Shown here piece after piece: positions 1-64,000 of a stretch of 64,000 bases of DNA (its first letter is position 1; every line of letters starts with the position of its first letter). The DNA comes from an uncultured Thermomicrobiaceae bacterium. Its GTDB lineage: Bacteria > Chloroflexota > Chloroflexia > Thermomicrobiales > Thermomicrobiaceae. The notes below the pieces were generated by a model. The model was not told the DNA's origin, made no database searches, and saw only the letters and a program-made list of their open reading frames with translations. The position numbers and the translations under genes are program-made. The DNA is taken from positions 62,001 to 126,000 of the forward strand of contig CALKCJ010000038.1 of NCBI GenBank assembly GCA_938082375.1. The letters run 5' to 3'.

Positions 1-169
1 AGAGCAGGTAGAGCACCTCCTCGTAGGTAGCGTGGCGCGCCAGATCGTCGATACTGTACCCGCGGTAGGAAAGACGGCCGTTGAGCCCGTCGACTTCGCT
101 CAGCGCCGTCTCGTCGACCACTACTCCCTCGAGCCCTGGCGCAACAACGGTGGAACTCAACTGGCTCAT
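1..169 (-). CDS. gltA: Citrate synthase, N-terminal fragment (gene runs off the left edge)
   Basis: This is the first 56 codons of a leftward gene starting at the ATG at 169-167. The translation begins MSQLSSTVVAPGLEGVVVD and continues through SEVDGLNGRLSYRGYSIDDL. GLEGVVV, followed by DG..G.L.YRGY.I..L, is the N-terminal signature of citrate synthases and 2-methylcitrate synthases, which condense acetyl-CoA (or propionyl-CoA) with oxaloacetate in the cytoplasm. A purine-rich GAGAGGGG lies just upstream of the ATG as a ribosome binding site. The catalytic His and Asp residues lie beyond the edge, so citrate and methylcitrate synthase cannot be told apart. The gene is divergent from the urease-type operon. 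Confidence 0.88.
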   Translation of the reverse strand, partial: MSQLSSTVVAPGLEGVVVDETALSEVDGLNGRLSYRGYSIDDLARHATYEEVLYLL

Positions 170-267
170 CGCCTTGCCCCTCTCACTGGTGCCTCTCGTG
201 CACCCGCTCTCGCGCTCATGCTAACACGACGATACGCGATTGTCATTGATGGAGATTGATTCAGCTC

Positions 268-296
268 TGGACGCCTCCCCAGCACACCCGTATACT
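268..296 (+). promoter_or_regulatory. Probable sigma-70-type promoter of the urease-type operon
   Basis: TGGACG at 268-273 (4 of 6 to TTGACA) and TATACT at 291-296 (5 of 6 to TATAAT) are separated by exactly 17 bases. Transcription would start near 303, leaving about 20 bases of leader before the ATG at 325. Predicted by eye only. Confidence 0.5.
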
Positions 297-324
297 GTCG
301 TTGCCAGGCCGGGAGCGCAGGGAG

Positions 325-573
325 ATGATCGAGATCGAGGGTGTCGAATATCTCACCGCCCGTGAGGCCGCACACCTGTTGGGCGTCAAGCTGGCGACTC
401 TCTATGCCTACGCCAGCCGGGGGCGGATCCAGAGCTACCGGCGTGGAGTGCGCCGCGAGCGTTTCTACCGACGCTCGGAGATCGAGGCGCTGCTCCGGTT
501 GCAGCCGGCCGAGCGCGAGCGCGCCAGCGACGAGCGGCTGCCACCGGCCGAGTCCTGGATCCCGTTCACCTAG
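325..573 (+). CDS. Small helix-turn-helix (MerR/excisionase-like) DNA-binding protein
   Basis: An 82-residue protein. The opening IEGVEYLTAREAAHLLGV, then TLYAYASRGRI and a basic RRGVRRERFYRRSEIEALL, match the HTH_17/excisionase-type winged helix-turn-helix that also forms the DNA-binding half of MerR regulators. No effector-binding domain follows. The frame opens upstream at 256, but I chose the ATG at 325 because GGGAG lies about 10 bases before it and the promoter would place the transcript start after 256. It is the first gene of the urease-type operon and its stop is directly followed by the next start. By position it could regulate this operon; that is inference. Confidence 0.7.
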   Translation: MIEIEGVEYLTAREAAHLLGVKLATLYAYASRGRIQSYRRGVRRERFYRRSEIEALLRLQPAERERASDERLPPAESWIPFT

Positions 574-945
574 ATGCTCGAGCGCAAGCTGTACATCTGG
601 CTCGACAGCGACCCGCTGGTACACCCGCCAGATCGGGCGATCGAGGACGTGCCCGGTCGGGCCGACCTGGACCTGCTGGTCGAGGCGATCGCCGCTGGCC
701 GGCTGGGGAAGCTCCTGCCGCCGAAGCTGGCCATCTCGCCTCACCGGCGCCCGGAGACGCCGGCTGGTTATCGCTCGGTCGATCTCAGCAAGCTCCTGCG
801 CGACTACCAGATACCGTACCGGATACGCTTCGAGCTGACTGGACGGCCACCTCTTGGCAGCCCCGCTGAGACCGGGGATACTCAGCCGTCGAAGCGCCGG
901 AGACGAGGGCGAGCAGCCGATGCACCTGACGCAGAAAGAGCTTGA
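574..945 (+). CDS. Protein of unknown function in the urease-type operon
   Basis: A 123-residue protein that I do not recognise. The start abuts the preceding stop (TAG then ATG) and no clear Shine-Dalgarno sequence is visible, which fits translational coupling. The N-terminal 85 residues look folded (MLERKLYIWLDSDPLVHPP, then an aspartate/leucine-rich helix and YRSVDLSKLLRDYQIPYRI). The C-terminal 35 residues are polar and basic (PSKRRRRGRAAD) and look disordered. The 3' end overlaps the next gene by 26 bases. No signal peptide or membrane segment is visible. The tight placement between a regulator and the urease gamma subunit suggests a role tied to this enzyme, but no function can be assigned. 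Confidence 0.6.
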   Translation: MLERKLYIWLDSDPLVHPPDRAIEDVPGRADLDLLVEAIAAGRLGKLLPPKLAISPHRRPETPAGYRSVDLSKLLRDYQIPYRIRFELTGRPPLGSPAETGDTQPSKRRRRGRAADAPDAERA

Positions 946-1222
946 CCGGTTGACCATCTTCACCCTGGCCGAGCTGGCCCGGCGACGACGCGCCCGCGGT
1001 CTCAAGCTCAACTACCCGGAGTCCGTTGCCATTATCTGCGATGAGGTCTTCGAGGAGGCGCGCGCCGGCCGGCCGTACGACGAGGTGGTGGCGCATGGCT
1101 GTTCGGTGCTCACCCGCGAGGACGTGCTGCCCGGCGTGCCGGAGATGATCCCCGTGCTCCAGATCGACGCCCTCTTCCCCGACGGCACCCGGCTGGTGAC
1201 GCTGAGGAACCCGATCCGATGA
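920..1222 (+). CDS. ureA: Urease gamma subunit
   Basis: A 100-residue protein, the normal length for a free-standing gamma subunit. It starts MHLTQKELDRLTIF and carries the family signature RARGLKLNYPESVAI in the middle and VPEMIPVLQIDALFPDGTRLV near the end. The gamma subunit is one of the two small structural chains of the nickel-dependent urease that hydrolyses urea to ammonia and carbamate. I took the ATG at 920 because it aligns with the invariant MHLT start of the family; the open frame extends further upstream. Four bases of overlap (ATGA) with the next gene indicate coupling to the beta subunit. Residues 47-60 (EEARAGRPYDEVVA) diverge from common ureases. Confidence 0.93.
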   Translation: MHLTQKELDRLTIFTLAELARRRRARGLKLNYPESVAIICDEVFEEARAGRPYDEVVAHGCSVLTREDVLPGVPEMIPVLQIDALFPDGTRLVTLRNPIR

Positions 1223-1617
1223 GGCTGGACGACTTGCCGCCCGGCGCAATCCTCCCAGCTCCTGGCCCAGTCGAAATCAACGCCGGGCTGCCGGTGACCT
1301 GGGTGCGGATCACCAACGACGGCGATGTCCCCGTCCACCTGACGGCGCACTTCCACGTCTTCGAGGCCAACCCCCGGCTCCGCTTCGACCGGCGCAAGGC
1401 CTTCGGCATGCGCCCCGACGTGCCCTCGGGCGGGGCGATCCGGATCGAGCCGGGGCAGATGGTCGACGTGCCCCTTGTGCCCATCGGCGGGCAGCGGGTC
1501 GTGCGGGGCTTCCACGGGCTGGTCGATGGCCCGCTCGATCAGGTCGATCTCGCTGCCCTGCTGGAGCGCATGGTTGCCCAGGGGTTCCGGCACGAGCCCG
1601 AGGAACCGACAGGGTAG
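1219..1617 (+). CDS. ureB: Urease beta subunit
   Basis: A 132-residue beta subunit. Recognisable motifs are GPVEINAGLPVTWVRITNDG, HFHVFEANPRLRFDR, AFGMRPDVPSGGAIRIEPG, and GFHGLVDGPLD near the end. HFHxFExN and LRFDR are the most conserved blocks of UreB. The usual beta-chain opening (IPGE) is replaced by LDDLPPGAILP, so this is a divergent member. It starts four bases inside ureA and lies 55 bases upstream of the alpha subunit. It forms part of the structural scaffold of the urease trimer. Whether this complex hydrolyses urea or a related compound cannot be read from this chain. Confidence 0.92.
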   Translation: MRLDDLPPGAILPAPGPVEINAGLPVTWVRITNDGDVPVHLTAHFHVFEANPRLRFDRRKAFGMRPDVPSGGAIRIEPGQMVDVPLVPIGGQRVVRGFHGLVDGPLDQVDLAALLERMVAQGFRHEPEEPTG

Positions 1618-1672
1618 GCGCGCGGCCATGCGCCGCCGGGCGATGGCGAGCCAGGGCTGCCAGGAGGACGAC

Positions 1673-3373
<1,701 letters not shown>

Positions 3374-3438
3374 CTCTGGTTCCAGACAGAGGCGTGCATC
3401 CAGGTCGAGCGCCTGAGGGCGCACGGCAGCCCACGTGA

Positions 3439-3675
3439 CTACGGTGCCATGCCCTCGTCCACCCAGCGCCGGAAGAGGTCGATCTGCTCCGGCGGCCAGG
3501 GACCGTCACAGGGCATGTCGCCCGCTTCGAGTTCCTCCAAGATCTTGGTGGCGTGTGCCGTCACGTCCTCGTAGCTGGAGAGGTCGAACAGGAAGCGCAT
3601 GCTCTCGCGGTCCTTGTCGCGGAAGAGCGGCTGGATATCGCGGGCGAAGCTCGGAGAGCCGGAAACGGCGGCCAT
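3439..3675 (-). CDS. Small conserved protein, cytochrome-c-like but lacking a haem motif
   Basis: A 78-residue protein with an excellent ribosome binding site (AAGGAGG, about nine bases before the ATG at 3675). The sequence runs SFARDIQPLFRDKDRESM, a helix with SSYEDV, then MPCDGPWPPEQIDLFRRWV. The pattern of DIxPLF, a MPCDG segment and a closing DLFRRWVDEGM resembles the small c-type-cytochrome-like domains of oxidoreductase loci. There is no CxxCH haem site, only one cysteine and no signal peptide. It is the last gene of the leftward group with DUF1989 and the ureohydrolase, 23 bases after DUF1989. Function unknown; a partner or chaperone of these enzymes is possible. Confidence 0.7.
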   Translation of the reverse strand: MAAVSGSPSFARDIQPLFRDKDRESMRFLFDLSSYEDVTAHATKILEELEAGDMPCDGPWPPEQIDLFRRWVDEGMAP

Positions 3676-3698
3676 CGTGGCCCCTCCTTCCTTGAGGA

Positions 3699-4331
3699 TC
3701 AGTCGTAGACGCGGATCAGGATATCGGTCGGATTGAAGGCATTGCAGGCGTTCTGATCTTGAGGGCAGGCCGAGACCGCCACGATCAGGTCCATCATCGC
3801 CTTGAGCAGCACGTAGTCGTTCCGCTCCGACAATGGCTCACGGATCTCGAACTCGCCGCGCGCCTTCAGTCCCACGTTCATGAACCAGTTCACCGGGTCG
3901 GGGATGTAGTCGTACTCCACCCCGTACTCTTTGAGCACGCTGTAGAAGTTGTCCCGGCAGTTGGGGTGCCCCTCGAGGCCATAGTCGTCCAGGTAGCGCC
4001 GGGGGTCGCAGCTCGGGAAGAGAATGTCGTGCCGCCCCACGGTGTCCTCGATCAGCACCAGCATCGGATTGCGCCGGTTGCTGTAGAGCGTCATGCCCTG
4101 GATCAGCATCAACGAGTTGTTGATCGCCCGCGTGTGCGAGGCCGAGAGGAACTCCCTGATGTCGTGCCGGTTGAAAGCGACCATATCGGCCACCTGCTTG
4201 CCCTGGACGTCGGTGATCTGGAGGAGCTGCCCCTCCTTGACAGGAAAAGCGAGCGGGGCCGTCGGGCGGATCTGCGCTGCCCGGCGCGGGATGCGGCCGA
4301 AGAGAATGTGGTCGGTGCCAGTAACGGTCAT
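3699..4331 (-). CDS. DUF1989 (urea carboxylase-associated / carboxyguanidine deiminase-like) protein
   Basis: A 210-residue protein of the DUF1989 family. Visible family features are the opening IPRRAAQIRPTAPLAFPVKE, the GKQVADMVAFN block, the SASHTRAINNSL helix, the cysteine motif FPSCDPRRY with GHPNCRDNF about 20 residues later, and VNWFMNV near the end. In other bacteria two such proteins next to urea/guanidine carboxylase form a carboxyguanidine deiminase (CgdAB), a step in guanidine breakdown. Here a single copy occurs and no biotin-dependent carboxylase is present. The neighbour on one side is a ureohydrolase and, convergently, a urease-type enzyme. The family assignment is strong. A C-N hydrolase acting on a guanidine or urea derivative is inference. 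Confidence 0.8.
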   Translation of the reverse strand: MTVTGTDHILFGRIPRRAAQIRPTAPLAFPVKEGQLLQITDVQGKQVADMVAFNRHDIREFLSASHTRAINNSLMLIQGMTLYSNRRNPMLVLIEDTVGRHDILFPSCDPRRYLDDYGLEGHPNCRDNFYSVLKEYGVEYDYIPDPVNWFMNVGLKARGEFEIREPLSERNDYVLLKAMMDLIVAVSACPQDQNACNAFNPTDILIRVYD

Positions 4332-4435
4332 GGTCCCCTCCCTCGTCGTCCGCCATTGCTCCGACCCTAGTCGCTACAGTCTCCGATCCGGCGCGCCTCC
4401 GAGTGCTGCGGCGAGATCCGGCCGTTCCCGCGCGG

Positions 4436-5386
4436 TCACGCCGAGCGGCGGTTGAGTGCGATGACGCTCAGCGCCTCGAAGATGATGTTGGCCGCGATCA
4501 GAGCTGTGATCCCAGCGGGGTCGTAGGCCGGTAAGACCTCCACCAGGTCCATGGCGACCAGGTTCACGCCAGCCAGGCCGCGCACGAACTCCTGGGCCTC
4601 CCGGCTGGTAAACCCGCCGATCTCCGGCGTACCGGTGCCGGGGGCGAAGCTGGGGTCGATGAAGTCGATATCGAAACTGAGGAAGACAGGCCCCCCGCCC
4701 AGCCGGCGGCGGATCGCCTCGCTCACCACCGGGATGCCCACGCGGCGCACGTCGTCGGTCGGCCAGACCTCGAAGCCGAGCGCCCGCGCCTGGTCGTAGT
4801 CCTCTGGCCCGTAAAGCGAGCCGCGCATCCCCACCTGGATCGCACGGGCGGTATCGATCAGCCCCTCTTCGACCGCGCGCCGGAACGGCGTACCGTGCGT
4901 GTACTTGCGTCCGAAGTACTCGTCCCAGGTATCGGTGTGCGAGTCGAACTGGACGAAGCCGACCGGGCCGTACTTCTTCGCCACCGCACGCAGCTCGGCC
5001 AGCGTGATCGAATGGTCGCCCCCGATGCAGATCGGGAGTCCTCCGGCCTCCAGCACCGGTGAGAGCCCCTCTTCGATGCGGGCGTAGCTATCCTCGATGT
5101 AGCCCGGCACCACCGGCAAATCGCCATAGTCGATGGCCGAGAGGACGTCATACACGTTCACGTCCAGCGCCGGGTTGTAGGCCCGCAGCATGGCCGACAT
5201 CTCGCGCACCGCCGCCGGGCCGAAGCGGGCACCGATCCGGTACGTCACCCCGGTATCAAACGGCACGCCGATAACTGCGACATCGACCCCGTCCAGGTCG
5301 CGGACGTGTGGCAAGCGGGCGAAGGTGCGGATTCCGCTGAAGCGCGGGCTCACCAGGCCACTGACCGGTGCATAGCGGCGAGGCAT
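4436..5386 (-). CDS. Ureohydrolase (agmatinase / guanidino-acid hydrolase family)
   Basis: A 316-residue arginase/agmatinase-fold hydrolase that splits a guanidino compound into an amine and urea. The binuclear metal ligands are all visible: GGDHS (H125), FDSHTDTWDEYFG (D148, H150, D152) and SFDIDFIDPSFAPGTGTPE (D239, D241). TDTWDEYFG, then YTHGTPFRRAVEEGLID and VGMRGSLYGPEDYD, resemble guanidinobutyrase/guanidinopropionase-type enzymes more than arginase. The substrate could be agmatine, 4-guanidinobutyrate or even guanidine. AGGAGGG lies six bases before the ATG at 5386. The gene follows fabF by 27 bases and precedes DUF1989 by 104. Its product urea would be the natural feed for the convergent urease-type enzyme. 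Confidence 0.88.
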   Translation of the reverse strand: MPRRYAPVSGLVSPRFSGIRTFARLPHVRDLDGVDVAVIGVPFDTGVTYRIGARFGPAAVREMSAMLRAYNPALDVNVYDVLSAIDYGDLPVVPGYIEDSYARIEEGLSPVLEAGGLPICIGGDHSITLAELRAVAKKYGPVGFVQFDSHTDTWDEYFGRKYTHGTPFRRAVEEGLIDTARAIQVGMRGSLYGPEDYDQARALGFEVWPTDDVRRVGIPVVSEAIRRRLGGGPVFLSFDIDFIDPSFAPGTGTPEIGGFTSREAQEFVRGLAGVNLVAMDLVEVLPAYDPAGITALIAANIIFEALSVIALNRRSA

Positions 5387-5413
5387 CGACTCCCTCCTCT
5401 GGCGTGTGGCCCA

Positions 5414-6745
5414 CTAGGGCACCCAGGCGCCAAAGACCAGGCAGGTGTTCTGACCTCCCAGCCCGAACGAATTCTTGAGCGCGATCCGTACCGTCGCGCG
5501 GCGGGCACAGTTGGGGACATAGTCCAGGTCGCACTCTGGGTCACGTGTCTCATAGTTGATCGTGGGGTGGATGATCCCGTCCCGGATCGTCAGCACAGTG
5601 GCGATCGATTCGACAGCGCCGGTCGCGCCCATCAGGTGCCCGAGCATCGACTTGGTCGAGCTGATGGGCACGCGGTAGGCGTGCTCGCCGAGCACCTGCT
5701 TGATTGCCAGCGTCTCGGCTTTGTCGCCGAGCGGGGTGCTGGCGGCGTGGGCGTTGATATAGTCCACCTGCTCCGGCCGGACGCCCGCGTCGGCGAGGGC
5801 AGCGCGGATCGCTCGCGCAGCGCCGCTCCCCTCGGGGTCGGGGGCGATCGGGTGGTAGCCGTCGTTGCTGGACGAGTAGCCGAGCAGCTCGGCATAGATG
5901 CTCGCGCCGCGGGCGAGAGCGTGCTCGGCAGCCTCGAGGACCATGATCCCAGCGCCCTCGCTCACCACGAAGCCGTGGCGCTCCGCGTCGAAGGGGCGGC
6001 TGGCGCGCTCTGGGCGGTCGTTCCAGGTTGAGGCCGCGCGCTGGACAGCGAAGCTGGCGATGAAGAGGGGGAAGACGCAGTACTCGGTGCCGCCGGCCAG
6101 CGCGACGTCGGCCTGGCCGCTGCGGATCAGCTCGGCCGCCTCGCCGAGCGCCTGCGCGCCGGTGGCGCAGGCGGTCGAGATGGTCAGGCTGGGGCCGAGG
6201 AAGCGGAACGTCTGGGCGATGTGGTAGGCCGGCATGTTGTGGGGGAAGGTCGTCATAAAGTGCGGCGAGACGCGCATCAGGCCCCGGCGCTGTGCCAGCT
6301 CCTGCGTCTCCAGGATCGTCGCCATCCCGCCCGCGCCGGTGCCAATCACCACGGCGGCGCGGGCTGGATCGATGGCGGCGGGATCCAGCTTCGCGTCCAT
6401 CAAAGCCATGCCCGCGCAGGCGACAGCGTACTGGCTGAACGGTGCCATCTGGCGGGCGGTCTTGGCATCCACCCACTCGCCGAGAGTAAAGCCCCGCACC
6501 TCGCCAGCGATCTGAACCGGCAGCTCGCTCGGATCGAAGCGCTCGATCCGGCGAATGCCGGACTCCCCGCCGAGGAGCTGGCGCCAGGTCTCTTCAGCAC
6601 TCAGGCCCAGCGGCGTCACCGCGCCGACGCCCGTCACGACGACCCGCTGGCGCGATGCACGCCCGTGCTCGCCCAGCGCCTGCCCGCAGTGCGGGCAGTA
6701 GCGCGCTCCTTCGGGAACCGGTGATCGGCAGGCACCGCAGTTCAC
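5414..6745 (-). CDS. fabF: Beta-ketoacyl-ACP synthase II with N-terminal zinc ribbon
   Basis: A 443-residue condensing enzyme read from a GTG at 6745, preceded by GGGAAGGGGTGAG. Residues 3-20 hold a four-cysteine zinc ribbon (NCGACRSP, then YCPHCGQ). The ketosynthase begins near residue 34 with RVVVTGVGAVTPLG. The catalytic triad is present: Cys in STACATGAQALG, His in NAHAASTPLGDKAE, and Lys/His in STKSMLGHLMGATGA. In the first histidine motif the usual NAHGTST is NAHAAST. The enzyme elongates acyl-ACP with malonyl-ACP in fatty acid synthesis. An upstream ATG (6919) would add 58 low-complexity residues and has no better ribosome site. It is the first gene of a leftward run into the ureohydrolase, although no metabolic link is obvious. 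Confidence 0.87.
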   Translation of the reverse strand: MNCGACRSPVPEGARYCPHCGQALGEHGRASRQRVVVTGVGAVTPLGLSAEETWRQLLGGESGIRRIERFDPSELPVQIAGEVRGFTLGEWVDAKTARQMAPFSQYAVACAGMALMDAKLDPAAIDPARAAVVIGTGAGGMATILETQELAQRRGLMRVSPHFMTTFPHNMPAYHIAQTFRFLGPSLTISTACATGAQALGEAAELIRSGQADVALAGGTEYCVFPLFIASFAVQRAASTWNDRPERASRPFDAERHGFVVSEGAGIMVLEAAEHALARGASIYAELLGYSSSNDGYHPIAPDPEGSGAARAIRAALADAGVRPEQVDYINAHAASTPLGDKAETLAIKQVLGEHAYRVPISSTKSMLGHLMGATGAVESIATVLTIRDGIIHPTINYETRDPECDLDYVPNCARRATVRIALKNSFGLGGQNTCLVFGAWVP

Positions 6746-7055
6746 CCGCTCACCCCTTCCCGGCTGTGACCTGGCCCGTCGAGCCGTCGGCTCGTGCTGC
6801 CGATCGTACCAGAATCGCCTCACCGCTCCCAGAGTGAGCACCGCGTCGTTGTTATGTCGCATATCCGAAAGATAGGCCGTGGCGCAAGAGAGCCGAGACG
6901 ATAGGGAGCGTACTGCCAAAGCTGAAAGGATGGCCGATGCGTGCTGCAGAGCAGAGGCAGCGGCTCTCTGCTGGTGCGATCGAGCCGGAACCTCCCGGGC
7001 GATGGCGTGCTGAGGGGGTGGCCGAGGGCTCGCACGACTGGGTCGCGGCGCTGCG
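6746..7055. other. Gene-free stretch upstream of fabF
   Basis: About 310 bases between the fabF start and the end of the next leftward gene. I saw no coding pattern, RNA gene or convincing paired promoter boxes. It should contain the promoter for the leftward fabF group. Confidence 0.4.
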
Positions 7056-7337
7056 TTACGCTAGGCTGGCGGCTCGTTCGGCCTCCTGCCGCAGCCGGCG
7101 CTGCTCGCGCTTCAGCAGCTCGTCGAGCGGCAGCGGCTCTTGCCCGGGGAGTTGCCAGAGGAGATCGAGCTTGGGGAGATCATCCCAGCGGTCGAACTCC
7201 AGGATCGCGAGTTCGACGCCGACCATCCGGCCGGTCTCCTGCTCGTGCTCATCGAGCTCGAGCAGGAGGTTATCGGTGACGTCACCAAACGGCTCTGGCA
7301 CAAATGCCCGGCCCGCGAGATCGTCATTCCACAGCAC
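7056..7337 (-). CDS. Small unknown protein, possible antitoxin (DUF2283-like)
   Basis: About 93 residues from a GTG at 7337. The frame stays open further upstream through EWTPEIDRFVLWNDDLAG, but no ATG, GTG or TTG is available there. AAGGAG lies at 7384-7389, so the true start could be a rare codon between 7337 and 7379. The shape (ID..VLWNDDLAGRAFVP, then GRMVGVELAILEFDRWDDLP) resembles DUF2283-like proteins, short beta-rich proteins often coded next to small toxin genes. A charged helix (LKREQRRLRQEAERAA) closes it. If translation starts upstream it would overlap or abut the gene at 7364-7813, which supports a two-gene unit. The antitoxin role is inference. Confidence 0.55.
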   Translation of the reverse strand: MLWNDDLAGRAFVPEPFGDVTDNLLLELDEHEQETGRMVGVELAILEFDRWDDLPKLDLLWQLPGQEPLPLDELLKREQRRLRQEAERAASLA

Positions 7338-7363
7338 GAATCGATCGATCTCGGGCGTCCACT

Positions 7364-7813
7364 CTATGATCGCTCTGATTGTCTCCTTATGATCTCGCCT
7401 CCACGCCGAGTATAGCGCCGCATGCGTTTCGCATCAATGAGGTGCAGCGACCACAACCGATTTCCTGGTTCGAGAATGATGCTAGCGAGCAGTGCCTTCG
7501 TGCCCTCTGTCCATCTGCTGAATGCCTGGCGGCGTCCACTGTGGGAACGGCGAATTTCGAAGACGTGTGCTATCGCTCGCTCAATCCGCTCGGGCTGACG
7601 CCAGATTCGACTATCGACGATTACCTGGTAGAGATCGTCCAGGGTAATCCAGACCTGCTCGCCGTTCGGCAGAGTGATGCCGTGGCGGAGCCGCTCCTGC
7701 CAGAGTCGCTCGGCCTGCTCGACCGCTGCCCGTGGCATCTGGCCCCCGGCCACCAGGCGCTGGATGCGCTCTCGCGGCGTCTCCTCCCTGGCCTCACCCG
7801 GCTCTGGCCCCAC
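7364..7813 (-). CDS. Small unknown protein, possible toxin-like nuclease
   Basis: A 149-residue protein. The first 45 residues are charged and helical (EETPRERIQRLVAGG, then AVEQAERLWQERLRHG). The rest forms a compact alpha/beta pattern: ITLDDLYQVIVDSRIW, PERIERAIAHVFEIRRS, ALLASIILEPGNRLWSLHLI, and a basic tail RMRRYTRRGGEIIRR. A helix naming a residue pair, then PERIERAI followed by three strands, recalls the BECR (barnase/RelE/colicin) RNase fold seen in small toxins. No catalytic residues can be assigned with confidence. It lies immediately upstream of the DUF2283-like gene. The gene is likely real; its function is a guess. Confidence 0.6.
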   Translation of the reverse strand: MGPEPGEAREETPRERIQRLVAGGQMPRAAVEQAERLWQERLRHGITLPNGEQVWITLDDLYQVIVDSRIWRQPERIERAIAHVFEIRRSHSGRRQAFSRWTEGTKALLASIILEPGNRLWSLHLIDAKRMRRYTRRGGEIIRRQSERS

Positions 7814-7884
7814 CGCCGTTCCTTATTGCCTCCTGAGCACCTTCGCTGGCACCGCTCGCAGTCTACCCGTCTCCGGCAGCAGCC

Positions 7885-7916
7885 GCACAGGACGGGTCAG
7901 TCGCCCCGTCCTGTGC
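7885..7916 (-). terminator. Perfect inverted repeat after mrp, possible terminator
   Basis: GCACAGGACGGG at 7885-7896 pairs perfectly with CCCGTCCTGTGC at 7905-7916 around an 8-base loop. It lies 23 bases beyond the mrp stop codon. No T-run follows on the mrp strand, so it may act as an RNA-stabilising hairpin or a weak terminator. Confidence 0.5.
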
Positions 7917-7938
7917 TCGCTCAAGCTCGCTGGCGTGC

Positions 7939-9030
7939 CTACGCTCCCGGGTTGAGCATGATCGTCGGCTTGCGGGGCTTACGTACTGCCTCGACCGAGA
8001 GCCGGCCGGCCGCCCGGCGCGCCGCCTCGCGGAACGCCTCCGCAGTCGGCGACTGGGGCGCGCAGACGACGATCGGCAGCCCGGCGTCACCCCCCTCGCG
8101 CACGGCGGGGTCGATCGGAATCTGGCCCAAGAGCGGCACGTCGTAGCGCTCCGCCGTGCGCTGGCCCCCGCCGAAGCCGAAGATCTCTGAGCGGCCGCCG
8201 CAGTGCGGGCAGATGAAGTAGCTCATATTCTCGACGATCCCGAGCACGGGCGTCTTGACCTCGCGGAACATCTGCAGCCCTTTCACCGCATCGGCCAGCG
8301 CCACGTCCTGCGGCGTCGTGACGATGATGGCCCCTGAAAGCGGGATGCGCTGCACCAAGGTGAGCTGGACGTCGCCGGTGCCCGGCGGCAGGTCGATGAC
8401 CAGGTAGTCCAGCTCCCCCCAGTCCACGTCGTTCAGGAACTGCGTGATGAGCTGCGAGACCAGCGGGCCACGCCAGATCAGCGCCCGCTCGGGGTCGAGG
8501 ATGAACCCGACCGACATGATCCGCACGCCATAGGACTCGAGCGGGACAATCTTTTCGTTCTGGAGGTACGGCCGCCCGCGGTTGCCCATCATCGTGGGGA
8601 TGCTGGGGCCATAGACATCGGCGTCGAGCAGCCCGACGGCCGCCCCATCCTGTGCCAGCGCGACCGCGAGGTTGACCGCGACCGTCGACTTGCCCACGCC
8701 GCCCTTGCCGCTGGCAACCGCAATCGTGTTCTTGACGCCCGGCAGCGGCGTGCGACTCGACATTCCGGTGCCGGCTGCGCGCACGCGGGAACTAAAGGCA
8801 ATTTTGACCTCATCCGCCCCGGGGAGCAACTTCACCGCTTGCTCGATATCGGCCTGAATCCGAGCCCGCAGCGGGCAGGCGGGCGTCGTCAGCTCGACCT
8901 GGATGTGGACGGTGCCATCTTGGATTTGCACCTCCTTGATCATGCCCAAGTCGACCAGGCTGCGGCCGATCTCTGGATCCTTCACCGGACGCAAAGCCTC
9001 GATGACCTGCTCGCGACTCAGTGCACCCAT
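7939..9030 (-). CDS. mrp: Mrp/ApbC-family Fe-S cluster carrier ATPase
   Basis: A 363-residue protein from the ATG at 9030; an ATG 33 bases upstream is less likely. Domains: an N-terminal MIP18/DUF59 domain (residues about 1-80, with VKDPEIGRSLVDLGMI and TTPACPLR), then a P-loop ATPase (ASGKGGVGKSTVAVNLA, DADVYGPSIPTMMG, VIDLPPGTGDVQL). It carries the CxxC (ICPHCGG) that binds a bridging 4Fe-4S cluster between two monomers. The family transfers Fe-S clusters to apo-enzymes in the cytoplasm. The DUF59 fusion is common in bacteria. No other Fe-S assembly gene is adjacent. Confidence 0.93.
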   Translation of the reverse strand: MGALSREQVIEALRPVKDPEIGRSLVDLGMIKEVQIQDGTVHIQVELTTPACPLRARIQADIEQAVKLLPGADEVKIAFSSRVRAAGTGMSSRTPLPGVKNTIAVASGKGGVGKSTVAVNLAVALAQDGAAVGLLDADVYGPSIPTMMGNRGRPYLQNEKIVPLESYGVRIMSVGFILDPERALIWRGPLVSQLITQFLNDVDWGELDYLVIDLPPGTGDVQLTLVQRIPLSGAIIVTTPQDVALADAVKGLQMFREVKTPVLGIVENMSYFICPHCGGRSEIFGFGGGQRTAERYDVPLLGQIPIDPAVREGGDAGLPIVVCAPQSPTAEAFREAARRAAGRLSVEAVRKPRKPTIMLNPGA

Positions 9031-9144
9031 ACCCGCCTCTTCTCCTACTGGCCCGCACGGCACTCGCTCGGCTTTCTCAACCTACTGCTTTCAGAACACG
9101 ATCATAACACGCGCTGCCAGCGGCTGCACGATCGAGTATGCTCC

Positions 9145-10515
9145 TCACGAACCGCACCACTCCCCAGATTCTGTCGACGCTGCCGACTCGCGGGCAGAAC
9201 CAGTCCGGGGGCTCCGACGGATGGCCACGACTCCGGTGTTCAGTGCGAAGAGCGCGAGCGCCGCGATCATGGCTAGCCCGGCCGCCGCTGCGAGCCTTCC
9301 CGACACTGCGGCATCCGGCGCTAGGGCATAGATCAGCCGGCCGACCACGGCGGCGTTGCCGAGGGTCAGCAGCGCCCAACTCACCCACGGCCAGCGGAGC
9401 CGCCGGCCGCCGAAGCCCGGCAGCAGGTGTGACCCGACGGCCAGGATCAGCAGCGTCACGTAGCCAACACCGACGAGATGCCACTCAGCGTCCGGAGATC
9501 GCAGGAGCGAACGGCTCTGCGGCAGCTGCCGACTCAGGAGCGCGACCACCACAAGCGCGAGCCAGCCGTGAGCCGAGGTGGCCAAGAGGTTGAGCGGATC
9601 GAGCCAGGCACTGCCGTGCGCCCCAGGTAGCTGGCGGCGCCGGCTGAAGACCTGGAGGGAGAGGATGCCGACAAGCACCCCACACGCAAGCAGCGCCTCC
9701 CCAGCGAACGGCAGCTCGCTGGCCCGAGCGAGCAGCCCTGCCACTCGCAGCGCGGTGCCCGAGGCCACCAGGCCCAGCGCGACGGCGAGGACGGCTGGGC
9801 GCGGCGCCTGCGTGCGGAAGAAGAGCGGGAACGTGCGGCTGCCCATCGCGAAGGCGATCGGCAGCAGGAACCCGTAGAAGCCCAGCACGGCCAGCACTGC
9901 GCTTAGCCGCTCGGGCAGAATCCCTGGGTGCTCGGTGCTGCCGGCGGCTTGCCAGGTACCGAAGAAGTTGAGCGCTAGCGCTACTTCGTAGGCCACGAGG
10001 CCGGTAAGAAATGCTCCCGTCAGGGTACGGTGCGGCCGCTTGTACGCCGCACCAGGCCGGCGCAGGATGTCGGTAAGTGCCCAGACCACGACGCTACCAC
10101 CAATGAGCTCCAGTGATCCGGAGGCAACTAGAGCAGTTGCTCCTGCTCGGGTGGCGACTCCGCTGGCCAGCAGCGGCTGGCTGAGCACCCGGAGCGCCAG
10201 CCCGGCGCCGAGGAACGAGAGCCCGAGCCAGCAGCTTCGCGAAGCCGGCGGGCTGACCCCGCGCAGCCGGGGGACAAAGTGCTGGGCCACCCCGAGCGTC
10301 ATCAGCCCGGCGAAGCCGTACACCTGGACGTGTCCGTGCGCCTGGGCCAGCGCCGCGGGCCAGAGCGGCGTGCCGCCGGCAAGCCGAGCGAGCACAGTGA
10401 GCGTACCTGCGGCGAACCCGGCCACGAGAGCCAGCCCGAGCGCAGTCACGGCGAACCCTTGCCAAGCGGGAAGCACACGGAGGCTCGCCACTGTGCTTCC
10501 AGGGGCTTCAGCCAT
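9145..10515 (-). CDS. NnrS-family multi-pass membrane protein
   Basis: A 456-residue, very hydrophobic protein with about 12 predicted membrane helices. The family-diagnostic segment AHGHVQVYGFAGLMTLGVAQ followed by HFVPRL sits in the second to third helices. Further membrane histidines occur in SAHGWLALVV, EWHLVGVGYV and GSHLLPGFGG. NnrS proteins are haem- and copper-containing membrane proteins linked to nitric oxide resistance and denitrification in proteobacteria. Many distant homologues without nitrogen-oxide genes have unknown roles, and no such gene is nearby here. The C-terminal 25 residues are polar. Confidence 0.75.
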   Translation of the reverse strand: MAEAPGSTVASLRVLPAWQGFAVTALGLALVAGFAAGTLTVLARLAGGTPLWPAALAQAHGHVQVYGFAGLMTLGVAQHFVPRLRGVSPPASRSCWLGLSFLGAGLALRVLSQPLLASGVATRAGATALVASGSLELIGGSVVVWALTDILRRPGAAYKRPHRTLTGAFLTGLVAYEVALALNFFGTWQAAGSTEHPGILPERLSAVLAVLGFYGFLLPIAFAMGSRTFPLFFRTQAPRPAVLAVALGLVASGTALRVAGLLARASELPFAGEALLACGVLVGILSLQVFSRRRQLPGAHGSAWLDPLNLLATSAHGWLALVVVALLSRQLPQSRSLLRSPDAEWHLVGVGYVTLLILAVGSHLLPGFGGRRLRWPWVSWALLTLGNAAVVGRLIYALAPDAAVSGRLAAAAGLAMIAALALFALNTGVVAIRRSPRTGSARESAASTESGEWCGS

Positions 10516-10686
10516 CTGTAGGCTCCGTCACTCACGAGCCCTCTTGCCAACCGCAAGGGCCGGCACCTGGGCACTCGCCAGCATACGATAGCGCGGGCCG
10601 AACTCAGGCGGGAGCGGTGCCAGCGGCCTGATCTGGGCCCGGACTGCTACCGGCCTGCCGCAATCCGAGCAAGGGCCCGGCGCCGC

Positions 10687-10695
10687 TGCTAGAAT
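10687..10695 (+). promoter_or_regulatory. Possible extended -10 promoter of folC
   Basis: TG-C-TAGAAT: an extended -10 (TGn) with TAGAAT at 10690-10695, 48 bases before the folC start. No good -35 is visible at 16-18 bases, as is common for extended -10 promoters. Confidence 0.35.
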
Positions 10696-10742
10696 CACGC
10701 TGTCTCGCCGCGTGACGGCTGACGTGAGGAGCGAAGAGAGAC

Positions 10743-12155
10743 ATGACCGAGTCCGTCGAGCAGGCGCTAGCGCAGTATCGCTGGGCCTCCGAGTACCTCC
10801 TCGGCCTCATCCAGGGGTCACCGTCACCGCCGCCAGGGGCGACGACGGAGGAAATCCGGGCGCGGGCCAGGGCTCGCCTCGAGCGGTTGGCCGGGTTCCT
10901 GGACTTCATCGGCCGGCCGCAGGATGCCTACCCGTCCGTGCACGTGACCGGCACTTCGGGGAAGGGCTCGACGGCGACGTTCATCGCCAGCATTCTGACC
11001 CAGGCCGGCTACCGCACCGGCCTGCACCTCTCGCCCTATCTTCAAGTAGAGACTGAGAAGCTTCAGCTCGATGGGCAGCTTCTCCCGGCAGATCGCTTCG
11101 CCCGCTACGTCGCCGAGCTGGACGGGCTGGTCGACTCCTGGATGAGGCATGGGGGCCAGCGCCTCACCTATGGCGAGTTCTGGGTGGCGTTGACCTTTCT
11201 GGCCTTCGCCCGTGAGCGGGTCGACGTGGCGGTCGTCGAGGTGGGAGCTGGGGGGCGCTTCGACCTCACCAACGTGCTCCGACCGGAGGTGGCAGTGATC
11301 ACCTCAGTCGGGCTCGACCATGTGCGCACGCTGGGGCCGACGCTGCTCGACATCGCCTGGCACAAGGCTGGGATTATCAAGGCCGGCCGGCCGGCGGTGA
11401 CGACCGTGACCGACCCCGGCCCGCTCGCCGTGATCCGCCGCGAGGCCGAGATCCAGGCCGCTCCACTTGACGTGCTCTCTCCCGGAGAGGACTACGCCGT
11501 GCTCGACTGCGACGAGCAGGGCACCCGGATGCTCGACCTACGCCGCGGCCGGGCCTTCCGGCTCGGCCTGCCCGGGCGCTTCCAGGCCGCGAACGCCGCT
11601 GTCGCCATCGGCGCGGTCGAGCACCTGGGGCACCTTCCGCGCGGCCCGGTGTCGGAGGGAGCGATCGCCAGCGGGCTGGAGCAGGCCCGCATTCCGGGCA
11701 GAGTCGAGCTTGTGCAGGCGACGCCGCAAGTCGTGCTGGATGGGGCGCACAACCCGGACAAGATCGGGGCGCTCCTTGAAAGCGTGAGCTGCGTGGGAAG
11801 CCCACGGCGGCGGGTCGTGGTCTTCGGAGTCTTGGAAGGGCACGATGCACCAACGATGGCTCGCCAGCTTAGCGTCGCCGCCGATCACGTTGTGGTGACC
11901 GCGCCTGCGGCCGTGCAGCGCGACCACGCGCCGCTAGGGCTGCTGGTCGAGACCTTTCAGGCGTGTGGCTGTCCGGCGCTCGCTATCCCCGAGCCGTTGG
12001 AAGCCGTTGCCTGGGCGTTAGAACAGGCCGGGCCGGAGGATCAGGTACTAGTGACCGGCTCGCTCTACCTGGTGGGCCAGACGAGAGAGCGCTGGTACCC
12101 GGCGAGCGAGATCGTGCTCCAGCGCTCCTGCTGGCCGATGGTGCTCACGCGGTAG
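10743..12155 (+). CDS. folC: Folylpolyglutamate synthase / dihydrofolate synthase
   Basis: A 470-residue Mur-ligase-type enzyme that adds glutamate to folates, and in bifunctional members also makes dihydrofolate from dihydropteroate. The ATP-binding loop VHVTGTSGKGST lies near residue 67, followed by HLSPYLQVETE and the FolC signature VVEVGAGGRFDLTNVL. VITSVGLDHVRTLGPTL and AWHKAGIIKAGRP give the central domain, and VVLDGAHNPDKIGALL marks the C-terminal domain. The length is somewhat above the usual 420-440 because of an N-terminal insertion of prolines and charged residues around residues 25-45. It stands alone; the next gene belongs to the polyamine transporter. Confidence 0.92.
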   Translation: MTESVEQALAQYRWASEYLLGLIQGSPSPPPGATTEEIRARARARLERLAGFLDFIGRPQDAYPSVHVTGTSGKGSTATFIASILTQAGYRTGLHLSPYLQVETEKLQLDGQLLPADRFARYVAELDGLVDSWMRHGGQRLTYGEFWVALTFLAFARERVDVAVVEVGAGGRFDLTNVLRPEVAVITSVGLDHVRTLGPTLLDIAWHKAGIIKAGRPAVTTVTDPGPLAVIRREAEIQAAPLDVLSPGEDYAVLDCDEQGTRMLDLRRGRAFRLGLPGRFQAANAAVAIGAVEHLGHLPRGPVSEGAIASGLEQARIPGRVELVQATPQVVLDGAHNPDKIGALLESVSCVGSPRRRVVVFGVLEGHDAPTMARQLSVAADHVVVTAPAAVQRDHAPLGLLVETFQACGCPALAIPEPLEAVAWALEQAGPEDQVLVTGSLYLVGQTRERWYPASEIVLQRSCWPMVLTR

Positions 12156-12322
12156 TCCCGGCGTGGTCGGCAGGATCTCCATCATCGGATTGCGATCGGG
12201 TACAATTGCGCACGTTCCAGGGCGCCTTCCTGCCGCGGCACTGCTGAACCTGTGTGCCACCGGGAAATCGGCAGGTCAAAAGCCTTCGCCCTGATCTGAA
12301 GTCGAGCGGGGGAGGAGACGAT

Positions 12323-13423
12323 TTGGGCCGCGTCGCCGACGTGGAGCTGCGCAACGTCAGCAAGGTGTTCGATACCTCTGTCGTCGCCGTCGACGGCGTG
12401 TCGCTTGAGATCGAACCGGGCGAGTTCTTCTCGCTGCTCGGGCCGTCTGGCTGCGGCAAGACGACCACGCTACGGATGATCGCCGGCTTCGAGATGCCGA
12501 CGTCGGGCGAGATCTACATCGAGGGCCGGCCGATGGGGGAAACCCCGCCCTTCCGGCGTAACGTCAACACGGTCTTCCAGAACTACGCGCTCTTCCCGCA
12601 CATGACCGTCGCCGACAACGTCGCCTTCGGACTGCGCATGAAGCGAGTGCCAAGGGACGAGATCGCCCGGCGGGTGCGCGAGGCGCTCCAGCTCGTCCGG
12701 TTGGCCGGCTTCGAAGATCGTTACCCGCGCCAGCTCTCCGGCGGCCAGCAGCAACGAGTGGCGTTGGCACGCGCGCTCATCAACCGGCCCCGCGTGCTGC
12801 TCCTCGATGAGCCGCTCGGTGCCCTCGACCTCAAGCTGCGCAAGGAGATGCAGCTCGAACTCAAGCACTTGCAGATGACGGTCGGCATCACCTTCATCTA
12901 CGTCACCCACGACCAGGAAGAGGCACTCACGATGTCCGACCGGATCGCTGTGATGAACGCCGGCCGCGTGCTGCAGGTCGGCACGCCGCTCGAGATCTAC
13001 GAACGCCCTAGTAACCGGTTCGTGGCCGATTTCATCGGTGAGTCGAACTTCCTGGACGGGCGGGTGGTCGAACTCAACGGCCAGTGCGCAACCGTCCTGA
13101 TCGACGACCACCTGCCGCTACCGGCACGCGTGCAGGACGAATTGGCCGTCGGTGAGCAGGTGACTATCGCTATCCGCCCGGAAAAGATCCGTCTGCACCC
13201 GAGCGCTGGAGAAGGGGCCCAGGGGTGCGTCCCCGGTCGCGTGGAAGAGATCGTCTACATCGGCACCGACACCTACTATCTGGTCCGGCTGACCAAGCGC
13301 TGCACCGTGCGCGTACGCGTGCAGAACAGCCAGAACCGGCTCGACAGCGGCGAGCGGGTCGGTGAAGGCACAGAAGTCCTGCTCAGCTGGCTGCCTGAGA
13401 CCGCGATGGTGCTGAAGGCATGA
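12323..13423 (+). CDS. potA: Spermidine/putrescine ABC transporter, ATP-binding subunit
   Basis: A 366-residue ABC ATPase. I chose a TTG start at 12323 because a strong GGGGGAGGAG lies just before it and the family's usual opening ([10 protein letters not shown]) follows. The ATG at 12254 would add 23 unrelated residues. Visible motifs are Walker [10 protein letters not shown] (about residues 40-48), [15 protein letters not shown] (signature), [12 protein letters not shown] (Walker B) and [20 protein letters not shown] domain with [11 protein letters not shown] closes it. It powers import of polyamines from the periplasmic-side binding protein. It is the first gene of potABCD. Confidence 0.93.
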
Positions 13424-13502
13424 GCGTTGGGAGAGAGGTCGGCGCTCGTCGCAGGAGCGAGTGTGTCAGCGAGCCGGTCGAGTGAGCGAGGAGGAGCTGA
13501 GC

Positions 13503-14420
13503 GTGGCGCTGGCCAAGGGGATAGAGACACAACCTCAGCAACCGGCGAGCTTGGCGGCGCGTCTGATCGACTGGGCGCGTCGGCGCACCGGGATCAAGTT
13601 GTCGCTGGTGCTCGGGCCGGGGGCGTTCTGGCTACTGGTCTTCTTTCTCATCCCCTTGGGCGTGGTGCTGGCCTATAGCTTCGCCAGCCGCGGTGCCTAC
13701 GGCCAGGTGATCTGGCGCCTCACGCTGGAGAACTACACCCGGTTCTTCGATTGGCTCTACATCCGCGTCTTTTTGGTCTCCGTTTGGATCGCGCTGCTGA
13801 CGACCGTCATTTGCCTCGTCATCGGCTACCCCTTCGCCTTCGTGATGGCCCGGGTGCCGCGCCGCTGGCGTAACGCGCTGCTGGTACTGGTGATGGTGCC
13901 CTTCTGGACGAACTTTCTGGTGCGCACCTATGCAATCATGCTGCTGCTGCGCAACGAGGGGTTGATCAACAGCGCGCTCCGCTGGCTGGGGGTCATCGAG
14001 CAGCCAGTTACCATGCTCTTCACGACCTTTGCTGTCGTGCTCGGTCTCGTCTACGGCTATTTGCCTTTCATGATCCTGCCGTTGTATGCCTCCATCGAGA
14101 AGTTCGACTTCACGCTGGTGGAGGCGGCACAGGATCTGGGAGCAAATACCTGGCAGGTGTTCACCCGGGTGCTGCTGCCGCTGACGATGCCCGGCGTGGT
14201 GGCGGGATCCATCCTTGTCTTCATCCCGTCGGTCGGCGCTTTCGTCACGCCGGATCTCTTGGGCGGCGGGAAGGTGGTCATGATCGGCAACCTGATCCAG
14301 CAACAGTTCCTGACGGTTCGGCACTGGCCGTTCGGCTCGGCGGTCTCCTTCGTCCTGATGGCCGTGGTGCTGCTCTCAACGATGGCCTACTTCCGGGTCG
14401 GCGGGGAGCGGCGGGTATGA
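13503..14420 (+). CDS. potB: Spermidine/putrescine ABC transporter permease
   Basis: A 305-residue permease with six predicted membrane helices. The GTG at 13503 is preceded by GAGGAGGAG five bases away; an ATG 42 bases upstream has no such site. The cytoplasmic EAA loop that docks the ATPase is visible as EAAQDLGANTWQVF, followed by LLPLTMPGVVAGS. FVTPDLLGGGKVVMIGNLI near the C-terminus is typical of PotB. It overlaps potC by four bases (ATGA), so both permease chains are translationally coupled. Confidence 0.93.
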   Translation: MALAKGIETQPQQPASLAARLIDWARRRTGIKLSLVLGPGAFWLLVFFLIPLGVVLAYSFASRGAYGQVIWRLTLENYTRFFDWLYIRVFLVSVWIALLTTVICLVIGYPFAFVMARVPRRWRNALLVLVMVPFWTNFLVRTYAIMLLLRNEGLINSALRWLGVIEQPVTMLFTTFAVVLGLVYGYLPFMILPLYASIEKFDFTLVEAAQDLGANTWQVFTRVLLPLTMPGVVAGSILVFIPSVGAFVTPDLLGGGKVVMIGNLIQQQFLTVRHWPFGSAVSFVLMAVVLLSTMAYFRVGGERRV

Positions 14421-15280
14421 ACACGACGGCGACGACAGCCCCTCGGACTGTGCCGCTCGCGACCCGGCGACGCTGGCGGCTGAAGCCGGGCTGGCTGGTG
14501 CTGAACACGAACGTGCTGCTCACCTTCCTCTTCCTGTACGCGCCGATCGTGATCCTGGTGATCTTCAGCTTCAATGCCTCGCGCCAGCAGGCGGTCTGGG
14601 TCGGCTTTACGGTCGAGTGGTACGAGCAGATGATGCGGGACCAGCGGGTCATCGCCGCGGCCAAGAACAGCCTGATCATCGCCCTGGTCTCGACGACGAT
14701 CTCCACGGTCATCGGCACGCTGACCGCCCTAGCGCTCGACCGCTTCCGCTTCCGGGCCAAGACCGTCTTCGAGGGAGCGATGTACCTACCGATCATCGTG
14801 CCGGAGATCGTGATGGCGATCTCGCTCCTGGTCTTCTTCAACACCACGTTCAGCCTGCTCGACCGCTGGCTCGGGCTCACACTCAAGTTCGGGCTGGGAA
14901 CGATCACGATCGCGCACATCGCCTTCTCCTTCCCCTTCGTAGCCGTGGTCGTGCGCGCCCGGCTGGCCGACTTCGACCGTACGCTCGAGCAGGCGGCCCA
15001 GGATCTCGGCGCCAACGAGTGGCAGACCTTCCGCTACGTGACGCTCCCGCTGCTAATGCCTGGCATTCTGGCCGGCGCGCTTTTGGCCTTCACGCTCTCG
15101 ATCGATGACTTCGTGATCACGTTCTTCAACGCGGGGATCGGCGCGACGACGCTGCCGCTCGAGATCTACGGCCGCATCCGGCGCGGGATTACCCCCGAGG
15201 TCAATGCGCTCTCGGCGGTGCTCCTGCTCGCCTCGATCGCGCTCGTGCTCGGGTCGGTGCTCCTGCAGCGCCGGCGCTAA
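14417..15280 (+). CDS. potC: Spermidine/putrescine ABC transporter permease
   Basis: A 287-residue second permease chain with six membrane helices. A basic N-terminal tail (about 30 residues) precedes the first helix, VLLTFLFLYAPIVILVIFSF. The PotC signature FNASRQQAVWVGFTVEWYE follows, and the EAA loop is EQAAQDLGANEWQTF then TLPLLMPGILAG. SIDDFVITFF in the last third is also characteristic. PotB and PotC form the transmembrane channel driven by PotA. Confidence 0.93.
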   Translation: MNTTATTAPRTVPLATRRRWRLKPGWLVLNTNVLLTFLFLYAPIVILVIFSFNASRQQAVWVGFTVEWYEQMMRDQRVIAAAKNSLIIALVSTTISTVIGTLTALALDRFRFRAKTVFEGAMYLPIIVPEIVMAISLLVFFNTTFSLLDRWLGLTLKFGLGTITIAHIAFSFPFVAVVVRARLADFDRTLEQAAQDLGANEWQTFRYVTLPLLMPGILAGALLAFTLSIDDFVITFFNAGIGATTLPLEIYGRIRRGITPEVNALSAVLLLASIALVLGSVLLQRRR

Positions 15281-15374
15281 GGGGAGGTGACGACGGAAGC
15301 ACGCGGCCCGGGGCAACGCGAACCGGACAATCGGCATTCGTCGTAAACGGTGTAACGCGTGAGGAGGACACGAT

Positions 15375-16592
15375 ATGAAGCAGGACATCCGCGTCCAACG
15401 GCTGATCCGTAGCTGGCAACAGGGCTGGCTCTCGCGTCGCGAGCTCATCCGCCGGCTCACGCTTCTGGGGCTGAGCCTGCCGGCCATCGCCGCCCTGCTG
15501 GCCGCCTGCGCCCGCCAGGCCGAGACGCCGACGGCCGCGTCTGGCGGTACGACGCCAGCGACCGGCGAGACGCCGGCTGCGGGCGGTATCCCCGACTACA
15601 TCGACCGCAGCAAGCTGGAGGGCGAACTGAACTTCTACAACTGGTCGGAGTACCACGATCCCGAGGTGATCGCCGAGTTCGAGCAGACTTACGGCGTCAA
15701 GGTGACCCAGGATACCTATGCCAGCAACGAGGACCTGCTGGCCAAGCTCCAGGGCGGCGCTACCGGTTACGACGTGATCGTGCCCTCGGACTACATGGTC
15801 AGCATCATGATCAACCTCGGCATGCTCGCGCCGCTCGACTACAACGTGATCAAGACCATCGAGCACATCGATCCCAACAACCTGAAACCGTACTACGACC
15901 CAGACAATACCTACAGTATCCCCTACATGTGGGGCACCTCCGGCTACAGTTACGACACCACCGTCCTGGGCGAGGATCTCGAGAGCTGGAAAGAGGTCTT
16001 CGAGCCGCGCCCGGAGGTGCGGGGCAAGATCGTCATGCTCGACGACCAGCGCGAGGTCATCGGCGCAGCCCTCATGTACCTCGGCTACTCGATCAACGAG
16101 ACCAGCGACGAAGCACTCACCAAGGTCAAGGAGCTGCTCTTGGCCCAGAAGCCGTCTGTCCTGGCCTACACGAGCCAGAACAACGACGACCTGCTCGTGG
16201 CCGGGGAGGCAGTGATCTCCCACATCTGGACCGGAGACGCGCTCCTAGCGGAGCAGGAGCGCGAGGGCCTGCGCTATGTGATCCCGAAAGAGGGCTGCAC
16301 CGTCTGGCAAGACAACCTCTGCGTGCCAAAGACCGCGCCGCACAAGTACACGTCGATGGCGTTCATCGACTTCATGAACCGGCCGGACGTCGCCGCCCGC
16401 AACGCGAACTTCATCTGGTACGGCTGCCCGAACAAGACGGCGCGCGAGCAGGGGCTCATCGACGAGGCGATGCTCAACAATCCCGGCGTCTACCCGCCCG
16501 ACGAGGTATGGCAGCGCCTCCAGTGGATCAAGGACGTCGGCGAGGACACGCTCAAGTTCGACCGGCTCTGGACGGAGATCAAGACGGCATAG
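15375..16592 (+). CDS. potD: Spermidine/putrescine-binding lipoprotein
   Basis: A 405-residue extracytoplasmic binding protein. The N-terminus has a twin-arginine motif (SRRELI at residues 20-25), a hydrophobic stretch and a lipobox LLAAC with the lipidated Cys45, so it is probably a Tat-exported lipoprotein. A Thr/Ala/Gly linker follows. The mature part starts LEGELNFYNWSEYHDPEVI, typical of PotD/PotF. Conserved blocks include GYDVIVPSDYMV, YSIPYMWGTSGY and DNLCVPKTAPH. It lies 94 bases after potC and completes a full importer for putrescine, spermidine or a related cation. Confidence 0.93.
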   Translation: MKQDIRVQRLIRSWQQGWLSRRELIRRLTLLGLSLPAIAALLAACARQAETPTAASGGTTPATGETPAAGGIPDYIDRSKLEGELNFYNWSEYHDPEVIAEFEQTYGVKVTQDTYASNEDLLAKLQGGATGYDVIVPSDYMVSIMINLGMLAPLDYNVIKTIEHIDPNNLKPYYDPDNTYSIPYMWGTSGYSYDTTVLGEDLESWKEVFEPRPEVRGKIVMLDDQREVIGAALMYLGYSINETSDEALTKVKELLLAQKPSVLAYTSQNNDDLLVAGEAVISHIWTGDALLAEQEREGLRYVIPKEGCTVWQDNLCVPKTAPHKYTSMAFIDFMNRPDVAARNANFIWYGCPNKTAREQGLIDEAMLNNPGVYPPDEVWQRLQWIKDVGEDTLKFDRLWTEIKTA

Positions 16593-16734
16593 CACACCGG
16601 ACAGTGCCACGCTTTCCCTTCCCGGCAAGAACACACTTCCCTTGATCTGATCTTTCCTGCGCAGCGCAGCCTGGCGGGGAAACGCCATTGCGTCGATGGC
16701 GGCCTGTCACCCGATCGCGACCGGCTCATTCGCC

Positions 16735-18368
16735 TCACCCTGCTAGCGTCAGCTCAGCGCTGCGCTTCCGCGCGAGCGCGCTACTCCGGGCAGCGCTGGC
16801 GCCCCAGCGCAGCACCCGGCCGGGCTGGGCGCCAGTATGTTGTCCCTCGGCCACCACCGGCACGCCGTTGACGATGACCCACTCGATCCCAACCGGATAC
16901 CGGTGCGGCTCGGCCCAGGTCGCCGTCTCAGCCACGGTAGACGGGTCGAAGACGACGACATCGGCCTTGTACCCGGCTACCAGCCGGCCGCGGTCCTTGA
17001 GCCCCAGCCGGTATGCCGGCAGCTCAGTCATCTTGCGGACGGTTTCCGAAAGGCTCAGCACGCGCTCCTCGCGCACGTAGTGGCCGAGCACGCGTGGGTA
17101 GGTTCTGTAGGAGCGCGGGTGCGACTTCCCGTGCGCCAATGGCCCGTCGGCTGCGAGCGAGGAGCCATCGGATCCGACCATGACCAGTGGATGGCGCATG
17201 ATCTCGCGCACGTCGTCCTCGCTCATCGCAAAGCGGATGATCGCGCCGGCGCCAGCCGCCGTCTCCAGCAGCCGCAGCACTGCCTCCTCCGGTTCGGCTT
17301 CCAGTTCCCCGGCAATCGCCGCGATCGACCGTCCTTCCCAGCTCGGGTTGGGGGCGAAGGAGGCGAGGACAAGATCGTCGAAGGTGCAGCCCCGCATCAG
17401 TGGATTCGGCCAGTCGGATGCGCCTTTGGTGATCTGGCGTCGGATCAGTGCCCGCTGCTCGGCGTCGGCGAGCCGGCCCGGCATCGCCTCGGTGCCACCG
17501 CTGAGCGCCCAGGGTGGCAGCACGGCGGTCAGCGTGGTGCTGCTGGCGACGGAGGGATACTGGTCGGCCATCACGTCCACGCCGTCGGCGCGGACGCGCT
17601 CGATCAGCGAGAGCAGCTCCGGCGCGCGCCCCCGGTTGTCTTCAGGTGGGAAACCTGTACCAGCACCCGGGCCCGCCGGCCGATCTCGATCGCCTCTGTG
17701 ACCGCCTGGGCCACGGTGTCGCCCGCGCCGCGGAGTAGCTGGTGTACAGCCGCCCGTACTCGCGCAGTACCTGGGCCAGGGCCACGACCTCGTCGATGTC
17801 GGCGTACATGCTCGGCGCGTAGATCAGGCCCGTCGAGAGACCGAGCGCCCCCTGCTTGAGCTCCCGGCGGAGTAGCTCCTGCATCGCCGGCAGCTCATCC
17901 GGGCTCGGTAGCCGTTGCTCCGGTCCCATCACCGCCGTGCGCAGCGTGCCGTGCCCGACCAGGAAGGCGACGTTGAGCGCGACGCCGCGCTCCTCCAACT
18001 TCGCCATCACGTCGCCGGTCGACTGCCAGCGTCAGCGCTGCAGCTCGCCGTCGGGTGGCGTCAACCGGCGCAGCCGCCGCTCCACCGCTGCCGTCCACGG
18101 CCCCGGCGAGGTGCCACAGTTACCCACCACCTCGAGCGTGACGCCCTGCATCACCTTGCTCCTGGCGCGGCCATCGACGAGCAGCGGCAGCTCGAAGCGG
18201 GCGTGGATGTCAATGAGCCCCGGAGTGACGACCTTACCGGCGCGCCGGCGTGTCGCCGAGCTGCCCGATAGCCGCGATCCGGTCGCGCTCGATCGCCACA
18301 TCGGCCTGGAATCCGGCCCGGCCACTGCCGTCGAGCACCTTGCCGCCCCGGATCAGTGCGTCGTACAC
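16735..18368 (-). pseudogene. Degraded D-aminoacylase (N-acyl-D-amino-acid deacylase)
   Basis: The whole 1.63-kb length of an amidohydrolase-family D-aminoacylase is present but broken into pieces. From the GTG at 18368 the frame reads DALIRGGKVLDGSGRAGF to about 18240, then shifts. VVTPGLIDIHARFELPLL and GVTLEVVGNCGTSPGPW continue in a second frame up to a UGA at 18032-18034. LNVAFLVGHGTLR to REYGRLYTS (18010 to about 17730) follows in that frame. The segment DTVAQAVTEAIEIGRRAR lies in a third frame. DGVDVMADQYPSVASSTTL to the end at 16735 is an intact C-terminal half. The first metal motif HxH reads HAR. Neighbouring genes are intact, so this is likely a true pseudogene, not poor sequence. 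It lies convergent to potD. Confidence 0.87.
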
Positions 18369-18565
18369 GCGAGCACTATTCCCCTTCTTGCCTGGTTGGC
18401 TCGCGCACCGTTCTCCCCTGGCCTCGCCCCTGGCTTCCGCCGGAGCCACGGAAATGGCTTCTCCGCTGCGGCTGAACTCATCCGCGTCGCGCCTGCTTCA
18501 CGGCGAGTAGACCAGAGAGGAGAAGCCAATGATCATCCACCGCTCGCGCTACCGCGATCCGTCGT

Positions 18566-19252
18566 TTAGGCCGAGTCGTGCACGAGCCAGCCCTGTGCTT
18601 CCAACCAGGGCAATACCTCGTGGAGCGAGGGCAGAATCGCATCCGCTCCTTCCAACCCGGGCAGCGATCGCGTGTGCTCGTTGGGAATGGCCAGGCAGCG
18701 CAGTCCGGCCGCTCGGGCCGCCCGCACCCCGAGCGGCGCGTCTTCCAGCGCCAGGCAGGCTTCCGGCCGCAAGCCCAGCCGAGCGGCCGCGAGCCGGTAG
18801 CAGTCCGGCGCCGGCTTGCCGTGCTCTACGTCCTCGGCCGTCACGTGCACAGCGAACGCACCAGTCAGGCCAATCTCAGCCAGCGCACGCTCGACGTACT
18901 GCCGGTGGCCAGAGGTTGCCAGCGCCAGCGGCACCTCGCGCTCGGCCAGCTCCGTAACCAGCTCCCTTGCGCCGGGCATCGGGCGCAGCCGCCCGGCGAG
19001 CGAGCCGAGATAGATCGCGTCGCGCCCGGCAAGCACCTGCTCGAGCGTGAGCGGCAGGCCTAGCCGCTCGATCACCAGCCGGGCCGAGTCGCGGAGCCGC
19101 AGCCCGAACAGCTCGTTGAGAAGATCGTGTTCGAGCCGCCTGCCGTAGCCAGCCAGAAACGCTTGCCAGGCAGCGATTTGCAGCGGCTCGCTATTGACCA
19201 GCAGGCCGTCGAGGTCGAAGACCACCGCGCGCACCGTGACTGCCGGCCCCAT
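18566..19252 (-). CDS. HAD-superfamily phosphatase (beta-phosphoglucomutase-like)
   Basis: A 228-residue HAD hydrolase. Motif I is VVFDLDGLLVNSEP (nucleophile and acid/base Asp), motif II is LALATSGHR, motif III is the Lys in EHGKPAPDCY, and motif IV is CLALEDAPLGVRAARAAG. The cap between motifs I and II and the E/D pattern match the GPH / beta-phosphoglucomutase branch, which dephosphorylates or isomerises small sugar phosphates. The substrate cannot be read from sequence. The ATG at 19252 overlaps the stop of the upstream ADP-ribosylglycohydrolase by one base (TAATG), so the two are coupled. Confidence 0.88.
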   Translation of the reverse strand: MGPAVTVRAVVFDLDGLLVNSEPLQIAAWQAFLAGYGRRLEHDLLNELFGLRLRDSARLVIERLGLPLTLEQVLAGRDAIYLGSLAGRLRPMPGARELVTELAEREVPLALATSGHRQYVERALAEIGLTGAFAVHVTAEDVEHGKPAPDCYRLAAARLGLRPEACLALEDAPLGVRAARAAGLRCLAIPNEHTRSLPGLEGADAILPSLHEVLPWLEAQGWLVHDSA

Positions 19253-20280
19253 TAGCGCCTCCGCAGCCGGAGGTAGAGCCCGGCCCGGCGCTGGGCGACC
19301 TGGGAAAGTCCTGGTGCGGCGACCAGCAGGTACATCCGCCCTTCGAGGCCATCGACCAGCTCGGCCGGGATGGCCGGCGCGCCGAGGTACGCCCCTGCCA
19401 AGGCACCGGTCATCGCGGCGATCGAGTCGGTATCCCCGCCGGCGTTGACCGCGGTGAGCACCGCGGCGGTGAAGTCGTCTGGGTGAGTCGCAAAGCAGTA
19501 GAAGGCGGCGGCTACGGCTTCGGCGACGTACGAGGACGTGCCGATTTCTCGCAGGCTGGCGAGGTCGCGCTCCCGCTGGCCGCCGTACGCGACCAGCGAG
19601 GCCGCCAGACGCAGTCGCCGGGCGACCGCGTCCTCATCGATGAAGTGCAGCACGTCCTCAATCAGCATCTCCGGCGGGACTTCGGCCATCACCAGCAGGC
19701 GCACCGCGTAGGCGACCGCCAGGGCGCCGTTGATCGCCTCGGGGTCGCTGTGAGTAATGAGGCAGGCACGTAGGACATCACGGGTGAAGATCTCCGGGTT
19801 GAACCGACCGAGGGCATGCATCAGCCCGATTGGCACGACCCGCGCGGCCACGGAGCAGTTGGGCCGCTCTTCGCCGCCGATCCCCTGCTGGAAGTCGTCG
19901 GTCTCGGCGGCCCGCTCGAGAGCGCGTCGGGTAGTCGAGTCAAGGAAGCGGCCGCTTTCGCTCTGGAGGACACGCAGGAATCGGTAGCCGGCTGCCTCAG
20001 GGTCGACGTACCCGTGGGCGCCGATCAGGCTCTCGACGAGGCAGAGAGCGAGTTCGGTGTCGTCGGTGAACTCTCCGGCCGGCGTCTCCACCTGGCCATC
20101 AGCGCCGAGGCGCGGAAGGTAGCGATCGATCCAGCCGTATTCCTCACGGATGCGCTCCGCTGCCCAGCCCTCCACCGGCATACCCAGCGCATCGCCAATC
20201 GCCAGCCCCAGCAGGCAGCCAAGGAAGCGCCCGTGCAACTCGTGCTCGTCGCGATTCGGTTCCAACGCGCGACCCTCCAA
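19252..20280 (-). CDS. ADP-ribosylglycohydrolase family protein (DraG-like)
   Basis: A 342-residue all-helical hydrolase. The binuclear magnesium site is visible in AGEFTDDTELAL near residue 70 and AVNAGGDTDSIAAMTGALA near residue 290. The opening RFLGCLLGLAIGDALGMPVE is the classic ADP-ribosyl-glycohydrolase start. The family removes ADP-ribose from proteins (DraG, ARH) or cleaves related N-glycosides. There is no nitrogenase gene here, so a nitrogenase-reactivating role is unlikely, and the target is unknown. It is the first gene of a two-gene unit with the HAD phosphatase. Confidence 0.88.
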   Translation of the reverse strand: MEGRALEPNRDEHELHGRFLGCLLGLAIGDALGMPVEGWAAERIREEYGWIDRYLPRLGADGQVETPAGEFTDDTELALCLVESLIGAHGYVDPEAAGYRFLRVLQSESGRFLDSTTRRALERAAETDDFQQGIGGEERPNCSVAARVVPIGLMHALGRFNPEIFTRDVLRACLITHSDPEAINGALAVAYAVRLLVMAEVPPEMLIEDVLHFIDEDAVARRLRLAASLVAYGGQRERDLASLREIGTSSYVAEAVAAAFYCFATHPDDFTAAVLTAVNAGGDTDSIAAMTGALAGAYLGAPAIPAELVDGLEGRMYLLVAAPGLSQVAQRRAGLYLRLRRR

Positions 20281-20493
20281 AGACCCAAGAAGAGTGACTG
20301 CGTCAGCCAGGAGACGTGTGCTGTACCGATGCGCAGTAGACGACAGCGGAGAAATCTCACCCGTGCTGCCCAGAGCCGTTCGCGGTTCGCCTGCATCAGG
20401 CCCGCGCCCCTACAACGCCAGAGAAGTAAAACACGGTGGGCCGAACACAGCAATGCCGGATGAAGACGGGCTCCGCGAATGTACCATCAGAAC

Positions 20494-20522
20494 CGGACAT
20501 CTGATCGTACAACGACTACAAT
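20494..20522 (+). promoter_or_regulatory. Probable promoter in the 20281-20620 intergenic region
   Basis: CGGACA at 20494-20499 (4 of 6) and TACAAT at 20517-20522 (5 of 6) have a 17-base spacer and face the gene at 20621. The rest of this 340-base gap between two divergent genes shows no coding pattern or RNA structure that I can identify. Confidence 0.45.
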
Positions 20523-20620
20523 TGACGGTAATGCTTGGTTCCGACCCTTGCGGAGACACGCCGGGTACCGGATACTCCACGGCCGTAAGGCGCTCCTTGA
20601 GAGCGGCGAGAGGATGAGCG

Positions 20621-20965
20621 ATGTATCTGATCGAAGCACTCGAACGAGTCCGCCAGCGTTTGATCGAAAACAACGCCCGGCCGGAGACGATCCGGCTGGT
20701 GGAGAGCGTGCTGCAGAGCGCCGAGCGCCAGGGCGGCGAGCAGGCACAGGTACGCTCTCAGCTCGAGCTGGTCCGTCGCCTGATGCGTACTCCCGCGGCG
20801 AACGCCAATATTGGCATCTATGATGACCTGGCCGTCCTGGAGGAGCAACTGACCGCCGCCGCAGCCGAGGCTGCTGCCGCGCGGGAGGCGGAGGAGAGTC
20901 GCCCGCTGCCCAAGCCGAAGAAGTATTACCGCCAGCTCAAGGAGAAGCAACAACGCAAGCCGTAA
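20621..20965 (+). CDS. Small conserved helical protein, unknown function
   Basis: A 114-residue soluble, largely alpha-helical protein. It begins MYLIEALERVRQRLIENNAR, with a heptad-like leucine pattern. Its middle reads NIGIYDDLAVLEEQLTAAAA, then an alanine/glutamate-rich helix. The tail is strongly basic (KPKKYYRQLKEKQQRKP). GAGAGGATGAGCG precedes the ATG as a ribosome site. I recognise no family. It lies 60 bases upstream of the DapB-like dehydrogenase and may be co-transcribed with it. Confidence 0.7.
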   Translation: MYLIEALERVRQRLIENNARPETIRLVESVLQSAERQGGEQAQVRSQLELVRRLMRTPAANANIGIYDDLAVLEEQLTAAAAEAAAAREAEESRPLPKPKKYYRQLKEKQQRKP

Positions 20966-21025
20966 GTGAGAGAGGTCGAACCGGTTCACCGCGTGCAGGT
21001 GGAGCAAGGGAGGGAATGAAGTAGC

Positions 21026-22024
21026 ATGAAGGTCTATCGCGTCGTCCAGTTCGGCCTGGGGCCGATCGGGCAGGAGCTGGCGCGGTTGGCGACGCAGCGA
21101 GCGTCGTACGAGCTGGTCGGCGCCATCGATATCGACCCGGCGAAGGTCGGTCGCGATGTCGGCGAGGTTATCGGGCTAGAACAACCGCTCGGAATCCGTG
21201 TGCGCAGCGATGCCGAGCAGCTGCTGGCCGAAACAAAGCCGGACTGTGTGCTGCACTGCACCGGCTCCTACTTGCGCCAGGTGTGGCCACAGCTCGAGCT
21301 GATCGTGCGCAGCGGCTGCAACATCGTCTCGACCTGTGAGGAGCTGTCCTTTCCCGCCGCGCAGCACCCGGATCTGGCACAGCAGCTCGACGGGCTGGCG
21401 CAGGAGCACGGGGTGACAGTGCTGGGGACGGGAGTGAACCCCGGCTACGTAATGGATAGCTTGCCCTTGTTCTTCAGCGGCATCGCACAGGCGGTTACTG
21501 CCGTTCGGGTGCAGCGCGTCCAGAACGCCTCGACGCGGCGCCGTCCATTGCAAGCCAAGATCGGATCGGGCAAAACCGTTCAGGAGTTCCGCGAGCTGGT
21601 GGCCACCGGCACGGTGCGGCACGTCGGGCTGCAGGAGTCGGTCTACCTGATCGCGGCTGGACTCGGCTGGGAGCTGGACGACTACCGCGAGTCGATCGAA
21701 CCGGTGATCGCCGAGCGGCGGATCACGACCCAGTACTTCACAGTGGAGCCGGGGTACGTGTGCGGCGTCGAGCAACTCGGGCGGGGTTACGTAGGGGGTG
21801 AGGAGAAGATCACGCTCCACCTGCGCATGTACCTGGACGCCGACCCGGCCTACGACAAGGTTCTGCTCGAAGGGCCGACGCCGCTTGAGCTGATCATCCC
21901 AGGTGGCCTCCAGGGGGATCGTGCGACGACCGCGATCGCGCTCAATGCCGTGCCGCGCGTGGTCGAGCATGCACCTGGCCTGGTGACGATGAAGGATCTC
22001 CCCATCGTCACCGCACGCCTCTAA
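21026..22024 (+). CDS. DapB-like NAD(P)-dependent dehydrogenase (2,4-diaminopentanoate dehydrogenase type)
   Basis: A 332-residue Rossmann enzyme. The dinucleotide motif FGLGPIGQELARLA is at the very start (about residues 9-22), followed by ELVGAIDIDPAKVGRDVGE. The substrate-side signature LGTGVNPGYVMDSLPLFF is typical of the family that includes 2,4-diaminopentanoate dehydrogenase of ornithine fermentation and dihydrodipicolinate-reductase-like proteins. True DapB is shorter and has a different catalytic motif. No other ornithine-fermentation gene (OraS/OraE) is present, so the exact amine substrate is unknown. The nearby aminotransferase and polyamine uptake genes suggest diamine metabolism; that link is inference. 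Confidence 0.78.
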   Translation: MKVYRVVQFGLGPIGQELARLATQRASYELVGAIDIDPAKVGRDVGEVIGLEQPLGIRVRSDAEQLLAETKPDCVLHCTGSYLRQVWPQLELIVRSGCNIVSTCEELSFPAAQHPDLAQQLDGLAQEHGVTVLGTGVNPGYVMDSLPLFFSGIAQAVTAVRVQRVQNASTRRRPLQAKIGSGKTVQEFRELVATGTVRHVGLQESVYLIAAGLGWELDDYRESIEPVIAERRITTQYFTVEPGYVCGVEQLGRGYVGGEEKITLHLRMYLDADPAYDKVLLEGPTPLELIIPGGLQGDRATTAIALNAVPRVVEHAPGLVTMKDLPIVTARL

Positions 22025-22132
22025 GCTCGCGCATCGGGGATGGATTGGGAGAACTCGGGATCGAATGTGGATACCTCGTAGCGACACGCAGGAAAGCCAG
22101 ATGGCCTTATCTGGAGGAAGTCAGGGCAACAC

Positions 22133-22771
22133 ATGATTCAGCCGGAAAAGCTCGACCGCGTCGCCGTGTTCTTCGACATGTCGAACCTCTACTTCACGGC
22201 ACGTGATCTCGGCGTGCGGATCGACTACACGAAGCTGCTCGAATTCCTGGTCGCGGGACGCCGTCTCTACTGCGCCTACGCGTACGTCGCGCTCTCCGGA
22301 GACGACAGCACCGCCGTGCCGTTCCTGACCTGGCTGCGGCGCAACGGCTTCCGAGTCGTGACCAAGTCGCTGAAGCGCCTGCCGGACGGTTCGCTCAAAG
22401 GCGACCTCGATCTGGAGCTGGCAGTCGACCTCCTGACCCAGGCGCCGCACTTCGACGTCGCCGTGCTGGTGAGCGGCGATGGGGACTTCACCTACCTCGT
22501 CGAGAGCGCGCAGCGCCTGGGCCTGCGCGTCGAGGTCGCCTCGACGCCGCGCAACACCTCGGTCGAGCTGATGGAAGCAGCCGACCGCTACATCGATCTC
22601 GAGGCGAACCTCCGCCACTTCAGCCAGCCGCGGCCTGCCGGCTATTCGGAGTGGTCGCGCAACACTGGCACCGGCCGGCTCGACCCCGAAGCCTGGCGCT
22701 ACCGGCCGGCGACGCAGCGCTTCGACCTGCCTACGGAGGAAGAGGACGAGCTGCATGAACCTGATCAATGA
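22133..22771 (+). CDS. NYN-domain protein (LabA/DUF88-like putative nuclease)
   Basis: A 212-residue protein. The NYN (PIN-like) acidic residues are visible in AVFFDMSNLY near the N-terminus, GDLDLELAVDLL in the middle, and AVLVSGDGDFTYLVE. These aspartates would bind a divalent metal, as in LabA/DUF88 proteins and related RNA-processing nucleases. The last 45 residues are Arg/Pro-rich and appear disordered. It overlaps the M20 peptidase gene by 17 bases. Substrate unknown; RNA cleavage is the family-based guess. Confidence 0.82.
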   Translation: MIQPEKLDRVAVFFDMSNLYFTARDLGVRIDYTKLLEFLVAGRRLYCAYAYVALSGDDSTAVPFLTWLRRNGFRVVTKSLKRLPDGSLKGDLDLELAVDLLTQAPHFDVAVLVSGDGDFTYLVESAQRLGLRVEVASTPRNTSVELMEAADRYIDLEANLRHFSQPRPAGYSEWSRNTGTGRLDPEAWRYRPATQRFDLPTEEEDELHEPDQ

Positions 22772-23888
22772 GGTGGCGTGCCGGCGCAAGGCACTGCTCG
22801 AGAGCCTGCGAGAGATCGTCACACTCGAGTCGCCCAGCACTGACAAGGCTGCCGTCGACCGGCTGGCCAGGCTGCTCCAGGAACGCTGTCGCGAGCTGGG
22901 CGCCGAGGTGGCCGTCTATCCCCAGGCCGAGTATGGCGACCTTACGGTGGCATCGTGGCCGGCCCGCGGGCGAGAGGCCGAGCCGCTGCTAGTCATGACC
23001 CACATCGATACGGTCTGGCCACTCGGCACCATCGAGCGCCGGCCGTTCGTCGTGGAAGATGACGTTGCCCGTGGCCCCGGCGTCTTCGACATGAAGGCCA
23101 GCGTCGCGATGATGCTGGAGGCAATACGCTGGCTCGAAGAGCGCGGCCTGGAGCACCGCCCGATCCGCTGGCTGATCAACACAGAGGAGGAGATTGGCAG
23201 CCCGGTTTCCCGGCCGTTGATCGAGGAGCTGGCACGGCAGAGCGGCTACGTGCTCTGCCTGGAGCCGCCGGTTCCACCGATGGGCGCGCTCAAGACCTCG
23301 CGCAAAGGGGTCGGCATCTTCACCGTGCGCATCCGCGGCCGAGCGGCCCATGCGGGCGCTGATCCGGAGAAGGGGGTCAGCGCGATCCAGGAACTCGCCA
23401 ACCAGGTGAACTACCTGCACAGCCTGACCGACTTCAGCCTGGGCACGACCGTCAACGTGGGCGTCGTCGGCGGTGGGACACGCCCGAACGTCGTCGCTGA
23501 GGAGGCATGGGCGCGAGTCGACCTGCGCGTGGCGACGATGTCAGAGGCCGAGCGGGTGGTCGCGGCGATCCGCGGCAGTCGCCCGTGGTTGCCCGGCGCC
23601 GAAGTGTCGATCGACGGCGGGCTCAACCGGCCGCCGATGGAGCGCACGCCAGTCATCCTCGCCGCCTTTGAGCGTGCCCGCGAGATCGGGCGAGCGATCG
23701 GCCTCGAGCTGGCCGAGGCCGCGACTGGCGGTGCGAGCGACGGCAACTTCACTGCCGCGCTCGGCATACCCACAATTGATGGGTTGGGTTGTCCCGGCGA
23801 CGGCGGCCATGCCGAGCATGAGTACATTCGGATCAGTGGTCTGATCGAGCGCACGGCCCTACTGATCGCTCTCCTACACGAGCTGTAA
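22755..23888 (+). CDS. M20-family metallopeptidase (glutamate carboxypeptidase-like)
   Basis: A 377-residue zinc peptidase. Metal and catalytic residues are visible: MTHIDTVWPLG (His and catalytic Asp), GPGVFDMKASVAMML (bridging Asp), INTEEEIGSPVSR (catalytic Glu pair) and CPGDGGHAEHEYIR (C-terminal His). The dimerisation domain begins around KGVGIFTVRIRGRAAHAG. The pattern FDMKA and the ATGGASDGNF segment match carboxypeptidase G2-like enzymes that remove C-terminal glutamate or act on acylated amino acids. There is no signal peptide, so it is cytoplasmic. It is coupled to the NYN gene and followed 44 bases later by an aminotransferase. Confidence 0.87.
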   Translation: MNLINEVACRRKALLESLREIVTLESPSTDKAAVDRLARLLQERCRELGAEVAVYPQAEYGDLTVASWPARGREAEPLLVMTHIDTVWPLGTIERRPFVVEDDVARGPGVFDMKASVAMMLEAIRWLEERGLEHRPIRWLINTEEEIGSPVSRPLIEELARQSGYVLCLEPPVPPMGALKTSRKGVGIFTVRIRGRAAHAGADPEKGVSAIQELANQVNYLHSLTDFSLGTTVNVGVVGGGTRPNVVAEEAWARVDLRVATMSEAERVVAAIRGSRPWLPGAEVSIDGGLNRPPMERTPVILAAFERAREIGRAIGLELAEAATGGASDGNFTAALGIPTIDGLGCPGDGGHAEHEYIRISGLIERTALLIALLHEL

Positions 23889-23932
23889 CGGCATGCGGCG
23901 TCAGCTCGGCCTGGTCAGGAAGGAGCATCGCG

Positions 23933-25213
23933 ATGGCGGCACCGGAGTTAAACCCGCTCGAGATCATCCCCCGTGTCCTCACGCGGTACTCGCCGGTGGT
24001 GGTGGACCGCGCGGAGGGGCTGTACGTCTGGGACATCCATGGCCAGCGGTGGGCCGACTTCACCTCAGGGATCGCGGTCGTCAATACCGGGCACTGCCAC
24101 CCCAAGGTCGTCGCCGCGATCCGCGAGCAGGCCGGCAAGATCATCCACGCCCAGGCCAACATTCTGGCGCACGAGCCGATGATGCGGCTATCTCAGGCCA
24201 TCACCGCGACGATGCCACCAAAGCTGAACCAGGTCTTCTTCAGCAACTCCGGTGCCGAGGCGGTCGAGGGGGCCGTCAAGCTGGCCAAGGCCGCCACCGG
24301 CCGGCCGGCAATCATCGCCTTTCGGGGCGCGTTCCACGGGCGCACGCATCTGGCCATGGCGCTCACTAGCTCCCGGGTGAAGGTTCGTGGCCACTACGAG
24401 CCGCTGGTGCCCTCGATCTACTACGCCCCCTACCCCTACCCGTTCCGCAACCCCTACGGGGTGCCGCCGGATGAGGTCGACCTCGCCTGCTTGGCCGAGC
24501 TGGAGCGTCTCTTCGAGACGATGGTCATGCCCGACGACGTGGCCGCCATCATCGTGGAGCCGATGCTCGGCGAGGGCGGTTATATCCTGCCGCCCAAGCG
24601 CTTCCTCCAGAACCTCCGCCGGCTGTGCGACCAGTACGAGATCCTGCTGATCGTCGATGAGATCCAGACCGGAGTGGGGCGTACCGGCCGGATGTGGGCC
24701 TTCGAGCACTTCGAGATCGTGCCCGACATCGTGACGGTCGCGAAGGGGATCGCCTCCGGCCTGCCGCTTTCGGCGGTCGTCGCCAGCCGCGAGCTGATGG
24801 ACAGGTGGGCGCCCGGCGCCCACGGCGGGACGTACGGTGGCAACGCCGTCGCCTGTGCCGCAGGCGTGGCGACCTTCGAGGTCATGCGCGAGGAGCGGCT
24901 GCCGGAGAACGCCGAGCGGATCGGCACCTTCCTGATGGCCCAGCTCCGGGAGCTGCAGGACGAGTTCCCGGTGATCGGCGAGGTGCGCGGGTTGGGGCTG
25001 ATGATCGGCGTCGAGCTTGTCAAGCCCGATCGTTCACCTAACCCCGATGCGGTCAAGCAGGTGATCCAGCGCGCCCAGGAGCTGCGGACACTGCTGATCA
25101 CTGCCGGTGAGCACGACCAGGTGATCCGCGTGATCCCGCCACTCATCATCAACCAGCGCCAGGCCGAAGAGTTCCTCGACCTGTTTGCAGAGGCAGTGAA
25201 GAGCGCGTCCTAG
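23933..25213 (+). CDS. Class III aminotransferase (4-aminobutyrate aminotransferase-like)
   Basis: A 426-residue PLP enzyme. The opening YSPVVVDRAEGLYVWDIHGQ and DFTSGIAVVNTGHCHPKVV are typical of GABA/ornithine-type transaminases. FFSNSGAEAVEGAVKLAK carries the phosphate-binding region, LLIVDEIQTGVGRTG the PLP-contacting Asp, and VTVAKGIASGLPLSAVV the Schiff-base lysine. It transfers the terminal amino group of GABA or a similar omega-amino acid to 2-oxoglutarate. Guanidinobutyrate hydrolysis by the ureohydrolase at 4436-5386 would yield GABA, so the two may serve the same polyamine/arginine breakdown route, although they are 20 kb apart. Confidence 0.88.
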   Translation: MAAPELNPLEIIPRVLTRYSPVVVDRAEGLYVWDIHGQRWADFTSGIAVVNTGHCHPKVVAAIREQAGKIIHAQANILAHEPMMRLSQAITATMPPKLNQVFFSNSGAEAVEGAVKLAKAATGRPAIIAFRGAFHGRTHLAMALTSSRVKVRGHYEPLVPSIYYAPYPYPFRNPYGVPPDEVDLACLAELERLFETMVMPDDVAAIIVEPMLGEGGYILPPKRFLQNLRRLCDQYEILLIVDEIQTGVGRTGRMWAFEHFEIVPDIVTVAKGIASGLPLSAVVASRELMDRWAPGAHGGTYGGNAVACAAGVATFEVMREERLPENAERIGTFLMAQLRELQDEFPVIGEVRGLGLMIGVELVKPDRSPNPDAVKQVIQRAQELRTLLITAGEHDQVIRVIPPLIINQRQAEEFLDLFAEAVKSAS

Positions 25214-25323
25214 GCCGAAACGGCCTTCGGCTGCCGTCTGGGGCGAGCCGACGACGGCACACCTCGATGGGCGGTGTCGAGTTCGGGCGGCGTGGCCGCC
25301 AGTGGCCGGGCGCCGAACCAGCA

Positions 25324-25351
25324 GGAGGGGCACCTGGCCAGGCGTCCCTCC
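25324..25351. terminator. Possible bidirectional terminator between convergent genes
   Basis: GGAGGG at 25324-25329 pairs with CCCTCC at 25346-25351, and CCT/AGG inside adds a short upper stem with a GGCC loop. It lies between the convergent aminotransferase and the leftward 266-residue gene. Only a short TTG follows, so it is a weak candidate. Confidence 0.3.
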
Positions 25352-25437
25352 TTGCACGTCGCCTGTGTGAACGGAGGAGGCTCACGTCTGCCCACTCTGG
25401 GCGAAAGCGAGTGGAGAGGGGCGAAGGCAGTCGGCAC

Positions 25438-26238
25438 TCACTGCGATAGGTCGGCGAAAGCCGTGTCTTCACCCCGAAAGTCGGCCCACAGATCCTGGAT
25501 CTGCACCCAGCTTGTGCGTACAGCCCGACGGACACGCGCCCGCTGCTCGTCGTTCAGCAAGCCGAAGTAGACGAGTGCCCCGGTCGCGCCGGCCCAGAAA
25601 CCGATCGCTGCGGTCTCTTGCAGCGTCCTCGCCACGCGTGTCACCAGCCGGCGTGGGATCTCACGCGCGGCCTGGGTACCGGCGCGGAGCCGTCCGCCAC
25701 GGCGGCGGGTGCGGGCCGGAGCGAGCTGGCTCACCATGCCCAGGACGACGCCCGCGCGCTCGCGAGCACGCTCCGGCAACTCCGTGGACACGCGACCCGT
25801 CACCGCTTCAGCGCGCTGCCGGGCGACACCCAGGAGCTCCTCGGCCTCACGCAACGCTTCCTGGGCCAGCCGTTGCGTCGCCGGTGCCACCTCGCGCTCC
25901 AGCAGCTTGGTCAGGTGCTCACGCTCGGCTTCGAGTTGCTTCATGGCTCGCCGCGTGCGCTTTGGTAACTCGCGCCGGGTGGCGACTACCAGCGGCCTCA
26001 GCCGGTGCTCGACCACTTGCCGTACCACCCGGCCGTCTTCCGGTAGAGATTCGCGCACCTCCCCCATCGCTCCCCGCAGAGCTTCGAGCGCGGAGCGGAC
26101 ATCGATCTCCTCGGCCAGCCGCTGCCGGAGCGTCTTCGGGCGTCGCCGCGCGCGCAGCGCAGCCAGCGCCAGGCCGAGCGCGAGCGCTCCCCCAGCCATC
26201 AAGCCCACTGACCTCCAGTCCTGCCCTTCCTGTACCAT
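25438..26238 (-). CDS. Membrane-anchored coiled-coil protein, unknown function
   Basis: A 266-residue protein with a single N-terminal membrane helix (SVGLMAGGALALGLALAALR, about residues 10-30). A long, highly charged Arg/Glu-rich helical region follows up to about residue 200. A second hydrophobic stretch, TAAIGFWAGATGALVYFGLL (about residues 208-228), is followed by QRARVRRAVRTSWVQIQDLW and an acidic end. The layout resembles YtxH-like or apolipoprotein-like envelope proteins, but I cannot place it in a named family. It sits alone between two rightward groups. Confidence 0.62.
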   Translation of the reverse strand: MVQEGQDWRSVGLMAGGALALGLALAALRARRRPKTLRQRLAEEIDVRSALEALRGAMGEVRESLPEDGRVVRQVVEHRLRPLVVATRRELPKRTRRAMKQLEAEREHLTKLLEREVAPATQRLAQEALREAEELLGVARQRAEAVTGRVSTELPERARERAGVVLGMVSQLAPARTRRRGGRLRAGTQAAREIPRRLVTRVARTLQETAAIGFWAGATGALVYFGLLNDEQRARVRRAVRTSWVQIQDLWADFRGEDTAFADLSQ

Positions 26239-26558
26239 GGAGACCCTCCCTTGTTACGGCAAATGGCTCAGCGCAGCCGTATCCCGAGCTCGTCAGCGCC
26301 GCTCGCTCTTATCATGCTCCGTTGCGACAGAATTTACCAGCTGGGTACGCCCTGCACACACGAAGAGCGCGCGTTGCCCGCACTGACGCGTCCTGGCTCG
26401 GCTATACTACCGGCCATGATCGACGGGCTGTGAACTATTGGACATTCTTCCAGGGCAGGATGTTCGGGGCGCTGGACGGTCTGGCCGCGGTAGTCGAGGG
26501 TGTGCGCTACAGCAGGTGATCACGCCGTCGACGTGAACACGGTGTTTGGAGACACTTT
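26239..26558. other. Intergenic region between divergent genes
   Basis: A 320-base gap. TATACT at 26403-26408 looks like a -10 for the rightward phosphoesterase, but no -35 at a proper distance is visible (TTGCCC at 26374 is 23 bases away). I found no convincing small gene or RNA. Confidence 0.35.
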
Positions 26559-27290
26559 GTGCGCATCCTGATCGTCGCCGATATTCATGCCAACCTCGTC
26601 GCACTCGAAGCGGTTCTCGCCGCCGCCGGTTCAGTTGACGATGTCTGGTGCCTGGGCGACATCGTCGGGTATGGCCCGCGCCCACGAGAGTGCGTGGAAC
26701 GTGTGCAGTCTATCGCCACGGAAGTGAGTGTCGTCGGTAACCATGACTGGGCTTGTCTCGGGCGAGCTGCCCTCGAAGGGTTCAACCCGATTGCTCAGTA
26801 CGCGCTTCGCTGGACGATCGCCCAGCTCGGCCGAGAACACTTGGCGTACCTCGAAGGGCTGCCGAACCGGGTGATCTCCGGCGCATCGACCGTCGTCCAT
26901 GGCAGTCCGAGAAACCCGGTGTGGGAGTATGTCTACAACGCGCACCTGGCAGCGGTGAACTTCAACTACTTCGATACAGCCATCTGCTTCTTCGGTCACA
27001 CGCACGTGCCGTTCGTGATTCGGGAGCGGGAAGCGCTCCGTGGCCTGCCGCCCTATGCGCCGCGTCATGGTGACCGGATTCGACTGGGCGACGACCGGTA
27101 CATGATCAACCCTGGAGCGGTCGGACAGCCGCGGGACGGCGATCCACGCGCTGCGTATGCGATCTATGACCCCGACGAGGGAGCCGTCAGCTTCCACCGC
27201 GTCCCCTACGCGATCGAGCAGGTGCAGGAGGAGATGCGCAGCGCGGGTCTGCCGGAGCCGCTCATCCGTCGGCTTGTGCTGGGGGTATGA
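26559..27290 (+). CDS. Calcineurin-like metallophosphoesterase
   Basis: A 243-residue phosphoesterase starting with GTG at 26559. Metal-binding motifs are all visible: ILIVADIHANLVALEA (DxH), WCLGDIVGYGPRP (GDxxGYG), SVVGNHDWACLG (GNHD), VVHGSPRNP (GxxH-type His) and FFGHTHVPFV (GHTH). The GYGP.P.EC pattern groups it with YfcE/MJ0936-like small phosphodiesterases. The physiological substrate is unknown. A paralogue with the same layout lies at 46039-46797. Here it leads into UspA and two TrkA proteins, with 91 bases before UspA. Confidence 0.86.
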   Translation: MRILIVADIHANLVALEAVLAAAGSVDDVWCLGDIVGYGPRPRECVERVQSIATEVSVVGNHDWACLGRAALEGFNPIAQYALRWTIAQLGREHLAYLEGLPNRVISGASTVVHGSPRNPVWEYVYNAHLAAVNFNYFDTAICFFGHTHVPFVIREREALRGLPPYAPRHGDRIRLGDDRYMINPGAVGQPRDGDPRAAYAIYDPDEGAVSFHRVPYAIEQVQEEMRSAGLPEPLIRRLVLGV

Positions 27291-27381
27291 CGCTCTACCC
27301 TGTCGGCAGGTGAATACTTATGGCTGACGCCGTGTGGGCTGTGAGGACAAGTGAACAGCAATCGTGTGGGAGTAGAAGCAC

Positions 27382-27831
27382 GTGTATCGGCGTATCATCG
27401 TACCGGTGAGTGGGCTGCCCGGTGACCGCCGGGCGATCGAGCTCGCTGCGGCAATCTGCGGCTCTGCTGAGACCTGGCTGACGCTGGTGTACGTCGTCGA
27501 GGTGCCGCAACGGTACGCGCTCGACAGCGAACTGCCCGATCAGATCGAGCAGGGCACAAGCATCCTCGAGACTGCCGCGAGCTACGCGCAGCGGGTGGCT
27601 CGTGGCCGCTGGAAGCGAGTGACGACGGAGCTCCTCCAAGCGCGGATGGCGGCGGCAGCAATCGTGGACGAGGCCATCGAGCGGGCAGCGGACGCGATCA
27701 TCATGGCAACAATGAGTCGATGGCACCTTGGAGTGCTGACTCAAGGTGAGACGCTGCCCTACATCCTCGATAACGCCCCGTGCGATGTTATCGTCATCCG
27801 GGTCGCAAGCGAGAGCGAGACAAGCGTATGA
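27382..27831 (+). CDS. Universal stress protein UspA family
   Basis: A 149-residue protein from a GTG at 27382. It opens YRRIIVPVSGLPGDRRAIEL, the UspA first strand and helix, and ends ADAIIMATMSRWHLG..., with GETLPYILDNAPCDVIVIRV as the last helix and strand. The ATP-binding G-2x-G-9x-G(S/T) motif is degenerate (ATMSRWHLGVLTQGET), so nucleotide binding is uncertain. It overlaps the first TrkA gene by four bases (ATGA). UspA next to RCK-type potassium regulators suggests a shared response to osmotic or energy stress. Confidence 0.85.
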   Translation: MYRRIIVPVSGLPGDRRAIELAAAICGSAETWLTLVYVVEVPQRYALDSELPDQIEQGTSILETAASYAQRVARGRWKRVTTELLQARMAAAAIVDEAIERAADAIIMATMSRWHLGVLTQGETLPYILDNAPCDVIVIRVASESETSV

Positions 27832-28250
27832 GAATCGTCATCGTTGGCTGCGGTCGCGTCGGCAGTCGACTCGCGACCGAGTTCGCGGCCGAGGGGCACC
27901 GGGTCTCGCTGGTCGACCAGCGACAGGAGTCGTTCCGCCGCTTGCCGGAGCGGTTCCCAGGTCAGCTCGTCCTCGGTACCGGGATCGATGAGGACGTCCT
28001 CCGCTCGGCCGGGATTGAATCGGCCGATGTCTTCATCGCCGTCACCGAGGATGACAACACCAACATCATGGCGGCACAGATCGCCCAGGTGGTCTACCAC
28101 GTGCCCAAGGTGATCCTCCGGATCTATGACCCCGAACGCGCGGAGGTCTATCGCCGGTTGGGCCTGACCGTGATCTGCCCGACCCGCACAGTAGCCGACA
28201 TGATCGAGGAGCAAGTCCGTGAGGGTCATCCGACCCGCGTCTCCGACTGA
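27828..28250 (+). CDS. TrkA-N (RCK) potassium transport regulator, N-domain only
   Basis: A 140-residue protein consisting of an RCK_N Rossmann domain alone. It begins MRIVIVGCGRVGSRLATEF (nucleotide-binding GxGxxG), with LVDQRQESFRRLPE ending in the ribose-binding Asp, then TGIDEDVLRSAGIESADVF and VTEDDNTNIMAAQIA. The usual C-terminal RCK_C domain is absent. The start at 27828 overlaps the UspA stop; an earlier in-frame ATG would run inside UspA. It would bind NAD(H) or ATP and gate a K+ channel or transporter, probably together with the longer partner 42 bases downstream. Confidence 0.87.
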   Translation: MRIVIVGCGRVGSRLATEFAAEGHRVSLVDQRQESFRRLPERFPGQLVLGTGIDEDVLRSAGIESADVFIAVTEDDNTNIMAAQIAQVVYHVPKVILRIYDPERAEVYRRLGLTVICPTRTVADMIEEQVREGHPTRVSD

Positions 28251-28292
28251 GGCCAGAGCAGCGGAATGTAACCACGCGCTAGGAGCCCTGCT

Positions 28293-28958
28293 ATGTACAT
28301 CATCGTCGTCGGCGGCGGCAAAGTCGGCTACTACTTAACCAAGACGCTCGTCAATGAAGGGTACGAGGTCTTCCTGGTCGAGAAGAACCCGGCAAAGGTG
28401 CAGGTCTACCGCGATCGGTTTGGCGCCATCGTCATGCAGGGCGACGGCGCGGAGGTGGCAACGCTGGCCGCTGCTGGAGCCGGGCGGGCCGACGTGGTCA
28501 TCGCCGTGACCGGCGATGACGAGGACAACCTCGTGATCTGCCAGATGGCCCGCGAGCGCTTCAGGGTTCGGCGGACGATCGCCCGCGTCAACAACCCCAA
28601 GAACGAGGAGCTCTTCCGTAAGCTGGGCATCGACGTGACGGTCAGCCAGACGAACGTCATTCTCAGCATCATCGAGCAACAGATCCCCGAGCGCCCCTTC
28701 GTTCACCTGATGGCACTGCGCCACGCCGATCTCGCCATCGTCGAAGCCAAGGTCGCCGAGGACTCGCCGGTGATCCACCAGCCGATCTGGCAGCTTGAAC
28801 TTCCGCCCGAGGTGATCATCACCGCGATCTTGCGCCACGGTGAGCTGATCATCCCGACTGGTCAGACCGTCATCGAGCCAGGCGACGAGCTGTTTATCGT
28901 CACCAAACAGCAGCGCGAGGCTGAGCTGCGCGAGTTGCTCACCGGCCCCCCGGCATAA
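28293..28958 (+). CDS. TrkA/KtrA-type potassium transport regulator
   Basis: A 221-residue protein with RCK_N (MYIIVVGGGKVGYYLTKTL, VTGDDEDNLVICQMA) and RCK_C (residues about 135-215, ILRHGELIIPTGQTVIEPGD, then LFIVTK) domains. It forms the cytosolic regulatory ring of Ktr/Trk potassium uptake systems. The membrane component (KtrB/TrkH) is not in the window. It is the last of four rightward genes: phosphoesterase, uspA, short TrkA, long TrkA. Confidence 0.9.
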   Translation: MYIIVVGGGKVGYYLTKTLVNEGYEVFLVEKNPAKVQVYRDRFGAIVMQGDGAEVATLAAAGAGRADVVIAVTGDDEDNLVICQMARERFRVRRTIARVNNPKNEELFRKLGIDVTVSQTNVILSIIEQQIPERPFVHLMALRHADLAIVEAKVAEDSPVIHQPIWQLELPPEVIITAILRHGELIIPTGQTVIEPGDELFIVTKQQREAELRELLTGPPA

Positions 28959-29106
28959 CCGCGAATCGCTGTTCGGACGCTTCACGGCCGCCGAGCCCAG
29001 TGGACAGGCCGCGAAGTGTGAGGGGATATCCGCGCGTCCCTACCACTGGTAGGCCGGATCCCGCTCCCGGCATTCGCGCTCCACAGGCCAGGGCAAGGTG
29101 GATCGC

Positions 29107-32046
29107 TTAGGCTCGCCCAGTTTGCCCATCACCGACGAGCACAGCCACCGGCCAGCGCCCGAAGGCCCCTGCCAGCGGCAGCCGCGACGGCTCTCCCGTC
29201 GTCGCCTCGACAACCTGACCGGTCAACCGGCACCGCCAGCGACGAGGTGCGCCGTCCGGCAGCATAAGTGCTGTGTCTCCCCAGCCCGGCTGCCCGAGGG
29301 GGTAGCACCGCGCCGGCAGCCCACCCTCCCACTCGACCAGCCGGGCAGTGAAGCGCGGTACCGCGGTCAGGCTCCAGACCTCGCCCTGCCGGCGGATGAA
29401 CGCGACCACGAACTCCGCGCGCGGCCCGTCGCCGGCCAGTGGCAGGTAGCTCCCAGTCGCGAACAGCTCGGGGTGCTCTCGTCGCAGGTGGAGTAGCCGG
29501 GTCGTAAGGTGGAGCTTGATCCGGCCGTCTTCCCAGGTCTCGAGCAGGTCTTCGGCCAGCGCCGGCAGGTCGCTGGCTACGTGCAAGGCTCGGAGTGCGG
29601 CTTCCCGGCGGGTGAAGTCGACCGGCCAGCGGTTGTCGGGGTCAACCAGTGAGAAGCACCACAGCTCGCAGCCCTGGTAGAGGTCGGGCACGCCCGGCGC
29701 CGTCAGCTTGATTGCGGTCTGTGCCAGGCTGGCGAGGGCGCCGTGGAAGGCGACAGCCTGCCACAGGCGGCGGAAGTCGTCGCGGAAAGGCTCCGCTCGC
29801 CGGTCGGTCAGCAACGCCTCGGCGAAGCGCACCAGCGCCTGCTCGTACACCTGGTTCGGGGCGAGCCAGCTGGTGCGCAGCTTGGCTTCCCGCGCCGCCT
29901 TGACGAGATAGCCCTGGAGTCGCGGCAGGAATCCGGCCTGCTCGGCCGGGTCGAGCGGCCAGGCAGCGAGGAGCGACTGGTAGCAGAGCAGCTCCATCGC
30001 CGGGTCGGGGGCCGGCTCACCATCGACGATTGTGCGGAAGGGCGCAGCGTACTCGCGCCAGCGGCCGACCGCCACCTGCCAGACGTCTGGCAGATCGGCT
30101 AGAACACAGAGCCGGGCGCGCGCATCCTCGCTGCGCTTGGTGTCGTGAGTCGAGGTCGCGTTCAGGGTGTACGGCCAGTGCTCTTGCCGCGCGCGGCACC
30201 AGTGATGGAAGTTCTCGGGCGCCAGCGGCCCGTCAGCCGGCTCGGCGCCGACCTCGTTGAGAGCCAGCAGGCGGACATCGCGGTAGTGCGCGGTGTCTTC
30301 TACCCCCTTCGCCATCGCCGCGCCGGTGAGCTGCTGCCAGCGGCGGACGAAGCCAAGCCAGTCCTCGCCGGGCCAGTCCGGGGCAAGCAGCACCAGCTCG
30401 AGGAAAGCGAGTGCCGCCTCGCCCTCCGGCCAGCGTTGCCTGGCCTCGGCCAGCGCCTGCTCGATGCATGCCTGCTCAGCCGGCCGCAGAGGCCGCTGGC
30501 TGCGGTAGGTGCGGTAGACCGGGAGCGTCGCGGTGACCTCGAACAGCGCCCGGCGCAGCTCGCCCACGGTCAAGTCTCGCCCTTCGGGGTGCAGCCGGGC
30601 CAGCCCCGCCAAACGGCTCGCCAGCACGTCGAGCTCGGCGCCGAAGAGCTCGTGCAGAACCTGCCTGCGCGCCTGGTCAGCGACTTCGGCAAAGGTCGGT
30701 ATCTCGCTCGTCTGGTGTCCGGTGACCAGGCGCACGGTCACGCTGCCCGGTGGCTGCCCGGTCGAGATCACCGGTGCCTGTGCCCATCGCTCGGCCTCGG
30801 CCCACGCTATCCCGGCAACCGACAGGGCGGTGTTGGCCACATACAGCCGCGCGCTCCCTTCCGGATGGAGGAAAAGCCGCGTCACCTGCCGCGCGAACTC
30901 ATACCCGGTCGTCCCGGCGACCGGCCACTCCTCTGGGAGCTTTTCGTCGCCGGTCAGGATCTTCTCCACCACGATGTAACACGGCATTTCTTGGCTCGCC
31001 GGCCGGTCGTCCAGCGCGTGCCACACGCGTCGATGGAGCATCTCCAGATAGCCGTCGGGGTCGGCTAGCCCATCGATATGATCAATTCGGAGGCCACTGA
31101 CCTGGCCAGAGCGAAGGAGATCAACAATCAGGCGGTGGGTCGCGTCGAAGACGAGCGGGTCTTCCACGCGGACCCCAGTGAGGTCGGCGATGTCGAAGAA
31201 GCGGCGATAGTTGAGCTGGCTGATGGCGCTGCGCCAGAACGCTGGCCGGTAGTGCTGGGCCGCGATAAGCCGGTCGAGCCGCTGGATTGCCTCCGCCCCA
31301 GTGCGCGGATCGAAGCGGGCGAGCGTGGCGGCGATGGCCCGCTCCAGCCCGGGGAACGCTCGCAGCAGCGCGTGGAGCTGCTGGGCTGCCGCGTCAGGCG
31401 CCAGGACTCCCGCCTCCCCCTGCACGGCCAGCCGCTCGATGGCGCGGCGGAGTGTTGGGTCGGAATGCCGCGACAGCGTCTCGGCGACCGCTTCCAGCGC
31501 TATTCCCCAGCCGTACCGGTTCAGTGGGAGACAGCGGTCGCCGTAGTGGAGAGCGAAGCCGTCGTCGTCCCAGCCCAACTGCACCTCGCCGGCCCAGAGC
31601 GCCTCGGCGTAGCGCCGGCCGAGGACCGGCAACAGGAGCTGCCCCGCGAAGCCGGGCCACGGAGGATCCCAGTCGAGATCGAAGAAGCGGGCATCCGGCG
31701 AGGCCCGGCCGTGCTGGAGGACGGCCCGCCAGCGCGGGTTCTCCTCGTGGGCTGCCTGGTGGTTCGGCACAATATCGAGCACGAGCCCCAGGCTGTGCTC
31801 GCGGAGGGCCGCGCTCAGACGAGCGAATCCCTCAGGCCCGCCGAGAGTGGAGCTGATCCGGGTCGGATCGGTCACGTCGTAGCCGTGGGTGCTCCCGCTG
31901 CGGGCCTGGAAGATCGGCGAGAGGTAGAGATCGGAGACGCCGAGCGCAGCGAGATAGGGGACGATTGCACGTGCTTGGTCGAAGGTCATGGCCGGGCTGA
32001 GCTGAAGCCGGTATGTCGCCGTCGGCACGTGCATGGCTGGACTCAC
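29107..32046 (-). CDS. treY: Maltooligosyl trehalose synthase (GH13)
   Basis: A 979-residue enzyme that turns the reducing-end maltose unit of alpha-1,4-glucans into a trehalosyl end. The N-terminus (VPTATYRLQLSPAMTFDQA, LYLSPIFQARSGSTHGYDV) is diagnostic. Catalytic regions are LRIDHIDGLADPDGY (nucleophile Asp), YIVVEKILTGDEKLPEEW (acid Glu) and NATSTHDTKRSEDARARL (stabilising Asp). The length is normal to slightly long for TreY. It is the last gene of the leftward glucan operon, overlapping the GH57 gene by four bases. TreZ then frees trehalose from its product. Confidence 0.94.
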   Translation of the reverse strand: MSPAMHVPTATYRLQLSPAMTFDQARAIVPYLAALGVSDLYLSPIFQARSGSTHGYDVTDPTRISSTLGGPEGFARLSAALREHSLGLVLDIVPNHQAAHEENPRWRAVLQHGRASPDARFFDLDWDPPWPGFAGQLLLPVLGRRYAEALWAGEVQLGWDDDGFALHYGDRCLPLNRYGWGIALEAVAETLSRHSDPTLRRAIERLAVQGEAGVLAPDAAAQQLHALLRAFPGLERAIAATLARFDPRTGAEAIQRLDRLIAAQHYRPAFWRSAISQLNYRRFFDIADLTGVRVEDPLVFDATHRLIVDLLRSGQVSGLRIDHIDGLADPDGYLEMLHRRVWHALDDRPASQEMPCYIVVEKILTGDEKLPEEWPVAGTTGYEFARQVTRLFLHPEGSARLYVANTALSVAGIAWAEAERWAQAPVISTGQPPGSVTVRLVTGHQTSEIPTFAEVADQARRQVLHELFGAELDVLASRLAGLARLHPEGRDLTVGELRRALFEVTATLPVYRTYRSQRPLRPAEQACIEQALAEARQRWPEGEAALAFLELVLLAPDWPGEDWLGFVRRWQQLTGAAMAKGVEDTAHYRDVRLLALNEVGAEPADGPLAPENFHHWCRARQEHWPYTLNATSTHDTKRSEDARARLCVLADLPDVWQVAVGRWREYAAPFRTIVDGEPAPDPAMELLCYQSLLAAWPLDPAEQAGFLPRLQGYLVKAAREAKLRTSWLAPNQVYEQALVRFAEALLTDRRAEPFRDDFRRLWQAVAFHGALASLAQTAIKLTAPGVPDLYQGCELWCFSLVDPDNRWPVDFTRREAALRALHVASDLPALAEDLLETWEDGRIKLHLTTRLLHLRREHPELFATGSYLPLAGDGPRAEFVVAFIRRQGEVWSLTAVPRFTARLVEWEGGLPARCYPLGQPGWGDTALMLPDGAPRRWRCRLTGQVVEATTGEPSRLPLAGAFGRWPVAVLVGDGQTGRA

Positions 32047-34463
32047 TCAGCAGCGATCCAGAGGGCGTCGCAGAGTTGCCGGAAGACGTGGATCCACTCC
32101 AGCGCCGCGTCGTCGCCCCGCTCGTAACGCCAGCTCATCTGCGGGTAGACCGTGTGCAGGACCTCGTAGACGATGTTCTGCACGTGCCAAGTGTTGACCG
32201 ACTCCTTCAGGCCTGGTGCGACCGAGGACAGGCCGGTCAGTAGTCGCAGCAGATCGGGGTCTTCCGGGGTGACCCGCCAGCGCTCGGCAGCTCGCTCCAG
32301 CGCTCGCTGCAGGGCGTAGGCGAGCCCATGCTGATCCAGGTCTAGGTGCCAGGTCTCGGCCTCGCGGAAGAGCTGGTCGATCCGCTCGAAGTCGGGCTGT
32401 GGAGACTCAATCTCCCGGCGTAGATCGGCGTTAACGGTGAAGCGGGCCGCGGTCTGGAACGCTGGAGGGATCGGCACGCCGAGGTCGGTGAGGAAGCGCA
32501 TGAGCGGCTGGCTATCCTCGTACAGGTGGCGATACAGCTCTTCGGCCTCTTGCAGTGTCGAGGCGAGGATCAGATCAAGGATCTTCCGCTGCTCATCGCG
32601 GAAGAGCGTCCGGAGCGAGTAGGTGGCCGGCCGAAAGTACGCGTCGAGCGCGCGGATCGTCTCCGGGATATCGGCCCGCGCGAAGCTCGCCGTGAGCGCG
32701 GCGACCAGCTTCCGGTACGCCTGCTCGTCGTGATCGCCGCGCACGCCAGCTATGACGTTGTGATCGCCGAGGTGAAGTGCAGCGACGTTGAACGTGTCAG
32801 ACTCCTCAGTGACGAAGCTCTTCACCCGGATCTGGCACATCATCAAACGGGCTCGACCAGCTTGTTGCAGGTCGTGTGCCATCCGGTCGATCTGGTAACA
32901 CGCGATGGTGGTCGATTCTGAGTAGCCCTCGAAGAGAGCGCTGACCGCGTAGTGCGCCGCGACTTTCGGGAGATCGACGCGCGCTGGGAGCACAAACCGC
33001 TCGTAGGCGACTCGTCCGTTGCCGATCTCGGGGATGTTGCTCGGCGCCTTTTCCAGGATCGCCAGGAACTGCTCCTCGAACCGGTCACCGAAGAGTTCCT
33101 CAGCGAGCTGGATCACACGCCCGGCATACTGGAGCACCTGCACCGTCTCGATGCCGGAGATCTCGTCGAAGAACCAGCCACAGCTCGTATACATCAGCAG
33201 CGACATGCGCTGCAGCTCCAGGAGCTTGAGCGCCGTCACTCGCTCGTCCGGCTCGAGCGTCCGGCGCTGCCAGCGTTCCAGGAAGCGGGTGATGTTGTCC
33301 TCGGCGCGGTCGAGGATGACGCTGATGTAGTCGTCCCTGGCCGCCCAGGGATCGGTGAAGAGCTCGCTGCCCATCCGCTCGTACAGGGGCGCCAGCGTGT
33401 CGCGTAGCCAGTCGAGCGCCTCGCGCAGCGGCGCGCGCCACGCCTGCGTCCATCCGGGATGCGCCCCGGTATTGCAGCCGCAATTGCTGCGCCAGCGCTC
33501 GACCCCATGGATGCAGCTCCAGGAGGTAAATTCCTGGATCTCGACCTCCCAGGTCGGAGGATGCTGCGCTAGGTAGGCCGCGTAGTTGGTTAGCGCGACA
33601 TCGGAGCTGGACTCAATGCGCTCGAGCGCGAAGGCGAGCGCCATGTCTCCGAAGCGGTGATGGTGGCCGTAGGTCTCTCCATCGGTCGCTACGTGGACGA
33701 GCGGCTCGCCTTTCGCGTCCCAAGCCGCCGCGAGCAAGCGCTGGGCGAAGCGCTCGCCGCTGTTGAGCAGGTCGCCGAAGGCGATCTCCCGCGAGATCGG
33801 CCCATGGTAGAAGAAGACCGCAATCGATCGGCCAGAGGGCAGGCTCACGAGATACGGCCGGGTGGTCTCGACCTCGCCATCAGAGACGTCCTGCCACTCT
33901 CCGCCTTCGCGCGGCCTCACCCGCTTCGCCTGGTGCGGAGCGAGGATGGTGAAGGCGATGCCGTGCTCGGCTAGGATGTCGAGCGTCTCGAGGTCGACGG
34001 CAGTCTCGGGCAGCCACATGCCGGCCGGTGTGCGGCCAAAGCGTGCTTCGAAGTCACGGATGCCCCAAATCACCTGGGTGCGCTTGTCCCGCGAGTTGGC
34101 GAGGGGCATGATGATGTGGTTGTACGCCTGCGCCATCGCCGAGCCGTGGCCGTCAAAGCGCACCTGGCTCTCACGGTCGGCCGCCAGGATCGCCTGGTAG
34201 ACCGCCGGCTCCTGCTCGGCCAGCCAGGCCAGCAGCGTCGGGCCGAAGTTGAAGCTGATGCGGGCGTAGTTGTCGACGATCTTGACGATTCGCCCCTCGC
34301 TGTTGAGGATGCGCGACCAGGCATTCGGCCCATAGCACTCGGCGGTGACCCGCGCATTCCAGTCGTGATAGGGATACGCTGAGTCCTGGAGCTCGACGAC
34401 TTCCAGCCAAGGGTTCTCGCGTGGTGGCTGGTAGAAATGGCCGTGGATACAGATGTACCTCAT
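32043..34463 (-). CDS. GH57-type glycoside hydrolase with DUF3536 region
   Basis: An 806-residue protein from the ATG at 34463; an earlier ATG adds 17 unlikely residues. It opens RYICIHGHFYQPPRENPW, the GH57 His-Gln-Pro region. GHGSAMAQAYNHIIMPL is motif 2, TPAGMWLPETAVD holds the nucleophile Glu, and HVATDGETYGHHHRFGDMA the acid Asp. The C-terminal half (beyond about residue 400) matches the DUF3536 layout. GH57 enzymes include 4-alpha-glucanotransferases, amylopullulanases and branching enzymes. This subgroup has no firm activity, though trimming or branching of alpha-glucan fits the operon. It lies between treZ (101 bases upstream) and treY (four bases of overlap). Confidence 0.85.
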   Translation of the reverse strand: MRYICIHGHFYQPPRENPWLEVVELQDSAYPYHDWNARVTAECYGPNAWSRILNSEGRIVKIVDNYARISFNFGPTLLAWLAEQEPAVYQAILAADRESQVRFDGHGSAMAQAYNHIIMPLANSRDKRTQVIWGIRDFEARFGRTPAGMWLPETAVDLETLDILAEHGIAFTILAPHQAKRVRPREGGEWQDVSDGEVETTRPYLVSLPSGRSIAVFFYHGPISREIAFGDLLNSGERFAQRLLAAAWDAKGEPLVHVATDGETYGHHHRFGDMALAFALERIESSSDVALTNYAAYLAQHPPTWEVEIQEFTSWSCIHGVERWRSNCGCNTGAHPGWTQAWRAPLREALDWLRDTLAPLYERMGSELFTDPWAARDDYISVILDRAEDNITRFLERWQRRTLEPDERVTALKLLELQRMSLLMYTSCGWFFDEISGIETVQVLQYAGRVIQLAEELFGDRFEEQFLAILEKAPSNIPEIGNGRVAYERFVLPARVDLPKVAAHYAVSALFEGYSESTTIACYQIDRMAHDLQQAGRARLMMCQIRVKSFVTEESDTFNVAALHLGDHNVIAGVRGDHDEQAYRKLVAALTASFARADIPETIRALDAYFRPATYSLRTLFRDEQRKILDLILASTLQEAEELYRHLYEDSQPLMRFLTDLGVPIPPAFQTAARFTVNADLRREIESPQPDFERIDQLFREAETWHLDLDQHGLAYALQRALERAAERWRVTPEDPDLLRLLTGLSSVAPGLKESVNTWHVQNIVYEVLHTVYPQMSWRYERGDDAALEWIHVFRQLCDALWIAAE

Positions 34464-34564
34464 CTCGATCCCGTTCGCGTGTGCTCCCAGAGCGGTTACC
34501 AACCAGGCGACCACGTGCCTGATGCCGTGGTTCGCCCGTGTGCTGGGCGTCTACATCCCGGCCG

Positions 34565-36412
34565 TCAGCCGCTCACCGCATGCACTAGCAGGACAGCCGA
34601 CCAGGGCTGAACAGGCAAGTGTAGCACGCCACCAGCCCGAATTCGCTCGCCGAGCTGGCTTCCCAGCCCGTTCCAGCGCTCGGCTTCTGAGTCGAGCCGG
34701 ACACTCCATGCCCCCGGTTCCAGGCTGAGCGGGATAGTCTGGGGCTGCTCGGCGAAGCACAGGAGCAGGCAAACGCGGCTCTCTCCGGCTTGCCGGCGCA
34801 CGACGATCGACCGGTGTTCCTCGCGGACCTGCACGTCCAAGCCCTCACGGTCGAGCGTCGCCAGTGCTGGGATACTCCGCCGCAGACGCAGCAGCTCCCG
34901 GTAGAACTCCTGCAGTGCGGCATGGTGGGGCTGCTCACGCAGCGCGTGTTGCAGCCTCGAGCGCTCGAACGTGGCCGGATCTTGCGGGTCGGCAACCTCT
35001 TCGCCCCAGGCGAAGGCGGCGAACTCCCGCCGTCGCCCCTCCCGCACCGTGCGGGCCAGATCTGGGTCGCTGTGGCTGGTGAAGTACTGGAACGGCGCCG
35101 TCTCGCCATACTCCTCGCCCATGAACAGCAAGGGTAGGTACGGCGAGAGGATGACCGACGCCGCAGCCAGCTTGAGCTGGGCGAAGGAGACGAGCTGGCT
35201 TAAGCGCTCTCCGGCCGCCCGGTTGCCCACCTGGTCATGGTTCTGCGCGCAGACCACGAACTGCCGGGGCTGGGCCAGCGGGGCCGGTCGCCCGTGGCTC
35301 CGGTGCCGGTGGGGCGAATACTGGCCGGTATAGGTGAAGCCGGAGCGGAGTGCCCGGGCCAGGTGATCGAGCGAGCCGTAGTCCTGGTAGTAGCCCTGGC
35401 GCTCGCCGGTCAGGAGCGCGTGCAGGCTGTGGTGGAGGTCGTCGCTCCAGATGCCATCCAGCCCGTAGCCGCCAGCGGCCGGATGAGCGATCAGCCGGGG
35501 GTCGTTGGCATCGCTCTCGGCGATGACGTGGATCAGGCGACCCTGGCGCTCGGCCTCGCGGTGGATGACCTCGGCGAGCTCTTCGAGGATGTGGAGCGGC
35601 CGCTGGTCGAGGATAGCGTGCACGGCATCCAGCCGAAAGCCGTCGATGTGGTACTCACGCAGCCACATCACCGCGTTCTCGACGACGTACCGGCGCACCT
35701 CGTCGCTCGCCGGCCCGTCGAAGTTGATGGCCGGGCCCCAGGGTGTGCGGTAGCGCTCGGTGAAGTAGAACCCGTACTCCCCTAGGGGGTTGCCCTCCGG
35801 GCCGAGGTGGTTGTAGACCACGTCGAGGAAGACTGCGATCCCCTGCCGGTGACAGGCATCGACGAGCCGGCGCAGGCCATCAGGGCCGCCGTACGAGTGC
35901 TGGACGGCGAAGGGGTAGGCGGCGTCGTAGCCCCAGTTGCGCTCGCCGGGGAACTGGCTCACCGGCATCAGCTCGATCGCCGTGATCCCCAGCTCGGCCA
36001 GGTCAGGCAGGTAGGAGACGAGAGCATCGAACGTCCCTTCCGGGGTGAAGGTGCCGATGTGCAGCTCGTAGAAGACCAGGGCATCTTGCGGTAACCCACG
36101 CCAGTCGTGGTCGGTCCAGGCGAAGCTTCCCGGGTCGACCACTGCCGACGGGCCGTACACGCCGAGCGGCTGCCAGCGAGACGCGGGGTCGGGGAGATCG
36201 CGCTCGCCCTCCAGCCGGTACCAGTACCGTGTTCCGGGCTCGACGTCCGTCGCGATGACGCTCCAGTAGCCGCGCTCCCCGCGCTCCATCGGAGCCAGCC
36301 GCTCGCGTGGGGTCAGCAGGTGCAGCGCAAGCCGCTCGACCTTCGGTGCCCACACGGTGAAGCGAGCACGCCGCTCGCCGAGGTAGATGGCGCCGAGCGT
36401 GAGATCGGTCAT
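34565..36412 (-). CDS. treZ: Malto-oligosyltrehalose trehalohydrolase (GH13)
   Basis: A 615-residue enzyme that releases trehalose from the chains made by TreY. I chose the ATG at 36412 over one 18 bases upstream because AAGGGAG is well spaced before it. An N-terminal CBM48-like domain (LGAIYLGERRARFTVWAPKV) precedes the catalytic barrel. Key residues are IDGFRLDAVHAI (nucleophile Asp), HVIAESDANDPRL (acid Glu) and VCAQNHDQVGNRAAG (Asp). FYELHIGTFTPEGTFDAL is typical of TreZ. The gene follows glgB by 78 bases. Confidence 0.94.
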   Translation of the reverse strand: MTDLTLGAIYLGERRARFTVWAPKVERLALHLLTPRERLAPMERGERGYWSVIATDVEPGTRYWYRLEGERDLPDPASRWQPLGVYGPSAVVDPGSFAWTDHDWRGLPQDALVFYELHIGTFTPEGTFDALVSYLPDLAELGITAIELMPVSQFPGERNWGYDAAYPFAVQHSYGGPDGLRRLVDACHRQGIAVFLDVVYNHLGPEGNPLGEYGFYFTERYRTPWGPAINFDGPASDEVRRYVVENAVMWLREYHIDGFRLDAVHAILDQRPLHILEELAEVIHREAERQGRLIHVIAESDANDPRLIAHPAAGGYGLDGIWSDDLHHSLHALLTGERQGYYQDYGSLDHLARALRSGFTYTGQYSPHRHRSHGRPAPLAQPRQFVVCAQNHDQVGNRAAGERLSQLVSFAQLKLAAASVILSPYLPLLFMGEEYGETAPFQYFTSHSDPDLARTVREGRRREFAAFAWGEEVADPQDPATFERSRLQHALREQPHHAALQEFYRELLRLRRSIPALATLDREGLDVQVREEHRSIVVRRQAGESRVCLLLCFAEQPQTIPLSLEPGAWSVRLDSEAERWNGLGSQLGERIRAGGVLHLPVQPWSAVLLVHAVSG

Positions 36413-36490
36413 CGTGATCGCTCCCTTCATCCCTCTGACGACGCCTGGCTGCGCCTGCTGGTAGCGAGCCCAGCGCAGCCGGGAGAAGGT

Positions 36491-38412
<1,922 letters not shown>

Positions 38413-38416
<4 letters not shown>

Positions 38417-40464
38417 GACTCACCCCCTTGTCGTCGCAGCCGGTTCACGCGCGCGAGCACCTCGCGTATGTCGGCCGATCCCTTGATGTCTTCGAGGGTG
38501 TAGCGCGCCTTGCGACGCCAGTTCGGCTGCTCCGGGCCGGTGCCGGGCCGGTTCTGTGGTTCGGTCTCCAGCCAGAGGTCTTCGAGGTTAATGACGACGG
38601 CCTGAGCGGGGCTAGCAGCGAGGAAGGTCAAAAAGCCCCGGAGCGCTGTGTGGACATCGCTATCTTCCGCTTCGGAGAGGCATCTCTGGTGTCGTAACCA
38701 GGAGAACAACCGCTGCCGCTCCTCAGCAGGCCAGGACTCCCAGAGGGCGGCGAACGGCGGCAGGTCGTGCGTATCCAGGCAGGCGAGCGAGTTCCGTGGT
38801 GGGGGAGTGGCCTGGCCGCCAGGTCTTAGCTCGAAGGGGAGGACGTACATCCGCAGAAGCCCGTGTCGTGCCATAGCCTGCCGTACCGAACTCGGGACGG
38901 TGCCGAGATCCTCCCCCACCACGACGCAGCGGCAGCGGTGCGACTCCAACGTGAGCACCGCATAGAGTTCTTCGGCAGGGTAGCGGACGTAGACACCATC
39001 CCGGCCGCTGCTGCCGGCCGGCACGAGGTAGAGCCGGTGCAGCCCCATGACGTGATCGATCCTGAGCATACCGGCATGACACAGGTGATGCCGGAAGCAG
39101 GCCCTGAGATACCTGTAGCCATCCTCGCGCTGTCGCTCCGGGTGCAGTGGAGGGATCCCCCACACCTGGCCCTCCGCGAAGAACGGGTCGGGAGGCGCGC
39201 CAGCGCTGACCGACTGGAGAAAGTGATCACGATAGCGCCAGGTGTCGAATCCCTCAGGATGCACGCCGAGCGGCAGGTCGAGGTAGAGCCCCAGCCCGCC
39301 CTCACTGCCATGTCGAACCAGTTGCCCGAGCTGCTGCTCGGTTACCCATTGCGCGTAGAGATGGTACTGGACAGCCGTCGGATCGGCCTCGCGCAGGTCG
39401 CCACTGCGCTGGGGCTCTGGCCAGGCTGACCAGCCCACCCGGTACCGCTCGACCGTCGCCCGGAAGCGCGCGTACCGATCCGCTTCCGGGTGGGCAGAGC
39501 GCCAGGCTTCGAGCTCGTCGCGCCGGGGGCCGGGTGTCTCCCAGCACGCGCGCGAGAGCAGTTCCAGCACGTGCCGGCGCAGGCGCATGCCAGCCTGGTA
39601 GTCGATGAGACGCTGGCTGCGGAGGCGACGGAGTTCTGCCTGGAAAGCGGGAGAGGCGACCAGTCCCCGAGCGGCCTCGCTCCTCTCGAATTCCGGTACT
39701 GCCGTCACGTCGACATAGAACTCATTCCAGAAGAGGCGACTCGTCGGCATATACGGGCTCACCTCGCAGGGCTCGTCGAGATAGGCTGCCAGAAGCGGCA
39801 GCGTGCCGGTGAAGTGTCCGCCCTGGCGTCTCGTCCATTCGGACAGACTCGCGAGGTCGCTGAAGTTGCCGGCACCCCAGCTCCGCTCGCTGGCCAGCGC
39901 GTACAGCGGCAAGAACGTGCCCCAGAAGCGGGCCTGCGGGCTTCGCGGCATCCAGGCACGTCGTGGCGCGGCGATGACTGTCGCGCTGACGATGTCGCCA
40001 CCGGGCATCTCGAGCGTCAGCCGGTGATAGCCCCACGGCAGCCGATTGGGCAACCGAAGCCTACGGACAGTGTAGTGACGGCCTTCGACGTCTGCTTGGC
40101 CGACGAGCGGCAGGCGATCGAGGTCTCCGCGCAGCTCCCGGCTCGACCCATCCTCCAACTGGAGCTGAGCGGCGAACGAGCCGCTCGTCCGTTCGCCCGG
40201 CAGGCGCAGGTGCAGGAGTGCCGGCTCGTCGTCCCAGGCCACGATGACCGGCTCGCAGGGCCGGCGCCACTGCGCGACGTGACGAGCACGAAGCAGTTCA
40301 GGGGCCTGGTCTGGCCGCTGGATCGGGACCCCGAGCGCTCGCAGGACGGCCAGCAGTGCCTCCGGGCGAGCCACCCGTCGTTGGCCCCGGAGATCTCGGT
40401 AGGCGATCTGGACGCCGTGGGAGAAAGCGAGCTGACGAAGCTCGCGGAACCCTGTCGACCTCAT
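38413..40464 (-). CDS. malQ: 4-alpha-glucanotransferase (GH77)
   Basis: A 683-residue disproportionating enzyme from the ATG at 40464, whose ATGA overlaps the treS stop. Catalytic residues are visible in [15 protein letters not shown] (nucleophile Asp), [19 protein letters not shown] (acid Glu) and [16 protein letters not shown] (Asp). An N-terminal extension of about 150 residues (with [19 protein letters not shown]) marks the E. coli-type MalQ. It shuffles maltosyl and longer units between alpha-1,4-glucans and would regenerate acceptors for GlgE and TreY. Confidence 0.93.
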
Positions 40465-43400
40465 ACCTTTGCTACCTGCGCGTATTGGAGCAGTTCCAAG
40501 GCACCGCGAAGGGGGATCGCCAGCCAGTCCGGGCGATGGCCGAGTTCGTAGCCGATCTCGTAGACGGCCTTGTCCAGCAGGTACGCGTCGAGCAGCACGC
40601 GCAGGCTTTCCGGATCGGAAGGCAGGATTCCCGTCTGCCCGGTGATGCCGAGGTAGCCTTGGAGAAAACGCGACGCCACCCAGGCATACCAGTAGCGGAG
40701 CCACGGCTCGACCTGCTCGGGGTTCGCAATGAGCCCGCGTTGCACGTGCTCGAAGAGCGCAGCGTATGCTGCGTAGTGGAAGGAGCGCAGCATGCCAGCG
40801 ATGTCCAGCAGCGCCGGCCGCTTCAGCCGGCGTTCGCTCAAGGGGCGCGCCGGTTCACCCTCGAAGTCGATGATCACGAAGTCTCGGCCGGTGTAGAGCA
40901 CCTGACCCAGGTGATAGTCGCCGTGGCAACGGATCCGCTTGGCGCGGATGGGGCGACGCAAGAGCTCGCGGTAGGTCTCGTACAGAGCCGCTTCGCGGGC
41001 CAGAACTCGCTCAGCGTCTGCGCGTACTGGCTCGGGCAGGCGAACGAGCTGGTTGCGCAAGGCCTGAAGCGTCTGGACAGCGAACTTTCGCATCGACTCG
41101 TACACCGAGCGTTGATCCTGCGAGGAGAACGGTTCCGGCTTAAACGCTGGGGCTTCTTGCTCACCGGCTAGCGCGACGTGCAGCTCCGCGGTGCGCCGTC
41201 CCAAGAGGTGCGCCGCTTCGATGTAGGTATCAATCAACTCATACGCTTCCGGCGGCGGCTCCTGCCCCACCAAGGCCAGCAGCCGGGGCGTCGCGAGCGA
41301 GACCTCCGGCGGCTCCATCTGGCTGGCCAGTACTCGCTCGATGTAGCCACTGAGCGAGTCGAGCGTGTACTGCCAGGCGTCTCCCTCGTTCACGACGTAG
41401 CCTTGCAGGATCCCGAGCGTCATCGGCTCGCCCGTTCCCGCCTGGTACTCGAGACTTCCGGCGACCGGAGGGATATGCTCGAACGCGACCTTCTCGGTGA
41501 GGAAGCGACCGATTTCCAGGTCTGGGTTGAGTCCGGGTTCCACACGGCGAAAGAGCTTCAGGATCAACTGGTCGCCATAGACGAGCGAGTTGTTGCTCTG
41601 CTCGGCGCGGCTCAGCACCGGCTCCGGCACAGGCCTGCCGAGGTCGATCAGTCTCCGGAACGCCCGGGTGGGTTGCGCGAGCACGGTACCCGTCTCGCCA
41701 GCGAACCGCCGGCGACGGCCGATCGCCTCCACGAGCGCGAGCCCGAACGCGGGATCCGCCAGTGCATCGACGAGAACGCCTTCACCTCCCGCGCCATTTG
41801 CCCTCGCCAGCACGAAGTGAGGCAGGCGCTCGATAACCTGTGTGGCCAATTCGCCGTCGACCAAGGTGACTGGGAGGACATAGGTCTCGGGATCGCCCTC
41901 AGTGTATTCGACGGTGATAAAGAGGATGACGGCACTGCGCTGGCCGTAGGGAACCGGCACCTGCTCGGTGATCCGCGTCGCCTTGATCCGGCGGGCCTTG
42001 CCGGCAAACCACCGCCGGCCGCGCAAGTACGCCGGGAGGAGCGACTCCAGCGCCCGGCGCGCCGGAGCCACGTCGAGCTGGCCGTCGCGCCGGACACTCG
42101 GCACCAGGGCGAGATCTGCCAGTTCGATCGCAGCGGGCTCTTCGCCGACCCGCTGTGGCTCCAGCGAGAACCAGTAGAAGCTGTGTGGGCCGAGGGTCAG
42201 GAAGTATGGCTGCTCGGTAATGATGGGGAACTCGGTGCGGCCGAAGAGTTCCACCGGTACCAGCCCACGGTAGGCGCTCAAGTCGAGCTCGGCAGCCTGG
42301 ACGAAGCGCGAGAGGTTGGCAACAACGAGGATGGTTTCATTCGCATACTTCCTTACATACGCAAGAACCTTCCGGTTCTCCGGTGTGATGAACTCCAGGC
42401 TGCCCCGCCCGAAGGCGCGGTACTGCTTGCGGAGCGCGATCAGGCGCTTCATCCACCAGAGCAATGAGTGTGGATTGTTCTGCTGCGCCTCGACGTTGAC
42501 CGCCTCGTAGTGGTACTCGGCCTCGACGATGACCGGCAGGTAGAGACGCTGGCGGCTGGCGGTGGAAAAGCCAGCGTTGCGGTCGCTGCTCCACTGCATC
42601 GGAGTACGCACCCCGTTGCGGTCGCCCAGGTAGATGTTGTCGCCCATACCGATTTCGTCACCGTAGTAGATGACTGGCGTACCAGGGAGTGAGAAGAGGA
42701 GCCCATTCATCAGTTCAATGCGGCGCCGGTTGTTCCCGAGTAGGGGTGCCAGGCGCCGCCGGATGCCCAGGTTGATGCGGGCCACCGGGTCACGGGCGTA
42801 GACCCGGTACATGTAGTCGCGTTCCTCGTCGGTGACCATTTCGAGCGTCAACTCGTCGTGGTTGCGCAGGAACAGGGCCCATTGCGCGCTATCAGGGATC
42901 GGGGGCGTCTGGCTGAGGATGTCGATGATGGGGAACCGGTCTTCCATGCGGATGGCCATAAAAAGCCTGGGCATGAGCGGGAAGTGAAAGGCCATGTGGC
43001 ACTCGTCACCCTCGCCGAAGTAGGCGACCGCGTCCTCCGGCCATTGGTTCGCCTCGGCCAGCAGCATGCGGTTGGGGAAGCGGGCATCGACGTGGCGACG
43101 CAGCTCCTTGAGGAACGCGTGCGTCTCCGGCAGATTTTCGCAGTTCGTCCCCTCACGCTCGTAGAGGTAAGGGACGGCGTCGAGCCGCATCCCATCGATA
43201 CCCATCTCCAGCCAGAAGTCGACCACCCGAAAGATGGCCCGGCGCACGCGCGGGTTGTCGTAGTTCAGATCCGGCTGATGCGAGTAGAAGCGGTGCCAGT
43301 AGTACGCCTGGGCCACTGGATCCCAGGCCCAGTTGGAGGTCTCGAAGTCCTTGAAGATGATGCGGGCCTCCTGGTAGCGATCGGGGGTCTCGCTCCAAAC

Positions 43401-43832
43401 GTAGTAGTTGCGGTGGACGCTTCCCGCGGCGGCGCGGCGCGCTCGTTGGAACCAGGGGTGCTGGTCGGAGGTGTGATTGAGCACCAGCTCATTGATGACC
43501 CGAATCCCCCGGCGGTGCGCCTCGCGGATAAAATGGCGGGCGTCGCGGACGGAGCCGTAGGCGGGATGGACGCTGGTGTAGTCGGCGATGTCGTACCCGT
43601 CGTCCCGGAGTGGCGAGGGGTAGAATGGCAGCAGCCAGACCGCAGTGATCCCCAAGTCTTCGAGGTAGTCGAGCTTGGCAGTGAGCCCAGGGAAGTCGCC
43701 GACTCCATCGCCGTTACTGTCGAAGAACGCGCGGACGTGGAGCTCGTAGATCACTGCGTCCTTGTACCAGAGCGGATCGTCCGGCAGTATGGGCGCTGCC
43801 TTGCGTGTCCTCTGAGCCACAGCCATCGGCAC
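40461..43832 (-). CDS. treS: Trehalose synthase fused to maltokinase
   Basis: A 1123-residue fusion read from a GTG at 43832 with AAGGAG six bases ahead. Residues about 15-570 are GH13 trehalose synthase ([20 protein letters not shown], nucleophile in [12 protein letters not shown], acid in [11 protein letters not shown], Asp in [12 protein letters not shown]), which interconverts trehalose and maltose. Residues about 590-1110 are maltokinase (Mak/Pep2), with the phosphotransferase motif [15 protein letters not shown] and [14 protein letters not shown] as the metal-binding loop. Together they turn trehalose into maltose-1-phosphate, the substrate of GlgE, which lies 16 bases upstream in the operon. 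Such fusions are known in the GlgE pathway. Confidence 0.95.
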
Positions 43833-43848
43833 TCGCGCTCCTTCTTGC

Positions 43849-45870
43849 CTACAGGTAGTACTCGAAGTCCTGCTCGGCCCGCACCCGGCGGCGCAGGCGG
43901 AAGATGTGCGCCGGCAGGATCTGCGGGTTAAGTTCGACGTAATTCGTTGGCCCGTGCCAGAGGTACCGGCTGTCGCTGAGCAGGTCGTGCACCTGGTATG
44001 GGTGGAGCGGGTCGATCGCCAGCTCCTCCAGGGGGAGAGTTACCCAGCCGGACTGGGTATGGTGTGGGTCGAGATTGACGACCGTGAGGATCACGTTACT
44101 CCGGTCATCGGTAGCCTTGGAGTAAGCGATCATCTCCGGGTTATCGATCCGGTGAAAGCATAGGTTGCGGTCGCTCTGCAATGCCGGGTTCTCCCGCCGG
44201 ATGCGGTTGACGCGCGCGATCAGCGGTGCGAGGCTGTGGGGCGCCTGGAGATCCCAAGAGCGGATCTCGTACTTCTCCGAGTTCAGGTACTCCTCGCTGC
44301 CCGGCGCCAGCGGCACGCGCTCGCACAGCTCGAAGGCCGGCCCGTAGATGCCATAGCTGGCACCCAACGTGGCAGCGAGCACCAGTCGAGCCATGAATGC
44401 GGGCCGCCCACCATGCTGGAGGTACTCGGTGAGGATATCGGGGGTGTTTGGCCAGAGGTTCGGGCGGAAGAACTCCCGCACGTCGGTCTGGGTCAGCTCG
44501 GTAAAGTACTGCTCCAGCTCTTCCTTCGTATTCCGCCAGGCGAAGTAGGTGTATGACTGGGTAAAGCCGAGCTTGGCCAGGTGATACATCACCTTCGGCC
44601 GCGTAAAGGCCTCAGCGAGGAAGATCGCCTCCGGGTAGTCGCGCTTGATGTCGGCGATCAGCCACTCCCAGAAGAGGAATGGCTTGGTGTGGGGGTTATC
44701 CACGCGGAAGATCCGCACCCCCTGTCCAATCCAGAAGAGCACGACGCGCTTGAGCTCGGCCCACAGCTCGCGCCAGTGCTCGGTCTCGAAGTCGAATGGG
44801 TAAATGTCCTGGTACTTCTTGGGCGGATTCTCGGCGTACTGGATCGTGCCGTCGGGACGCCAGCGGAACCACTCGGGATGCTGCCGGACGTACGGGTGAT
44901 CCGGCGAGCACTGGAAGGCGAGGTCGAGCGCGACTTCGATGCCGAACTGCTGTGCTCGCTCGACCAAGCGGCGAAAGTCGTCCAGCGTGCCCAGAGCCGG
45001 ATGGACGGCATCGTGCCCACCCGCTTCGGCGCCGATGGCCCAGGGGCTGCCCGGGTCATCGGGACCTGCAACGAGGCTGTTGTTCCGTCCCTTACGGTTG
45101 GTCTGGCCGATCGGGTGGATCGGCGGGAGATAGAGCACATCGAACCCCATCTCCGCGATGTAGGGCAACCGGCGTTCGCAGTCGCGGAAGGTACCGTGAC
45201 GGCCAGGCTCCGGCGAGCAGGAGCGCGGGAACATCTCGTACCAGGTGCTGAAGCGGGCGCGCTCGCGGTCGACAGTCACCCGCAGCGTGCGCTGGTACTG
45301 GCTGGCGAAGGGCCGGTCGTCGTAGCGTGCCATCAGCTCAGCCAGTTCCGGTTCGAGGGCAACCTCGGCGTGCTCTTGCCCACCACGCAGCCGCGCGGCG
45401 TAGCGGCGCAGAAGCTCGCCGTCGGCTTCGCTGGCTCGCGCCGCGGCTGCTTCGACCAGCTCGGCACCGATCAGGAGGTCGCCCGTGACCTCCAGTTCGG
45501 CGTGCAGGCGCTTCCGCAGGTCGCGCGTCCAGGTCTGGAACCGGTCGACCCAGGCGAGCACTGTGTACTCGTACGTGCCCAGCTCCACGACGGTAAACAG
45601 CCCGCGCCAGCGGTCGTTCTCGATCAGCGCCATCGGCACTTCGTCCCAATCGGGCTGTCGCGCGTGGCGAAAGCGCAGCACGGCTGAGATGGCGTCGTGC
45701 CCATCGGCAAAGATGTCGGCTTCGACCACGACCGGATCACCGAGCACCCGTTTGACCGCAAACCGTCCACAGTCGATCTCCGGGGTCACGCGCTCGATGG
45801 CGACGCGTCGGCGACCTTCCGCCGGGAACTGCTCACGGCTGCTCGTGGAAGTCTCAGGTACCGCAGTCAC
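43849..45870 (-). CDS. glgE: Alpha-1,4-glucan:maltose-1-phosphate maltosyltransferase
   Basis: A 673-residue GH13 enzyme that extends alpha-1,4-glucan by two glucose units using maltose-1-phosphate. Diagnostic segments are [31 protein letters not shown], then [11 protein letters not shown]. The nucleophile Asp is near residue 391 ([13 protein letters not shown]) and the acid Glu near residue 420 ([14 protein letters not shown]). It starts with GTG at 45870 after GAGAGAGG. The gene is the first of the operon, so transcription should begin in the 168-base gap before the rightward phosphoesterase at 46039; I saw no convincing promoter boxes there. Confidence 0.95.
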
Positions 45871-46038
45871 GGATCACGCCTCTCTCGCTCCTGCGCATCA
45901 GGTTCTCGCGTGGGCTCGCCGGCGGGATTCATCAGACGAACAGATGCGCTCGCGTTTGGTATCGTCGGGAGTGCGAGGAGCTTGGGTTGTCCTGTCTTTG
46001 ATGCTAGCAAACTCTGAGGGAGCAGGAGGGAGGCCGAG

Positions 46039-46797
46039 ATGCGAGTCGCGGTGATCTCCGACACGCATGGCAACCTGGCGGCGCTCGACGCCGTACTCGC
46101 CGAGCTCGACGCCACCGGCCCGTACGATCTACTAGTGATGGGTGGTGACTTCGCCTTCGGCGGGCCACATCCGGCCGAGTGTATCGACCGGATCCGCGAG
46201 CGTGGCATCCCAGCAGTGCGGGGCAATACCGACGAGTTCATCGTGGAGCTCGCCACCGGCGGCCGGATACCGGCGAGGGTCGCGCACGAGTCGCAGCGCC
46301 ACACGGCCTCGGAACCGCTGCTCCAGCGCTACCGCTGGACGGTCGAGCGCCTAGCAGCAGACCAGATCGCGTACCTTGCACATCTGCCGCTGGCCCGTGT
46401 GCTCCCGGCACCGGCGGGCCGGGCGCTGACGGTCGTGCACGCGACGCCGTGGAACGCCCACGATACCGTGCCAGAGAGCGCTACTGAAGAGCTGGCGGGC
46501 CGGATGCTGGACCAGGCCGGCGGCCAGGCGCTCGCATACGGCCATATCCACGTGCAGCACCGGCGGTGGATCGCTGGGCGGCTGCTGGCCGCAGTCGGCA
46601 GCGTCGGCCTCCCGTTCGACGGCGACACCCGTGCCGCCTACGCGGTCTTTACGCTCGAGGCGGATGGCTGGTCGACCGAGTTCCACCGCGTGGCGTACCC
46701 AGTGGAACGGGCCATCACGGACGTCCTTGCCTCTGGCATGCCGGGAGCCGAGGCGCAGGCGGCAATCCTGCGGACAGCGAGGCCGCCGCGCGCGTAG
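46039..46797 (+). CDS. Calcineurin-like metallophosphoesterase (second copy)
   Basis: A 252-residue phosphoesterase, paralogous in layout to the one at 26559-27290. Motifs: AVISDTHGNLAALDA (DxHxN), LVMGGDFAFGGPHPAECIDR (GD), AVRGNTDEFI (a GNTD variant in place of GNHD), VVHATPWNAHDT (His) and AYGHIHVQHRR (GHIH). AVGSVGLPFDGDTRAAYAVF closes the fold, as in YfcE-like proteins. The substrate is unknown. It is divergent from the glucan operon. The GNTD variant distinguishes it from the first copy. Confidence 0.84.
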   Translation: MRVAVISDTHGNLAALDAVLAELDATGPYDLLVMGGDFAFGGPHPAECIDRIRERGIPAVRGNTDEFIVELATGGRIPARVAHESQRHTASEPLLQRYRWTVERLAADQIAYLAHLPLARVLPAPAGRALTVVHATPWNAHDTVPESATEELAGRMLDQAGGQALAYGHIHVQHRRWIAGRLLAAVGSVGLPFDGDTRAAYAVFTLEADGWSTEFHRVAYPVERAITDVLASGMPGAEAQAAILRTARPPRA

Positions 46798-46878
46798 GCA
46801 CGATGTCTCAGGAGCGCGAGGCAGAGCAACCGTGGCTGTCTCAGCGGTCCACACCTGGCCGTCTGGAAAGCACGCCGA

Positions 46879-48045
46879 TCAGGACATCGGCACCTGCGGG
46901 ATGATCTTCCCCTCGATCCGCTCGAAGATCTCGTCCATACTCCGGCCAGTGATCGTCACGCCGTGGTTCTTGAGGCCGATGACGGCCCGGGAGGGATCTG
47001 GCTCCTGCGCTAGAAGGTGGGAGACGGCCTGGGCCAGCTCGATCGTCCCACACGGGTAATTGATCTCAGTCGAGCGGATCCCCTCCATCCAGGCATGTAC
47101 ATGGACGATGGCCCCGATCTCGGGGTGCTGCTGATAGATCATCCAATGCTCGATGGCGTCGACCGAGACGCGCCGTGGCTGCACATGGGGCGGTACGCTC
47201 AGGATGATTGCCGGAATCGCGGGATCGAACCCGGACACGAGGAGGATGTCCTGGCCGATGACCTCCAGCTTCGCCTTGTTGACGCCGCTGGCGCTCATCC
47301 AGAACCGGTTGCGATCCTTGCGCGCGCTCAAGTTCCCGTAGCTCAGCCCCCCGAGGCCGTAGAGCCGCTTCACATGCCGCAGCTCGCGCTCAGTCAGGAT
47401 CTCGTGTACTGGGAACGGCGCCGGCAACAGGTTCATCGCGTCCAGCCGCTTACCGGCGCGGGAGATCTGCTCCGTGATCTCGTCGCCGTTCCAGAGTTCC
47501 GGCTCCAGATCAGTGCGGAAGATGTTGTTGATCACCAGGCGCGATGACGCCAGCGGGTGGAGACGTGTGTAGATCTCGGCGAAGAAGGCCTCGTCCTGGC
47601 CAGGTCGATGGCCGATCGTATAGTGGCCGCGCTCCAGCGTGATGAAGTGCGCCTCGATCCCCTCGTCGCCGGGCAAGAGGAGGATAACCAGGTTGGCCAG
47701 CGCGCGCAGGAGGTACGGGTAACCGGTCAGCAGCACGTCGCCGGGCCGCTCCGGAAGCTCGGTGATCCCGACGACGAAGGTCGCTTGCGCCTTCCGGCGA
47801 TACGGCTGCGGCCTGTCATGCGGAAAAACACTGAGTACGAGCCGGATGTCCGGCACCGCGCGCTCGAAGTACTCGTGCCCTCGGCGTTCCAGCTCTCGCT
47901 TTAAGCCAGCTGCGAACCACGCCAGGTTGGGGCTCGCCGGCACCCCCACTGTCGTAAAGGTTCCCCGCTCCGGTTCGCCCCGGTCGAGGTTCATCGTTGC
48001 GATCAGCGGTTCAGACTGCATACCCGCTGTGGTCTCACCGTTCAC
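46879..48045 (-). CDS. Class II aldolase/adducin-domain protein with extra N-terminal region
   Basis: A 388-residue protein from a GTG at 48045, with AAGGAG 12 bases upstream. The C-terminal 190 residues form an aldolase_II domain: LGGLSYGNLSARKDRNRFWM, then GAIVHVHAWMEGI (HxH zinc ligands) and VIGLKNHGVTITGRSMDEI (third His). The N-terminal 190 residues (LNLAWFAAGLKRELERRGHE-type start, QATFVVGITELPERPGDVL, LLPGDEGIEAHFITLERGHY) are not part of the usual fuculose-aldolase fold and I do not recognise them. The combination resembles a metal-dependent aldolase or epimerase with an added regulatory or catalytic domain. Confidence 0.72.
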   Translation of the reverse strand: MNGETTAGMQSEPLIATMNLDRGEPERGTFTTVGVPASPNLAWFAAGLKRELERRGHEYFERAVPDIRLVLSVFPHDRPQPYRRKAQATFVVGITELPERPGDVLLTGYPYLLRALANLVILLLPGDEGIEAHFITLERGHYTIGHRPGQDEAFFAEIYTRLHPLASSRLVINNIFRTDLEPELWNGDEITEQISRAGKRLDAMNLLPAPFPVHEILTERELRHVKRLYGLGGLSYGNLSARKDRNRFWMSASGVNKAKLEVIGQDILLVSGFDPAIPAIILSVPPHVQPRRVSVDAIEHWMIYQQHPEIGAIVHVHAWMEGIRSTEINYPCGTIELAQAVSHLLAQEPDPSRAVIGLKNHGVTITGRSMDEIFERIEGKIIPQVPMS

Positions 48046-48148
48046 TTCTCGTGTGTCTCCTTATGATTCGTTCTGAGTCCTGAAGCAGCCACTCGCCCGC
48101 TGCGCACACGGGCAGCGCGCCTGATTGTCGCAGAAGCAGCTGTTCTGG

Positions 48149-49162
48149 TCAACCTCGGCCGGTGCCCTCGCACGTGCCGCGCGGTACTCGGATAGCGATG
48201 GCGCGCTGGCGCACGCTGGCCCGCACATCGGTCGTTCCCGGCTGCTCGCCGTCCATCTCGATACGGAGTGGCTCGGGCGCGCGGATCTCGGCGTGGTGTG
48301 CCGTCCAGTGCTCAACTGCCGAGTGGCCCAGGTGCCTGCCGCTGTAGACTGCCGGAAGCAATGAGGTCAGCACCTGCCAGCGCGAGACGTCGCGCAGGAT
48401 GAACACTTCGAGCAGCCCGTCGGTCACCGAGGCCATCGGCGCGATTCGCATGCCACCCGCGTGGAAGCGGCCGTTCGCCAGCGCCACCATCAGTGCCGGT
48501 CCGCGATGCACCAGCTCGTCGTCCACCCAGAGCTCGAGCGGGCGACTGCGGTAGCGCAGGATAGTCCAAGCAGCACCAACCAGATAAGCGAGAAAGCCGC
48601 CGAACATCTTGTGCGACCCGCTGACCCAGGCAGCCGTCTCGGCCCCCAGGCCGACATCGGCCATATTGACGAAATAGCGCCGCTCCGACCGCCCGCAGGG
48701 ACGGCGATACTCTACCACACCGGCATCGACCCAGCAGACTTCACCATCGCGCAGGAGGCTCACGACCTGCTCTGGCCGGCTGATCCCGAAGAGCCGGGGA
48801 AAGTCGCGACCTGTGCCGCAGGGAACAATTGTCAGCACCGCGTCCGAGGCGAAAGGTCGGCCGTCTTCGTCGAGGTAGCCGTTGACGACCTCGTTGAGCG
48901 TACCGTCTCCGCCGACAACAATCAGCTCGCGGGCACCCTGCTGCAGCAGCCCGCGGGCGATCAGCGTAGCATCGCCAGGCTTATCCGTCCTGTACTCCTC
49001 TACCCACAACCCGAGCGCTTCGAGCCGGCGCTTAAGTGGGGGCCAGGCCCGTACCGGACGGCCACTACCGGAAGCGGGGTTGACGATAGCATGGACTGTC
49101 TCGACGACCAGCCCGCCACTCGTCCAGACTGGGGTCGCCTGTTTGCGGATCTCTCGAGACAT
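48149..49162 (-). CDS. Diacylglycerol kinase-family lipid kinase
   Basis: A 337-residue DagK/YegS-like enzyme. It carries VHAIVNPASGSGRPVRAW (NPxSG), LIVVGGDGTLNEVVNGYL (nucleotide loop GGDGT), TIVPCGTGRDFPRLFGI and YFVNMADVGLGAE. The second domain includes VTDGLLEVFILRDVS and a substrate-binding RIEMDGEQPG near the end. It phosphorylates a lipid alcohol such as diacylglycerol or a sphingoid base at the membrane. The DFPR in place of the usual DFA in the kinase loop is common in distant members. It sits alone between an aldolase-like gene and the cell-wall cluster. Confidence 0.87.
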   Translation of the reverse strand: MSREIRKQATPVWTSGGLVVETVHAIVNPASGSGRPVRAWPPLKRRLEALGLWVEEYRTDKPGDATLIARGLLQQGARELIVVGGDGTLNEVVNGYLDEDGRPFASDAVLTIVPCGTGRDFPRLFGISRPEQVVSLLRDGEVCWVDAGVVEYRRPCGRSERRYFVNMADVGLGAETAAWVSGSHKMFGGFLAYLVGAAWTILRYRSRPLELWVDDELVHRGPALMVALANGRFHAGGMRIAPMASVTDGLLEVFILRDVSRWQVLTSLLPAVYSGRHLGHSAVEHWTAHHAEIRAPEPLRIEMDGEQPGTTDVRASVRQRAIAIRVPRGTCEGTGRG

Positions 49163-49343
49163 TGGCTCGGCCTCCTGCTGTTAGCAGGGTCGAACACGGA
49201 CGCCTGCGCTCGGGCTTGGGGAATCCTACACCGTTGCGTGCCCGCGTGTCGCCGGCCGACGTCACCGAGCGCACGAGGCGAGCCACAGCAAACCGGTACC
49301 ACCAGGTAGTATGACCGTCTCCCGGTGTTCTGTACAGTCATAT

Positions 49344-49372
49344 TTGACGGGATTTCGTCTCCGTGTTATCCT
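49344..49372 (+). promoter_or_regulatory. Probable promoter of the cell-wall cluster
   Basis: TTGACG at 49344-49349 (5 of 6) and TATCCT at 49367-49372 (4 of 6) are spaced 17 bases apart, with a TGn extension before the -10. This is the best promoter I found in the 345-base gap 49163-49507. It leaves a leader of about 130 bases before the LysM/M23 gene. No other element is visible in the gap. Confidence 0.55.
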
Positions 49373-49507
49373 GCCGGAAAAGTACGGATGGGGCAGTACC
49401 AGCGTGAGAAGGGGGACGAAACGCTCGGGGCCGGGGTTCGATCGTGCGGCATCCCCGTATGCGAAGGATGAATCCGGCCGAGCTGGGAAGGGAAGGGGCC
49501 AGGGCCG

Positions 49508-51313
49508 GTGAGCGGCTCGTGGGAGAAAGGGCACGAGTCGGCGACTCGGCGCGTATCCGCCCGGATCGCTCCGCTAGGTGATGGGCAGCCACAGTTCGGG
49601 TGGCGGCCCGATCCGGCTGAGCGCGTGAGCGGCTGGACGAACGGCCACGGAGCCCAGCCTCCAAGCAGTTCCCAGGACGGGAACCGCCCTACCCTACCAG
49701 CCAATGGCGCGACGGCGGGCGCGCGCCCGTATGCGCGACCCGTCGCGACCGGCTCGCGTCCTGTCGATCATCCCCCGCCTCTCGCAGTGATCCGGACGTC
49801 AGCGAGCGACGGGCGCCCACACGCGTCGGTCGCGCCCAACCCCCTGCACCCACCCGAACTCGATCTCGCTCCGGCGAGACCAGACGTTCTCGCAGCATCC
49901 CAGCCAGCGGCTGTCCCTCCCAGAAGATGGCCGAGCCCGGTCGTCCAGGGCTGGCGCAGCAGATGGCGGATGCTGGCCCACGGGCTCGTCCTCACCGTCG
50001 CACTCGTAACGGCGGTCAGCGGCGGCTTCTGGGTGCGTGAGTTACCGGTGCAGCGGCCGGGCGGCACTGACCAGATCGTCGCGGTCGGGCCTGCCGGCCC
50101 GGTCGCGCAGCAGGCCACGAGCTCGTTGCTCCTCGCGGTGGGTTCGATTTCGACAGACATGATGTCCGGTTATCTCTCGACCGGCGGGCTGGCAGTGACT
50201 CCTGACGTGTTGCAGATCAACACCTATGTCACTGCCAAGGGGGAGACCATTTACGATGTCGCGCAGGCGACTGGGCGCTCGCCCGAGACGCTTCTCTGGG
50301 CCAACAACCTGGTCGACCCGGGCAAACCGCTTCCAGAAGGCGTCCAGCTCCGCATTCCACCGGTCGATGGGATGTTGCACGTCGTCCGCGAGGGCGACAC
50401 ACTCGAGTCGATCGCGGCGCGCTACCAGGTGGACGTGAGCGCGATCACCGGGTATGCGCCCAATGGCGTGCAGTATTCCACCGATCTCGTTCCCTTCCGG
50501 CTGCTGATGGTTCCCGGCGGCAAGATGCCGAGCCGGGATCGCGTCATCATGTACACCGTCCAGGAGGGGGATACTCTCTGGCGGATCGCCGAGCGGTTCG
50601 GTCTGCAGACGAAGACGGTCACGCTGGCCAACAGCCTGCCTGACCCGGAACTGATCCACCCGGGGCAGCAACTGGCGATCCTGCCCACTGACGGGGTGAT
50701 GGTGCAGGTCAGGGACGGGGATACTGTCGAGTCGCTCGCCGAGTACTGGGGGGTTGACCCCCAAGTCATCCGGGACTACCCGATGAACGGACTGGGTGAG
50801 AACGGCGTGCTCCGAGTAGGCCAGTACGTGATGATCCCGGGTGGTGAGCCGCCTCCGCCACCGCCGCCCCCGCCACCACCGCCACCACCGCCAGCGGCGC
50901 CAGCGAGGGCCTCGTCGCCAGCGCCACCGCCGGCCCCGCGGCAGACACCTAGCGGCTCGTTCATCTGGCCGACGACCGGGGTGATCACCCAGTACTTCCA
51001 CGCCGCCCACAACGGCTGGGACATTGCCAACCGAATGTATACCGAGATCTGGGCGGCCGACAGCGGCACGGTGATCTTCTCCGGCTGGAACAATTACGGC
51101 TTGGGCTACGCAGTAGCGATCGACCACGGGAATGGCTACGTGACCTGGTACGGGCACATGGCGGAGCCGCCGCCAGTGCAGGTAGGGCAGTGGGTGAACC
51201 AAGGGCAGTACATCGGGCCGATGGGGAGCACCGGCTACTCCACCGGGCCCCACGTCCACTTCATCATCATGTATAACGGGGTCTACCAGGATCCGGCCTG
51301 GTACTTGAATTGA
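49508..51313 (+). CDS. LysM-repeat, M23-family cell-wall endopeptidase
   Basis: A 601-residue protein starting with GTG at 49508. About 150 disordered Pro/Arg/Ser residues precede one membrane helix (HGLVLTVALVTAVSGGFWV, residues about 158-176), so the enzyme part is outside the cell. Four LysM-like units follow: TAKGETIYDVAQATG, VREGDTLESIAARYQ, VQEGDTLWRIAERFG and VRDGDTVESLAEYWG. A run of 15 prolines (around residue 450) links them to an M23 domain with zinc ligands in NGWDIAN (preceding His), YGHMAE and STGPHVHFII. It cuts peptidoglycan crosslinks or acts as a divisome/elongasome activator. It is the first gene of the block before mreB. Confidence 0.88.
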   Translation: MSGSWEKGHESATRRVSARIAPLGDGQPQFGWRPDPAERVSGWTNGHGAQPPSSSQDGNRPTLPANGATAGARPYARPVATGSRPVDHPPPLAVIRTSASDGRPHASVAPNPLHPPELDLAPARPDVLAASQPAAVPPRRWPSPVVQGWRSRWRMLAHGLVLTVALVTAVSGGFWVRELPVQRPGGTDQIVAVGPAGPVAQQATSSLLLAVGSISTDMMSGYLSTGGLAVTPDVLQINTYVTAKGETIYDVAQATGRSPETLLWANNLVDPGKPLPEGVQLRIPPVDGMLHVVREGDTLESIAARYQVDVSAITGYAPNGVQYSTDLVPFRLLMVPGGKMPSRDRVIMYTVQEGDTLWRIAERFGLQTKTVTLANSLPDPELIHPGQQLAILPTDGVMVQVRDGDTVESLAEYWGVDPQVIRDYPMNGLGENGVLRVGQYVMIPGGEPPPPPPPPPPPPPPPAAPARASSPAPPPAPRQTPSGSFIWPTTGVITQYFHAAHNGWDIANRMYTEIWAADSGTVIFSGWNNYGLGYAVAIDHGNGYVTWYGHMAEPPPVQVGQWVNQGQYIGPMGSTGYSTGPHVHFIIMYNGVYQDPAWYLN

Positions 51314-51437
51314 TCGTACGAACGAGGCAGGTGACGCGGATGCAGGCCACGGCGAAGAGACGCGGCACACGCGCTACCGGGCGGTGCGCTGAGCTCTCCG
51401 GTACGACGGGCCGCCAGACGTGGGAGGCGCAAGGAGC

Positions 51438-52502
51438 ATGATTCGCCCGCTGAGCGCGCTCTTCGGCTTGTTCAGCCGTGATCTGGGGATCGACCTGGGC
51501 ACGGCCAATACCCTCGTCTACGTGCGCGGCAAGGGGATCGTCATCTCTGAGCCATCGGTCGTCGCGGTCGATAAGAAGACGCGCCGTGCCCTGGCGGTCG
51601 GTGTCGAGGCCAAGGCGATGGTCGGGAAGACCCCGGAGACGATCGTGGCGGTGCGGCCGCTCAAGGATGGCGTCATCGCCGACTTCGACACCGTGGAGAT
51701 GATGCTGCACTACTTCATCCGCAAAGTACACGCCCAGCAACTGATCACGCCGCATCCGCGTGTCGTGATTGGGATACCGAGCGGTGTCACCGAGGTCGAA
51801 AAGCGCGCGGCCAAGGACGCGGCGCTGAGCGCTGGCGCGCGGGAGGCGTACACCATCGAAGAGCCGATGGCCGCCGCGATTGGTGCCGGCCTCCCCATCA
51901 ACGAGCCGGTCGGGAGTATGATCGTCGACATCGGCGGTGGCACGACCGAGGTCGCGGTCATCTCGCTGGGCGGGATCGTCGTCAACTACAGTATCCGGGT
52001 GGCAGGCGACGAGATCGACGAGGCGATCATCCAATGGGCGCGTCGCGACCACAACCTGGTGATCGGTGAGCGCTCGGCAGAGAACGCCAAGATCGCGGCC
52101 GGCTCAGCCTACCCGCTCGAGGAGGAGCGGCGTGTGGTACTGCGCGGGCGAGACTTGCTGACCGGCTTGCCGAAGGCGGTCGAGGTCAGCAGTGTCGAGA
52201 TCCGCGACGCGATCGCCGGGCCGGTGAACCAGATCGTCGAGTTGGTGAAAACCTGTGTAGAGGAGACTCCCCCCGAGCTGGTCGCCGATATCATGGAACG
52301 CGGGATCGTGCTGGCCGGCGGTGGCGCCCTGCTGATGGGACTGGACAAGCGCTTGATGGCGGAGCTGCGGATGCCCGTCTACTTGGCCGATGATCCGCTA
52401 ACCTGTGTCGCCCGCGGCACCGGGCGCGTGGCGGAGGCGCTCCACCTCTACCAGCGGGCGCTGGCGGGAAACCAGCAGCGGCGCACGCCCGCGCGCTCCT
52501 GA
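51438..52502 (+). CDS. mreB: Rod-shape actin MreB
   Basis: A 354-residue actin-fold ATPase. LGIDLGTANTLVYVRGKGIV is phosphate-1, SMIVDIGGGTTEVAVISLGG is phosphate-2 and ERGIVLAGGGALLMGLDKRL the adenosine loop. The start is the ATG at 51438, with GGGAGG ten bases upstream. A GTG at 51420 in frame would add six residues. It polymerises under the membrane and guides lateral wall synthesis. It lies between the LysM/M23 peptidase and mreC; mreD, rodA and pbp2 are not in the window. Confidence 0.95.
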   Translation: MIRPLSALFGLFSRDLGIDLGTANTLVYVRGKGIVISEPSVVAVDKKTRRALAVGVEAKAMVGKTPETIVAVRPLKDGVIADFDTVEMMLHYFIRKVHAQQLITPHPRVVIGIPSGVTEVEKRAAKDAALSAGAREAYTIEEPMAAAIGAGLPINEPVGSMIVDIGGGTTEVAVISLGGIVVNYSIRVAGDEIDEAIIQWARRDHNLVIGERSAENAKIAAGSAYPLEEERRVVLRGRDLLTGLPKAVEVSSVEIRDAIAGPVNQIVELVKTCVEETPPELVADIMERGIVLAGGGALLMGLDKRLMAELRMPVYLADDPLTCVARGTGRVAEALHLYQRALAGNQQRRTPARS

Positions 52503-52531
52503 CGGCGCATAGCGAGAGCCTGCGGTGAGTG

Positions 52532-53347
52532 ATGACACTCACAGTTCGGCAGGTCGCGATGCTGGTAGCCCTCTTCGTGGCCACCAGCACGACGCTGATC
52601 CTGCTCGATCACCAACAGCGCCTGGACGCGGTGAAGGGGCCAGTGAACCGCCTGGCCCGGGCGGTCGAGTGGTCCCTCTCCCAGGCACTCGATGAGGCAC
52701 CCTGGGCCGGACGCGGCAACCAGAGCGAGCTCCAGGCTGAGCTGGAGGCGCTGCGCGCCGAGCGAGATCGGCTGCTCGCCGAGAATGCTCGCCTCAAGCA
52801 GCTCGAGCGGGAAGTCGCGCAGCTCCGCCAGCAGCTCGGCTTCAAGCAGCAGAACCCGAGCCTGACCCTCGTGCCCGCCAACGTGATCGCCTATGACCCT
52901 GGCGCGCTGCAGCAGGCGATCGTGATCGACCGCGGGGCTGACGACGGCATCGAGGTCGGCATGCCGGTGGTCAGTCCGGATTTCCTGGTCGGCTTGGTCA
53001 CCGAGGTCGAGGCCGACCGCGCTCGGGTCACGCTGCTCATCGACTCGAGCATGCAGATCGGCGCACTCCTCCAAGACAGCCAAGCCGAGGGTATCCTCTA
53101 CGGCCAGTGGCAGCGCGGCGGGCTGCTGGAACTGCGACATCTCGATCCGAAGACGCCGGTGCGCGAGGGCGCGCTAGTCGTCACCTCGGGCCGCACCGCG
53201 CGCGTCCCGGCTGGGCTGGTGATTGGAACGGTCTACGGGGGGCAGCGCGAGGTCGAGGCGAACGAGCTGCGGCTCGCGGTGCGGCCGCTGGTAAACTATA
53301 AGACGCTGCGTTCGGTCAGTGTGATCCTCGCCGGTAAAGACCAGTAG
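52532..53347 (+). CDS. mreC: Rod-shape protein MreC
   Basis: A 271-residue bitopic protein. It has an N-terminal membrane helix (VAMLVALFVATSTTLILL), a coiled coil (residues about 60-110, AELEALRAERDRLLAENARL), and the MreC beta-domains with VIAYDPGALQQAIVIDRGAD, VVSPDFLVGLVTEVEADRA, then VREGALVVTSG. It scaffolds MreB with the elongation enzymes on the outer face of the membrane. The start is ATG at 52532, directly preceded by an in-frame GTG. Confidence 0.92.
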   Translation: MTLTVRQVAMLVALFVATSTTLILLDHQQRLDAVKGPVNRLARAVEWSLSQALDEAPWAGRGNQSELQAELEALRAERDRLLAENARLKQLEREVAQLRQQLGFKQQNPSLTLVPANVIAYDPGALQQAIVIDRGADDGIEVGMPVVSPDFLVGLVTEVEADRARVTLLIDSSMQIGALLQDSQAEGILYGQWQRGGLLELRHLDPKTPVREGALVVTSGRTARVPAGLVIGTVYGGQREVEANELRLAVRPLVNYKTLRSVSVILAGKDQ

Positions 53348-53350
53348 AGC

Positions 53351-54739
53351 ATGGATCCTCGACTAAGCCTGGCAGTGGGGGTGAGCCGCCTGAGTGCGAC
53401 GGCGATTCGCCGGCTGGGGTGGGGCGGTGGCACCGCCCTGCCGGGGCTCCTAGCCAGCCTGGTCGACCCCGCGGCGCTCAGCAAGCTGAGCCGCCAGCTC
53501 CCGGCTGGCTGCGTCGTCGTCGCCGGTACGAACGGCAAGACCACAACAGCGCGGATGCTGGCCACAATCCTGAAGCAGGCCGGGCACCGGGTGGTGCATA
53601 ACCGCGCCGGCTCGAACCTCGTGCGCGGCATCACGGCCGCGATCGCCGAGCAGTCGTCGCTGCTCGGTCGGGTGCGAGGCGAGATCGCGGTGCTCGAAGC
53701 AGACGAGGCGGCTTTCCCCGCCGTGGTGCGTCAGACGAGCCCGCGCATCGTCCTACTGCTCAACTTATTCCGCGACCAGCTCGACCGGTACGGCGAGCTG
53801 GACACCGTGGCGCGGACTTGGGGCGAAGCCCTGACCGCACTACCGGCCGCCAGCATCGTCGTCAACGTCGACGATCCCGCGCTGGCGGCGCTGACCGACC
53901 AGCTGGCCAGCCGGCGTCTCACGTTCGGCCTGGCCGAGCAGCGCTGCGCGCTCGACCAGCTGCCGCACGCGGCCGATGCGGCGGTCTGCCGCCGCTGCGG
54001 TACGCCGCTCACCTACCGGGCTGCCTTTCTCTCTCACCTGGGCGACTACTGGTGCCCCGGCTGCGGCTTCGAGCGCCCCCCACTCGACGTCGCCGCCCGA
54101 GCGATCGCGCTCGAGGGGCTGGAGCGCCTCTCATTCGAAGTGGCAGCGCTTGGCCAGCAACCCTGGCGGGTGGACATCGCGCTCTCCGGGCTCTACAACG
54201 TGTACAACGCCTTGGCTGCCGTCGCTGCCGCCCAGGCGCTCGGGATCGCACCCGAGCTGATCCGAGCCGGTCTCGCGGCCACGCGGGCCGCCTTCGGGCG
54301 GCTGGAGCGGGTGTGCTACCGTGACCGCTCGCTCGTGATCGTGTTGATTAAGAACCCGACCGGGCTGAACGAGGTCGTGCGGATGCTGACCAGCGCACGG
54401 ATCGAGGCGCCGCTGCTGATCCTCATCAACGACCTCGACGCCGACGGGCGGGATGTCTCCTGGCTCTGGGACGCCGACCTTGAGCCGCTGGCCCAGACCG
54501 GCAGTCCAGTCTTCACCGGTGGGATACGTGGGGCGGACATGGCGCTGCGGCTGAAGTACGCTGGTTTCCCCGTGGAGCGCCTGCGTGTGCTCGACGACCT
54601 GCCTGGCGCGCTCGATGCCTTCGTGAGCGAGCTGGCTCCCGGCCAGACCGGCTACATCCTGCCAACGTACACCGCCCTGCTCGCGCTGCGCCGGGCACTG
54701 GCCGAGCGCGGCGTGGCGCCGGCCTTCTGGCGGCAGTAG
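53351..54739 (+). CDS. murT: Lipid II glutamate amidation ligase subunit MurT
   Basis: A 462-residue Mur-ligase homologue. The P-loop is VVVAGTNGKTTTARML, followed by NRAGSNLVRGI and EIAVLEADEAAFP. A Cys4 zinc site unique to MurT is inserted at residues about 212-237 (VCRRCGTPLTY and YWCPGCGFERP). The C-terminal DUF1727 region contains KNPTGLNEVVRML and LILINDLDADGRDVSWLWD. MurT works with GatD to convert D-glutamate of lipid II to D-isoglutamine. The gene lies 3 bases after mreC and 10 bases before gatD. Confidence 0.94.
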   Translation: MDPRLSLAVGVSRLSATAIRRLGWGGGTALPGLLASLVDPAALSKLSRQLPAGCVVVAGTNGKTTTARMLATILKQAGHRVVHNRAGSNLVRGITAAIAEQSSLLGRVRGEIAVLEADEAAFPAVVRQTSPRIVLLLNLFRDQLDRYGELDTVARTWGEALTALPAASIVVNVDDPALAALTDQLASRRLTFGLAEQRCALDQLPHAADAAVCRRCGTPLTYRAAFLSHLGDYWCPGCGFERPPLDVAARAIALEGLERLSFEVAALGQQPWRVDIALSGLYNVYNALAAVAAAQALGIAPELIRAGLAATRAAFGRLERVCYRDRSLVIVLIKNPTGLNEVVRMLTSARIEAPLLILINDLDADGRDVSWLWDADLEPLAQTGSPVFTGGIRGADMALRLKYAGFPVERLRVLDDLPGALDAFVSELAPGQTGYILPTYTALLALRRALAERGVAPAFWRQ

Positions 54740-54749
54740 GAGGCGAGCG

Positions 54750-55478
54750 ATGGAGCTGACGATCTGCTGGCTCTATGCTCGGACGATGAACATCTACGGT
54801 GACCGCGGCAACGTGCTGGCGCTGGCACAGCGCTGCCGCTGGCGCGGGATCGAGGCGCGGGTGATCGAACTCGGCGTGGGCGAGCCGCTGGAGCCGGGCC
54901 GCTACGACATCTTCTTCTGGGGTGGTGGGCAGGATCGCGAGCAGGTGGCCGCAGCGCACGACTTGCAAGGACCGAAGGGCGAGACCTTACGGTGTGAGAT
55001 CGAGGAGGGAGCGCCGCTGCTGGCGATCTGTGGCGGCTACCAGCTCCTCGGCCGCTTCTACCGGCCACAGCGTGGCGAGCTCCTGCCCGGCCTCGGTATC
55101 TTCGACGCCTGGACGGAGGCCGGATCACGCCGGATGATCGGCAACGTCGTGGTGGAGAGCGAGGAGTTCGGCGAACTGGTGGGCTTCGAGAACCACAGCG
55201 GCCGCACCTTCCTGGGGCCGAGGGCCCGGCCCCTGGGCCGCGTGCGGATCGGCTGGGGGAACAACGGCGAGGACAAGACCGAAGGGTGCCGCTACCGCAA
55301 CGCGATCGGCTGTTACTTGCACGGCCCCGTTCTGCCGAAGAACCCGCAGCTCGCCGACTTCCTGATCGAAGCCGCCCTCCGGCGCCGCTACGGCGAGATC
55401 GCCCTCCTCCCACTGGACGATACCCTGGAGCGGGTGGCCCAGAGCTCAGCCGTACGCCGCGCCCAGGCGACCCGATAG
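54750..55478 (+). CDS. gatD: Lipid II glutamine amidotransferase GatD
   Basis: A 242-residue class I glutaminase-fold protein. ARTMNIYGDRGNVLALAQR is the characteristic GatD/CobQ-like start. The nucleophile Cys94 lies in LLAICGGYQLLG and the catalytic His near residue 191 in GCYLHGPVLPKNPQLADF. VGFENHSGRTFLG is also typical. It supplies ammonia from glutamine to MurT for amidation of D-Glu in lipid II. The last codon lies three bases from the stop of the convergent selenoprotein gene. Confidence 0.95.
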   Translation: MELTICWLYARTMNIYGDRGNVLALAQRCRWRGIEARVIELGVGEPLEPGRYDIFFWGGGQDREQVAAAHDLQGPKGETLRCEIEEGAPLLAICGGYQLLGRFYRPQRGELLPGLGIFDAWTEAGSRRMIGNVVVESEEFGELVGFENHSGRTFLGPRARPLGRVRIGWGNNGEDKTEGCRYRNAIGCYLHGPVLPKNPQLADFLIEAALRRRYGEIALLPLDDTLERVAQSSAVRRAQATR

Positions 55479-55481
55479 CCG

Positions 55482-56837
55482 TCACACCTGCTCGGCAACC
55501 TTGCGCGCCGCGATCAGGAGCGGATCCCAGACCGGCGAGAAGGGCGGCGCGTAGGCGAGATCCAGGTGTATGAACTCGTCGACCCGCATGCCGGCATGCA
55601 GCGCGGTGGCCACGACGTCGATCCGCTTGCCGGCTCCTGGGCCGCCGACGATCTGCGCACCGAGCAGCCGGCCGCTGCCCTTCTCAGCGAGCAACTTGAC
55701 CACGACCCGCGCGGAATCGGGGTAGTAGCGCGCCCGCGTATGGTCTTCGATCCGGGCGACGCCGTACTCGAAGCCGAGTGCCTGTGCCTCGCGCTCGTTC
55801 AGGCCTGTCCTCGCAATCTCGCTCTGGCCGAACTTCGTGATGGCGGTGCCGACGACGCCGGGGAAGCGGGCATAGCCGCCGCCGATGTTGATCCCGCAGA
55901 CTCGCCCCTGCTTGTTGGCAGTAGTGCCGAGCGGGATGTAGGCCGGTCGGCGGCTCACCAAGTGGAAGGTCTCGGCGCAGTCGCCGGCCGCCCACACGCC
56001 GGGGATGCCAGTGCGCATCCGGTCGTCGATCCGCACGGCGCCGCTCTCCCCAAGCGGGAGGCCAGCCTGGGCCGCCAGTTCGGTGCGCGGCTGCACCCCG
56101 ACCCCAAGGACGACCAGGTCGGCCGGGAGCGTCCGCCGGTCGGTCTCCACGGCTCGCACCCGCCCACTGGTCGCATGGAAGCCGGTCACGCGCTCGCCGA
56201 GGTAGACCTCTACGCCTGCCTCGCGCAGCGCCGCCGAGACCAGCGCGCCCATGTCCGAGTCGAGCGTCCCCATCACCTGCGGGCCGAGCTCGACCAGCGA
56301 GACCGCGAACCCGCGGGCGACGAAGGCCTCGGCCATCTCGATGCCGATGTAGCCGCCGCCGACGATCGCCACCCGCTGCGGGCGCTCGCGCTCGACGACC
56401 TCACGCAGCCGGAGGCCGTCCGCGAGCGTCGCGACGCCGTAGATGCCCTGGGCGTCGGCGCCGGGCACCTCCAGCCGGCGGGGCGCAGCCCCGGTCGCGT
56501 AGACGAGCTGGTCGAAAGGTTCACGGTAGGTCGTGCCGTCGACCAGGCGGCGCACCATGACGACACGCGCCGCGAGGTCGATGGCGACGATCTCGTGGCC
56601 GAGGCGGACGTCGATGCCGCGGCGGCGGTGCTCCTCAGGCGAGCGGGCAATCAGCGCGTCCTCGTCGTCGACCAGACCGGCGACGTAGTACGGGATGCCT
56701 CAGGCGGAGTACGAGGTGTGCTGTCCACGCTCGAAAGCGATAATCTCCAGGTCGTCGCGCATCCGACGGGCCTGCGCGGCGGCACTCATCCCAGCCGCAT
56801 CGCCGCCGACGATGACGAGTCGCTCTTTCGTCGCCAT
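55482..56837 (-). CDS. FAD/NAD(P) disulfide oxidoreductase with UGA at the redox-active Cys (probable selenoprotein)
   Basis: Read from the ATG at 56837 (GAGAGGAA seven bases upstream), the gene encodes 451 residues, the usual size for CoA-disulfide reductase / NADH oxidase-like flavoproteins. FAD binding: LVIVGGDAAGMSAAAQARRM. NAD(P) binding: RVAIVGGGYIGIEMAEAF. FAD closure: IPGVWAAGDCAET. C-terminal dimer domain from about residue 330. Codon 46 is UGA (56702-56700) inside SYSA-stop-GIPYYVAG. In relatives that position is the single redox-active cysteine (SYSACGIPYY). Both sides are in the same frame with no other stop, and an apparent SECIS hairpin follows. A selenocysteine at residue 46 is therefore the best reading; a recent nonsense mutation is the alternative. 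Confidence 0.85.
56666..56685 (-). promoter_or_regulatory. Bacterial SECIS-like hairpin after the in-frame UGA
   Basis: Starting 15 bases after the UGA, the mRNA can form a 7-bp stem: CGUCG pairs with CGACG and CC with GG, with one bulged U and a GGUCU apical loop. The loop starts 22 bases after the UGA, inside the 16-37 base window known for bacterial SECIS elements. In E. coli fdhF the codons in the loop are also GGU CUG, there 19 bases after the UGA, with a bulged U in the stem. The hairpin lies inside the coding sequence, as expected for bacteria. Confidence 0.75.
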
Positions 56838-56914
56838 GTACCGGTTCCTCTCCAGGTACCCGAGCACGATCGTACCTTTGGTCGCCATCCTACCACGATC
56901 GCGAGCGATCGCCG

Positions 56915-56975
56915 CCCTCACCACCAGCCCCCTCTCCCACGCAGTGGGAGAGGGGTGGCGAAGCCGGGGTGAGGG
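56915..56975. repeat. Nested palindrome, REP-like, in the 56838-57231 gap
   Basis: CCCCTCTCCCAC at 56929-56940 pairs perfectly with GTGGGAGAGGGG at 56944-56955 around a GCA loop. An outer pair, CCCTCACC (56915-56922) and GGTGAGGG (56968-56975), extends it. This type of CTCTCCC/GGGAGAG element with flanking CCTCACC/GGTGAGG recurs as a dispersed palindromic repeat in many GC-rich genomes. The remaining 394 bases between the divergent oxidoreductase and recN genes show no gene. Confidence 0.65.
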
Positions 56976-57231
56976 AGGAAAGGGTGCGGTGTAAGGGCCG
57001 CGGCGGTGCCGAAGCTGGGGTGCGAGCTGGCGCGCCAAAGTTTCCGACAGACCAGACCCCTACCGCTCTCCTCTCCCGGGTAGCGAGACGACGAGCCCCC
57101 GGGCGCCACCCAGCGACGAGCGCTCCTGCCTCGCCTGCCACCCTCCCGTACAATTGCTGATGAGTGGTTCTGACCGGTGCCCTGTACGACCGCGCTCGCC
57201 CCAGCGGCGGCGTGCAGGCGAGCGAGGTAGC

Positions 57232-58986
57232 ATGCTCCGAGAACTGGCGATCCGCGACCTCGCGATCATCCGCGAGCTGCGCCTGAGCTTCGAGCCGGGG
57301 CTCAACGCGCTCACCGGCGAGACCGGCGCTGGCAAGTCGATCATCATCGACGCGCTCGGTGCCGCGCTCGGCGCGCGCGCCTCGGCCGACCTCGTCCGCA
57401 CGGGCGCGAGTAAAGCTTGGGTCGAAGCGGTGTTCGATGTGAGTCACCTTCTGGAGCGAGAGGACATCCGCGCCCTCCTCGACGAGGCTGGGGTCGAGCC
57501 CGAGGACGGACTCTTGATCCTGGCCCGCGATATCAGCGCCAGCGGACGGAGCACCGCGCGGGTGAGCGGGCGCACGGTGCCGCTCTCCATCCTAGCCGAG
57601 ATCGGGCGCCGGCTGGTCGACATCCACGGTCAGAGCGAACACCTCTCGCTGCTGCGGGCAGAGGTCCAGCTCGACCTGCTCGACCGTTTCGCCGGTACCT
57701 GGCCGGAGCGGCAGCAACTGGCGGAGCTGGTGCGCGAGTACCGGCGAACCTGGCGCGCCTACACCCAACTTGTGACCGAGGAGCGCGAGCGGGCGCAACG
57801 AGTCGACCTGCTCCGCTTCCAGGTACAGGAGATCGCGGCAGCCCGGCTGCGACCGGGCGAGGAGGAAGCACTCGCCCGCGAGCGGGCGATCCTGGCGAAC
57901 GCCGAGCGCCTGGCCACGCTCGCCCGGGAGGCGTACGACCTCCTGGCCGGCGGCGAGGGCGAAAGCCGGCTCGCTGCCCTCGATGCGCTGCGGCTCGTCG
58001 GCGCGCGGTTGGAAGAGCTTGGCCAGCTCGATCTCGAGCAACACCCGCTGGCCGGCCAGGTGCTGGAAGCGACCTACGCGCTGGAAGAGGTAGCACGAGA
58101 GCTGCGCCACTACGCTGAGTCGATCGAAGCCGATCCCCAGCGGCTGGCTGCGGTCGAGGATCGGCTAGCGCTGATCAAGCAGCTCAAGCGCAAGTACGGC
58201 GCGACGGTCGAGGAGGTGCTGGAGCACGCCCGGCGTGCGGCCGCGGAGCTGGAGCGACTCGACACCAGCGAGGAGGAAGCCGCGCGGTTGCGTGAGCAGA
58301 TTGAGCAGCTGGCTCAGGAGATCCACCAACGTGCCGAGCGGCTCTCGCAGCAGCGGCGCCAGCGGGCTGCCGAGCTGGAACGGCAGGTCGAGGACGCGAT
58401 GCGGGCGCTCAACATGGGTCGGGCCACGTTCGAGGTCGCCTTCAGGCGGACGAGCGAGAGTAGCTCCGACCGGCTCGGCGTGGACGAGAGCGGCGTCGAC
58501 CGGATTGAGTTTCTCATCGCCCCGAACGCCGGCCAGGAGCCACGGCCGCTGGCGCGCATCGCCTCGGGCGGTGAAACCGCCCGGCTGATGCTGGCCATCA
58601 AGTCGATCCTCTCCGCAGTCGACGAGACCCCCACGCTGGTCTTCGACGAGGTGGACGTCGGGATCGGCGGCCGCAGCGGCCAGGTGGTCGGCGAGCGGCT
58701 CTGGTCGCTGACCGACCGGCACCAGGTGATCGTCATTAGCCACCTGCCGCAGATCGCCGCCTTCGCCGAGGCGCACTTCCGCATCGCCAAGGAAGAGGTG
58801 GGCGGCGTCGCCGAGACGCGGGTCGACCGTCTCTCCGAAGCGGAGCGGATCGACGAGCTGGCAGCGATGCTCGACGGCCTGCCGGTCACGCCGGAGTCGC
58901 GTGCCAACGCCGAGGCGATGCTCGAGCGTGTACGCCACCTGAAGGCACGGCGGGTACCGCTGGCCAGCGCGCGCGCCCGGCCTTGA
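57232..58986 (+). CDS. recN: DNA repair protein RecN
   Basis: A 584-residue SMC-like ATPase. Start ATG at 57232, because the family opening MLRELAIRDLAIIRELRLSF begins there. Walker A is LTGETGAGKSIIIDALG near residue 33. A long coiled-coil middle runs over residues about 150-390. The signature IASGGETARLMLAIKSIL and Walker B TLVFDEVDVGIGGRSGQVVG lie near the C-terminus, followed by VIVISHLPQIAAFAEAHF. RecN acts early in double-strand break repair by holding DNA ends. It is divergent from the selenoprotein gene. Confidence 0.95.
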   Translation: MLRELAIRDLAIIRELRLSFEPGLNALTGETGAGKSIIIDALGAALGARASADLVRTGASKAWVEAVFDVSHLLEREDIRALLDEAGVEPEDGLLILARDISASGRSTARVSGRTVPLSILAEIGRRLVDIHGQSEHLSLLRAEVQLDLLDRFAGTWPERQQLAELVREYRRTWRAYTQLVTEERERAQRVDLLRFQVQEIAAARLRPGEEEALARERAILANAERLATLAREAYDLLAGGEGESRLAALDALRLVGARLEELGQLDLEQHPLAGQVLEATYALEEVARELRHYAESIEADPQRLAAVEDRLALIKQLKRKYGATVEEVLEHARRAAAELERLDTSEEEAARLREQIEQLAQEIHQRAERLSQQRRQRAAELERQVEDAMRALNMGRATFEVAFRRTSESSSDRLGVDESGVDRIEFLIAPNAGQEPRPLARIASGGETARLMLAIKSILSAVDETPTLVFDEVDVGIGGRSGQVVGERLWSLTDRHQVIVISHLPQIAAFAEAHFRIAKEEVGGVAETRVDRLSEAERIDELAAMLDGLPVTPESRANAEAMLERVRHLKARRVPLASARARP

Positions 58987-59041
58987 AGCACTGGCGTGTT
59001 GCCTCAACCGGGGCCTGCCGGAGAGCCGGCCCGACCACCAG

Positions 59042-59050
59042 TGCTATACT
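59042..59050 (+). promoter_or_regulatory. Possible extended -10 promoter of ybaB
   Basis: TG-C-TATACT, an extended -10 with TATACT at 59045-59050, 41 bases before the ybaB start. No matching -35 is visible. Confidence 0.4.
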
Positions 59051-59091
59051 GGCAGCCGTGGCGAGAGGGGAGCGCTGAAGGAGCGTGCGTG

Positions 59092-59400
59092 ATGCAGCCC
59101 AACCTCAAATTGATCCAACAGATGCAGGCCCGCCTGGCGCAGCTCCAGGAGGAGCTCGCCGCAACGGTCATCGAGGGGACGGCCGGCGGTGGAGCGGTGC
59201 GGATCGAGGTCAACGGGCTGCGCGCCGTCCAGCGGGTGAAGATCGACCCCTCAGTGCTCGACCCTGATGACGTCGAGCTGCTGGAGGATATGATCGTCGC
59301 CGCCATCAACGAGGCCATGAAACGGGCGGAGGAACTGGCCCAGCAGAAACTGGGCGCGCTCACCGGTGGGCTGGGCCTGAAGCTCCCCGGCCTCATGTAA
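59092..59400 (+). CDS. YbaB/EbfC family nucleoid-associated protein
   Basis: A 102-residue protein from the ATG at 59092, preceded by AAGGAG eight bases away. It has the family pattern LKLIQQMQARLAQLQEELAA, then TAGGGAVRIEVNGLRAVQRV, KIDPSVLDPDDVELLEDMIV and a final helix AAINEAMKRAEELAQQKLG. YbaB forms a small dimer that binds DNA. In many bacteria it precedes recR, but here a convergent gene follows, overlapping its end by eight bases. Confidence 0.9.
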   Translation: MQPNLKLIQQMQARLAQLQEELAATVIEGTAGGGAVRIEVNGLRAVQRVKIDPSVLDPDDVELLEDMIVAAINEAMKRAEELAQQKLGALTGGLGLKLPGLM

Positions 59401-60588
59401 GCCTGGCTGCCATGCCCGGCTCGCGAGAACTCATCGGCGGGTTGAGATACGTAAAGACCGCGGCCGAGAGCCGGGCGATCGGCTCCGAGCGCCAGGCGGT
59501 CTCCGAGAGCACCACGATCACGTACGTCGCGCGGGGCGAGTAAACGATCCCCGCGTCGTGCGTGGCCGTGCTCCAGTTGCCCGTCTTATTAGCGACGACT
59601 CCCTCCGGCAGGCGATCGCGCACGCGCTGGCGTGCGAGCAGCCCGATCATCTCGCGGCTTGCTCGCTCGTCGACGGCTGCTCCGCAGGCGATCCGGTCCA
59701 GCAGGCGAGCCAGGTCGCTGGCAGTGACGGGCAGCCCCGGGTCGTTGACCCGCATCGAGCGCAGGCCGAGTTCGCGCAGCCCTTCGTCTATCGTGTGCCA
59801 GCCGACCAGATCTGTCAGCAGGACGGCCGACGCGTTGTCGCTGACGGTGACCATCGCCTCGACAGCCTGGGCAACAGTGATAACCGAGCCGGCTGACCAG
59901 CCGAGCAGGGCGAGAGTGCCGAGGTCGTACTCCGCATACTTTTCGGTCACTGTGAGCGTCTGGGCGAAGTCGAGCCGGCCCTGGCGCTCCTGGCGGTAGA
60001 CCTCGCAGAGGACGGCGAGCTTGTAGAGGCTGGCGGCGTAGAAGACCTTCCCCGGCTGAATGGCTGCCTCGGTGCCGTCGGTCAGGTTACGCACCACCAC
60101 CCCATAGCGCTCGACCTCGGCCCGAGGGTACCCACGATCAGCGCTTCGAGCTTGGGATCGGGGCGGAACTCGGACGGTTCCCAGCACCGGGCGAGGGGCA
60201 ACGCCTCTGCGGATGCCGGTGACGGCGGCTGACCGGTGGTCACCGCGGGAGTAGCCGGCGGTGACGCGGCTGGGGAGAGGCCAGATGCCCGACCAGCGGC
60301 TGCTCGTGAGGGAGAAGACGAAGAGGGTCGATTGCGAGGAGCTGTCACACCCACTGTGCTGGCCGGTGCGGTAGCTCGGGCCAACTCGTTCCCCAATGCA
60401 CGCCCAGGCTGGGGCAACGCCACCGGCGGCACAGGCGAGGCGCTCGGCGGCAGAGGCAATATCCCGGTGAGCGCTGGCGTGGCACTCGCGTCCCGCCCTT
60501 GCTGGCAAGCCAGCAGGGGCAGCCACAGCGCGGCCAGCCACATTCCGATGACGACGCTCTTGATCGGCCACTCGCGTCGAGCGCGCAT
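59393..60588 (-). pseudogene. Lipoprotein serine hydrolase (class A beta-lactamase-like), frameshifted
   Basis: The N-terminal part reads from the ATG at 60588: a signal (SVVIGMWLAALWLPLLAC, lipidated Cys28), a Pro/Ala/Ser linker, and CWEPSEFRPDPKLEALIVGT. At about 60118-60125 the frame breaks and the rest continues in another frame as AEVERYGVVVRNLTDGTEAA to the stop at 59393. The active-site motifs lie in the second frame: SLYK (SxxK), SDN in VTVSDNASAVLL, and KTG in VANKTGNWS. One missing base in a G-run (CTCGGGCC) would restore the frame. Both halves look well conserved, so the cause may be a recent deletion, a sequencing error or a -1 frameshift. An intact protein would be an envelope penicillin-binding-like or beta-lactamase-like hydrolase. 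Confidence 0.82.
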
Positions 60589-60727
60589 CGTGTCCCAAAC
60601 GGCGGGCGAACGCCCTGCGACCAGCGCTCGAGCGCCGCAGCGACACCAGCCGCAGGCTGGGCGACGTCGCTCCAACCCTCAGGCTACCCGAGAGGACGGA
60701 TGCTGTCGAGCAGCACGAGGGCCGCAG

Positions 60728-61612
60728 CTAGGGGCGGCGAAGCTCGCCGCGTTGCTCGAGGAAGGCCTCCACCTCGGCCCTGGTGGGCACGGCCTCCGGC
60801 CCCAGCCCCTGGATGCGGAGTGCGGCCGCCGCCGAGGCCATGCGTGCGGCGAAAGACACCGGCTCGCGCTCGGCGCGGAGCAGGAAGAGCACGGCTGCGA
60901 AGACATCGCCAGCTCCCAGGTCGTTCCGAACCGGCACTGGGTAGGCCGGCACATCGAACACTCGGCCCCGGTCGATGATCTGCGCGCCGTCGGCTCCCCG
61001 GGTGATCGCAACCAGGCCGCGGGAGCCCACCGCCTCGATTTCGTCACGCGCCAGGGTATGCTCTGCGGAACTCAGCACCATCGCATCGATCCGGCTGAGG
61101 AGCTCGAGCGGGAGCCGCAACTCCGTGAGCCGCACACGCCCGTCATGGCCGCGCGGCCACTGACGCATCCAGCCCTGCGGGGTAACCCCGAGGTAGCCGG
61201 GGTTGAGCCGGCTGGCCTGGCGAGGCTCGATCTCCTGCGCAACCGGCGCCAGGTGGATGACCTTCGCCGAGCGCCAGTGCGGGGGCACGCCATTGAGGTC
61301 GATCGTCCCCGCCCATGCATGGATCGTCTGCTCCCGGCGACCGGCGACGGTGCGGTTGGTGAAGACGGTCGATGACTGGGCGTCCTGGACGATGAGGGCG
61401 ATCTCGCGAGCGAAGCGGGCGAGACTTTCCACGATGCTTTCGCCGTACCGCTCGAAGTTCCCGCGGGTGAGCACGGCGGCATTCAAGCCGAAGCGCGCGG
61501 CGGCCAGGGCCGCGTACAGCGCCGTCCCCCCCAGCACTGGCTGGCCGTCCGGGTAGAGGTCGATCGTCACGTGTCCAATGGCGAGGTACTCAGGAGCCTG
61601 CTGGATCAACAT
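60728..61612 (-). CDS. PfkB-family carbohydrate kinase
   Basis: About 294 residues from the ATG at 61612; in-frame ATGs upstream are less likely. The opening YLAIGHVTIDLYPDGQPVLG, then GGTALYAALAAARFGL, is the PfkB/ribokinase start. The C-terminal signature VRNDLGAGDVFAAVLFLL holds the catalytic Asp. GLVAITRGADGAQIID is the ATP-side motif. It phosphorylates a sugar or nucleoside, but the specificity cannot be read. It lies between the frameshifted hydrolase and jag, with a gap of about 97 bases to jag. Confidence 0.86.
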   Translation of the reverse strand: MLIQQAPEYLAIGHVTIDLYPDGQPVLGGTALYAALAAARFGLNAAVLTRGNFERYGESIVESLARFAREIALIVQDAQSSTVFTNRTVAGRREQTIHAWAGTIDLNGVPPHWRSAKVIHLAPVAQEIEPRQASRLNPGYLGVTPQGWMRQWPRGHDGRVRLTELRLPLELLSRIDAMVLSSAEHTLARDEIEAVGSRGLVAITRGADGAQIIDRGRVFDVPAYPVPVRNDLGAGDVFAAVLFLLRAEREPVSFAARMASAAAALRIQGLGPEAVPTRAEVEAFLEQRGELRRP

Positions 61613-61709
61613 TGGTGCATCCTGGTCTCTAGGCGCTGACATCTCACGATACCCCGCCTGGCAGCCGGGGACGACCGGGCATCCGCTGGTCGACAAGCAG
61701 CCGGAGAGT

Positions 61710-62408
61710 CTACTGACGAGGATACACGGTCACGCGGCGCTGCTCGCCCTCGCCGCTGCTCTGGGTGGTCACCTCGGGGTGATCGCGCAGCACGACATGG
61801 ACGATACGGCGCTCGCTCGCCGGCATCGGCTCAAGCGTGATCGGCCGACGACTGCGCGCGACCTGGCGGGCCACGCGCTGCGCCAAATTGATGAGCGACT
61901 CCTCTCGGCGGCTCCGGTATCCTTCGACGTCGAGGATGACCCTCGTCCAGCTCGGCAACCGCCGGTTCACCAGCACGTTAACCATGTACTGGAGCTGGGC
62001 GAGGTGTTCACCGCGGCGGCCGATTAGCATTCCCGCCTGAGGCCCGAAGATATCGATGAACACGGTCGGCGGGTCGTTCGGGCCGAGTTCGATCACTGAC
62101 GGGTTGTCGACGGCGACGACCTCGCAATTGGTAAATCCCATCGCGGTGAGCAGCTCGCGTACGACGTGTTTGGCGACGGCTTCCGTCTCCGGGTCAGCCC
62201 GCTGTGCGCCCCGCCGCCCCCCGGTCGGCGGCTCCGGCGCCGGCCGCACCGGCGTCACTCGCACGAGCGCCTCGCCACCGTACGCGACGTTATCGACCAG
62301 CACCTCGACTCGCACTTGCTCGAGGGGAAGGCCGAGCTGCTCGAGTGCCAGACGGACAGCTTCCTCGACTGATCGCGCTTGGATCTCGACACTCTGCTTG
62401 CCAGCCAT
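61710..62408 (-). CDS. jag: RNA-binding protein Jag (KhpB)
   Basis: A 232-residue protein with a Jag_N domain (VEIQARSVEEAVRLALEQL), a Pro/Arg linker, a KH domain (GPQAGMLIGRRGEHLAQLQY, the GxxG loop as IGRRG) and an R3H domain (NLAQRVARQVARSRRPITL, then RIVHVVLRDHPEVTTQS with the R3H-type Arg/His). It binds RNA and acts in cell-envelope regulation. The yidC-jag order matches the usual origin-proximal cluster. Confidence 0.93.
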   Translation of the reverse strand: MAGKQSVEIQARSVEEAVRLALEQLGLPLEQVRVEVLVDNVAYGGEALVRVTPVRPAPEPPTGGRRGAQRADPETEAVAKHVVRELLTAMGFTNCEVVAVDNPSVIELGPNDPPTVFIDIFGPQAGMLIGRRGEHLAQLQYMVNVLVNRRLPSWTRVILDVEGYRSRREESLINLAQRVARQVARSRRPITLEPMPASERRIVHVVLRDHPEVTTQSSGEGEQRRVTVYPRQ

Positions 62409-62454
62409 ACTCGCGCGCCTGCCTTCCTGGGCCGGCGGTCACTTCTCGGTTCTC

Positions 62455-63420
62455 TTAGGCCGACGGCTTGCGCTTGGACGACCGTGTGCGCCGCGGCACG
62501 AGCGCTTCAGGGTCAGGCAATGGTGGCGGCTCGGCCGGCCGCCTGTCCTTGCTGGCCTTGGCCGGCTCCCTGCGTGGCTCCGATGCGCCGTCTGGTCGCT
62601 GCGCGCCCCGTTGCTCCACCTGCTGGATCTGCCGCTCGATGTGCTTGTTCAGGCGGCCAAACAGCCCGCGCGAGGCGGCCTGGCGCTGCGCTTCGCGCTT
62701 GGCCGGATCGAGGTAGCCCAGGCGCCGATGCTCCGGCAGATCCGGCAAAAAGGGGAACCAATCGAGCATGGCGCCCCAACCGGTGATCAGCCACTGCTGT
62801 ACAACGCTGTAGAGCGCCGAGACGACCCAGTAGAGCACCGGGCCCGAGGCGAAATTCCAGCCGAAGATGACGACCATGAGCGGCATGAAGAGCATCATGG
62901 TGTACATCATCTGCTGCTGGGGATCCTGGATCTTGCCCTGGCCCGCCGGCCGGGTCATCCGCGTCTGGATGAACTGAAACACGCCCGCCAGGATGGGCAG
63001 GATGTGCAGTGGGTCGGGTCGGGCAAGGTCGGGAATCCACAAAAAGCCGTTGCTCCAGCCTCCGCCGTCGTTGACCGAGAGGTTGCGAATAGCGAAGTAG
63101 AGGCCGAAGAAGATCGGGATCTGCAAGAGCACCGGCAAGCACCCCGACATCGGGTTGACGCCGTGCTCCTGGTAGAGCTTCATCGTCTCGGCGGAGAGCC
63201 GCTGGCGATCCTGCCCGTACTTCTTCTGCAGCTCGCGGATCTTCGGCTGCAGCTCCTGCATCGCGGCGGTGGAGCGCACCGACTTGATCGTGAGCGGAAG
63301 CAGGAGCGATTTGATGAAGATCGTAAAGAGGATAATAGCGATACCAGAACTGCCAGTGATGCCGGCCGTCCAGGCCAGACCCCACTCGATCAGGCTAACG
63401 AACTGATCCCAGATAACCAA
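62455..63420 (-). CDS. yidC: Membrane protein insertase YidC/Oxa1
   Basis: A 321-residue insertase from a TTG at 63420, preceded by AGGAGG seven bases upstream. It is the short type without a large periplasmic domain. Helices: SSGIAIILFTIFIKSLLLPL, a cytoplasmic hairpin (MQELQPKIRELQKKYGQDRQ), MSGCLPVLLQIPIFFGLYFA, and MMLFMPLMVVIFGWNFASGP. A long basic tail (RRTRSSKRKPSA) probably contacts the ribosome. It inserts membrane proteins with SecYEG or alone. Confidence 0.94.
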   Translation of the reverse strand: MVIWDQFVSLIEWGLAWTAGITGSSGIAIILFTIFIKSLLLPLTIKSVRSTAAMQELQPKIRELQKKYGQDRQRLSAETMKLYQEHGVNPMSGCLPVLLQIPIFFGLYFAIRNLSVNDGGGWSNGFLWIPDLARPDPLHILPILAGVFQFIQTRMTRPAGQGKIQDPQQQMMYTMMLFMPLMVVIFGWNFASGPVLYWVVSALYSVVQQWLITGWGAMLDWFPFLPDLPEHRRLGYLDPAKREAQRQAASRGLFGRLNKHIERQIQQVEQRGAQRPDGASEPRREPAKASKDRRPAEPPPLPDPEALVPRRTRSSKRKPSA

Positions 63421-63491
63421 GCGTGCGCCTCCTCGGGCCGTTTCGTCGGTACCCTTAGTGGTGATGGATCGGTTGCTCAGGGCAGGCGCGG

Positions 63492-63704
63492 TCAGTCGAC
63501 CGGATCGTAACCCCCACGAGAGAACGGGTTACAGCGCAAAATCCTCCATGCCGCCTTCGCCCCGCCTTTGATGATACCGTACTTGGCAATGGCCTGATAC
63601 CCGTACTCCGAGCAGGTGGGGTAGAAGCGACAGGCGGGCGGAAACAGCGGCGAGATAAAGATCTGGTACAGGCGAATAAGCTTGAGCGCGATCCAGGTGA
63701 GCAT
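63492..63704 (-). CDS. yidD: Membrane protein insertion efficiency factor YidD
   Basis: A 70-residue protein with the complete family pattern: [34 protein letters not shown], and [13 protein letters not shown] at the end. The three conserved cysteines are present. It assists insertion by YidC, whose gene lies 71 bases downstream. Its ATG overlaps the rnpA stop by one base (TGATG). Confidence 0.95.
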
Positions 63705-64000
63705 CAGCGATGGCCTCCAGGTTGTAAGCGTGATGACTTCTGCTCGGTGTGCTCGGCCGCCTCGAACAAGCCAGCCCGCTTCGCCAGTTCCTGCACGCAG
63801 GCCGCGAGCTGATGATACGTCACCGATGGGTCAGCCAACCGCCCCCGCGCGATGAGGACCAGGTCATAGCCCTGCCGAAGTTGCGGGTGGAGCCGCCGCA
63901 CGGCCTCTCGCAGCCAGCGCTTGACCCGGTTCCGCCGCGTCGCCTTGCCGACCCGCCGGCCCACGGCGAAGCCGTAGCGGTTGCGCGAAAGCCCATTGGG
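63704..64000 (-). CDS. rnpA: RNase P protein component, N-terminus beyond the right edge
   Basis: The last 98 codons of rnpA; the gene continues past position 64000. The segment [20 protein letters not shown] and [15 protein letters not shown] carries the RNR motif that contacts RNase P RNA. The C-terminal half reads [20 protein letters not shown]. The protein subunit helps the catalytic RNA trim pre-tRNA 5' ends. By common gene order rpmH and dnaA would lie just beyond. Confidence 0.93.

Follow-up and report, generated by a model that had tools for sequence, protein, structure and literature searches.

The closest described relatives of the gene reported here are flavoproteins of the CoA-disulfide reductase, persulfide reductase and NADH oxidase group, whose solved members carry one catalytic Cys and a tightly bound CoA and reduce di-, per- and polysulfides (PMC6026696, PMC7969121). 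Selenocysteine (Sec) forms have been listed repeatedly: Zhang et al. reported one Sec 'NADH oxidase' from Geobacter metallireducens in 2006 (PMC1794560), the GOS study of marine metagenomes added one Sec member, assigned to PRK09564, in 2008 (PMC2398784), and reviews name the FAD-dependent oxidoreductase (CoA-disulfide reductase / NADH oxidase) WP_011365774.1 with the motif UGxP (PMC9312934, PMC13188914). The sequence-only reading of the present DNA overstated the novelty of the Sec form, which catalogues of bacterial selenoproteins have included since 2006 (PMC1794560, PMC9312934, PMC13188914).

With this in view, we analysed a gene in a 64,000-nucleotide stretch of DNA from an uncultured Thermomicrobiaceae bacterium (the window). 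Judged from its sequence and from that of its relatives, the gene at 55482–56837 (minus strand) almost certainly encodes a selenoprotein, with Sec insertion predicted at codon 46. Its UGIP motif fits the listed UGxP at the catalytic position of the known Sec family (COG0446), and the Sec genes of Geobacteraceae show the homology expected within that family (59–61% identity to the window protein over its length). The Thermomicrobiaceae are a family for which no earlier report of a Sec CoA-disulfide-reductase-like protein was found in open-licence papers, where looking for a comparable selenoprotein in Thermomicrobium also returned nothing specific. The features of the locus are as follows.

55482–56837, minus strand: gene of the predicted Sec-containing, CoA-disulfide-reductase-like flavoprotein (translation, Pfam, AlphaFold model and structure matches)
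56700–56702, minus strand: in-frame UGA, codon 46, with predicted Sec replacing the catalytic Cys (homologue codons)
56838–56860, minus strand: GGAGAGG, resembling a ribosome-binding site, 5' of the ATG (read from the sequence)
56666–56685, minus strand: putative bacterial SECIS hairpin, nucleotides +15 to +34 after the UGA (fold, homologue comparison and published constraints)

The in-frame UGA and its conservation

When the TGA is taken as a residue, the frame translates into a product of 451 amino acids with Sec at residue 46. As the sequence-only reading had described, it runs from an ATG at 56837, preceded by GGAGAGG, to 55482 and contains a single internal TGA, codon 46 (56702–56700), in the context HTSYSA-U-GIPYY; the terminal codon of the frame is also TGA. 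In the homologue alignment this position corresponds to the active-site Cys of CoA-disulfide-reductase-like flavoproteins. The same reading's claim that the UGA lies exactly at the catalytic Cys is upheld by 80 of 80 homologous loci, which have TGA (33), TGC (38) or TGT (9) at the aligned codon and no other.

The same TGA is found in three close relatives, Thermomicrobiaceae Tumba bin 21 (aligned protein 96% identical), HRbin32 (89%) and Thermalbibacter longus, an isolate (90%). Furthermore, codons 47–450 show a dN/dS of 0.14–0.15 against the copies of close relatives, indicating strong purifying selection and hence a coding constraint that persists 3' of the UGA. An ordinary stop, left by a nonsense mutation in a pseudogene, or an assembly error would be the conventional explanations of such a codon; TGA is indeed common as a stop in the source genome, and without recoding it would terminate the product at 45 amino acids. 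Yet independent assemblies, one of them the isolate genome, retain the identical TGA, which therefore is no sequencing error, the downstream sequence of close homologues shows no decay, TGA recurs at this very codon in other phyla, and the conservation of the SECIS element (see below) also argues against a pseudogene. Pseudogene and assembly error are thus ruled out by conservation and dN/dS, and their probability is practically nil. That a chance nonsense mutation is unlikely, as had been argued from the window alone, agrees with the sole internal stop falling on the catalytic codon and recurring in many independent genomes.

The SECIS-like hairpin and predicted Sec decoding

A SECIS-like hairpin, previously proposed to lie right after the UGA, is present at nucleotides +15 to +34, and it is the comparison with homologues that lends it significance. 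The window hairpin, CGUCGCC-GGUCU-GG(U)CGACG (−8.1 kcal/mol), forms 7 bp with one bulged U and the loop GGUCU, its apical loop lying 21 nt past the UGA. It satisfies the constraints published for bacterial SECIS elements (stem of 4–16 bp, loop of 3–9 nt, G within the first two loop positions, spacing of 16–37 nt, MFE ≤ −7.5; PMC13188914), which are passed by 37 of 38 Sec loci vs 4 of 62 Cys loci. Folded alone, the window region gives no signal (z of 0.12 over 61 nt), and the 20-mer is not unusual (z of −1.67). Sec loci have their hairpin at this one fixed position, with UGUCGGC-CGGGUU-GUCGACA in Geobacter-type loci and CGUCGGC-AAGGUU-GUCGACG in Syntrophus-type loci. Among 33 distinct Sec sequences, 6.73 of the seven pairs are formed on average, vs 5.31 expected after synonymous resampling of these sequences and 4.05 in 60 Cys sequences; when folding is scored against codon resampling, z is −1.06 for Sec vs +0.09 for Cys sequences (Mann–Whitney p 2e-7). 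The p values overstate independence, since the loci share ancestry and include a few duplicates from a single genome, and the tested hairpin position was picked on the Sec set. For the Thermomicrobiaceae clade, in which the codon-resampled z is positive in five of the six closest sequences, support for the SECIS element thus comes from the hairpin being shared and from its agreement with the published constraints, and not from excess stability. Just 3' of the UGA, 2 of 13 codons vary synonymously in Thermomicrobiaceae, a level matched by 34 of 439 windows in this low-powered comparison.

The source genome (3.36 Mb, 99.97% complete) encodes SelA (532 bits), SelB and SelD (368 bits) together with a tRNA-Sec (SelC; 73.5 bits, anticodon TCA). 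All four components sought at the suggestion of the sequence-only reading were therefore found in one genome. The SelD gene contains an in-frame TGA in SCAG-U-AGKL (motif CAGU); it is truncated at a contig edge (L010:1-60, contig start), and its product is itself a predicted selenoprotein. A SelW-like (Rdx) protein with a CTSU motif and an in-frame TGA (L125:1490-1740, minus strand) is a further predicted selenoprotein, and two formate-dehydrogenase-alpha-like (FdhA-like) genes (L118 and L119), both scoring under the TIGR01591 cut-off, have an in-frame TGA in ARI-U-HSSTVPGLG. In this partial census, the other TGA-bearing genes of the genome hence comprise at least SelD, the SelW-like gene and the two FdhA-like genes, which serve as internal positive controls for Sec decoding.

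The UGA might instead be read non-specifically, or as Trp or Cys through a near-cognate tRNA, given that the identity of the residue as Sec is deduced and that the Sec/Cys exchange between homologues implies merely the need for a chalcogen at this position. Against this stand the complete Sec system, the presence of other classical selenoproteins in the same genome, a SECIS element that follows the TGA state across loci, and the use of TGA as a stop elsewhere in the genome, so that we regard such a reading as highly improbable. A genome-wide reassignment of UGA, also considered, is unlikely because TGA is the ordinary stop of 7 of the 14 window genes checked. We thus retain Sec as the predicted residue at codon 46.

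In a 150-genome sample of the class, five genomes contain a TGA copy of the gene, and a tRNA-Sec is found in five of five. Over the wider set, tRNA-Sec occurs in 26 of 33 TGA genomes vs 28 of 40 Cys genomes, and the seven of 33 TGA genomes missing a strong match are all MAGs. As Cys genomes often have a tRNA-Sec and these seven MAGs show no strong match, the presence of a tRNA-Sec does not tell the two states apart when distant genomes are compared.

Enzyme group and putative mechanism

The protein matches the Pfam families Pyr_redox_2, Pyr_redox and Pyr_redox_dim (dimerisation domain), and its AlphaFold model (23-row alignment) has a pLDDT of 91.7. Both the structure and the sequence rankings are led by CoA-disulfide reductases (CoADR) and persulfide reductases: 6ruz, annotated as NADH-dependent CoA disulfide reductase, is the best solved sequence match (394 bits) and superimposes with a Z of 49.2 (1.9 Å, 440 residues, 45% identity), followed by the Pyrococcus CoA persulfide reductase 4fx9 (Z 49.1) and Bacillus anthracis CoADR 3cgb (Z 48.0). 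U46, Y371 and Y429 align with Cys42, Tyr367 and Tyr425 of B. anthracis CoADR, of which we take the two tyrosines to be active-site residues, and Y371 and Y429 are invariant across 23 homologues. In terms of mechanism, a single catalytic Cys/Sec with this Tyr pair is the CoADR arrangement, and the alignment places it in the window protein. The scores stay below the cut-offs of the NCBIfam CoA-disulfide reductase equivalogs TIGR03385 (446.5 vs 578.8 bits) and NF007123 (420.1 vs 458 bits), cut-offs that are also missed by four Sec relatives (Geobacter, Syntrophus) and one Cys relative, and the exact activity is therefore left unassigned. A Pfam search of the 451 residues detected no rhodanese domain, which sets the protein apart from the CoADR-rhodanese (Npsr) type. 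The best explanation of these data is a homodimeric FAD/NAD(P)H enzyme of 451 residues belonging to the CoA-disulfide reductase / persulfide reductase / NADH oxidase group (COG0446).

Within this group, the selenoprotein could act as an NADH oxidase or peroxidase that reduces O2 or peroxide, and not as a disulfide or persulfide reductase. Water-forming NADH oxidases and NADH peroxidase have the same fold, matching at Z of 44–47, a few units lower; the Geobacter protein was named NADH oxidase in the literature (PMC1794560), and the nearest solved homologue, 6ruz, bears that term as well. However, persulfide reductases also show NADH oxidase side activity (A. fulgidus Npsr, PMC7969121), and both the order of the rankings and the invariance of the two tyrosines aligned with the CoADR pair speak against an oxidase, which we hold to be a possible but rather unlikely function. 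Reduction of di- or persulfides is the reading we prefer.

We thus propose a mechanism in which SelB with Sec-tRNA(Sec) would bind the hairpin just 3' of the UGA and insert Sec at codon 46. If it works as its Cys counterparts do, NAD(P)H would reduce FAD, which in turn may reduce a Sec46-S-CoA selenenyl sulfide at the FAD si face. The resulting selenolate, with bound CoA and with Tyr371 and Tyr429 of the other subunit, would then reduce a substrate that is presumably a di-, per- or polysulfide. The predicted Sec at the catalytic position plausibly gives an unusually reactive enzyme, as had been suggested from the sequence.

Comparison of the gene neighbourhood between the window and T. longus offered no functional clue. 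A flank with MreC, MurT and GatD is common to the window (52529–58986) and to T. longus (L015), while the opposite flank holds RecN in the former vs Dxs-GidB in the latter. This difference suggests that a rearrangement broke the gene order immediately upstream of the gene.

Sec/Cys exchange and comparison with known enzymes

In a tree of 98 proteins, a quick build with some long branches (L101, L107) that leave the exact count uncertain, the Sec rows require nine state changes, at least five of them forced by well-supported branches. A topology uniting all Sec rows in one clade is rejected (p-AU 1.2e-7); therefore, Cys and Sec have been exchanged repeatedly. The window's Sec clade is separate from Geobacter; with modest support (87), it joins another Sec gene and Cys genes from the same bacterial family (f1). 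Probably, Sec and Cys were swapped repeatedly at one catalytic position in at least Chloroflexota, the Desulfuromonadia/Syntrophales type and the Eisenbacteria type, the SECIS element being gained or lost each time; with sister genera of Thermomicrobiaceae bearing Sec or Cys and all decoding Sec, a factor beyond the Sec machinery would set the residue, for instance the substrate or exposure to oxygen.

Some relatives deserve separate mention. A second genus of the same bacterial family (g2; L100, L102-L106) has the Cys version, and a tRNA-Sec is present in most of its genomes; two (G049, G124) have no strong tRNA-Sec match, one of them being only 62% complete. Syntrophus-type Sec relatives (L027, L032, L037, L053-L056, L074) have U-S-I-P in place of the listed UGxP.

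In summary, our analysis adds a wider Sec family than the one listed, a conserved SECIS element, and related Sec and Cys enzymes inside one bacterial family. Known so far from a single Geobacter protein (2006) and a single sequence from a marine metagenome (2008) in the lists, the family proves to be widespread, and the thermophilic Chloroflexota lineage gains a clear selenoprotein, for which the gene at 55482–56837 needs recoding-aware annotation. The most useful part is the repeated Sec/Cys exchange among closely related Sec-decoding hosts, whose Sec and Cys versions form a matched set for asking what benefit selenium brings to a single-cysteine flavin reductase.

Compared with known enzymes, the protein shares its core fold with the NADH-dependent persulfide reductases of the CoADR-rhodanese fusion type (3nta, 3icr, 6pfz), but their C-terminal rhodanese domain is absent from its 451 residues. 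B. anthracis CoADR (3cgb) and Pyrococcus horikoshii CoA disulfide/persulfide reductase (4fx9, 5l1n) resemble it in being single-domain proteins without rhodanese, with a conserved Tyr pair and one catalytic Cys in the place of U46, and differ in being Cys enzymes with 38–40% identity to it. The NADH oxidase / NADH-dependent CoA disulfide reductase of Thermus thermophilus (6ruz), its top solved match in both sequence and structure, likewise has Cys where the window protein has the predicted Sec. It is with Geobacter metallireducens WP_011365774.1, matched here by its listed motif, that the likeness extends to the predicted Sec itself: UGxP in the list corresponds to UGIP in the window, and many Geobacteraceae loci have TGA at the aligned codon. 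Unlike these, the window gene comes from Thermomicrobiaceae (Chloroflexota) and represents a separate Sec clade beside Cys genes of its own family.
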